Shown: in pieces, positions 1-34,876 of the stretch
How positions within the stretch are numbered: the stretch's first letter is position 1
Layout: every line of letters starts with the position of its first letter
Source of the DNA: a virus
DNA length: 34,876 bases
Direction: 5' to 3' (one strand)
IMG/VR virus record: IMGVR_UViG_3300032397_000041
Span: 1 to 34,876 of that record
The notes under the pieces: model-generated
What the model was told of the DNA's origin: nothing
Database searches by the model: none
What the model saw: only the letters and a program-made list of their open reading frames with translations
Made by a program: the position numbers and the translations under genes

Positions 1-927
1 GATAGTCTTCGAGGTGATTATGCTGATGTTTTGATTCTTGATGAATTTCAACTAATGAATGAAGATACTTGGGGTTTAGTTGGAGCACCAATGTTACTTG
101 ATAATGATGGGGATGCTATTTTTATTTATACCCCTCCTTCTTTACATTCAAGATCAATTTCAAAAGCAAATGATCCACAACATGCTGCTAAAATGTACCG
201 TAAAGCAGTCGAAGAACAGAAAAATGGATCGAAACGATGGGAAGCGTTTCATTTTACGTCTTTAGAAAATCCGTATATATCAAAAGATGCTTTAAATGAA
301 ATTACGTCTGATATGTCTTTTATGGCTTATCAAATGGAAATTATGGCTGAGGATTTAGATGAAGCTCCTGGGGCACTTTGGACAAGAAAAACAATAGACA
401 ATTATAGAATAATAAGACAAACAGAAGATTTTGATCGTGTTGTTGTTTCTGTTGATCCTTCTGCGACAAGTACAGGAGATGAAGCTGGAGTTGTAGTGTG
501 TGGAAGAGCAAATAAACATGGATACGTTGTAGCTGATAAAAGTATTCAAGGAAGTCCTTTGATTTGGGCAAAAGAAGCAGTTAATGCGTATCATGAATAT
601 AAAGCAGATAAAATAATTGCTGAATCAAATAATGGAGGCGAAATGGTGGAATTAACTATTCATCAAGTAGACAAAAACGTTCCTGTAAAATTGATTCATG
701 CAAGTCGAGGAAAACAAACGAGAGCAGAGCCCATATCCGTTTTAGCTGAAAAAGGCAAAATTCATCATATTGGAAACTTTATAAAATTAGAAGAAGAATT
801 GTGTCTTTGGACGCCTGGAGATAAATCACCAAATAGACTTGATGCAATGGTACATGGAATGACAGAATTGTTAGTTAAGGCGGGTGTTGGATTTGATTGG
901 TCAAGTTTTGTAGATGGGGATGCTTAA
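1..927 (+). CDS. terL: Terminase large subunit, C-terminal part (5' truncated by window edge)
   Basis: This is the DNA-packaging motor ATPase/nuclease. The frame is open from base 1, so the first 308 residues visible are the C-terminal part; the Walker A region lies outside the window. Seen: a Walker B strand at residues 9-15 (DVLILDE), a TPP coupling-like motif near residue 47, then an RNase H-like nuclease domain starting at VVVSVDPSA with the first acidic residue, a second conserved block (IIAESNNGG) and a final acidic block (SPNRLDAMVHG). This order is that of terminase large subunits. The gene precedes the portal cluster, as usual, but is separated from the portal by five small genes. 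The stop is TAA at 925-927. Confidence 0.95.
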   Translation, partial: DSLRGDYADVLILDEFQLMNEDTWGLVGAPMLLDNDGDAIFIYTPPSLHSRSISKANDPQHAAKMYRKAVEEQKNGSKRWEAFHFTSLENPYISKDALNEITSDMSFMAYQMEIMAEDLDEAPGALWTRKTIDNYRIIRQTEDFDRVVVSVDPSATSTGDEAGVVVCGRANKHGYVVADKSIQGSPLIWAKEAVNAYHEYKADKIIAESNNGGEMVELTIHQVDKNVPVKLIHASRGKQTRAEPISVLAEKGKIHHIGNFIKLEEELCLWTPGDKSPNRLDAMVHGMTELLVKAGVGFDWSSFVDGDA

Positions 928-929
928 AA

Positions 930-1193
930 ATGAAAGAATCTATAACTATAAAAAATTTATCTAAATTAGATGCTATTATTGAAGCAAAAGCCAATTATAA
1001 AAAAGCAACTCTTGATTTGAACAAAGCAAACGCCGATTATGATAAAGCTTGGGGTAAACGCAATAAAGCAGAAATGAATTTTAGGAGAGTAGAAGCTGAA
1101 TTTAAGAAAGTGTATATTAATCGGAATAAAGCACAAGTTGCTTCAAATAAAGCGGAAGCTAAGTTAAATCAAGTAGAATCAATGAAAGAATAA
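930..1193 (+). CDS. Ala/Lys heptad-repeat small protein 1
   Basis: This 87-residue protein is not assignable to a named family. It begins MKESITIKNLSKLDAI and then runs as heptads of the type K-A-x-A-D-x-x, predicting one long charged coiled coil. It ends in ESMKE, an ending shared with the gene at 1950. It is the most divergent of six paralogs in the window: its heptads are less regular and contain Asn and Val. The start at 930 is preferred over an upstream in-frame ATG at 897 because 897 lies inside the terminase gene, while GGGGAT at 916-921 is a suitable ribosome site for 930. The position between terminase and portal suggests a virion or head-assembly role, which is inference. Confidence 0.75.
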   Translation: MKESITIKNLSKLDAIIEAKANYKKATLDLNKANADYDKAWGKRNKAEMNFRRVEAEFKKVYINRNKAQVASNKAEAKLNQVESMKE

Positions 1194-1209
1194 TACAGGG
1201 GGATTAAAG

Positions 1210-1455
1210 ATGAAAGACTCCAGGATCATAAAAGATTATTTGAGAAGTAGAGCACATGATTCACCAAAATCCGATGCTATAGCAAAAGCAGAAGCAGAAA
1301 AGATTATGAAGAAAGCAGATGCTGCTTGGGAAAAAGTTAAAGCTAATTATGATAAAGCAAAAGCTGATTATATCAAAGCAGAAGCTGATCGGGAAAAAGC
1401 AAAAGCTGATTGGTACAAAGCAATTGATGTTTGGAAAAAAGCATATGCTGTTTGA
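1210..1455 (+). CDS. Ala/Lys heptad-repeat small protein 2 (C-terminally truncated copy)
   Basis: This 81-residue paralog carries the type I leader (MKDSRIIKDYLRSR), a spacer HDSPKSDAIAKAEAEK, and then heptads KAxADxx with Trp or Tyr at the sixth position. It is preceded by GGGGGATTA. It stops at a TGA (1453-1455). In the near-identical DNA of the gene at 1950 the same codon is TGG, and the frame continues for nine codons (ending SMKE) to a TAA that is also still present here at 1480-1482. The gene therefore looks truncated by one G-to-A change. UGA is used as a genuine stop elsewhere in the window, so recoding is unlikely, although low-level Trp readthrough would restore the paralog's ending. 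The function is unknown. Confidence 0.78.
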   Translation: MKDSRIIKDYLRSRAHDSPKSDAIAKAEAEKIMKKADAAWEKVKANYDKAKADYIKAEADREKAKADWYKAIDVWKKAYAV

Positions 1456-1506
1456 AAAAAAGACGAATCAATGAAAGAATAATACAGAGGGATTAAAGAT
1501 AAAAGA
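1441..1506 (+). repeat. 66-bp duplicated gene-junction segment, decayed copy
   Basis: This segment matches 2190-2255 at 64 of 66 positions. The two differences are 1455 (A here, G there), which creates the TGA ending the upstream gene, and 1501 (A here, G there), which turns the start codon ATG of a following leader gene into ATA. The intact junction also appears in shorter form around 1170-1216. This copy therefore no longer ends its upstream gene where its sister does, nor starts a downstream leader gene. Confidence 0.9.
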
Positions 1507-1511
1507 ATAAT

Positions 1512-1946
1512 ATGTTATCGAATGAATTAAATATCGTGAACGGAATGGTAAGATCAAAGGAACAAAGAAGAGAAATAAGCTTTCAAGGTTTGCAAATCGT
1601 GATCGAGAATGAAAAAGGATCAATCAGGTATTGGGAGCGGGGTGGAGAGCAGGGAGAGGCTAAGATGTTTTACCCTTATGGTTTTATAAAAAATACACTC
1701 GGCAAAGACGGTGAAGAAGTTGATTGTTTCGTAGGTAATGATAAGTTCTCTCCTTTTGCCTATATAATCTATCCAGCGAAGACCAAAGGGTTTGACATTA
1801 AGGAAGAAAAGATGATGCTTGGATTTAGTAGCAAGGATGCAGCAAGAGATGCGTTTATGGCTCATTACAGCAATCAAAAGTTTTTTGGCGATATAGTCGA
1901 GTTGCCAATGCATCTTTTTAAAGAATCTTTGGAATGGAGGGAATAA
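1512..1946 (+). CDS. Free-standing inorganic-pyrophosphatase-like (InPase) domain protein
   Basis: This 144-residue protein has a 17-residue leader (MLSNELNIVNGMVRSKE) followed by one compact domain from about residue 23 to the end. Recognised features are FQGLQIVIENEKGS, the YGFIKNTLGKDGEEVD segment with its acidic cluster, and MLGFSSKDAARDAFMAHY near the C-terminus. These match the InPase domain described in phage polyvalent proteins and Mu-F-type fusions. The implied activity is hydrolysis of pyrophosphate or a related bond, from the family only. The leader resembles those of the heptad-repeat proteins at 1950 and 7376. There is no good ribosome site close to ATG 1512: the nearest AGAGGG lies about 20 bases upstream and belongs to a decayed junction, so translation may be weak. 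Confidence 0.75.
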   Translation: MLSNELNIVNGMVRSKEQRREISFQGLQIVIENEKGSIRYWERGGEQGEAKMFYPYGFIKNTLGKDGEEVDCFVGNDKFSPFAYIIYPAKTKGFDIKEEKMMLGFSSKDAARDAFMAHYSNQKFFGDIVELPMHLFKESLEWRE

Positions 1947-1949
1947 AAA

Positions 1950-2231
1950 ATGTTATTGCACAAAATGGATATTGTTGGAGGCAGAGTAGTGGTGAAAGAT
2001 AGTGTAAAAGATTCAGCAAAAGCAAAAGCTGATTTGGATAAAGCAGAAGCTGATTTGGATAAAGCAGAAGCTGATTTGGATAAAGCAAAAGCAGATTATG
2101 ATAAAGCAGATGCTGATTATATCAAAGCAGAAGCTGTTCGGAACAAAGCAATTGATGTTTGGAAAAAAGCAAATGATGTTCGGAACAAAGCATATGCTGT
2201 TTGGAAAAAAGACGAATCAATGAAAGAATAA
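1950..2231 (+). CDS. Ala/Lys heptad-repeat small protein 3
   Basis: This 93-residue protein has the type II leader (MLLHKMDIVGGRVVVKDS) and a second KDS, followed by nine near-perfect heptads encoded by 21-bp tandem repeats. The heptads read A-D-L-D-K-A-E with the bulky residue alternating Leu, Tyr, Arg and Trp. The ending is KKDESMKE. A long amphipathic helix is predicted with Ala and an aromatic or Leu residue at the a and d positions. The ribosome site is the GGAGGGAATAAAAA just before ATG. The gene sits between the InPase protein and a larger paralog. The function is unrecognised; the location suggests a virion-associated protein. Confidence 0.8.
   Translation: MLLHKMDIVGGRVVVKDSVKDSAKAKADLDKAEADLDKAEADLDKAKADYDKADADYIKAEAVRNKAIDVWKKANDVRNKAYAVWKKDESMKE
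2031..2219 (+). repeat. Nine tandem 21-bp repeats encoding heptads
   Basis: There are nine contiguous units of exactly 21 bases. The first two (2031-2051 and 2052-2072) are identical and the third differs at two positions. Later units drift but keep AAAGCA in register. The identity at DNA level indicates recent tandem expansion rather than only selection on the protein. Confidence 0.92.
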
Positions 2232-2255
2232 TACAGAGGGATTAAAGATGAAAGA
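2190..2255 (+). repeat. 66-bp duplicated gene-junction segment, intact copy
   Basis: This is the intact partner of 1441-1506. It contains the last codons of the upstream gene (TGG retained), its TAA stop, the ribosome site AGAGGG and the ATG of the following gene at 2248. Confidence 0.9.
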
Positions 2256-2769
2256 CTCCAGAATCATAAAAGATTATTTAAGAAGTAGAGTAAAAGATTC
2301 ACCTAAATCAGATGCTATAGAAAAAGCAGAAGCAGATATGAAGAAAGCAAATGCCGATATAGCGAAAGCAAAAGCTGATTATATTAAAGCAAATGATAAT
2401 TGGGAAAAAGCAGATACTGATAAGAGTAAAACAAAAGCAGAAGCTGATTTTAACATAGCAAATGCTTCTATGAAGAAAGCAAATGCTGATATGACGAAAG
2501 CACAAGCTGATTTTGATAAAGCACAAGCTGATTTGATGAAAGCAAGAGCAATGAAAGATTCCAGATTTAGCGATTCACCAAAATCAGATGCTATTGCAAA
2601 AGCAGATGCTGATTTGAAGAAAGCAGATGTTGATTGGGATAAAGCAGATGCTGATTGGAATAAAACAGAAGCTGATTATAAGAAAGCAAGAGCTGACTGG
2701 GAAAAAGCAAGAATTGACTGGAAGAAAGCTAAAGCTGTTTTGGAAAAAGCAAAAACGATGAAAGAATAA
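2248..2769 (+). CDS. Ala/Lys heptad-repeat protein 4
   Basis: This 173-residue protein has the type I leader (MKDSRIIKDYLRSR), then VKDSPKSDAIEKAEAD and a first block of heptads. An internal module starts at about residue 102 (MKDSRFSDSPKSDA), followed by a second heptad block in which Trp recurs at the sixth position, and it ends KTMKE. The internal module is encoded by a 55-bp sequence repeated four times in the window. The layout looks like two leader-plus-heptad units fused. The ribosome site is AGAGGGATTAAAG. It lies directly upstream of the portal gene. The function is not recognised; a packaged or scaffold-like coiled-coil role is inference. Confidence 0.8.
   Translation: MKDSRIIKDYLRSRVKDSPKSDAIEKAEADMKKANADIAKAKADYIKANDNWEKADTDKSKTKAEADFNIANASMKKANADMTKAQADFDKAQADLMKARAMKDSRFSDSPKSDAIAKADADLKKADVDWDKADADWNKTEADYKKARADWEKARIDWKKAKAVLEKAKTMKE
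2552..2606 (+). repeat. 55-bp dispersed module repeat, copy 1
   Basis: This copy encodes KDSRFSDSPKSDAIAKA within the gene at 2248. Copies 2 (7434-7488) and 3 (8041-8095) differ from it by zero or one base, and copy 4 (8428-8482) by several. All lie in the heptad-repeat genes. Confidence 0.92.
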
Positions 2770-2788
2770 AAGTTTAGGAAAGAACAAT

Positions 2789-5700
2789 ATGCCACTTAAT
2801 AGAAGAACAGGTGAAGATAAAAAGAATTTTGTGAAAGATAAACAAACTCTTGATTCGTTTTCTAATTTTAACAATAAATTAGGATTAGGAACAGATAATC
2901 AGCTTTCTGGTGGCATGTATTCTTTGAACAATATGATTAGCCGAAATCATGTTGAGCTAGAAGCAGCTTATAGAAGCTCTTGGCTTATTGGTCAGGCAGT
3001 TGATGCTATTGCCGAGGATATGACAAAAAATGGTGTGACATTCTATTCCAAAATGGCTCCTGATGATATTCAAAAATTACAATCGGCAATTAGTGAGTAT
3101 GGGATTTGGTCTCAGCTTTGTGATACGATTAAATGGGCAAGATTGTATGGTGGAGCAATAGCAGTTATCTTGGTCGATGGTGCAAAATACGATAAACCAT
3201 TAAATACTGATGCAATTGGGAAGAAAAAATTTCAAGGTCTGCTTGTTCTTGATCGATGGATGATTCAACCAAGTTTTGAGCAGCTTGTAAAGGAAATGGG
3301 TAGGAATTTAGGAATGCCGGAGTTTTATAGAATAGTTCCGGCAGCCACAAACATTCCATTATTAAATATTCATTACACGAGAGCATTAAGGTTTGATGGA
3401 ATTAAATTACCATATTATCAAAAGTTGGCAGAAAATCTTTGGGGCCTGTCTGTAGTAGAGAGAATGCTCGATAGATTGATCGCTTATGATTCGGCTACGA
3501 TGGGTGCGGCCCAATTACTTTTTAAAGCATATTTAAGAGTGGTTCAAGTTGCAGGATTCAGAGAAGCATTATCGATAGGTGGCAAAGAAGAGCAAGCAGT
3601 TATTAAGCAATTCAAATATATGCGCCAGATGCAATCGATTGAAGGGATAACTCTTTTAGATAAAGAAGATAGTTTTGATGTTCATCCCTATACATTTGGA
3701 GGGATAGATTCGTTATTGACTCAATTTGGTACACAGATTTCAGGTGCAACAGGGATACCTATTGTGAGATTATTTGGCCAGTCTCCTGCTGGATTTAGTA
3801 CAGGCGAAGCCGATTTGAGAAACTATTATGACCATATAAATAAATTACAAGAGAATCAATTAAGACCTTATTTGGATAAGCTCTTTGCAGTTATCGCAAG
3901 ATCAGAATTAGGGAAAGAATTACCAGAAGACTTCGAATATGCATTTAATCCATTGTGGCAAATGAATGATAAGGAAAAATCTGAAATAGCAACTGCTGAT
4001 GTAACTGCTATTGGAGCTGCATTAGGAGCTGGCTTGATTGGGAAGAAAATAGCTTTGAAAGAGTTGTTACAGCAATCGAGAATTACAGGCAGGTTTACGA
4101 ACATTGAAGATGAAGATATTGAAGCAGCTGAGGAAGAAGATAAAAATAAACCACCTGAACCTGGGAGTGTCGAGCCTGGTGAAGAGTCAGACGAGGTCGA
4201 TACTGAAAAGAAAGAAAAAGAATTGCCTGATTCTACTATTGAAGAGCTAAAGAACAAGGAAGAACCAGAAGATCAAGAAACTTTTGGCGAGTTTAAAGAC
4301 GCCTTTGAAGAATCCGATCACCCGAGATCTAAAGAGGGGTCTTCTGGAGGTCAGTTCATTTCTAAAGGCGGTGGTTCCGCTTCATCTTCAAAGACTGAAA
4401 AGAAGTCTGAAAAGAAGACTGAAAAGAAGACTGAAAAGAAGACTGAAAAGAAGACTAAAAAGAAGACTAAATTAATAAGAGAGGGTATTGAGGCAAAAAT
4501 CAAAAATAAAGAAAGTCTTGAAGAAGTAGATTTTTTCAATATGGATTTGGCTGGTGCAAATTTGCGAGATGCAAATTTGCGAGGTGCAGATTTGACTGGC
4601 GTAAATTTGTCTAGTGCGAAATTGGCTGGTGCAAATTTGCGAGATGCAATTTTGACTGGTGCGAAATTGGCTAGTGCAGATTTGGTTGGTGCAAATTTGA
4701 CTGGTGCAGATTTGACTGGTGCAGATTTGACTTATGCAGATTTGACTTATGCAGATTTGACTTTTGCAGATTTGTCTAATGCAAATTTCTCTGGCGTAGA
4801 TTTAACTCGTGCAAATTTGTCGCGTGCAAATTTGACTGGCGCAAATTTTGCAAGTGCAGATTTGGTTGGTGCAAATTTGACTGGTGCAAATTTCTCTGGC
4901 GTAGATTTAACTCGTGCAAATTTGCGAGGTGCAAATTTGACTGGTGCAGATTTGTCTAATGCAAATTTGACTGGTGCAGATTTGCGAGATGCAAATTTGG
5001 TTGGTACAAAGTTTGCCGGTATAGATTTAAATTCTGTGAAGTTTGGAGATACCAATTTTAGTGATACAAATATAGACGGTGCACTTTTTGATGGCAAGAA
5101 AATTCCTAAAGAGTATTTTATCGATGTGAAAAGGACAAGTGAGATTGGTTCTAAAATATATTCTAAAGATAGAGTAAAGAATAAAGAAGTCGCAGAAGAA
5201 GTAATTAGTAAAAGAGTAGGAGAAAGCATAGCAATTGCAGGAGAAAACGTGTCGGTTAGAGAAATGATCGCGCAATGGGCTGGAACTTCAGGAGACAATA
5301 GTGAAACTTCTATTGGTTTACAATTAGCAGCTAAGGAAGTGTTTGACTTAAAAGATGCCGCTACTGATCATTGGGATATAAAACTTGAGAAAGAGGCTAC
5401 TCTAATAAGTAAAGAAAAAGGGGTAGTTAAATTTATAAAAGCTCAATATGACGAAACACAAGATTGGTTTAAAAAGAACGGTTATAAGCCAACTGATACA
5501 ATTATATTGTTTAGGGGAGTAGAAGGAAGGAGAAGTGGAAAGAAATCACGAACTGTTTTACAACCACTTTCTTCTTTTTCTACCTCTTATGCCGAGGCTT
5601 CAAAATTCGGGAGGTATCAGGTTTCCATAAAAATTCCTGTGTCTCAAATATTCAGTCATCCACAAACAGGGTTTGGATGCACAAATGAAAGTGAAATGGT

Positions 5701-6190
5701 TGTTTTAGGACGTAAAACCAATTTAGAACAAATAGATTCAAAGCTCAAAGCGATAAAATTATATCAAGAGGATAGCAGTAAAGATGCTGAACCGGAATTG
5801 GACGAAACAATAAATCTCGATGCTGATCTCAAAAATGCAGATTGGACTAAGAAGTCCTGGGATTTGCCTGAATTTGGTAGTGATGAATTTAATTCGTGGT
5901 TAAAAAATTCAAAAATAACTCTTGAACATTTTAAGACCCTCCCTGTTTATGAGAATAGAAGTAAAGGTATTCCTAAGTCTAAGATCATTGAGGAGTTTTT
6001 AAAAGGTAGAGAAGTGAAAGATGAATCTTATCCTGGTAATATGGGAGTAATGGAACTCTTTGAGTTTTATAAAAAGGCAAGCCCAGATGATGTTAGCTTG
6101 ATGGATAAGATTATTGCAAGAGCGAGTTGGGGAGAGTTTAAACAATTAATTAAAAAAGTATTGGGCGTGGTTTTGAAGGATTCTAAATGA
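2789..6190 (+). CDS. Portal protein fused to pentapeptide repeats and an R-S-E ADP-ribosyltransferase domain
   Basis: This 1133-residue protein is roughly twice the usual portal length. Residues 1-455 read as a DUF1073-type portal (SWLIGQAVDAIAEDMTKNG, LYGGAIAVILVDG, QSPAGFSTGEADLRNYYDHI). An acidic/Pro linker follows, with a DHPRSKEGSSGGQF motif at about 510-523, then six Lys-rich tetrapeptide units (536-559). About 37 pentapeptide repeats (584-768) predict a right-handed quadrilateral beta-helix. An ART domain covers about 780-990, with Arg909 in LFRG, Ser931-Thr-Ser933 and E967-S-E969: the R, STS and ExE motifs of R-S-E ADP-ribosyltransferases, all intact. A helical tail ends LKDSK. The stop TGA overlaps the next ATG. 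Mono-ADP-ribosylation of a host protein, probably on Arg, is inferred from the family; the target is unknown. Confidence 0.9.
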   Translation: MPLNRRTGEDKKNFVKDKQTLDSFSNFNNKLGLGTDNQLSGGMYSLNNMISRNHVELEAAYRSSWLIGQAVDAIAEDMTKNGVTFYSKMAPDDIQKLQSAISEYGIWSQLCDTIKWARLYGGAIAVILVDGAKYDKPLNTDAIGKKKFQGLLVLDRWMIQPSFEQLVKEMGRNLGMPEFYRIVPAATNIPLLNIHYTRALRFDGIKLPYYQKLAENLWGLSVVERMLDRLIAYDSATMGAAQLLFKAYLRVVQVAGFREALSIGGKEEQAVIKQFKYMRQMQSIEGITLLDKEDSFDVHPYTFGGIDSLLTQFGTQISGATGIPIVRLFGQSPAGFSTGEADLRNYYDHINKLQENQLRPYLDKLFAVIARSELGKELPEDFEYAFNPLWQMNDKEKSEIATADVTAIGAALGAGLIGKKIALKELLQQSRITGRFTNIEDEDIEAAEEEDKNKPPEPGSVEPGEESDEVDTEKKEKELPDSTIEELKNKEEPEDQETFGEFKDAFEESDHPRSKEGSSGGQFISKGGGSASSSKTEKKSEKKTEKKTEKKTEKKTKKKTKLIREGIEAKIKNKESLEEVDFFNMDLAGANLRDANLRGADLTGVNLSSAKLAGANLRDAILTGAKLASADLVGANLTGADLTGADLTYADLTYADLTFADLSNANFSGVDLTRANLSRANLTGANFASADLVGANLTGANFSGVDLTRANLRGANLTGADLSNANLTGADLRDANLVGTKFAGIDLNSVKFGDTNFSDTNIDGALFDGKKIPKEYFIDVKRTSEIGSKIYSKDRVKNKEVAEEVISKRVGESIAIAGENVSVREMIAQWAGTSGDNSETSIGLQLAAKEVFDLKDAATDHWDIKLEKEATLISKEKGVVKFIKAQYDETQDWFKKNGYKPTDTIILFRGVEGRRSGKKSRTVLQPLSSFSTSYAEASKFGRYQVSIKIPVSQIFSHPQTGFGCTNESEMVVLGRKTNLEQIDSKLKAIKLYQEDSSKDAEPELDETINLDADLKNADWTKKSWDLPEFGSDEFNSWLKNSKITLEHFKTLPVYENRSKGIPKSKIIEEFLKGREVKDESYPGNMGVMELFEFYKKASPDDVSLMDKIIARASWGEFKQLIKKVLGVVLKDSK
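4394..4465 (+). repeat. Six tandem 12-bp repeats (Lys-rich linker)
   Basis: There are six contiguous 12-base units of the form ACTGAAAAGAAG, with variants TCT and ACTAAA. They encode T-E-K-K repeats between the portal core and the pentapeptide domain. Exact period and sequence identity show a replication-slippage type expansion. Confidence 0.9.
4538..5092 (+). repeat. Pentapeptide-repeat DNA, 15-bp tandem units
   Basis: About 37 units of 15 bases encode A-(N/D)-L-x-x pentapeptides. Many units are identical (GCAAATTTGACTGGT type). A higher-order 105-bp period is visible: the block starting at 4781 restarts at 4886 with the same first 39 bases. Confidence 0.92.
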
Positions 6191-7053
6191 TTATAGACGC
6201 AAAAAGATTTTTTACAATTCGAAAAGGCAAAGCCATAGAGCAGAGGTATGAGAAAGATCTTCGACAGATCAGCTCTAATGTTGGAAGAATGGCTTCTGGC
6301 ACTGATCCAAATGATATTGAAAGCGTCGAAGATTTGGTCGATAGTTTGAAAGAATATTCTGACAGAATAAATGCTTGGTCAAAGAAAACAGCAAACAGGA
6401 TGATCGAGAATTTAAATAGGCAGTCTGAGCAGGATTGGGAAGGCTATTCAAAAAGATTAAGCATTGGATTGAAAAAAGAGCTAAAGGAAGTTGATATCAA
6501 AAAAGAGCTGCAAGCTTATCTCGACGATAATGTAAAGCTGATCACTTCATTACCTTTGGAAGCTTCTGAAAAGTTACATAAGATATTACAAAAGAATTTG
6601 CACACAGGAGCGAAACGAGCAAGTGCATTATCAAAAGAAATTATGAAGATGGGTAAGGTGACAGAATCGAGAGCGATGCTTATTGCCAGAACAGAAGTGT
6701 CAAGAGTTTCGGTGGGATTGGAAAAGGTAAGAGCAGAAGCAGTTCAGATCGATTGGTTTGTATGGCACGCTACTCATGATATAAGATTAAGGAAGAGTCA
6801 TAAATTTATGGACAGAGTTTTGGTCAGATGGGACGATCCACCTTCTCCAGAAGAACTTTCAGGAGAAAAGAAATCTTATGGGAAGTATTTGCCGGGAGCC
6901 ATATTCAATTGTAGATGCTTTCCTGCTCCTCTTGTAAGAGTAAATGATGTTACTTGGCCAGCAAGAGTTTACAGAAATGGAAAGATACAGACAATGAATA
7001 GAGAGCAATTTTTTAATATTGATGGAAATAAAGATTATAGGAAGGCAGCCTAA
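6187..7053 (+). CDS. Mu gpF-like (SPP1 gp7-like) minor head protein
   Basis: This 288-residue protein overlaps the portal stop by ATGA. The N-terminal two thirds is charged and helical. The C-terminal domain, from about residue 165, carries RTEVSRVSVGLEKVRAE, WHATHDIRLRKSHKFMDR and the closing NCRCFPAP motif. This is the signature order of the phage Mu F / SPP1 gp7 head morphogenesis domain. Such proteins bind the portal inside the procapsid and ride in the virion, sometimes being ejected with DNA. Its length is normal and no fused effector domain is present; the effector instead sits on the neighbouring portal. Confidence 0.92.
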   Translation: MIIDAKRFFTIRKGKAIEQRYEKDLRQISSNVGRMASGTDPNDIESVEDLVDSLKEYSDRINAWSKKTANRMIENLNRQSEQDWEGYSKRLSIGLKKELKEVDIKKELQAYLDDNVKLITSLPLEASEKLHKILQKNLHTGAKRASALSKEIMKMGKVTESRAMLIARTEVSRVSVGLEKVRAEAVQIDWFVWHATHDIRLRKSHKFMDRVLVRWDDPPSPEELSGEKKSYGKYLPGAIFNCRCFPAPLVRVNDVTWPARVYRNGKIQTMNREQFFNIDGNKDYRKAA

Positions 7054-7185
7054 ATGATTAAAAAAATCTATTTTTACGAGAGGAGCTTGCGGGCGAAAAA
7101 AGTCTTATGGCAAATGCCTATAAAGAACTACAATGAAAAATCGTCTGAGTTGCAAGCTCCTCTTGCAAGGACAGAGAAAATATAA
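7054..7185 (+). CDS. Possible 43-residue small protein
   Basis: This short frame begins at the ATG directly after the minor head gene stop (TAAATG) and ends in TAA at 7183-7185. The product is basic and starts MIKKIYFYERSLRAKK. There is no independent ribosome site; it would rely on re-initiation from the upstream gene. The reading frame spans an inverted repeat (arms 7079-7090 and 7152-7163), so the conserved signal here may be RNA structure rather than protein. I recognise no family. Confidence 0.35.
   Translation: MIKKIYFYERSLRAKKVLWQMPIKNYNEKSSELQAPLARTEKI
7079..7163 (+). repeat. 12-bp perfect inverted repeat with 61-nt loop
   Basis: AGAGGAGCTTGC at 7079-7090 is exactly complementary to GCAAGCTCCTCT at 7152-7163, with G-U pairs possible at both ends. 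There is no U-tract after the second arm, so it is not a typical terminator. The left arm contains AGGAG, which pairing would hide. Confidence 0.75.
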
Positions 7186-7206
7186 AATAGTTGTGTAGGG
7201 GTTGAT

Positions 7207-7374
7207 ATGGGTATTGATCAACTTGAAATAAACAGAGAATATTTAAATCATGTATTACGGAACAGTACTGTCAAGATTGAGGGCTGTTTGAAAGAAATAG
7301 AAACAATATTGATATTCATGAGAACATCTATAAAAGAATTTGTTGAAACCTTAAAGAATGGGCAGGAGGATTAA
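7207..7374 (+). CDS. Small helical protein, 55 residues
   Basis: The ORF starts at an ATG preceded by TAGGGGTTGAT, a usable ribosome site, and ends at TAA 7372-7374. The AGGAGG for the next gene lies within its last codons. The product (MGIDQLEINREYLNHVLRNS at the start) is predicted helical with alternating hydrophobic residues, suggesting a short coiled coil. I recognise no family. The tight spacing to both neighbours and the proper ribosome site support it as a real gene. Confidence 0.55.
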   Translation: MGIDQLEINREYLNHVLRNSTVKIEGCLKEIETILIFMRTSIKEFVETLKNGQED

Positions 7375-7375
7375 G

Positions 7376-7759
7376 ATGCTATTACAAGATGTGGCTATTA
7401 TAAATGGAATGGTAAGGGCGAAAGAAACTTTTGTGAAAGATTCCAGATTTAGCGATTCACCAAAATCAGATGCTATTGCAAAAGCAGAAGCTGATGCGAA
7501 AAAAGCAAATGCTGATGTAAAGAAAGCAATTGTTGATTTTGGGAAAGCCAAATCGATGAAAGATTCTAAAACAAAAGATTCACCTGAATCAGATGCTTTA
7601 GCAAAAGCAAAAGACGATTTGAAAAAAGCGCGAGCTAATTGGGAAAAGAAAAAAGCTGATTATAAGAAAGCAAGCGATGATTATGATAAAGCAAATGCTG
7701 CTTATTATAAAGCAGATGCTGCTTGGGAAAAAAGCCTATATAGATATAAGATTAAATAA
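7376..7759 (+). CDS. Ala/Lys heptad-repeat protein 5
   Basis: This 127-residue protein starts at the ATG at 7376, six bases after AGGAGG (7364-7369); an upstream in-frame ATG at 7358 has no such site. It has the type II leader (MLLQDVAIINGMVRAKE), closely like that of the InPase protein at 1512. Next comes the 55-bp module (VKDSRFSDSPKSDA), heptads, a second module (SMKDSKTKDSPESDA) and a second heptad block with Tyr at core positions. It ends basic (YRYKIK). The function is unrecognised. It shows that leaders, modules and heptad blocks recombine freely among paralogs. Confidence 0.8.
   Translation: MLLQDVAIINGMVRAKETFVKDSRFSDSPKSDAIAKAEADAKKANADVKKAIVDFGKAKSMKDSKTKDSPESDALAKAKDDLKKARANWEKKKADYKKASDDYDKANAAYYKADAAWEKSLYRYKIK
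7434..7488 (+). repeat. 55-bp dispersed module repeat, copy 2
   Basis: Identical to copy 1 (2552-2606) over 55 bases. It lies just after the leader of the gene at 7376 rather than internally, so the same module sits in different positions in different paralogs. Confidence 0.92.
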
Positions 7760-7778
7760 AATTTAGAATGGAGGCAAA

Positions 7779-8582
7779 ATGAAAGAATCAAGAATCATAA
7801 AAGATTATTTAAGAAGTAGAATAAGCGATTCACCTAAATCAGATGCTATGGCAAAAGCAAAAGCTGATTGGGATAAAGCAAGAGATGATTGGATAAAAGC
7901 AGATACTGATAAGAGTAAAACAAAAGCAGAAGCTGATTTTAACAGAGCAAATGCTTCTATGATGAAAGCAAAAGCTGATTGGATGAAAGCAGAAGCTGCT
8001 TGGAATAAAACAAGAGCTGATTTGATGAAAGCAAGAGCGATGAAAGATTCCAGATTTAGCGATTCACCAAAATCCGATGCTATTGCAAAAGCAGAAGCTG
8101 CTTGGAATAAAACAAGAGCTGATTTTATTAAAGCAGATGATGATTGGAAGAAAGCAAAAGCTGATTGGATGAAAGCAGATGCTGCTAGGGAAAAAGCAGA
8201 TGATGAATTGAGGAAAGCAAATGCTGCTTATTATAAAGCAAAGGTTGCTTTAGAAAAAGCAAAATCAATGAAAGACTCTAAAACAAAAGATTCAAAAATA
8301 GAGCTTATACGCACAAGTATTAGAAAGGATGCAGAAAAGCGTGCACCTTGGGCTAAGATTATTGTTAAGGTTAATGGTGGATACAAAGCATTTGAAAGTG
8401 TGAAAGATTATGAACAGTGGTCAAATATGAAAGACTCCAGATTTAGCGATTCACCTAAATCCGATGCTTTAGCTAAAGCAGAAGCTGTTTGGGAAAAAGC
8501 AGATGCTGCTTGGGTGAAGGCAAAAGCTGATAGAGACAAGGCGGATGCTGATTGGGCGAAAGCAGAAGCAATGGCAGAATAA
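7779..8582 (+). CDS. Ala/Lys heptad-repeat protein 6 with an embedded globular domain
   Basis: This 267-residue protein is the largest paralog. Order: type I leader (MKESRIIKDYLRSR), SDSPKSDA, heptads, 55-bp module copy 3 at about residue 88, heptads, then SMKDSKTKDS. A non-repeat domain follows at about 173-216 (APWAKIIVKVNGGYKAFESV), then module copy 4, a last heptad block and a short AMAE end. The ribosome site GGAGG is at 7769-7773. The embedded domain reads as a small alpha/beta fold flanked by KDS linkers, like the small domains in the gene at 10644. The function is unknown. Structural context implies virion association. Confidence 0.8.
   Translation: MKESRIIKDYLRSRISDSPKSDAMAKAKADWDKARDDWIKADTDKSKTKAEADFNRANASMMKAKADWMKAEAAWNKTRADLMKARAMKDSRFSDSPKSDAIAKAEAAWNKTRADFIKADDDWKKAKADWMKADAAREKADDELRKANAAYYKAKVALEKAKSMKDSKTKDSKIELIRTSIRKDAEKRAPWAKIIVKVNGGYKAFESVKDYEQWSNMKDSRFSDSPKSDALAKAEAVWEKADAAWVKAKADRDKADADWAKAEAMAE
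8041..8095 (+). repeat. 55-bp dispersed module repeat, copy 3
   Basis: One base differs from copies 1 and 2 (TCAGAT to TCCGAT). Internal to the gene at 7779. Confidence 0.9.
8428..8482 (+). repeat. 55-bp dispersed module repeat, copy 4
   Basis: The most diverged copy, with changes that are mostly synonymous. It follows the embedded globular domain in the gene at 7779. Confidence 0.85.
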
Positions 8583-8609
8583 TGTTTGTGAATACAGGAG
8601 GATTGAAAA

Positions 8610-9056
8610 ATGGCACTAATTGAAGTATTTCCGGCAAATGCGGAGAGAGCAAAAGTATATTCAAGTAAGAATTTTAACGAAGCAAAAACCTTAATGCCAG
8701 ATGGGTCTGTTGTTGCGGGAATGCCTGTCGAAGTCACAGTTGCGTTTCCTTCTGACACATTATCGGTATCAACAAAAAATCCAACGACTTCCTCGGCTCC
8801 GGTAGCCTCTTCTGTCGGAGTGGCATCTGCCCAGGTTTTAGCAGCCAATGCAAATAGAAAGGGTTGTTTGCTTGTAAATACATCATTGAACTACGTATCT
8901 TTGGGATTTGGTAACGCTGCTGTGCTCTATAGTGGTATCACCTTAAATCCGAATGGTGGATGTTTTTGGATGGATGAATATAGCTTTAGCACAGTAGCGA
9001 TTTTTGCCATTGCTTCTGGAGCTGCATCAAACTTAGGTGTACAGGAGATTATATAA
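8610..9056 (+). CDS. Virion structural protein, fibre base or adaptor-like
   Basis: This 148-residue protein follows a strong AGGAGG (8596-8601). A Ser/Thr/Pro-rich stretch sits near residues 45-65. The following beta-rich domain (VLAANANRKGCLLVNTSLNY, then LGFGNAAVLYSGI and a Gly/aromatic loop) resembles small beta-sandwich domains on phage structural and fibre proteins, in which the RKG-LLVN strand recurs. It ends exactly one base before the beta-helix gene (TAAATG), so the two are probably made together; it may anchor that protein to the particle. This role is inference. Confidence 0.6.
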   Translation: MALIEVFPANAERAKVYSSKNFNEAKTLMPDGSVVAGMPVEVTVAFPSDTLSVSTKNPTTSSAPVASSVGVASAQVLAANANRKGCLLVNTSLNYVSLGFGNAAVLYSGITLNPNGGCFWMDEYSFSTVAIFAIASGAASNLGVQEII

Positions 9057-10631
9057 ATGCCAATATTTAATCCTAATTCAGTCGCGTCTGATCTAAGTGT
9101 TGTATCTGTAAACACGACTATTACAGTCAAAGCTTCTGGCGGTGATTTCACAACCATTCAAGCTGCTTTGGATTCACTGAAAAGCAAGTGGATCAACTCT
9201 GATGTTGCTGTAACGATTTCAGTTGATCCTGGAATATTTACTCACACAAGTGCAATTTTGTTTAGACATGCCCAAGGTAATAGGATCAATATTGTGGGGT
9301 CTGCTCCGATTGTGACAGCAATTACTTCTTTGGCTTCTCAATCTGGGTCTGTTGGCAATTATTCTGTGACCTTGAATGTTTCAGATTCGACCGGAATGGC
9401 AACAGGTGATTACTGTATTGTCGCTGCTTCAACCGGAACAGGTGAGCATAGATCAATAATGGGTTGCTGGGAGATCACGAATGTGCCTTCTGGAACACAG
9501 ATCACAGTTAAAAATACTTATCGCAAAGCAGCCTGGCCAACATTAACCATTACTGGTGGATCGGTAAAGTGCCTTAAGACTGTTTTGAAATTTAATGGAT
9601 GCGATGGTATTCTCCCAGGCAGTGGTGTAGGAAATATTTATAATTTGGCTTTGGTCGGGAACGGGACTTCTGCTGATGGTATTAATGTATCTCAACGAGG
9701 AAGTCATTTTGGCAATCATATAATTTATCTTGGGCAAAATGGAATATATTCGTTAGGGATAAATGGTTTTGGCAGATATGGAATTGCTCACACATCTAAG
9801 GCTGAATTGTGGGTAATGAATGTAGCCATTTCCAATTGTGGAAGTTACGGTCTGTATGCCTATAATGGTTCAACTGTAGCCGGAACGGGTATTATTTCAA
9901 GTGGTAATGTGAGTATTGGTATTTACTCTACTGATGGAGCTTGGATTACAGCAGTCAATAGCTTTGCTATAGGAAATGCTACTACTGGATTTTATGCTTT
10001 TAATAGAGCTGGTATAAATGCTGAGGGTTCGGAAGCGGTCGGCAATGTCTATTCAGGATTCCAAAGTCTCGGAACATCTTATATTTATGCAAAAACTACC
10101 AAAGCGTTGAATAATGGGTATCATGGATTCTCGGCAAGTTATACAGGAACTATTTACGCGCAAAGCTCTTCTGCTGTGGGCAATGGGACTGCTTCACCTT
10201 ATTGTGGATATTGGGCTTCACATGGCGGTCATATCAGAGCAGATTCTTCAACAGCAAGTGGCAATTTCACATTTGATTATTTTGCTGAACATCTTAGTTT
10301 TATGAAGGTCACAAGTTATGTAGGGAGTCCTACATTTAGTCCAGCAGTCGAAACAATGGGTAATGCCGGATCAGTAATGAGAAATGTTGTCGCTACTGCA
10401 ATAAAAATTGCTGATGCGATTTTGAATACTCCGGCAGGGGCAATTTCATCAACTACGGTTCAAACAGCGATTAATGAACTGGATACAGAGAAACCAACAA
10501 TCAGCTCTGGGATTATTGCACCAGCTTCAACACCAACAAAAGTGGGAGACGTTTTTATAGACACTTCAGCAAAAAAGTTATATTTTGCTGCTGGGATCGC
10601 ATCAAGTGCAGATTGGATAATTGCAAATTAA
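9057..10631 (+). CDS. Right-handed beta-helix fibre or spike protein in the head cluster
   Basis: This 524-residue protein opens a pectin-lyase-like fold with ASGGDFTTIQAALDSL at about residues 26-41. Repeated short beta strands rich in Gly/Asn/Ser (for example NCGSYGLYAYNGSTVAG) continue to about residue 430. A VQTAINELDTEKP segment and a C-terminal module (KVGDVFIDTSAKKLYFAAG) common at the ends of phage fibres follow. No catalytic set could be assigned, so binding or depolymerase activity is open. Its place between the minor head protein and the head protease suggests a head fibre rather than a tail spike. Start codon abuts the stop of its partner. Confidence 0.72.
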   Translation: MPIFNPNSVASDLSVVSVNTTITVKASGGDFTTIQAALDSLKSKWINSDVAVTISVDPGIFTHTSAILFRHAQGNRINIVGSAPIVTAITSLASQSGSVGNYSVTLNVSDSTGMATGDYCIVAASTGTGEHRSIMGCWEITNVPSGTQITVKNTYRKAAWPTLTITGGSVKCLKTVLKFNGCDGILPGSGVGNIYNLALVGNGTSADGINVSQRGSHFGNHIIYLGQNGIYSLGINGFGRYGIAHTSKAELWVMNVAISNCGSYGLYAYNGSTVAGTGIISSGNVSIGIYSTDGAWITAVNSFAIGNATTGFYAFNRAGINAEGSEAVGNVYSGFQSLGTSYIYAKTTKALNNGYHGFSASYTGTIYAQSSSAVGNGTASPYCGYWASHGGHIRADSSTASGNFTFDYFAEHLSFMKVTSYVGSPTFSPAVETMGNAGSVMRNVVATAIKIADAILNTPAGAISSTTVQTAINELDTEKPTISSGIIAPASTPTKVGDVFIDTSAKKLYFAAGIASSADWIIAN

Positions 10632-10643
10632 TAGGGGGATAAA

Positions 10644-11312
10644 ATGGCGAAAGAAAAAATAAAAGACTCAAGGATGAAGGATGTAAAGGTTAGAGAAAAT
10701 TATCATGTTGAAGAATACGCTTCTGATGTCTTTTATGTAGATGATCCAGAGGGAAGTACTGCTGCCGGACCATTCAAGACAAGAGGTGAAGCTCAAAGAG
10801 AATGTGATAAAAAGAATCAGTCTAAAGACTCCATCAAAGATCTTCAAACCAAAGCAGCTAAAGCTCGTTCTATGGGTTATGATTCTGCACCTTATGAAGC
10901 TGAGATTAAGAAGTTGATGAAGGATGCTAAAGAATGGAAAGTTTTTTATAAGAAACATGGAACAGACGAGAATGCTATTTTTGAAAACGAAAAACAAGCA
11001 AGAGATTTTATGAATAAGCTCATTGAAGAGAAGGCAACTCATATTAGACTTCAAGATCCTTCTAAAGACTCCAAAGACGAAGAAGATATTTATACCAAGG
11101 ACCCTCTTAAAGATTCAAGTAAAGATAGCCATTCTATAACTTATGAGCAATTGATGAAAAAGATTAAGGAAGGTTATATAGAAATAGAGTATTGGTCAGG
11201 TGATCCGAAGAGTGGAGTTATGCATGCTGAGGTAAGATATAATACTGAGGGAAACAGAGGAATTAAGAAAACTTTTGAAGTGACTAATGTTCCATCTGAT
11301 ATGCAAAAGTAA
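10644..11312 (+). CDS. Modular small-domain protein with KDS linkers
   Basis: This 222-residue protein is of unrecognised function. It reads as several small domains joined by KDS tetrapeptides: an N-terminal basic stretch with IKDSR, then a domain ending GPFKTRGEAQRECDKKN, a helical segment (LQTKAAKARSMGYDSAPYEA), another small domain (WKVFYKKHGTDENAIFE to RLQDPSKDS), a run of KDS-rich linker, and a final beta domain (GYIEIEYWSGDPKSGVMHAE). The beads-on-a-string plan and the KDS linkers resemble the heptad proteins. It precedes the head protease gene, so it may be capsid-internal, which is inference. The ribosome site is AGGGGGATAAA. Confidence 0.65.
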   Translation: MAKEKIKDSRMKDVKVRENYHVEEYASDVFYVDDPEGSTAAGPFKTRGEAQRECDKKNQSKDSIKDLQTKAAKARSMGYDSAPYEAEIKKLMKDAKEWKVFYKKHGTDENAIFENEKQARDFMNKLIEEKATHIRLQDPSKDSKDEEDIYTKDPLKDSSKDSHSITYEQLMKKIKEGYIEIEYWSGDPKSGVMHAEVRYNTEGNRGIKKTFEVTNVPSDMQK

Positions 11313-11322
11313 AGGAATTAAA

Positions 11323-12984
11323 ATGATTAAAGATGAAAAGAAACAGTTTTATACAACTGAGCAATTATCTGAGCACATGGCAGAGACTCCTGAAGGATTC
11401 CTTGTGTGCTATGATGTTCCTGTTGCCAGAACAGGCAATCAAGATTATAAGGCAGATGAAGTACCTATAGAGCCAAACAAAGACGGGATGGTTACTATTC
11501 AGAGAGACGAAGCTGAGGTGTTTGAGGAAAAGACTATAAAATCTTTTGAAGGAAAACCTGTGACAATCGATCATCCCGAAGGAATGGTGACACCAGAGAA
11601 TTGGACTGATCTTGCTCATGGCTTTATTCAAAATGTAAGAAGAGGTGTTAGAGAGCAAGCAGATTTGCTTTTGGCAGATATAGTTATTACTACAAAGAAA
11701 GCAATCGAATTAGTAAAGAATGGTTTGAGACAAGTGAGTTGTGGATATGATGCAGAATATGAACAGATAAAGGAGGGATTAGGAAAGCAAACTCAGATAG
11801 TTGGTAATCATGTTGCTCTGGTTATGCGTGGACGTGCAGGGGCGAGGTGTGCTATTGGTGATAAAGAATGTACAAATTGTGGAAAGTGCAAAAACTTACA
11901 GGAGGATAAAATGAGAATTAGAAAAAGAATCAAGGATGCTCTTTTAAAAGCTGTGGATGCTATTCCGGACGATGAGCTTGAAAAAGAGCAAGAGGCTAAG
12001 GATGCTGCGGAAGTAGCAAAAGTTGAGGAGTTGGAAGCTCTTGATAGGAAAATTAGGGATGCTGAAGAAGATCTTGAATACGAAGAGCTTGAAAAGGATG
12101 CTGAGGCAAAGGTTGAGGAATTAAAAGCTCTTGATAGGAAAATTAAGGATGCTGAAGAGGAAGATCTTGAATATGAAGAGCTTGAAAAAGATGCTGAGGC
12201 AAAAGTTGAGGAGTTGAAAGCTCTTGATAGGAAAATTAGGGACAAGAAAAGATCCAGAGATCAAGACGAAGAGAAACCTTGGGAGAAAGAAGAGACTGAG
12301 GATGCTGATGATGATTTAAAAGCTACTGTTGAAGGTCTTGTCCAGACCGTGGGTACTCTTCAAAAGGCTATTGAAACTTTGATCCAATCGGATAAAAAAG
12401 TTCATGCCGGAGTTGATAAAAAAGCTAAAGATCAAGATCCTGATGAAGAGGAAGAGGAAATTAAAGATCAAGATCCTGATGAAGAGAAACCTTGGGAAAA
12501 GAAATCAGAGGATCAAGACCCTGATGAAGAGGAAGAAGAGGTAAAAGATCAAGACCCTGATGAAGAGGAAGAAGAAGTTAAAGATCAAGATCCTGATGAA
12601 AAAGGAAGTGAAGAGAAGAAAAAGATGGAAGCTATGGATTGTGTTGTCTCTTGGAATGATATTGCTTATCGGTCTGATCTTTTAGCTCCTGGGCATCGCT
12701 ACCAAAGACCTACCAAAGACCACAAAAGAGCTTTGGAAGGGATTAAGCGGTCTTCGTTAAGAACTGCTTTTACTTCTGACAAAGATATGGGCAAAATCTT
12801 TAACAAGAATGTTAACACTTTGTCTGGTAAAATGCTTGACGAGGTTTTCAAGAGCGCTTCTGAATTTATCAGATTGAGAAATAACAGTTTTGTAAAAGAT
12901 TCTATTCAGCAAAAAACAGCAACCACACTTTCCGAAGTGCAAGCTATTAATAAAATGAATAGAGAACATTGGAAGAACAGGTAA
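11323..12984 (+). CDS. DUF2213-type prohead protease fused to an acidic scaffold
   Basis: This 553-residue protein uses ATG 11323, preceded by AAAGGAA; an in-frame ATG at 11287 lies inside the upstream gene without a ribosome site. Residues 1-180 match DUF2213 (putative prohead protease): His84 in TIDHPEG, Ser139 in QVSCGYD and His163 in GNHVALVMRGRAG are candidate catalytic residues. A Cys cluster (C176, C183, C186, C189) follows. The rest is very acidic: near-identical tandem repeats of about 30 residues (LEYEELEKDAEAKVEELKAL), then repeats of DQDPDEEEEE, then a conserved C-terminal domain with a helical end. This is the protease-scaffold fusion layout of many phages. It would cut scaffold and head proteins during maturation. 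Confidence 0.82.
   Translation: MIKDEKKQFYTTEQLSEHMAETPEGFLVCYDVPVARTGNQDYKADEVPIEPNKDGMVTIQRDEAEVFEEKTIKSFEGKPVTIDHPEGMVTPENWTDLAHGFIQNVRRGVREQADLLLADIVITTKKAIELVKNGLRQVSCGYDAEYEQIKEGLGKQTQIVGNHVALVMRGRAGARCAIGDKECTNCGKCKNLQEDKMRIRKRIKDALLKAVDAIPDDELEKEQEAKDAAEVAKVEELEALDRKIRDAEEDLEYEELEKDAEAKVEELKALDRKIKDAEEEDLEYEELEKDAEAKVEELKALDRKIRDKKRSRDQDEEKPWEKEETEDADDDLKATVEGLVQTVGTLQKAIETLIQSDKKVHAGVDKKAKDQDPDEEEEEIKDQDPDEEKPWEKKSEDQDPDEEEEEVKDQDPDEEEEEVKDQDPDEKGSEEKKKMEAMDCVVSWNDIAYRSDLLAPGHRYQRPTKDHKRALEGIKRSSLRTAFTSDKDMGKIFNKNVNTLSGKMLDEVFKSASEFIRLRNNSFVKDSIQQKTATTLSEVQAINKMNREHWKNR
11900..11905 (+). promoter_or_regulatory. Internal ribosome binding site for the nested scaffold
   Basis: AGGAGG sits five bases before the in-frame ATG at 11911, in the context ACAGGAGGATAAAATG. 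This is as strong as the sites before the capsid-region genes at 8610 and 13021, yet it lies inside the protease gene. Confidence 0.82.
11911..12984 (+). CDS. Nested scaffolding protein from an internal start
   Basis: This is a 357-residue product in the same frame as the protease fusion, starting at its Met197 (MRIRKRIKDALLKAVDA). It would contain all the acidic coiled-coil and DQDPDEEEEE repeats and the C-terminal domain, but not the protease. The layout matches the classic nested pair in which a head protease gene carries an internal start for the scaffold (lambda C/Nu3). The evidence is the excellent ribosome site and the domain boundary falling exactly at the start. The scaffold would be made in excess over the protease. 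Confidence 0.78.
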   Translation: MRIRKRIKDALLKAVDAIPDDELEKEQEAKDAAEVAKVEELEALDRKIRDAEEDLEYEELEKDAEAKVEELKALDRKIKDAEEEDLEYEELEKDAEAKVEELKALDRKIRDKKRSRDQDEEKPWEKEETEDADDDLKATVEGLVQTVGTLQKAIETLIQSDKKVHAGVDKKAKDQDPDEEEEEIKDQDPDEEKPWEKKSEDQDPDEEEEEVKDQDPDEEEEEVKDQDPDEKGSEEKKKMEAMDCVVSWNDIAYRSDLLAPGHRYQRPTKDHKRALEGIKRSSLRTAFTSDKDMGKIFNKNVNTLSGKMLDEVFKSASEFIRLRNNSFVKDSIQQKTATTLSEVQAINKMNREHWKNR

Positions 12985-13020
12985 TTAAAATTTATCAACA
13001 ATTTAAGGAGGATTTTTATT

Positions 13021-13479
13021 ATGAGTAATTCGTATTTGTTTAGAATGCCTGCTGGTATTCCTGGCGATGTGACAAGAAGGGAAGTGGCAAAGGTTGAAGC
13101 ACAAATGATGGACGCCACTACTCCAGTTACTGTTTTTGGTGTTCCTGCAAAAATGGTATCTGGTAAAATTAAACCGTTAGCTGGTGCGGGTGATGTTATT
13201 TATGGATTTTTGGTTAGGCCATATCCTACTTCTGGAAGTGTTAATGAGGCTTTGGCTGTGGGTACTCCGCAGGTCAATATGCCTTGTGATCTTTTGAGAA
13301 GCGGTTATATGACCGTAAAGGTTACAGCTGGAGTTGCTGCGAAAGACGCTCATGTTCTTTTTAATGCTACTACTGGTTTGGTGGAAGCTGGCGCATCCGG
13401 TGGGACCTCGATTGCTAATGCTTATTTTATGGGAGAAGCCGATTCTGATGGGAATGTAGAGATCAGCTTTAATCTGTAA
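13021..13479 (+). CDS. Capsid cement / decoration-like protein
   Basis: This 152-residue protein follows AAGGAGG (13005-13011). It is rich in Gly, Ala and Val, with beta strands (GDVIYGFLVRPYPT, GYMTVKVTAGVAAKDAHV, GNVEISFNL at the end). Size, composition and position between protease-scaffold and major capsid protein fit the small cement proteins that stabilise expanded capsids. The N-terminus (FRMPAGIPGDVTR) is typical of that group. No catalytic features. Confidence 0.7.
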   Translation: MSNSYLFRMPAGIPGDVTRREVAKVEAQMMDATTPVTVFGVPAKMVSGKIKPLAGAGDVIYGFLVRPYPTSGSVNEALAVGTPQVNMPCDLLRSGYMTVKVTAGVAAKDAHVLFNATTGLVEAGASGGTSIANAYFMGEADSDGNVEISFNL

Positions 13480-13524
13480 TAAGTGCTTTTGGATTTAAAC
13501 TTTTAAATTTGGGAGAAAAAAATA

Positions 13525-14523
13525 ATGTTGACATACGATAGAATGACTATTGATAGTACTGGCTCCTTTCTGATTAGTGAATTGGAGAGGCTGGATATGT
13601 CTCTGCATGAGCCGTTAATTTCGGTTACTTGGGGCAGAGATATTGATTTGAGAGAGGACGTTTCTATTGCCGATGAAGCATCGAGCTTCACAAATTCAGC
13701 GTTTGCTGCTGCTGGTGGATTTAATTCTACTGGCAAAAACTTTATTGGGAAAACTTCAAATGTTATTCCTGGTGTTGCATTGGATATCGGGAAAACGACT
13801 TCTCCCTTGTATTTATGGGGCATTGAAGTTTCCTATACTATTCTTGAATTGATGTCTGCCCAGCAGTTGGGTCGTCCAGTTGATACTCAGAAATATGCAG
13901 CGATGCAGATTAAGTATCAGATGGATATTGATGAAATGGTTTATATTGGAGATTCAGGTCTTGGCAAATTTGGTTTGGTCAACTCAAATGTAGTTACAGC
14001 CGGATTTGTTGCGACTAAAGCATCTGCTCATACTCAATGGATGCCATCGGCCTTGAATGGAAATGTGGCCGCAACACCGGATGAAATTCTTAATGATGTA
14101 AACTCTTTAATCCAAGCCGCTTGGGCTGCGGCTTCTTTTGTAGTTTGCCCCAGCAAGTTACTTTTGCCTCCAGTACAGTTTGCCTATATCGTTTCTCAGA
14201 AAGTATCTTCTGCTGGTAATGTTTCGATTCTTACCTTTTTGGAAGACAATAGCATTGCATTGAAGATCAATGGCAAGAAGCTTGATATTCAGCCTTTGAA
14301 ATGGTTGACTGGTCGGGGTGTGGCTGCTGGGTCTCCATCTGCTGCTACTGATCGTATGGTTGTTTATACTCAGGACAAGAACCGGGTTCGGTATCCTTTG
14401 GTTCCTTTGCAGAGGACTCCGTTGGAGTATCGTAGTATCTATCACATTACGACTTATTTCGGCAGACTTGGTTGTGTTGAAGTAGTTTATCCCGAGACAA
14501 TGTTGTATCGCGATGGTATATAA
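13525..14523 (+). CDS. Major capsid protein (DUF2184 type)
   Basis: This 332-residue protein forms the icosahedral shell and has the HK97-like fold by family. Recognised blocks are LHEPLISVTWGRDIDLREDV near residue 30, DIGKTTSPLYLWGIEVSYTI near 90, AQQLGRPVDTQKYAAM, IKYQMDIDEMVYIGD and the closing YHITTYFGRLGCVEVVYPE. These agree with DUF2184 capsid proteins. There is no long N-terminal delta domain, which fits a separate scaffold. The ribosome site is GGGAGAAAAAAATA. Confidence 0.9.
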   Translation: MLTYDRMTIDSTGSFLISELERLDMSLHEPLISVTWGRDIDLREDVSIADEASSFTNSAFAAAGGFNSTGKNFIGKTSNVIPGVALDIGKTTSPLYLWGIEVSYTILELMSAQQLGRPVDTQKYAAMQIKYQMDIDEMVYIGDSGLGKFGLVNSNVVTAGFVATKASAHTQWMPSALNGNVAATPDEILNDVNSLIQAAWAAASFVVCPSKLLLPPVQFAYIVSQKVSSAGNVSILTFLEDNSIALKINGKKLDIQPLKWLTGRGVAAGSPSAATDRMVVYTQDKNRVRYPLVPLQRTPLEYRSIYHITTYFGRLGCVEVVYPETMLYRDGI

Positions 14524-14547
14524 GGTTGATTAAAAAGGAGAGTTAAA

Positions 14548-14877
14548 ATGGTTAAGATTGAGTTAAAAAGGCCGATAGAGACTCCTGATGGTGATAGGAG
14601 CATTTTGAGGCCAGGTATTCATCATCTTAAAGACGAGACTTTCTCCCATTGGTTTATTCAAGGTTTGGTAGAGGCTGGAGATATAGTGGTTCTGTCCATT
14701 ATTCCCAGCCTTGCCAGGCATAAGATTCTTCCTAAAGTAGAACCAAAAATGAGAGAATCAGAAGTTGTAATAAAATCTATTAAAGAGGAAGTTAAAGTCG
14801 AAGAGATAAATCCTAAAGTTGATGTGAAAGTTGTAGAAGAGAAACCTAAACGGAAAAGAGCGATAATTTCTTCATAG
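14548..14877 (+). CDS. Small head-region protein after the capsid gene
   Basis: This 109-residue protein has an N-terminal beta-rich part (IELKRPIETPDGDRSILRPG, HHLKDETFSHWFIQGLVEAG). Its second half alternates Lys, Glu and Val and ends very basic (KPKRKRAIIS). Similar short proteins often follow major capsid genes in contractile phages, but their role is unclear. The basic tail could contact DNA or other head proteins. It has a ribosome site AAAGGAGAG. Confidence 0.6.
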   Translation: MVKIELKRPIETPDGDRSILRPGIHHLKDETFSHWFIQGLVEAGDIVVLSIIPSLARHKILPKVEPKMRESEVVIKSIKEEVKVEEINPKVDVKVVEEKPKRKRAIISS

Positions 14878-14888
14878 AGGTATAGATC

Positions 14889-15287
14889 ATGGCTTTCGAT
14901 ATAGATAAATTTAGAGAGGATTTCCCAGAGTTTTCTAAGTCAGGATTGCGAATATATTCTGATTCGCTGATTGCTTTTTGGGCGAAGATGGGAGATTTGC
15001 AGCTTAATGTAAAGGCATGGGGCGATTTGCTTGATTTTGGCATGGAGTTGTATGTCGCCCATAATATCGTTTTAGCTGTTACTGCTCAAGATACCGCAAC
15101 ATTAGGAGGTGTGCCTGGACAGGATATTGGAGTTATGACAAGCCAAAGTGCAGGTGGGCTTCAAGTATCCTTGGATGTAAATTCTATGTTGGAAGCCAAT
15201 GCTGGAAATTATAATTTAACATTTTATGGACGGCAATTTTTGAGACTTGCAAGATTGCTTGGTTCTGGTGGAGCGGTGGCAATATGA
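14889..15287 (+). CDS. Head-tail connector (DUF4054-like)
   Basis: This 132-residue protein begins FDIDKFREDFPEFSKSG and has a mainly helical body ending YGRQFLRLARLLG. This is the pattern of the DUF4054 gp6-like adaptors that form a ring under the portal. The Gly/Ser-rich stretch near residues 75-95 is usual for the group. Its stop overlaps the next start (ATGA at 15284-15287). Confidence 0.75.
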   Translation: MAFDIDKFREDFPEFSKSGLRIYSDSLIAFWAKMGDLQLNVKAWGDLLDFGMELYVAHNIVLAVTAQDTATLGGVPGQDIGVMTSQSAGGLQVSLDVNSMLEANAGNYNLTFYGRQFLRLARLLGSGGAVAI

Positions 15288-15931
15288 TTCAGGGAAAAGC
15301 ATCGTTAAAGATAGAGACAGATAACACTTCTGCTGTCCTGATGTCTTTGAAAGGTCTCGCAGATATTGATGTGCTGGTCGGTGTTCCTGAAGAAAATACA
15401 ATGCGGAACGATGAAGAAATTACAAATGCAGGATTAATTAATATTCATACTCATGGGGTTGCTTCTCAATCTATTAAGCAGAGTAAGAAAAAAGGTGTCA
15501 AATATAATGCTGCTCTTTCTACATATATTACTTCAAAGGGGTCTCCATTATGGCGGATACCTCCAAGACCATTGATTGAACCTGCTTTGGAGGCAGATGG
15601 TAATAAACAAAGAATAGAAGAAGACCTTAAAATTGTAGCTAAGTGTATGTTGGATGGAGATAAGACAGGTGCTGTAAGAGCTTTGAATCAAGCAGGTATT
15701 GATGGAGTTAATATAATCAGGGATTGGTTTGAAGACCCAAGGAATAATTGGCCTCCAGCGTCTGATGCTTCTGTCAGAGCAAATGTGAATAAAGTATACA
15801 AAAGTAAAAAGAAGCGTAGAGCAATTATGAAACGATATAGAGAAGGTTTAGAGCCTGGTTTGAAACAACTTCTTGTCGATACAGATCAAATGAGGAAAGC
15901 AATATCTTACATAATTAGATTTGAGGAATAG
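15284..15931 (+). CDS. Tail completion / head-tail joining protein
   Basis: This 215-residue protein shows VLVGVPEE near residue 30, IPPRPLIEPAL in the middle and TDQMRKAISYIIR at the end. These are the three landmarks of the Mu gpG / HK97 gp10-like joining proteins. An inserted Lys-rich region near residues 65-75 is longer than usual. It is translationally coupled to the connector gene through ATGA. Confidence 0.68.
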   Translation: MIQGKASLKIETDNTSAVLMSLKGLADIDVLVGVPEENTMRNDEEITNAGLINIHTHGVASQSIKQSKKKGVKYNAALSTYITSKGSPLWRIPPRPLIEPALEADGNKQRIEEDLKIVAKCMLDGDKTGAVRALNQAGIDGVNIIRDWFEDPRNNWPPASDASVRANVNKVYKSKKKRRAIMKRYREGLEPGLKQLLVDTDQMRKAISYIIRFEE

Positions 15932-15934
15932 CTT

Positions 15935-16318
15935 ATGTTATTGATTAATTTAGCAAGAGTAGTAATTAGCCCTTATTTTTCACAACGTTTTATTGTGTAT
16001 AGATCGGTTGGCAGCTTTGTGAAAGGCCGATGGGTAGAGGGCGAGATTGAAGAGATTCCAATGCAGGGAGTTATTAATGTAGCCGGAGCATTGGAATTGA
16101 AATCGTTTTCAGAAGGTGATGATGTTTCCGGTGCCATGACATTTATTGCAAGAGAGCAAATTTATGTAACGAGGGCAGCAAATGTGGAAGAGGGTATAGA
16201 AGCTGCCACCTCTGATAAGATAATGTGGAGAGGAGAACTTTATAAAATCATAAAAGTTGATCCTTATGCCGATTTTGGATTTTATGATGCTACTGGGACA
16301 AGATTGAAAGGCAATTAA
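15935..16318 (+). CDS. Neck protein, head closure-like
   Basis: This 127-residue, beta-rich protein has a barrel-like pattern: GRWVEGEIEEIPMQGVIN, DDVSGAMTFIAREQIYV, and a closing SDKIMWRGELYKIIKVDPY motif followed by a GFYDATG-type end. The last block is typical of small neck or stopper proteins in this gene position. The stop and next start overlap (TAATG at 16316-16320). Confidence 0.6.
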   Translation: MLLINLARVVISPYFSQRFIVYRSVGSFVKGRWVEGEIEEIPMQGVINVAGALELKSFSEGDDVSGAMTFIAREQIYVTRAANVEEGIEAATSDKIMWRGELYKIIKVDPYADFGFYDATGTRLKGN

Positions 16319-16893
16319 TGAGTGATCTTTATCTATCATTAGAGCAGTTTGAAGATTTGATTCAATCCCTGACCATGACCATGCTTGGGTGGGACGGGAG
16401 TGACCCAAAAAAGGATGTTAGAATTGGATGGCCGGAAGAGGGTGCACCTGCTGCTGATATAACAGAGAACATTGTATACTTAGAATGCTTTGAGGTGGAT
16501 AGTTCCTATAATAGAGAGCGAGAAGAAACATATACAGATATGGTATCTCCAAATGAATTGGATTTGGCTACAAGTTATACGAAGGAAATGCAGGTTAATT
16601 TTGCATTATATGGGCCGGATTCTTCTGAAAATGCTGATATAATAAGAGATCAAATATTCTATCAAGAAAATAGAATAATTCTTGCTCAGAATAATTTGTA
16701 TCCAGTTCATAATGTTGCGGCTCCCAAGAGGATTCCTGAATTTTTTAGTGGTCGATGGTGGAAGAGAGTGGATATGTCAATATCTTTTAATGAGCTGGTA
16801 GTGCGTCATATAGCGGTTCCGAAAGTGGAAAGTGTAGAGGTGACCATCAACGATTCTGATGTTGGTGAAATTGATGTTATTATAATTCCTTAA
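16318..16893 (+). CDS. Tail terminator / neck gp12-like protein
   Basis: This 191-residue protein matches the LIC_12616-type neck terminator pattern: an N-terminal helix followed by VRIGWPEEGAPAADITENIV, YLECFEVDSSYNREREE, the TKEMQVNFALYGPDS strand and a GRWWKRVDMSISFNE block before the end. Position immediately before the sheath gene supports tail termination. Confidence 0.7.
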   Translation: MSDLYLSLEQFEDLIQSLTMTMLGWDGSDPKKDVRIGWPEEGAPAADITENIVYLECFEVDSSYNREREETYTDMVSPNELDLATSYTKEMQVNFALYGPDSSENADIIRDQIFYQENRIILAQNNLYPVHNVAAPKRIPEFFSGRWWKRVDMSISFNELVVRHIAVPKVESVEVTINDSDVGEIDVIIIP

Positions 16894-16908
16894 TAGCGAG
16901 GTGTTAAA

Positions 16909-18033
16909 ATGAGTAAAACTTTAGATCTGAATACAATTATAGATGTAGTAGTTCTGGTTTCTCCTTCATCTGCTCCAAGAGCTACATTTAATCAGTTGTT
17001 AATCTTAGGATCTTCCAGCGTAATCGATACAGACGAACGGTTACGGCAATATACTTCTGTTGCCGGAATGCTGGAAGATGGCTTTGGGTTATCCAGTATG
17101 GAAGTTTTGGCTGCATCAATGTATTTTGCCCAATCTCCTGCTCCTCAAATAGTTTGGATTGGGCGAAGGGATGAAACGGTTAGTCCTCCAGAGACAATAC
17201 TGGAAGCGTTGCAAGCTTGTAGAGTGGCAGATTCAGGATGGTATCAATGTTATTCAGCCGAAGTAATTTCTGTGGATATTCCAGCTATTGCTTTTTGGGC
17301 CGAGAGTGCTTCTCCTTCAACAGTATTTGCTTATAATTCTAAAGATGCAAATATTCTTGAACCTGATCCGTCTCCGTCTGATATAGCCACTACCTTAAAA
17401 GATGCTTCTTACAAAAGGTCGATAGGTCAATACAGTACGATTGATCATGCAATTGCCGGAGCTATGGGAGTTGCCAATGGACTAAATACTGGTTTGGCGA
17501 GTAGTGCGTTTACTATGTTTGCCAAACAAGTCGTGGGATGTACTACTCAGGATTTAACTTTTAACCAGAAACAAATTATTGAGGGGAAAAATTGCAATTT
17601 ATATCTATCATATTCCAATTATTATACCATCTTTGAGCCAGGGGTTATGGCAAATGGATATTTTTATGATCAGATTGTGAATCGGGATATGCTTGTGAAT
17701 GATATTCAATTGTCTTGTATGGATTTGCTTTTCCAAAATAGAGCGATTCCGCAAACAGAAGCAGGTATGACTATGATCTATAATGCTCTCGTTCAAGCTT
17801 GTCAATTAGCAGTTACGAGAGGATATTTAGGACCTGGGACATATACTGGTGTTCCATTTTTGAATTTGAATACAGGTGATCCAATGACGAATGGTTATGT
17901 TATCCAGAGCTTGCCATTGTCGGAGCAATCTCCTGCTGATAGAGCGTTGAGAAAAGCTACTCCTTTTTATGTTACAATTAAAGAGGCAGGAGCTGTACAT
18001 TCCATGACAATAGAAGTTGTGGTGTCGGTATAA
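16909..18033 (+). CDS. Tail sheath protein (DUF3383-like)
   Basis: This 374-residue protein is the contractile sheath. Evidence is the N-terminal IIDVVVLVSPSSAPRATFNQ followed by LLILGSS, the PAPQIVWIGRRDE strand near residue 78 and a C-terminal block with AVTRGYLGPGTYTGVPF, which together fit DUF3383 sheath proteins of short contractile tails. The tube gene follows directly. This gene shows the phage is a myovirus. Confidence 0.85.
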   Translation: MSKTLDLNTIIDVVVLVSPSSAPRATFNQLLILGSSSVIDTDERLRQYTSVAGMLEDGFGLSSMEVLAASMYFAQSPAPQIVWIGRRDETVSPPETILEALQACRVADSGWYQCYSAEVISVDIPAIAFWAESASPSTVFAYNSKDANILEPDPSPSDIATTLKDASYKRSIGQYSTIDHAIAGAMGVANGLNTGLASSAFTMFAKQVVGCTTQDLTFNQKQIIEGKNCNLYLSYSNYYTIFEPGVMANGYFYDQIVNRDMLVNDIQLSCMDLLFQNRAIPQTEAGMTMIYNALVQACQLAVTRGYLGPGTYTGVPFLNLNTGDPMTNGYVIQSLPLSEQSPADRALRKATPFYVTIKEAGAVHSMTIEVVVSV

Positions 18034-18060
18034 TTATAAAACTTTAAGGAGGTGCTGAAA

Positions 18061-18507
18061 ATGGCGAAGATGTCAACTTATTCTTTTTTGGATTCTATAC
18101 TAATCATTACCCATCCAGATTTAAGTTCTCCCATTGTTTTGACTGGGGAGGGTGCTGGAAGCGTTACTGTTACTATGTCGGAGACCAGAACCGTTCATGA
18201 GGTTGCAGCAGATGGAGCTGTGATGGTATCCAAAGTGGCAGGTAATCAGGGGACAATAGCAATTGATGTTCAACAGACATCGAATGTGCATAAAAAATTA
18301 TTGAATCTATTTAACTCATTGGTAATTGGCAAGACTGATAAGTGGGCACAAGCTTCTATAAATATCAGGAATATTGCAGATGGTGCAGGTCATATCTGTA
18401 ATGGGGTGTCGCCACAGATAATTCCTGCTAAAGCATACGCTAAGGCAGGAGCACATCTAACATGGACATTTATGGCGGCTGACATCCAGAATACAACTGT
18501 AAATTAA
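18061..18507 (+). CDS. Tail tube protein (DUF3277-like)
   Basis: This 148-residue protein starts at ATG 18061, eight bases after AAGGAGG (18046-18052); an in-frame GTG at 18052 overlaps the ribosome site and is unlikely. The product begins MAKMSTYSFLDSILIITHPD. It contains GEGAGSVTVTMSETRTVHEV and ends LTWTFMAADIQNTTVN, the pattern of DUF3277 inner tube proteins. The location between sheath and chaperone is canonical. Confidence 0.85.
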   Translation: MAKMSTYSFLDSILIITHPDLSSPIVLTGEGAGSVTVTMSETRTVHEVAADGAVMVSKVAGNQGTIAIDVQQTSNVHKKLLNLFNSLVIGKTDKWAQASINIRNIADGAGHICNGVSPQIIPAKAYAKAGAHLTWTFMAADIQNTTVN

Positions 18508-18533
18508 AACTTTTATAACAAAAGGAGAGTGCT

Positions 18534-18932
18534 ATGACGGAGAGGACAAAAACTTTTGAACTGCAAGGGAGCAGATTTCAAGTTTCAAAATTGACTGCTC
18601 TTGATGGTTCGAGTTTACTTAGAAAATTTAGTGGAAGTGGAATACAAGACCCTCAAGAGTTTCTATCGAAAATGCCGGATGTGGATTTCAGATCATTACA
18701 AATATTGCTGTTGAGTAATATATCGGAAATTCAGGTTATTAATGGTGTCGAGGTGATGTTACCGATAATTTTGCCGAGCGGAGTTATGGAAGGAAAAATA
18801 TCGGAGGATGCAAGTTTGGTTTGGATGTTGACTATGATTTCTCTGATGTTTAATCTGTCTGGTTTTTTCGTCGGGAGCGTATTGAAGGACTATCAAGTGG
18901 CGATGGAGAGTATCAATACGCTGAGACCTTAA
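18534..18932 (+). CDS. Tail assembly chaperone, short form
   Basis: This 132-residue protein is in the usual position before the tape measure gene. It starts TERTKTFELQGSRFQVSKLT and has a helical body. The zero-frame product ends at TAA 18930-18932. Residues 108-112 (LSGFF) overlie the T_TTT_TTC slippery heptamer, where a fraction of ribosomes would move to the -1 frame. The short form is the G-like chaperone that coats the tape measure. Confidence 0.85.
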   Translation: MTERTKTFELQGSRFQVSKLTALDGSSLLRKFSGSGIQDPQEFLSKMPDVDFRSLQILLLSNISEIQVINGVEVMLPIILPSGVMEGKISEDASLVWMLTMISLMFNLSGFFVGSVLKDYQVAMESINTLRP

Positions 18933-19096
18933 ATATCGATAAACTTGCATTCGCACCTGTTGTGGCAGGGTTTTGGAGACAGAAAGAAATTTGGGACGGG
19001 ACTTATAACATTGATGATCTGCTCGATATTTTAGAATTGATGGCAGTTAAAAATGAGAACGAAAAAAGATTTAACGAATCGAGAGGTAATTCATGA
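18534..19096 (+). CDS. Tail assembly chaperone, long form by -1 frameshift
   Basis: The product is about 187 residues: 112 residues of the short form up to 18869, then 75 residues in the -1 frame from base 18869 to TGA 19094-19096. The -1 frame is open through the otherwise empty region 18933-19092. It encodes a plausible folded segment (LAFAPVVAGFWRQKEIWDG) and ends by overlapping the tape measure ATG as ATGA. This is the lambda G-GT arrangement found in many long-tailed phages. Confidence 0.88.
18863..18922 (+). promoter_or_regulatory. -1 ribosomal frameshift signal: slippery heptamer plus stem
   Basis: The slippery heptamer T TTT TTC lies at 18863-18869 in the correct zero-frame phase (GGT TTT TTC). 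After a 6-base spacer, AGCGTATTGA (18876-18885) pairs perfectly with TCAATACGCT (18913-18922), a 10-bp stem with a 27-base loop. Spacing, stem length and phase are those of known -1 frameshift stimulators. Confidence 0.88.
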
Positions 19097-20985
19097 GTGA
19101 AGCAGATACCATAAAGAGTTATTTGATAAGCTTAGGCTTTAAGATCGACACCGAAGTTTATAAGAAATTTATGGATTCGATCAAAAATCTTGATGATAAA
19201 ATGGGGAAAACTACCTCTTTGATGTCAAGTTCTTGGGTAAAAAGTGGGGCAATAGTAGTTGGAGCTATGCTCACTATTATCGCTACTACAGCCAAATTAC
19301 TTCAGAGTCTTGCACAAGCCGATCTTGGTTATGAGAAATTTGCCATGCACATGTTTATGGCAAAAAATCAAGCCAAGCAATTTAAAATAGTAACAGACGC
19401 AATGGGAGAGTCGATTGAGAATATGCGATGGATTCCAGAGCTTCAAAAGAAGTTTACTGAATTAAAATTTGATGCTATGCGGATGGAATTGCCAAAGCAA
19501 TATGAAGAGGAGATGAAAAAGATTCGTGGGATAAATACTGAGTTCACCAGATTAAAAATAGAATCGACTTATGCTCTTCAATGGATAGGATTTAATATTG
19601 CAAAGAATCTGTCTGGGCCTATGGCTGACATTAAAGAAAAGTTTGCAGGATTTAATGAATATATAATAAAACATTTGCCGGAGATCGCCAAGAAGATTTC
19701 CGATATACTTAGTCCGATTATAGGGATAATAGTGAATGTAGGAAAAGCTATATTGACGGTTATTGGGGTTGTTAAAAAATTATGGGATTCTTTTTCTCCT
19801 GAACAACGAGCCTTGGTTGTTTTGTTTTTTGCGACAATGTTGATTTATCTGTTTCCGATTACAGCAGCGATAGTCAGCTTGACTTTGGTTGTCAGTGAAT
19901 TCATGGATTTGTTTGCTGGGAAAAAGACTTTGCTTCCATCTGCTTTTTTAAAGGGATTGATGATCTCTACTCTTTTGGCTCTTACTCCATTGAATGCTCT
20001 TTATGTTATATTAAGGTCTGTCGCTACTGAAATGGCTGCTCTTGCAGCGATAGCTGTTTCTCTTTTTAAAGGATTAGCTAATCCCAGTACTCTAAAATCT
20101 GAGCTTGAAAATATAGTAGATGTTCAAAAGCAGGCAGTTAAGATTATTGCTAAAGGGTGGATTCCAGATACATTGAAGTCTTCTTGGAAGATACTCTTTC
20201 CAAGTGAAGAAGATAAAAAAGACAGTATGTTTTATTGGAACGATAAAGAAAGAGACGAAGCTATAAAAAATGCTATTGCAGGAAAAGGTCAAGTAAGAGA
20301 TGTAGATTTGGATAAGTCGAAAACATCTTCTGTTCAAGTCCCATTGGGTTCACAAGGAACTGGTTTGCCAGCAGATTATGTGCCCAGATCAGGAAAGCCT
20401 GGAAAACAAACAATTCCAAATGAAGATATAATGAGAGAGGCACAAAGAGCATCGAAAGAATTGAATATTCCTGCAAATTTAATTTTCGCACAATGGTATG
20501 GAGAGACGGGTGGATTCAAACAGTACTCCGGAGCTTTCAATTTGGGCAATATTGAAAATAAAAATAGACAAGCAGGAGAAGGTCGTTTTCAACATTACTC
20601 TTCACTAACAAATTATGGAGATGCTTATATCGATTTGATGAAAAGAAATTATCAGAAAACAAGAGGTGTGAAGACTTCTGAGGAGTTCTCTTCAAAATTG
20701 AAACAGGGAAGAGTCGGGGGATATTTTGAGGAGCCAGAAGACTTTTACACTAAAATGTTAAAATTAAATGAAGACAAATATGGTATTGCTGGTGGTGGAG
20801 CAATGAATAATAGCAACAATACTAATAATGTAAATGTTACGATAGCTATTGATGGATCGAGAGACCCTAAAGAGATCGGAAGGGCCGTTGTTTCGTCAAT
20901 CAATAATTTTATGCACCACAATCAATCTGTTGCCGATTATAAGAAAAAACCACAATCTGCTTCTATTGCAGGGGTGAGAGGATAA
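19093..20985 (+). CDS. Tape measure protein with a C-terminal murein hydrolase-like domain
   Basis: This 630-residue protein has an N-terminal ADTIKSYLISLGFKIDTEVY typical of this tape measure group, several hydrophobic segments (near 50-75 and 200-330) and a long helical middle. From about residue 441 to 560 there is a lysozyme/glucosaminidase-like domain: EAQRASKELNIPANLIFAQW, then a candidate catalytic Glu471 in YGETGGF and a NLGNIENKNRQAGE loop. This would open peptidoglycan during DNA entry. The end carries an Asn-rich linker and a beta segment (NVNVTIAIDGSRDPKEIG). By the usual 0.15 nm per residue rule the tail is at most about 95 nm. Confidence 0.85.
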   Translation: MSEADTIKSYLISLGFKIDTEVYKKFMDSIKNLDDKMGKTTSLMSSSWVKSGAIVVGAMLTIIATTAKLLQSLAQADLGYEKFAMHMFMAKNQAKQFKIVTDAMGESIENMRWIPELQKKFTELKFDAMRMELPKQYEEEMKKIRGINTEFTRLKIESTYALQWIGFNIAKNLSGPMADIKEKFAGFNEYIIKHLPEIAKKISDILSPIIGIIVNVGKAILTVIGVVKKLWDSFSPEQRALVVLFFATMLIYLFPITAAIVSLTLVVSEFMDLFAGKKTLLPSAFLKGLMISTLLALTPLNALYVILRSVATEMAALAAIAVSLFKGLANPSTLKSELENIVDVQKQAVKIIAKGWIPDTLKSSWKILFPSEEDKKDSMFYWNDKERDEAIKNAIAGKGQVRDVDLDKSKTSSVQVPLGSQGTGLPADYVPRSGKPGKQTIPNEDIMREAQRASKELNIPANLIFAQWYGETGGFKQYSGAFNLGNIENKNRQAGEGRFQHYSSLTNYGDAYIDLMKRNYQKTRGVKTSEEFSSKLKQGRVGGYFEEPEDFYTKMLKLNEDKYGIAGGGAMNNSNNTNNVNVTIAIDGSRDPKEIGRAVVSSINNFMHHNQSVADYKKKPQSASIAGVRG

Positions 20986-21719
20986 TGGGAAATCCCAATT
21001 TAAATATAAATGAAGACAGTGGATTGGATTGGGACACAGAGATTGGTGATTCTGCTCCTGAAGACGATTTGTATTTTCTTGATGATCAAAATGCTGCCAG
21101 CAAGTCAAGAGGGTATCGACCAAGAGCTTGGGATGAACCAGAGACGAAAGAACTTTTTTATATATCGGATAGTAAAGGGAATGACTATTTTTTTGACGGG
21201 GTTTTTAAGACAGAACATTCTTCCAAAAGAAGATTGACTCAGCACCCAGTTCAGACCGGAGCGAACATTACAGATCATTCTTATCAGATTCCTATGAGCT
21301 TAACATTAGAGGTTGGTGTTTCTGATTCTATGGATGTCTATAAATTGTCTTGGTCTGGCAATGCAAATTCTAAGTCTGTTAATGCTTATCAGAAATTGAG
21401 AAAGATTCAAGATTCTGGACAACCACTAAAGGTTATTACTCGGATGTGTAGTTATGAGAATATGGTCATAGAAAGCATTGCCATTCAAGAAGATTATAAG
21501 TCTTTATATAGTATGAAAGCAGGTATTTCTTTCCAGCAAATTATAATTGCAGATGTAGCGATGAGGAAGATAAGCGCAAGTAAACAAACGACAGAGGTGA
21601 ATAGTTCCGCTACAAAACAACCATTGTCAGCTAATGATTTTGATTCCGAAGTGAGGAAAATATTTAAGACTGTTACGGGTATCAAAGATGAAACTCTAAA
21701 GGCTTGGGGATTAAGATAA
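20985..21719 (+). CDS. Distal tail / baseplate Dit-like protein
   Basis: This 244-residue protein overlaps the tape measure stop (TAATG). After an acidic N-terminus it contains HPVQTGANITDHSYQIPMSL near residue 87, LTLEVGVSDS and PLKVITRMCSYENMVIESIA, the signature of Dit-like baseplate proteins in short contractile tails. It likely joins the tube to the baseplate hub. The C-terminal about 45 residues are a separate, charged helical tail. Confidence 0.75.
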   Translation: MGNPNLNINEDSGLDWDTEIGDSAPEDDLYFLDDQNAASKSRGYRPRAWDEPETKELFYISDSKGNDYFFDGVFKTEHSSKRRLTQHPVQTGANITDHSYQIPMSLTLEVGVSDSMDVYKLSWSGNANSKSVNAYQKLRKIQDSGQPLKVITRMCSYENMVIESIAIQEDYKSLYSMKAGISFQQIIIADVAMRKISASKQTTEVNSSATKQPLSANDFDSEVRKIFKTVTGIKDETLKAWGLR

Positions 21720-21720
21720 T

Positions 21721-23979
21721 ATGGCATTACCTCCTGATTATTTAGATGAAAATTTTGATGATATTAGTGACTGGACTAAATACAAGACAGGTTCGGCTGA
21801 TGCTATTATTAGTCCTGCTGGACAAGTTAGATTTGATAGTGGAACAACACTGGGAAGTTATGCAAGATTGAACAGAAATGTTAGTCACATTTCTACTACG
21901 TATACAATCCAGATGAGAGCTAATTTTGATAATATAGGATTAAAAGGCGAAGATTATTTTTATTTTGAATACAGAAATACATCGATGCGACTTGCTGTAT
22001 GGTTCACAAGCCATCTTTGGATTTCGCATAACACTGATGCTGATGTAGATGTAGGATTTGTGACAGAGGGTGTTTGGAATGTTTGGAGATTTGAGGTAAC
22101 AGAGACATCTGCTGTTGCGGCTACTGTACAAGTGTTTAAAGACGGTGTCAGCCTTGGTACATTCGATTGTAGTCGTACCCTTTCAGGTACAAAGGGTGAC
22201 ACTTATTTACATTTGTTTGGGAACAATACAGCAAGCACAAGATGTCATCTAGATTATTTTAGAATTGCATCTGGATTGGGTGTCATACAAGATACATTAA
22301 AGCCTACTGATACTATCCATCTCGTTGAATCTCTCTCAAAAACTGCCCTGCCTCGTAAGACTATCTCGGATGCAATCCATCTTGTCGATGTTCCCAAAAA
22401 GAAAATTAATCGAAGCAGGGCGGACGCAATTGGTCTTGCATCTGCTATTCTTAAAAAGAGTAATCCTAAAAAGATCGACACAATTCATCTTGCAGATAGT
22501 TTGCTTAAGCGAAAGACGGTATCGACTATTCCTAACTCTATTCACCTTGTGGATTCGTTGACAAAAACAGTCTCATATCATTTAGCAAAATCTGATTCTA
22601 TTCATGTTTCCGAAGTTCTTTCAAAGAAAAGAAATATGTTAAAATCGGATGTTGTCTCTCTATCTGATTCTCTTTTAAAAAAGAGAGGATTGAATTTACC
22701 CAATCCGATTCATCTATCAGATGCTATTTTAAAATCTGAAAGATTTGTAAAATCAGATTCTATCCATTTTGTAGACAATTTAATTGTGGTTAAGCATGGA
22801 TTGATAACATCCTCTATTTATGATTCTGTTCGTATCGCCGATGTGTTTTCAAGAACAGCGTCTTATCATATTGCTAAAGCAGATTCGATCCATCTTGCTG
22901 ATGCTGCATTTAAAAAAGGTTGTCTTAAAAAATCAGATCAATTTAGTATTTCAGAGATTCTATCGAAGCGGAAAATAATTTCTCCGATACACGATAGTAT
23001 TCATATTTTAGATGCTCTGACAAAAAGGGTTAATTTTTCAAGATTGTTGGGCGATGTTGTTTCTGTTGCCGATGTAAAATCTCAGTCATTAAAATTTTCT
23101 TTGTCAAATACTGTTTTTATTAATGATGTCTTCCTAAGAGCTAAAATATCAAGAAGAGCAATTGCTGATGTGATTTCTGCTCTTGATTTTTTCGATAAAT
23201 ACACACCAATGGCAACAATAACAGATTTCATTCAAATAGAAGACGATGTTCATGTCTGGAATCCATCAATGTATAAGAGCGATGCTTTTTTGACAAACGA
23301 TTTTCTTTCAAAATGGAAAACACCTGTTTTGCTATATATCGAAATAATAAATGCACCTGGTTCAATGACTGTTGGAGAAGCACAACAATTAACAGCAATT
23401 GGTTTCTATGATGATGATTCACAAGCAGTTCTGACCAAGCTTGTCACCTGGGTGTCTTCTAATCAAAATGTGGCAACTATAGATTCTACTGGGTTGGTTA
23501 TTATTCCTGTCGCCCAGGGTTCAACTTTTGTGACAGCTTATCAGGATACAGTTTATGGCAGGATCGAAAAAACAATAATGGTAAGAGTTGGGATGGGAGA
23601 CGAAGCTGTTTCAAAATTAACTGAAGCAGATATTTCCAATCTGCAATTGATCCCGCTTGATCCCTCTCCTAATCAAACATTTAGTGTTGTTTTGACAGTT
23701 GATGGACGGAACATAAATTTACAGATTAAATTACGATGGAATATTCTCGCTCGATATTGGGTTATGACCATAATCGACCCAGGCATTGGAAATTATCTGG
23801 TTGATGGGATTGTAATCACAACCGGAGTTCTTCCCACCATAAATATTTTACAGCCGTATTCTTATCTTGGGATAGGCAGTTGCTATATCATTAATGTGAG
23901 TGGAGTTGATGGTGATTATCCTGATGAATTTAATCTTGGAACAGATTATATTATGCTATGGGGAAATACAGAAGTATGA
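21721..23979 (+). CDS. Baseplate plug protein with lectin-like, repeat-array and Big2 insertions
   Basis: This 752-residue protein has an unusual domain order. Residues 5-185 form a concanavalin/LamG-like beta sandwich (ENFDDISDWTKYKTGSADAI, RFEVTETSAVAATVQVFKDG). About residues 194-535 hold around 18 imperfect units of 17-23 residues built on D-S-I-H-L-x-D-x-L-x-K. Residues 540-622 form a Big2 Ig-like domain (GSMTVGEAQQLTAIGFYDDD, NVATIDSTGLV). The end (about 640-752) resembles the small baseplate plug domain of Pam3-like tails (DUF6983-like: VDGRNINLQIKLRWN, YLVDGIVITTG). The plug is normally about 110 residues, so some 630 residues of adhesin-like material are added at its N-terminus. It overlaps the hub gene (ATGA). 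Confidence 0.72.
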   Translation: MALPPDYLDENFDDISDWTKYKTGSADAIISPAGQVRFDSGTTLGSYARLNRNVSHISTTYTIQMRANFDNIGLKGEDYFYFEYRNTSMRLAVWFTSHLWISHNTDADVDVGFVTEGVWNVWRFEVTETSAVAATVQVFKDGVSLGTFDCSRTLSGTKGDTYLHLFGNNTASTRCHLDYFRIASGLGVIQDTLKPTDTIHLVESLSKTALPRKTISDAIHLVDVPKKKINRSRADAIGLASAILKKSNPKKIDTIHLADSLLKRKTVSTIPNSIHLVDSLTKTVSYHLAKSDSIHVSEVLSKKRNMLKSDVVSLSDSLLKKRGLNLPNPIHLSDAILKSERFVKSDSIHFVDNLIVVKHGLITSSIYDSVRIADVFSRTASYHIAKADSIHLADAAFKKGCLKKSDQFSISEILSKRKIISPIHDSIHILDALTKRVNFSRLLGDVVSVADVKSQSLKFSLSNTVFINDVFLRAKISRRAIADVISALDFFDKYTPMATITDFIQIEDDVHVWNPSMYKSDAFLTNDFLSKWKTPVLLYIEIINAPGSMTVGEAQQLTAIGFYDDDSQAVLTKLVTWVSSNQNVATIDSTGLVIIPVAQGSTFVTAYQDTVYGRIEKTIMVRVGMGDEAVSKLTEADISNLQLIPLDPSPNQTFSVVLTVDGRNINLQIKLRWNILARYWVMTIIDPGIGNYLVDGIVITTGVLPTINILQPYSYLGIGSCYIINVSGVDGDYPDEFNLGTDYIMLWGNTEV

Positions 23980-25121
23980 GTAATTTATATGGAAGAAAAT
24001 TAGAATTAAGCATCACTTGTAATCCAGCTGTTGATCCAGATACAAGGCAGCTTTCCGACACTCTTGATGTGATAGAGATTGTAGTTGATGGCTTTGAAAA
24101 AGAAGGATTGCGAATTACTTTTGATATAGATTACCCAGGGTATCAAGGGTTTTATTATTCGACAATTACTATTTATAATTTCAATATCAAAACTTTATTG
24201 AAAGTGGTTGAAGAGGGAGCACAAGTCCGCTTGTCTGCCGGATATACAGGTGATGGAAATTTTGGCAGGATTTTCAGCGGTTATGTTTTCCAATCTTTAT
24301 TTGAAAGAGAGAACATCACAGATTATAAATTGACGTTGCGATGTATAGATGGGGCAGGATTGTTTGACGATAACTTTTGTAGTAAAGCTCTTGAGGCTGC
24401 ATTTACTCAGACCACTCTTTTTAATGTAATTACAGCATATTCTCAAACTTCTATTCCTGTTGGCAAGGTCACAAAGTTAGGAGACAGACCTATGCCCAGG
24501 GCTGCTGTTATCCATACGACTCCGGCGGTTGCCTTGAGAGAAGCTCTCAAATTCAATAGTCCTGTTGCCGCATCGAATAATCAGATATTTGTTTCTGATG
24601 GAAAAGTAAATGTTGTGAATTTGATGGATACACCGAGCAATGAGGTAATAATGTTGTCTCCTGGTGAGGGTGGATTAATAGGTTCGCCAACCCAGACAGA
24701 TTACGGGGCTGATTTTACCTGTTTGCTGAATCCTTCAATAGTTTTGGACAATCCTCGGAGAATAGTTGGATTGAAAATGACATCTGTAAAACAAATGGCA
24801 GCAGTACACGGCAAAGGGCCAATCTCGATTTTGGATATTGCCTATTTAAATAGAAATAGGAGGAAAAGCAGCGATTATGAAGAGAATCCTGAATTGAGAG
24901 CGTACGATAATTTCAAGACATCTTTAGATATGGATCAAGAATATCAGGTTATCGGAGTTCGGCATACAGGGGACACAAGGGGTGATGAATGGTATACTCA
25001 TGTAACAGGATTGAATAAAGGTGGGATGCAGCCAATAGGATTTGATGAAGAGGACATGATTTCTGGCAGAGGGCTTCCTGCATTAGTTTTTAATAAAGAA
25101 AATAATTACACAGGAGCATAA
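23976..25121 (+). CDS. Baseplate hub protein (gp27/gpD-like)
   Basis: This 381-residue protein is coupled to the plug gene by ATGA; the upstream in-frame ATG at 23958 lies within that gene. It starts SNLYGRKLELSITCNPAV, then GLRITFDIDYPGYQGFYYST, the VRLSAGYTGDGNFGRIFSGY block typical of hub first domains, and a later LREALKFNSPVAASNNQIFV domain. The pattern fits the central trimeric hub that holds the spike. Confidence 0.78.
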   Translation: MSNLYGRKLELSITCNPAVDPDTRQLSDTLDVIEIVVDGFEKEGLRITFDIDYPGYQGFYYSTITIYNFNIKTLLKVVEEGAQVRLSAGYTGDGNFGRIFSGYVFQSLFERENITDYKLTLRCIDGAGLFDDNFCSKALEAAFTQTTLFNVITAYSQTSIPVGKVTKLGDRPMPRAAVIHTTPAVALREALKFNSPVAASNNQIFVSDGKVNVVNLMDTPSNEVIMLSPGEGGLIGSPTQTDYGADFTCLLNPSIVLDNPRRIVGLKMTSVKQMAAVHGKGPISILDIAYLNRNRRKSSDYEENPELRAYDNFKTSLDMDQEYQVIGVRHTGDTRGDEWYTHVTGLNKGGMQPIGFDEEDMISGRGLPALVFNKENNYTGA

Positions 25122-25125
25122 TTAT

Positions 25126-25944
25126 TTGATAAGTATCGCTCAAAGATTTTGTACTTCACCAGCAACAGAAATAGAAACGATGAATAAGAATTTTGATCGT
25201 TTCGATTTTGACCTCCGTTGTTGTGCACCTGGAATAATTACTTCTTTCGATAGTGCAAAGCAGACTGTAAAAGTGCAACTTGCGATAAAGGATTTGATAG
25301 TTATTAACACCAAAAAGGGTGGGGTGTTGCAATCGATCCCAATTCCTGAGCTGGGAGATGTTCCAATTGTAGTCCCCAGAGCTGGTGGGTTTTCGATAAC
25401 TCTGCCTATCAAAAAGGGTGATGAATGTTTGGTTGTTTTTTCTGATAGCTGCATAGATAGCTGGTGGCAAAATGGGTGTGATACAAATGAGAAGAACGAA
25501 CCAGAAGCACAAGAACCATTGTCCGCACGGAGACATGATCTTTCTGATGGATTTGCTATTTTAGGAACATGGAGTCAAAAGAGAGTTTTGGACAATTATA
25601 ATTCTGATGCTCTTGAGATCAGAAGCGATCAGGGCGATACGAGCATAGAAGTTAAAAACGATGAAATCAATATTAGAGAAAAAGAAACAGTTGTGACAAT
25701 AAAAGATGGTGAAGTTATGATTGTAGATGGAGACACAGAAGTGAAGATAAAAGATGGGGAGACGACAATCACTTCAACTTCTGTTAAACTTGGTGGATCA
25801 GATGCGATATATAAATTGATTGATGAAAGATTAATTATGCTATACAACTCGCACATGCACCCTTATTCAGAGGGGAATACTGGTGCTCCGACTGTGCCTT
25901 TAATTGCAATATCTTGTGCAACAGAAAATACGGTGGCAAAATGA
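25126..25944 (+). CDS. Baseplate spike protein (gp138/gpV-like), TTG start
   Basis: This 272-residue protein has an OB-fold N-terminal domain (CAPGIITSFDSAKQTVKVQL, VVPRAGGFSITLPIKKGDEC), a short-strand beta-helix (repeats such as VKNDEINIREKETVVTIKDG) and a metal-binding-like end (SHMHPYSEGNTGAP). This is the membrane-piercing spike. The start chosen is TTG 25126, nine bases after AGGAG (25112-25116); the first ATG in frame (25180) has no ribosome site and would cut into the fold. It overlaps the next gene (ATGA). Confidence 0.82.
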   Translation: MISIAQRFCTSPATEIETMNKNFDRFDFDLRCCAPGIITSFDSAKQTVKVQLAIKDLIVINTKKGGVLQSIPIPELGDVPIVVPRAGGFSITLPIKKGDECLVVFSDSCIDSWWQNGCDTNEKNEPEAQEPLSARRHDLSDGFAILGTWSQKRVLDNYNSDALEIRSDQGDTSIEVKNDEINIREKETVVTIKDGEVMIVDGDTEVKIKDGETTITSTSVKLGGSDAIYKLIDERLIMLYNSHMHPYSEGNTGAPTVPLIAISCATENTVAK

Positions 25945-26309
25945 GAGTTAGACGTATCGTAGATGGAGAACCGGAGTTTGGTCAAGGAAGGCAAAACTTC
26001 CTACAAGGGATTGATGCTGTAGGTCAAACTATTAAATGTTCACTACAGCTATATACAAATGAGTGGTGGGAAGATTTGTCTGATGGACTGCCTGTCTGGA
26101 CAAATTTGTTGGGATATGAAGGATCGAATAAAGATAAAAACAATGCAATTATATCAAAAAGAATCCTTGGCATCAATTTAGACGGGACAAAATTGATAAC
26201 TCTGTTAAAAAAGGTGAGCAATACTTATAGTCCTGTAACAAGAAGGTATACTTTTAAGGCCACAGCAATGAGTATTTATGGGCCTATTATCGTTAAAAAT
26301 GGGAGCTAA
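25941..26309 (+). CDS. Baseplate wedge protein (gp25/gpW-like)
   Basis: This 122-residue protein is coupled by ATGA; upstream in-frame ATGs lie inside the spike gene. The motif GRQNFLQGIDAVGQTIKCSL followed by EWWEDLSDGLPVWTNLLGYE and ISKRILGI is the gp25-like wedge signature of contractile tails. It links baseplate and sheath. Confidence 0.82.
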   Translation: MRVRRIVDGEPEFGQGRQNFLQGIDAVGQTIKCSLQLYTNEWWEDLSDGLPVWTNLLGYEGSNKDKNNAIISKRILGINLDGTKLITLLKKVSNTYSPVTRRYTFKATAMSIYGPIIVKNGS

Positions 26310-26312
26310 ATT

Positions 26313-27503
26313 ATGTATTTTGCACCTACAGTTGATTCTACTGGTCTCCATCTTCCTCTTTATGATGATATATTGAGGGATTTGATAAATTCTTATAAGA
26401 ATATTTACGGGCAAGATGTTTATCTCGGCAATGATTCCGCAGATTATCAGTGGATTTCAGTTGTGGCAAAGCATCAATTTGATACGATGCAAGCATTACA
26501 ATCAGATTACTACAACAGAAGTCCTCTGACGGCTGTCGGTGTTGCTCTTGATTTGCTGTTAAAGCTGAACGGAATGACAAGAAAAGTAGCCTCCTATTCT
26601 ACTTGTATGGTTGTAGTTTCGGGAATACCACAGGCCGTGATCGTTGATGGGATAGCACAAGATGTGAGTGGGAATAATTGGGCATTACCTGCCTTGGTGA
26701 CAATAGGGGTTTTGGGAACAGAAACAGTAAGCGCAACTTGTGAAACTTTAGGCAAAATATCTGCATTGCCTGGGTCAATTATTAAGATCGTAACACCTCA
26801 ATATGGTTGGTTATCTGTGAATAATGAGGTGGCTGCAAATTTAGGACAGCCAATTGAAACAGATGCCCAATCGAGAGCGAGACAAAGTTTGAGTACAAGA
26901 CTTGCTTCTCATACGATGCTGGCAGGAACGGTTGCCGGAGTTGCAGCGGTTGCAGACGTTACTCGTTACAATATTCATGAAAATTATACAAGCTATACGG
27001 ATGCTCAGGGCTGCCCAGAACATTCTGTAACCTGTGTGGTAGAGGGTGGAACTGATTTGGATATAGCAACAGCCATATTTTATAATAGAGGGATAGGTTG
27101 CTATACGAATGGAACTACAAGTGTGGATATTACTGATCCTGACACATCACAAATAATGACGATAAATTTTATGAGACCAGAATACTTGCCTGTGTATGTT
27201 ACTGTTCATGTTAAAAAATTGTTTGGTTATACAGATTCAATTACAGATAAAATTGAGCAAGCGATATTTACTTATCTGAATAGTTTGCAGATAGGGCAAA
27301 ATCTTACAATTTCAGCTTTGTATGGAGCAGCCTTATCTGTGATGCCAGATTTGACTTCTCCAATGTTTTCGATAACTTTATTGGAGGCAGGAGTAGAGTT
27401 CGATAACTTACATGGTAACGATTTGATAGTTAGTTTTAATACAGTTACGCAAGGAATTTTAGGAGCTTCTCCACCATATATTGTAATTGAGGTGACAGGA
27501 TGA
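26313..27503 (+). CDS. Baseplate J-like protein
   Basis: This 396-residue protein begins with DSTGLHLPLYDDILRDLINS and YKNIYGQDVYLGNDSADYQW, contains the conserved PIETDAQSRARQSLSTRLAS block near residue 180 and a C-terminal part with DKIEQAIFTYLNSLQIGQNL. These are the landmarks of Mu gp47 / P2 J wedge proteins. Overlaps the next gene by ATGA. Confidence 0.88.
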   Translation: MYFAPTVDSTGLHLPLYDDILRDLINSYKNIYGQDVYLGNDSADYQWISVVAKHQFDTMQALQSDYYNRSPLTAVGVALDLLLKLNGMTRKVASYSTCMVVVSGIPQAVIVDGIAQDVSGNNWALPALVTIGVLGTETVSATCETLGKISALPGSIIKIVTPQYGWLSVNNEVAANLGQPIETDAQSRARQSLSTRLASHTMLAGTVAGVAAVADVTRYNIHENYTSYTDAQGCPEHSVTCVVEGGTDLDIATAIFYNRGIGCYTNGTTSVDITDPDTSQIMTINFMRPEYLPVYVTVHVKKLFGYTDSITDKIEQAIFTYLNSLQIGQNLTISALYGAALSVMPDLTSPMFSITLLEAGVEFDNLHGNDLIVSFNTVTQGILGASPPYIVIEVTG

Positions 27504-28081
27504 TAGTAGTTTCAGATTATTTACATTTGATTACAAGTCAATATCAAAATTCTCCTAAGTTTTTGTCTTGGCTTGAATCCGCTCTGAAGATTCCTCATGA
27601 TATTTCTGTTTGTGCAGAGGCTATGCCTGGATATTTTGATCTTGATTTAGCAGTAGGAGTTCAATTGGATACTGTAGGAGTGATTTTAGGGCAATCGAGA
27701 ATTTTAACCTTTCAACCAACAGATGGAACTTCTTCAATTTTGGACGATGCAACTTATCGTAAAGTTTTGAAACTAAAAGCATTAACCAATTATTGGAGAG
27801 GTACGCAAAGTGAAATTTATAAATTTTGGAACATTGTTTTCCCAGAAGCTAATCTTTTAATTGATGACCATCAAGATATGTCTGCTACAATTTATATCGT
27901 TGGTACTTTGTCGCAGATAGTGATCGATATGATAAATAATGATCAGATCATTCCAAGGCCAGAGGGAGTTAGATATTTTCTGGACGGAGCAGTTACAATT
28001 TTGCCGATCTTTTCTTACGATAAAGACGATGATTTCTTTAAAGGTTATGATGAAGCTGTTTGGGAAAGTACTTTAGGATAA
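27500..28081 (+). CDS. Baseplate protein, DUF2612 (gpI-like)
   Basis: This 193-residue protein carries FDLDLAVGVQLDTVGVILGQ, DDATYRKVLKLKALTNYWRG and IYKFWNIVFPEANLLIDD, typical of DUF2612 baseplate proteins which pair with the J-like wedge. The C-terminal strand-rich part probably binds the fibre encoded next. Confidence 0.85.
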   Translation: MIVVSDYLHLITSQYQNSPKFLSWLESALKIPHDISVCAEAMPGYFDLDLAVGVQLDTVGVILGQSRILTFQPTDGTSSILDDATYRKVLKLKALTNYWRGTQSEIYKFWNIVFPEANLLIDDHQDMSATIYIVGTLSQIVIDMINNDQIIPRPEGVRYFLDGAVTILPIFSYDKDDDFFKGYDEAVWESTLG

Positions 28082-28095
28082 AGGGAGGACTATAG

Positions 28096-28872
28096 ATGCC
28101 AGGAAGCAACAATTTCAAACAATTCGATGCCAATAAGAACAATATCATGAGTGATACTGATTATGAGAATAGTGAGTATAGAAAGGATGGTGCGGTTGAA
28201 GGGATAGCACCTTCAATTTCTCATAATAAATTATTTTATCAGGTAAGCACAATGTGCGCAGCTATAGGACAATCTCTTGCTAGCAAGGGGCATACTGTTA
28301 GTGATGTAGATATAGAAACTTTGGCTGCTTTGTTTGTTAGTGTTTTGGCAGTTAATCCAGATTGGACTGCTACTTCAGGAGTGGCGCAGATTTTAAACAA
28401 ACCTGTTTTGAATTTAGTTCCGGTTGGTGCTGTTTTCCAGTGGGCAACCTCGTCTGTTCCTGTTGGTTATCTTGAATGCAATGGCTCTTCAAAATTGATA
28501 GCTTCCTATCCTGGTTTATTTGCAGTAATAGGCAATAATTATGGAGCTGTTGATGGGACTCATTTTAATCTTCCAGATTATAGAGGATATTTTTTGAGAG
28601 GTTGGGATCATGGTATAAAAAGGGATGTTGATAGGCTGACAAGAACTGATAGAGGAGATGGCACGAGTGGAGATTATGTAGGAACCAAACAAATGGATTC
28701 TATCAAAAATCACTCCCATCAATACAGAGAGATGTTTGGTGGAGGTGATACAGAGATTGCCAGGGGTGGTGATTTTGATGCAAGTGGTGATGGAAGGACT
28801 GGTCTAACTGTTCCTGCAGGTTTAGAGACCAGACCTATAAATGTGAATGTTATGTTTATTATAAAGTTTTAA
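28096..28872 (+). CDS. Tail fibre with phage tail collar domain
   Basis: This 258-residue protein has a helical N-terminal attachment part, then from about residue 113 the collar domain: PVGAVFQWATSSVPVGYLEC, SYPGLFAVIGNNYG, FNLPDYRGYFLRGWDHG and a final NHSHQYREM with RPINVNVMFIIKF. This is the receptor-binding-type fibre tip of many contractile phages. No separate chaperone gene is seen next to it. Confidence 0.85.
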   Translation: MPGSNNFKQFDANKNNIMSDTDYENSEYRKDGAVEGIAPSISHNKLFYQVSTMCAAIGQSLASKGHTVSDVDIETLAALFVSVLAVNPDWTATSGVAQILNKPVLNLVPVGAVFQWATSSVPVGYLECNGSSKLIASYPGLFAVIGNNYGAVDGTHFNLPDYRGYFLRGWDHGIKRDVDRLTRTDRGDGTSGDYVGTKQMDSIKNHSHQYREMFGGGDTEIARGGDFDASGDGRTGLTVPAGLETRPINVNVMFIIKF

Positions 28873-28884
28873 GGATAGGCTATT

Positions 28885-29394
28885 ATGGGGAATAAAGCTC
28901 TTATGGTTTACGGGAGTGCTCCTTGTGGGGAGATTGATCGGGCAGCTTTAGAAACCATTCTCAATGAATTTGACGTAATGGCTATTGGCCTTGATTGTCC
29001 CTACGAGGGGCACATCCACTTTTTTGCAACCTATCACTTTTTAGATATTCCTGTTTACAAAATGAAAAGAGATCATTTCAAAGGCAACATGGACTTTAAA
29101 GTAATTGGCCACAAACATAGACCAGAGATTGATATTTTTGAAGAGCACAAAGAACCTTCTGGGTCGTCGACTTTGTTGGGAGTAGTAGCTGCAATTAAAC
29201 TTGGTTATACTAAAATAATTCTTTGCGGTTGCCCTATGGAAGGAGATAATAAAAAATACGGATCAACTCCTTATAATCATTTTCAGAAGGGCTGGATAAG
29301 CAGATTGTCCGAGATATATTTACACACAAGGTCAATGAGTGGTTTTACTAAACAGATATTAGGCCATCCTACAAAAGAGTGGGTTGAGTCATAA
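28885..29394 (+). CDS. DUF115 / sialyltransferase-like protein
   Basis: This 169-residue protein has an N-terminal VYGSAPCGEIDR loop and, near residue 95, SSTLLGVVAAIKLGYTKIIL followed by CGCPMEG. That segment is the pattern of the DUF115 (Maf-like) and CST-type sialyltransferase folds. At 169 residues it is shorter than usual for these enzymes. Activity and substrate are unknown; a nucleotide-sugar or glycan-related role is inferred from the fold. It is separated by the lysis-like cluster from a second such protein at 30855. Confidence 0.55.
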   Translation: MGNKALMVYGSAPCGEIDRAALETILNEFDVMAIGLDCPYEGHIHFFATYHFLDIPVYKMKRDHFKGNMDFKVIGHKHRPEIDIFEEHKEPSGSSTLLGVVAAIKLGYTKIILCGCPMEGDNKKYGSTPYNHFQKGWISRLSEIYLHTRSMSGFTKQILGHPTKEWVES

Positions 29395-29409
29395 GAAAAG
29401 GAGCCGTAA

Positions 29410-29805
29410 ATGATTAAAAAAATAACTAAGCCAATCGAAATTTTTGTGGATGAAACTCTTTGTAATACTCGGCATCAACGTCTTGAAGATATAATCCAGC
29501 TTGGTTTTGACAAGATGAATATTCGACTGGACGGCATGGACAAGGCCTTGGACTTGAAGTCAAAAGATTTAGAGAATCGCCTTCATACTCTAAATGAACT
29601 TAGAGCGGAAGTGATCAGAGATCGGATGATGTTTTTAACCAAAGAAACCTATGATATTAAAATTGCAGGATATGACGTCTGGTGTGCGGGAATAGATAAG
29701 AAAGTTGTAGCTATTGAAACTAAAATCCTGACCTGGACTGCTGCATTAGGCGTGTTCTTTGTAATGGTTCAGTTGTTTCTTCATTACTTTACAAACGGCA
29801 AGTAG
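29410..29805 (+). CDS. Coiled-coil protein with C-terminal membrane anchor (lysis region)
   Basis: This 131-residue protein has a long charged helix from about residue 20 to 85 (GMDKALDLKSKDLENRLHTL) and one hydrophobic segment near 105-126 (TWTAALGVFFVMVQLFLHYF). This architecture is common next to phage holins (hemolysin XhlA-like). It lies just upstream of two more membrane proteins. The ribosome site is AAAAGGAG. Function in lysis is inference from neighbours. Confidence 0.6.
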   Translation: MIKKITKPIEIFVDETLCNTRHQRLEDIIQLGFDKMNIRLDGMDKALDLKSKDLENRLHTLNELRAEVIRDRMMFLTKETYDIKIAGYDVWCAGIDKKVVAIETKILTWTAALGVFFVMVQLFLHYFTNGK

Positions 29806-29820
29806 ATAAGGAGGGAAATT

Positions 29821-29928
29821 ATGTGGTGGTATATTATTATAGCAGTAGTGTGTTTTTGCGGTGGCTGGTATGCTTGCATGAAATTTGCAGGTAGAGTACT
29901 AAGCATAACTGTAAAAGATAAGGAGTAG
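29821..29928 (+). CDS. Tiny membrane protein, 35 residues
   Basis: The ORF follows AAGGAGGGAAATT, an excellent ribosome site. The product MWWYIIIAVVCFCGGWYACM is one transmembrane segment followed by a short basic/polar end (KDKE). The gene's stop region supplies AAGGAG for the next gene, so it is embedded in the lysis cluster. It could be a small holin, antiholin or regulator. Confidence 0.6.
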   Translation: MWWYIIIAVVCFCGGWYACMKFAGRVLSITVKDKE

Positions 29929-29932
29929 AGCT

Positions 29933-30163
29933 ATGTGGAAGAAATTTTTAGAAGGACTTCTCAATAAAATCCTTTCAGATTTAACTTCTCGGAAGTGGTT
30001 GGCGTTTTTAATTATAACCATTTTATCATTCATTGCTTTGTTGAAAGGCGAAATAACTTCAGAAGTTTGGGCAACGATTGCAATAGCAGGTTTTGGTTTG
30101 TTTTCTGCTGTTAATGTAGTTCAGAAAATAAAGGTTTTATCTAACAATTCACTTAGTAAATAG
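29933..30163 (+). CDS. Holin-like two-TM protein
   Basis: This 76-residue protein has an N-terminal amphipathic part (WKKFLEGLLNKILSDLTSRK) and two hydrophobic segments (about 22-39 and 48-64, WATIAIAGFGLFSAVNVV), with a short basic C-terminus. Size and topology fit class II holins. No endolysin gene is evident nearby; the only murein hydrolase domain seen is in the tape measure protein. The ribosome site AAGGAG overlaps the stop of the previous gene. Confidence 0.62.
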   Translation: MWKKFLEGLLNKILSDLTSRKWLAFLIITILSFIALLKGEITSEVWATIAIAGFGLFSAVNVVQKIKVLSNNSLSK

Positions 30164-30171
30164 GTGTAAAT

Positions 30172-30858
30172 ATGAATTGGCTTATAGAAAAATTCAGACA
30201 CAAGAGTGGAATTGAGATTGGTGGATTTAGTCATATATTTTCTAAGAATGGCAGTATACCAATTTACCCAGTTGTCGATTCTCTTGATTGTTGTAATTTT
30301 AGCAAGCAGACAATTTGGGAAGGAGCTTTGGAAGAGGGGCAGAATTTTCTCTATGATGATAAAGTTGGTTATCGGTATATTTGCGAGGCAACAGAATTAA
30401 GCAAAAAGATTTCATTGTTCACTCATGATTTTGTTATCTCTTCTAATTGTTTTGAGCATATAGCCAATCCATTAAAAGCGCTTAATGAATTTTTGGAAAT
30501 AGTAAATGAGAATGGAATTATTCTTTTGGTGGTTCCAAAGAAAGAAGTCAATTTTGATCACAAGAGACAAGTGACTTCCTTTAATCATTTGGAAGAGGAC
30601 TTTGAAATGGATATTGGAGAAAACGATCTATCTCATTTTGAAGAGATAATGGAGCTGCACGATTTGTCTATGGATTTGCCAGCTGGAACCATTAAGCAGT
30701 TCAAGGAACGGTCTTTAAAGAATTACGAGAACAGAGCATTGCACCATCATGTGTTTGACATGCAGCGTTTGTTTGATATTTATGATTATTTTCATTTGAA
30801 AATAATTGCAAGTATGGAAATGAAAACAGATTATTTTATTGCAGGATGCTTAAAATGA
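30172..30858 (+). CDS. SAM-dependent methyltransferase-like protein
   Basis: This 228-residue protein has a glycine motif at residues 13-18 (GIEIGG) and the core block DFVISSNCFEHIANPLKALN at about 86-105 followed by a hydrophobic strand (GIILLVVPKK), the class I methyltransferase order. A FDHKRQVTSFNHL segment is typical of small-molecule or glycan-related members. The substrate is unknown. It overlaps the next gene (ATGA), so it probably works with the glycan-type genes that follow. Confidence 0.72.
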   Translation: MNWLIEKFRHKSGIEIGGFSHIFSKNGSIPIYPVVDSLDCCNFSKQTIWEGALEEGQNFLYDDKVGYRYICEATELSKKISLFTHDFVISSNCFEHIANPLKALNEFLEIVNENGIILLVVPKKEVNFDHKRQVTSFNHLEEDFEMDIGENDLSHFEEIMELHDLSMDLPAGTIKQFKERSLKNYENRALHHHVFDMQRLFDIYDYFHLKIIASMEMKTDYFIAGCLK

Positions 30859-31475
30859 AATTATTGGTAAATAAATTTAAAGATGAGGCTGTTTGGATTG
30901 TGGGTAAGGGACCAAGCTTGCAGTATCTTCGAAAAGAGCATATTTTAAGTGGACCCATAATTACTCTTAATCAAGCTATTTTAGCAGTTGAAAATCTCAA
31001 CTTTCCTAATCCTATTTTCTCTCTGCAAAAAGATGGTGGAAACAAATTAATTTATGATCAAGCTACTCAGTCTTTAATTTGTCTTCATTCGCCTAATTGT
31101 GGAAATTCTTGTGAGGACATGGTTAGGCCAAAAGAGGCTTTTTTGATGGTTGATATTCACGAATCTTTGTATTGTTTTCCAGATTATACTCCTCGTCTGG
31201 TTTATGATTGGGCAGACTTTGGAATGGTAGAGAATGAATTTTCTTTGGTTATAGCAATTAAGATTGGTCAGTTGATGGGATGTTCTAAGTTTGTGCTTGT
31301 GTGTTGTGATGCTCATGCAGGTGGGGAAAGTGATAAGTTGTATATTCCGAATGTAGGAGTAGTTTATGAACAGGGATTACCACTTTATAAGGCGCAGATA
31401 GATAAGTTAAAACCTTTTTTGAGTGGATTAGATGTTAAATTTATTATGCCAGAGAGTAATGATGAAAGTAGATAA
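30855..31475 (+). CDS. DUF115-like protein with GxGPSL motif
   Basis: This 206-residue protein starts at ATG 30855 (ATGA overlap); an earlier in-frame ATG at 30846 has no ribosome spacing. VWIVGKGPSLQYL near residue 13 is the GxGPSL motif of DUF115/Maf-like proteins, and SLVIAIKIGQLMGCSKFVLV with CCDAHAG is the second Rossmann-like landmark. It is larger than, but related in fold to, the protein at 28885. Role in glycan transfer is inferred. It overlaps the glycosyltransferase gene by 14 bases. Confidence 0.6.
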   Translation: MKLLVNKFKDEAVWIVGKGPSLQYLRKEHILSGPIITLNQAILAVENLNFPNPIFSLQKDGGNKLIYDQATQSLICLHSPNCGNSCEDMVRPKEAFLMVDIHESLYCFPDYTPRLVYDWADFGMVENEFSLVIAIKIGQLMGCSKFVLVCCDAHAGGESDKLYIPNVGVVYEQGLPLYKAQIDKLKPFLSGLDVKFIMPESNDESR

Positions 31476-33009
31476 TGTCGTAACAGGTATAGTTGTTTCG
31501 TGGAATACTAAGGATTTGATTGAAAGAGCATATTCCTCTATCAGAAAATTTCATCCTTTTATGAAGATTATAATTGTAGATGGTTCTGATAGAAGCAATG
31601 ATTGTTTTAAATATGTTAGTGGATTGACGAACAATATTAATACCAGAGTATTTCATGTGGATCAAAATATAGGACATGGTCGAGGTCTTTGTGTTGGAAT
31701 AGAAAAGGCAGAGACACAGTACGCCTTGATATTTGATTCAGACATTGAGATGTTGAAGTCTCCTGTCCAGGAAATAATGGATATGATGGAAGATGGAACT
31801 TATGGAGTGGGTTATACTGAGAAAACTGCTTTTGATGGTCACGAATGGGGTTGCAATCCGATTCATAAAACGCAGGGATGGATGCGTTATTTGCATCCAT
31901 ATTTCTGTTTAATAGATTTGATAGAATATAAAAAATACAGACCATTTATTCATCATGGTGCTCCTGCTGTTAATACTATGCTTGATATCCATCGAAGAGG
32001 GCTGGGAGATAAAGTTATTAAGGAATTTCCTGGTCTTGGCCATTCGTCTGGGAAAGGGTGGGTCTGGGAAGGGAAGCCAAGAGAGTTTATTAAGCATGAT
32101 ACCCAAGGTACACGAGCTTTTCGAGTTTCAAAAGGAATGTCTGAGATCGAGGGTATTTGGGAAAAGGTAGATAAGATTGACAAAAGAGCAAGTAATGTGA
32201 CTTGTATTACAGCAACTGGAGATCGGCCTCTTGCTTTTTCTTTGTGTAGAAAATGGATGCGAGCACAAACAGTAAGTCTGTCTCAATGGATTGTTGTCGA
32301 TGATGGAAAGTATCCAATAGGTGACACAAAATCAGATAACATTGATTATATCAGACGAGAACCAAGAGATGATGATCCGAAGCATACAATGATTTTAAAT
32401 TTAAAAGAAGCTTTTAGGGCAGTGCAAGGAAGTAGGGTACTGTTTATCGAAGACGATGAATATTACGCCCCAACTTATATTGAAGAGATGTTGAAGAAAC
32501 TTGAAGAATATGAGCTGGTTGGGATAGGAAGAAGTAAATATTACTATCTTCCAACATTTAAATATGGGGTTCATTTTAATATTGGTCATGCAAGTTTGGC
32601 TCAAACTGCTTTTAACACAAGTATTTTTAATGATATAAAAGATTGTCTTGATGGAGACTCTTATCTTGATATTCGGATTTGGAGTTTAGTAAATGAAGAG
32701 GTCGGGAGACAGGCAAATTCGAGAAGTGAAGCAGATAATATTTCCTCAAATGGAAGAGGAATAGTTTTTGATGATAGAGAGAGCAGCTTATATGTAGGCA
32801 TGAAGGGACTTCCAGGGAGACTTGGTATCGGAAGTGGTCATTTTAGCAATCAATCGTTTTATCACAACGATGTTAATAAATCTGTTTTGAGTAAATGGAT
32901 TCCTAAAAAAGCAGATTTTGAAACATACACTCATTTATTCGAGAGCATTAGAAGGAGAATTAGTGTTGACAAGGGGCTTTTGGTTGGAACAGGGTCTAAA
33001 ACAATTTAA
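31462..33009 (+). CDS. Two-domain GT-A glycosyltransferase
   Basis: This 515-residue protein has two family-2-like halves. The first (about 5-235) has GIVVSWNTKDLIERAYSSIR, IIIVDGSD and a DSD metal motif at 92-94. The second (about 243-500) has CITATGDRPLAFSLCRKWMR, WIVVDDG and EDD at 330-332. Both acidic motifs are intact. The start ATG 31462 is preferred to 31459 by one codon; spacing to AGAGAG is marginal for both. It would transfer sugars to an unknown acceptor: host surface glycan, virion protein or DNA. Confidence 0.78.
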   Translation: MKVDNVVTGIVVSWNTKDLIERAYSSIRKFHPFMKIIIVDGSDRSNDCFKYVSGLTNNINTRVFHVDQNIGHGRGLCVGIEKAETQYALIFDSDIEMLKSPVQEIMDMMEDGTYGVGYTEKTAFDGHEWGCNPIHKTQGWMRYLHPYFCLIDLIEYKKYRPFIHHGAPAVNTMLDIHRRGLGDKVIKEFPGLGHSSGKGWVWEGKPREFIKHDTQGTRAFRVSKGMSEIEGIWEKVDKIDKRASNVTCITATGDRPLAFSLCRKWMRAQTVSLSQWIVVDDGKYPIGDTKSDNIDYIRREPRDDDPKHTMILNLKEAFRAVQGSRVLFIEDDEYYAPTYIEEMLKKLEEYELVGIGRSKYYYLPTFKYGVHFNIGHASLAQTAFNTSIFNDIKDCLDGDSYLDIRIWSLVNEEVGRQANSRSEADNISSNGRGIVFDDRESSLYVGMKGLPGRLGIGSGHFSNQSFYHNDVNKSVLSKWIPKKADFETYTHLFESIRRRISVDKGLLVGTGSKTI

Positions 33010-33024
33010 AAATTGGAGGATGTT

Positions 33025-33519
33025 ATGAAAGAAGGTATTGGAGCAAAAGACAGAATGTCATTAGGTTTTGGGAAATCGGCACATGAGGGCGTTTTAATCG
33101 TGCCGAATTTAAAGATCGAATTGTTCGACGAAGCAGGTATGAGCAAATATGTCGATAATACTCATAATGCTGTAACCAATGCTGGTCTGTATGGCGTCTT
33201 AGATCAGATTTTAGCTTCACCCACTTTGGCGAAAGCCGGATGGATGGAACTTGGTACTGGAACTGGTGGCGCAACCAAATTGAATGCGTATGTGGCTGGG
33301 TCGAGGACTGCTTTTGATTCTAAGGCCAGAACCAATGCAGTAGTGACCATGATTACTACTTTCGGGGCTGGTGTGGGAACTGGGGCATTGACCGAAGCTG
33401 GCGTGTTTGATGTTGTTACTCAGGATACTATCAATATGTGGCTGTATGCAACCTTTAGCGTTGTAAATAAATTGGCAGCGGATTCCTTGGTCTTGACCTG
33501 GACGTTGACTATTTCTTAA
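33025..33519 (+). CDS. Tail-associated structural protein
   Basis: This 164-residue protein starts at ATG 33025, five bases after GGAGG (33015-33019); a TTG at 33013 overlaps that site. The body includes NLKIELFDEAGMSKYVDNTH, NAGLYGVLDQILASP and GWMELGTGTGGATKLNA. The NxVTNAG...GTGT pattern is common in small phage tail or fibre-associated proteins. No enzymatic motif. It ends upstream of a strong hairpin. Confidence 0.55.
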   Translation: MKEGIGAKDRMSLGFGKSAHEGVLIVPNLKIELFDEAGMSKYVDNTHNAVTNAGLYGVLDQILASPTLAKAGWMELGTGTGGATKLNAYVAGSRTAFDSKARTNAVVTMITTFGAGVGTGALTEAGVFDVVTQDTINMWLYATFSVVNKLAADSLVLTWTLTIS

Positions 33520-33526
33520 TGTAATG

Positions 33527-33562
33527 ATATAGCTCTGGGAGTTTATTCTTCCAGAGCTATAT
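33527..33562 (+). terminator. Strong hairpin, probable terminator
   Basis: ATATAGCTCTGG (33527-33538) pairs perfectly with CCAGAGCTATAT (33551-33562), a 12-bp stem with a 12-base loop. Only a short TTT follows (ATTTAAAGGG), so termination may be partial. It is the only strong stem of this kind between genes and ends the structural/glycan cluster. Confidence 0.65.
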
Positions 33563-33577
33563 TTAAAGGGAGAATTT

Positions 33578-34051
33578 ATGTATTTTAAAGTCAATCATAG
33601 TGGATGTGCAGAACGTAAAGGTCTCTGTCAAGTGCGTTACGATCTATTTCTCGATCCAGGAGATCATAATTATAGCGAACATTATGTAGAGGTTCCAGTC
33701 ATTCCTGAAGGTGGTTATCCTGGTGAAGTAGATAAAATTGATGGTTCGCCTATTGACCAAAAAGATCATGACGAATGGTTTTCTGGACTTAGAAAGGAAT
33801 GGCAGAACAATCCTTTTTGTTGTCATTTTGTTTATCACGGGCCAGAAGTTTCAGACGAAGAAATTTTAAAAGCAGGTGAAGATGTGCTCAAGATGGGTTA
33901 TGAGAATCATGTAAAAGATAGCTTGTATTTAAATAAAAATGAACCTGTTGCTTTTTCAGCAGATAGTACAAAGATTCAAAGCTGTAAAGATAGAGTAGCA
34001 ACTATAAAGACAACCGATTTTGAAGCATTGAAAGAGGCTAAGGTAAAGTAA
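33578..34051 (+). CDS. Hypothetical protein near tail fibre genes
   Basis: This 157-residue protein starts after AAAGGGAGAATTT. The N-terminus MYFKVNHSGCAERKGLCQVR with LFLDPGDHNYSEHYVEVP is a compact beta-rich domain with Cys. The rest is helical, contains NHVKDSLYLNKNE (another KDS) and ends basic. I do not recognise a function. It overlaps the following fibre gene (TAATG). Confidence 0.6.
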   Translation: MYFKVNHSGCAERKGLCQVRYDLFLDPGDHNYSEHYVEVPVIPEGGYPGEVDKIDGSPIDQKDHDEWFSGLRKEWQNNPFCCHFVYHGPEVSDEEILKAGEDVLKMGYENHVKDSLYLNKNEPVAFSADSTKIQSCKDRVATIKTTDFEALKEAKVK

Positions 34052-34876
34052 TGGCAATAGATATAGGCCCAGGCGCAATTAATCGTGGTGGATATGGTGG
34101 AATTGGGGAAACATCTATTAGTTTAGAAAATCCCGCTAACAATACCGGAATAATAACTACAATGGAAGTTTGGTATCATTTAAATTCTACTGGAACAAAG
34201 GTGGGAACCTTTGTTGTAAATGGCGGTGATATAACAAAATATACTTCAAGAGATGTTGAAACGTTAGGAAATGTTACGAGCGGAAGTAAGCAAACTTTTA
34301 CAGGTTTGAATTGTAGTGTTACCGCCGGAGATTATTTAGCAGATTATCATAGTGGTGGCAAACTTGAACGAGATACATCAGGAGATGGAGAACGTTATAA
34401 AGATGGAGATTTTTTTGGAGCCGGAGAGCAGGTCTTTGGGCTTACAGCAAGTAGAACTTTCAGTATTTATGCCACCGGAATCTCTGCCGCCACCGTCACA
34501 ACTCAAGCAGTAACAGATGTTTTCAGCACAACTTGTACTGGCAACGGTAACATAACCGATACAGGCGGGATAAGCACAGATGTCACTCGTCGGGGATTTT
34601 GCTATAAAGTTGGTACTTCCGGCGATCCGACCACAGCAGATTCGGTTGTTTATGACGATGGAAATTTTGATGAAGGAGCTTATACCAAAGCAATAACAGG
34701 ATTGGTAATAAATACTGGGTATAGAGTTAGATCATATTGCATTAATATTTATGGAACTTTTTATGGCACTACTGTTCAGGTTACCACCGACACCTCTTTT
34801 CGTAAAACTATTTCAGATACAGTCATTCTTTCTTCTGTAGTTCTTAAAAAAGCCAGTCCTCGTAAAGCAGATACAG
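34051..34876 (+). CDS. Fibre/adhesin-like protein, 3' end outside the window
   Basis: The frame is open from ATG 34051 to the window edge (275 codons). The N-terminal half is a beta-sandwich-type domain (GGYGGIGETSISLENP, VTAGDYLADYHSGGKLERDT). Then about residues 155-250 form an FN3-like domain (DTGGISTDVTRRGFCYKVGT, TGYRVRSYCINIYGTFYG). The last about 25 residues (RKTISDTVILSSVVLKKASP) start the same repeat array as in the baseplate plug protein, where RKTISDAIHLVDV and LKKSNPKKIDT occur. It is probably a second surface adhesin or fibre. Confidence 0.7.
   Translation, partial: MAIDIGPGAINRGGYGGIGETSISLENPANNTGIITTMEVWYHLNSTGTKVGTFVVNGGDITKYTSRDVETLGNVTSGSKQTFTGLNCSVTAGDYLADYHSGGKLERDTSGDGERYKDGDFFGAGEQVFGLTASRTFSIYATGISAATVTTQAVTDVFSTTCTGNGNITDTGGISTDVTRRGFCYKVGTSGDPTTADSVVYDDGNFDEGAYTKAITGLVINTGYRVRSYCINIYGTFYGTTVQVTTDTSFRKTISDTVILSSVVLKKASPRKADT

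Follow-up and report, generated by a model that had tools for sequence, protein, structure and literature searches.

In the 34,876-base IMG/VR virus record analysed here over its whole length (hereafter the window), the tail genes lie on the + strand in the order sheath, tube, chaperone, extension and tape measure. A tail sheath protein is encoded at 16909-18033 (PF11863 DUF3383, E=5e-58; phrog_205 tail sheath, E=2e-75), followed by a probable tail tube protein of the KPP10_Orf10 / DUF3277 family at 18061-18507 (PF11681, E=1e-39), a 132-aa short-form tail assembly chaperone (TAC-N) at 18534-18932, and a tape measure protein gene at 19093-20985, the last assigned by its position and by weak matches to tape measure PHROGs. 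The chaperone is thus placed between the tail tube and tape measure genes, as expected of a G/GT-type pair. The window TAC-N itself matches PF21822 (Phage_TAC_15) weakly, at E=6e-4, just below the curated cutoff, and also gives a weak match to phrog_1688 (tail assembly chaperone); among 41 aligned chaperone relatives, PF21822 is matched by 38 and phrog_1688 by 39. NCBIfam yielded no model for either the chaperone or the extension.

Near the 3' end of the chaperone gene, the codon boundaries GGT TTT TTC (18861-18869) of the open reading frame 18534-18932 set a slippery heptamer, T_TTT_TTC (18863-18869), in the zero-frame phase. The heptamer is followed by (i) a 6-nt spacer, GTCGGG (18870-18875), (ii) the 5' arm of a putative stimulatory stem, AGCGTATTGA (18876-18885), (iii) a 27-nt loop (18886-18912), and (iv) the 3' arm, TCAATACGCT (18913-18922), which is a perfect 10-bp complement of the first. 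The −1 frame extension, a T-like domain, spans 18863-19096; past the slip site it reads RRERIEG and onward, remaining open for 75 codons to a TGA at 19094-19096 that overlaps the tape-measure ATG (19093-19095) in a 4-nt ATGA. The tape measure ribosome-binding site, GAGAGG (19081-19086), sits within the extension. An earlier note on this DNA had described the in-phase heptamer, the spacer, stem and loop, and the open −1 frame running into the tape measure start; each is present as it described.

Slippery heptamers are common by themselves, with 79 in-phase X_XXY_YYZ motifs in the genes of the window, and a chance heptamer, or an assembly error splitting one gene into two frames, might in principle produce such an arrangement. 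Of these 79, only the one at 18863-18869 is followed 4-10 nt downstream by a perfect stem of more than 8 bp. A 10-bp stem so placed occurs at 0.1% of all window positions, such that about 0.08 would be expected among the 79 heptamers. Moreover, the same arrangement recurs in 139 of 140 homologous loci with both parts, drawn from many assemblies and host groups and including the genomes of named isolates. The probability of chance or misassembly is negligible, and this explanation is already refuted by the homolog set.

That set comprises 145 loci including the window, gathered from viral contigs and bacterial genomes by patterns derived from the extension; in the two large scans these patterns lie downstream of the heptamer, so that the heptamer itself was not selected for. 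The extension was the productive query, with no relatives returned by a viral-contig search using the chaperone alone or the tube protein alone, nor by tblastn of the chaperone in phage records. Some loci represent the same genome in two collections, and 94 are distinct by k-mer content. The hosts of the bacterial loci are mostly Bacillota (Clostridia metagenome-assembled genomes [MAGs], Clostridium, Sporomusa, Paenibacillus, Brevibacillus and Alicyclobacillus); one locus, L087, comes from the culturable Clostridium hydrogeniformans DSM 21757.

T_TTT_TTN stands in the right phase in 136 of the 145 loci, ending in TTC in 107, TTT in 26, TTA in 2 and TTG in 1. Among the remaining nine, three are intact and carry another in-phase slippery motif: G_GGC_CCT overlapping C_CCT_TTC in L075, and GTT_TTT and CTT_TTT in L033 and L139, leaving a U_UU.U tetramer. 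The other six comprise two cut by contig ends (L072 and L138), one that is decayed (L123), and three with the extension and no detected chaperone (L121, L142 and L144). Both parts are present in 140 loci, and in all of these but L123 (139 of 140) the extension occupies the −1 frame relative to the chaperone. From the codon usage of these chaperone genes, and with both phenylalanines kept, T_TTT would be expected in approximately 12.5 of the 94 distinct loci (~13%), and in 5% for GC-rich genes; as the 94 distinct loci were picked for having the motif, the observation to set against this is 136 of the 140 loci in which both parts are present. The earlier note had named stops in the −1 extension, or conservation of neither heptamer nor stem, as findings against frameshifting; a survey of the 145 loci for these did not refute it.

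Some Clostridia MAGs hold many copies of the tail module on separate contigs (at least 6 in RUG10998); the loci concerned here are L121, L142 and L144, as well as L091, L099, L101, L104 and L119. The three loci with an extension and no detectable chaperone may be remnants, rearrangements or assembly joins.

Slippage of RNA polymerase on the T run, in place of ribosome slippage, would also give mRNAs fusing both frames. Transcriptional slippage on homopolymers is known, and the slip site here consists of 6 consecutive T, lengthening to 7 in some relatives; runs of 6-7 are nonetheless short for efficient polymerase slippage. In L075, the T run is replaced by GGGCCCTTTC, in which in-phase tandem-slip heptamers are kept without a long homopolymer. 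The hairpin 5-9 nt downstream of the slip site likewise suits a ribosomal signal, and we regard polymerase slippage as extremely unlikely.

For the RNA downstream of the heptamer, folding recovers the reported stem at −19.5 kcal/mol, with a modest single-sequence z of −1.7. The long stem is kept in 7 distinct close relatives, where 90% of cells are paired versus 17-39% for slid stem controls. Three pairs are changed on both sides, a covariation that is real but small with 7 distinct close relatives and that was reached by 11 of 500 shuffles. Across the 94 distinct loci, 50-nt segments that start anywhere between 12 nt upstream and 6 nt downstream of the heptamer end have a mean folding z of approximately −0.8 to −1.1, and at most other offsets out to 150 nt the mean is close to zero. 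An unbroken stem of 7 bp or more, starting 5-9 nt downstream, is found at 43% of sites versus 9% of control positions; such a stem is therefore not universal, being present in fewer than half of the distinct relatives. Among the long-stem relatives, the spacer is most often 6-7 nt long. Of the two features whose conservation the earlier note proposed to check, the heptamer is near-universal, and the stem is maintained with covariation in close relatives and often gives way in distant ones to another hairpin at the same distance from the heptamer. As the hairpin varies between subgroups, its position is conserved more than its sequence.

A pseudoknot, for which the earlier note saw room in the 27-base loop, is possible through contact of CAAGT in the loop (18894-18898) with ACTTG downstream of the stem (18943-18947). 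This 5-bp pairing is complete in the window, L002 and L006 (with one G-U in L006) and broken in the other 4 of the 7 distinct relatives, with some compensatory change; its pairing percentage was reached by 67 of 500 shuffles. No Shine-Dalgarno-like stimulator was seen by eye in the 25 nt upstream of the heptamer.

The extension is itself a conserved domain. In the window, it matches PF21829 (DUF6889) at E=7e-6, with 26.2 bits against a gathering cutoff of 23.9 and the match at approximately 18974-19075, and phrog_4364 at E=8e-11. Both families are listed with function unknown, and both are matched by the extensions of all 64 sampled relatives. AlphaFold2 models the extension confidently as a small helical domain (pLDDT 89). 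A fold search with this model in the PDB and BFVD gave no significant match, the best BFVD rows being small uncharacterised phage proteins (E 0.26-0.61); the extension profile matched no solved structure, and no mention of DUF6889 was found in the literature searched.

Public annotations of Klebsiella phage GZ7 and KPP10 list a separate hypothetical open reading frame here, in keeping with the extension being a small gene with its own start, translated via reinitiation or coupling after the chaperone. The window extension, by contrast, has its first in-frame ATG/GTG/TTG only at codon 33, within the conserved PVVAG core; in 56 of the 94 distinct relatives, the part of the −1 frame that is open ahead of the heptamer lacks any start codon. 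The conserved protein instead begins at the slip site, with F1, F2 and R4 at the start of the extension invariant. A separate gene would, furthermore, need neither the heptamer nor a fixed frame relation, and this alternative is highly unlikely. On these grounds we reject the separate-gene reading, and on those given above the transcriptional-slippage reading.

The comparative signals at this locus are (i) the heptamer and its phase, (ii) conservation of the slippery motif and frame, (iii) stem covariation in close relatives, and (iv) the extension as a conserved domain. The frameshift reading put forward in the earlier note is supported above all by the near-universal heptamer in its phase and by a conserved domain held open in the −1 frame; from such sequence comparison we infer slippage itself. 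The best reading of the locus (probability about 0.95) is that this phage tail chaperone gene undergoes −1 programmed ribosomal frameshifting; it is very probably a classic lambda G/GT-type element of an uncultured contractile-tailed phage.

Under a frameshift mechanism, most ribosomes would complete the 132-aa TAC-N, with a minority pausing at the downstream hairpin. There, helped by the hairpin, both tRNAs (tandem tRNA-Phe) would move back by one base on U_UUU_UUC and re-pair, and reading on in the −1 frame would yield a 187-aa TAC-NC with a C-terminal DUF6889 domain. Motifs of the form H_HH.U_UU.Y (H = U, C or A) rank with the most efficient in E. coli, where C_CC.U_UU.C, the motif of L075, likewise gives high-level shifting (PMC4066793). 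Two HK97-like chaperone genes shift at 6-7% by experiment (PMC3711429), and the efficiency here is probably in the range of a few to about 10 percent. Lambda has a short form that coats the tape measure and an extended one by which the tube protein is recruited (PMC5009743); by analogy with G/GT, TAC-N may coat the tape measure, with the extension recruiting the tail-tube protein and the ratio of the two forms being important. On the same analogy, mature virions would be expected to contain neither form.

Several established systems provide points of comparison. Lambda is a siphovirus with G_GGA_AAG, and Xu, Hendrix and Duda reportedly described the conserved tail-chaperone frameshift in 2004. 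Contractile-tailed phage P2 has a T-run heptamer and a −1 shift in its E/E+E' pair. P2 thus resembles the window in its contractile tail, T-run heptamer and −1 shift, and differs in its protein families. The window shares with lambda G/GT a short and a −1 extended chaperone between the tube and tape measure genes (reviewed in PMC5009743), and differs from it in having a contractile tail, T_TTT_TTC and a strong hairpin; here the comparison is one of arrangement. The same review describes frameshifted tail chaperones as widespread and gives a higher frameshift efficiency for P2 (PMC5009743).

Closer in gene content are Brunovirus SEN34, Klebsiella phage GZ7, Elizabethkingia phage EKP1 and Acinetobacter phage BUCTT20, which share the DUF3383 sheath, DUF3277 tube, chaperone and tape measure. 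In all four, an in-phase slip motif occurs close to where the chaperone gene ends and the −1 extension is open; these extensions match the profile of the window group weakly (E=3e-7 to 9e-6). They differ from the window in their motifs (G_GGA_AAT / A_AAT_TTT / T_TTT_TTG) and are distant in sequence. KPP10 likewise has an open −1 extension, with only an in-phase slippery tetramer near the chaperone 3' end; its extension gave no match to the extension profile of the window group (E=0.64). In the stretches examined of the KPP10, SEN34, GZ7, EKP1 and BUCTT20 records, no joined product is annotated. The sequence GGGAAATTTTTTG is found at the chaperone 3' end of Klebsiella, Elizabethkingia and Salmonella Brunovirus-like phages (L148 2813-2825, L149 2831-2843, L150 2843-2855), and forms three overlapping in-phase slippery heptamers in a row: G_GGA_AAT, A_AAT_TTT and T_TTT_TTG.

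For the Vandenendeviridae (Pakpunavirus Adele and KPP10 relatives) and Andersonviridae, a TAC-N/TAC-NC −1 frameshift was proposed in 2025, with GTTTTT as the conserved slip site and a −1 extension that is open (PMC12846349). The window resembles these phages in (i) gene order, (ii) a T-rich slip site at the chaperone 3' end, and (iii) a −1 frame that stays open as far as the tape measure, its extension being mis-annotated in most cases as a hypothetical gene. In those families the slip motif is GTTTTT, against T_TTT_TTY here, and stem covariation is found here whereas the accessible text of PMC12846349 reports none for these families.

The frameshift principle is long established, and its kind has already been proposed for the related myoviruses Vandenendeviridae and Andersonviridae. 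What our comparison adds is that DUF6889 (PF21829) and phrog_4364 would be the C-terminal domain of the chaperone, made by frameshift only, so that one Pfam and one PHROG family of unknown function would gain a role. More broadly, we consider it likely that DUF6889, phrog_4364 and probably phrog_3976 are not independent proteins. Across a large group of phages and prophages with contractile tails, most of them from Bacillota (Clostridia, Paenibacillus, Alicyclobacillus and Brevibacillus), they would be produced almost exclusively as the C-terminal domain that −1 frameshifting adds to a TAC_15-type chaperone, and this lineage would be related to the tail modules of Brunovirus and Pakpunavirus. 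The extended chaperone is missed or mis-split by annotation; in isolates such as Agathobaculum phage AB434P2, it falls in an unannotated gap. With its natural swaps of heptamer (T_TTT_TTC, T_TTT_TTT, C_CCT_TTC) and of hairpin type, the homolog set constitutes a ready series for asking which features of the signal set the ratio of short to long chaperone.

Elsewhere in the window, a 1133-aa open reading frame at 2789-6190 combines a phage portal domain (PF06381, E=4e-109) with pentapeptide repeats (PF00805, E=2e-53) and a weak, below-cutoff ADP-ribosyltransferase-like match (PF07357 DRAT, E=3e-4). Flanking the portal and Mu F-like genes, at 897-2769 and 7358-8582, are several small open reading frames with K/A/D-rich coiled-coil-like repeats (e.g., KADADWDKA) and recurring MKDSRIIKDYLRSR and DSPKSDA starts; scans of two of them (2248-2766 and 7779-8579) gave no Pfam match above cutoff. 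Near the right end of the window, after the structural genes, open reading frames at 30172-33009 resemble a methyltransferase and a glycosyltransferase by eye.
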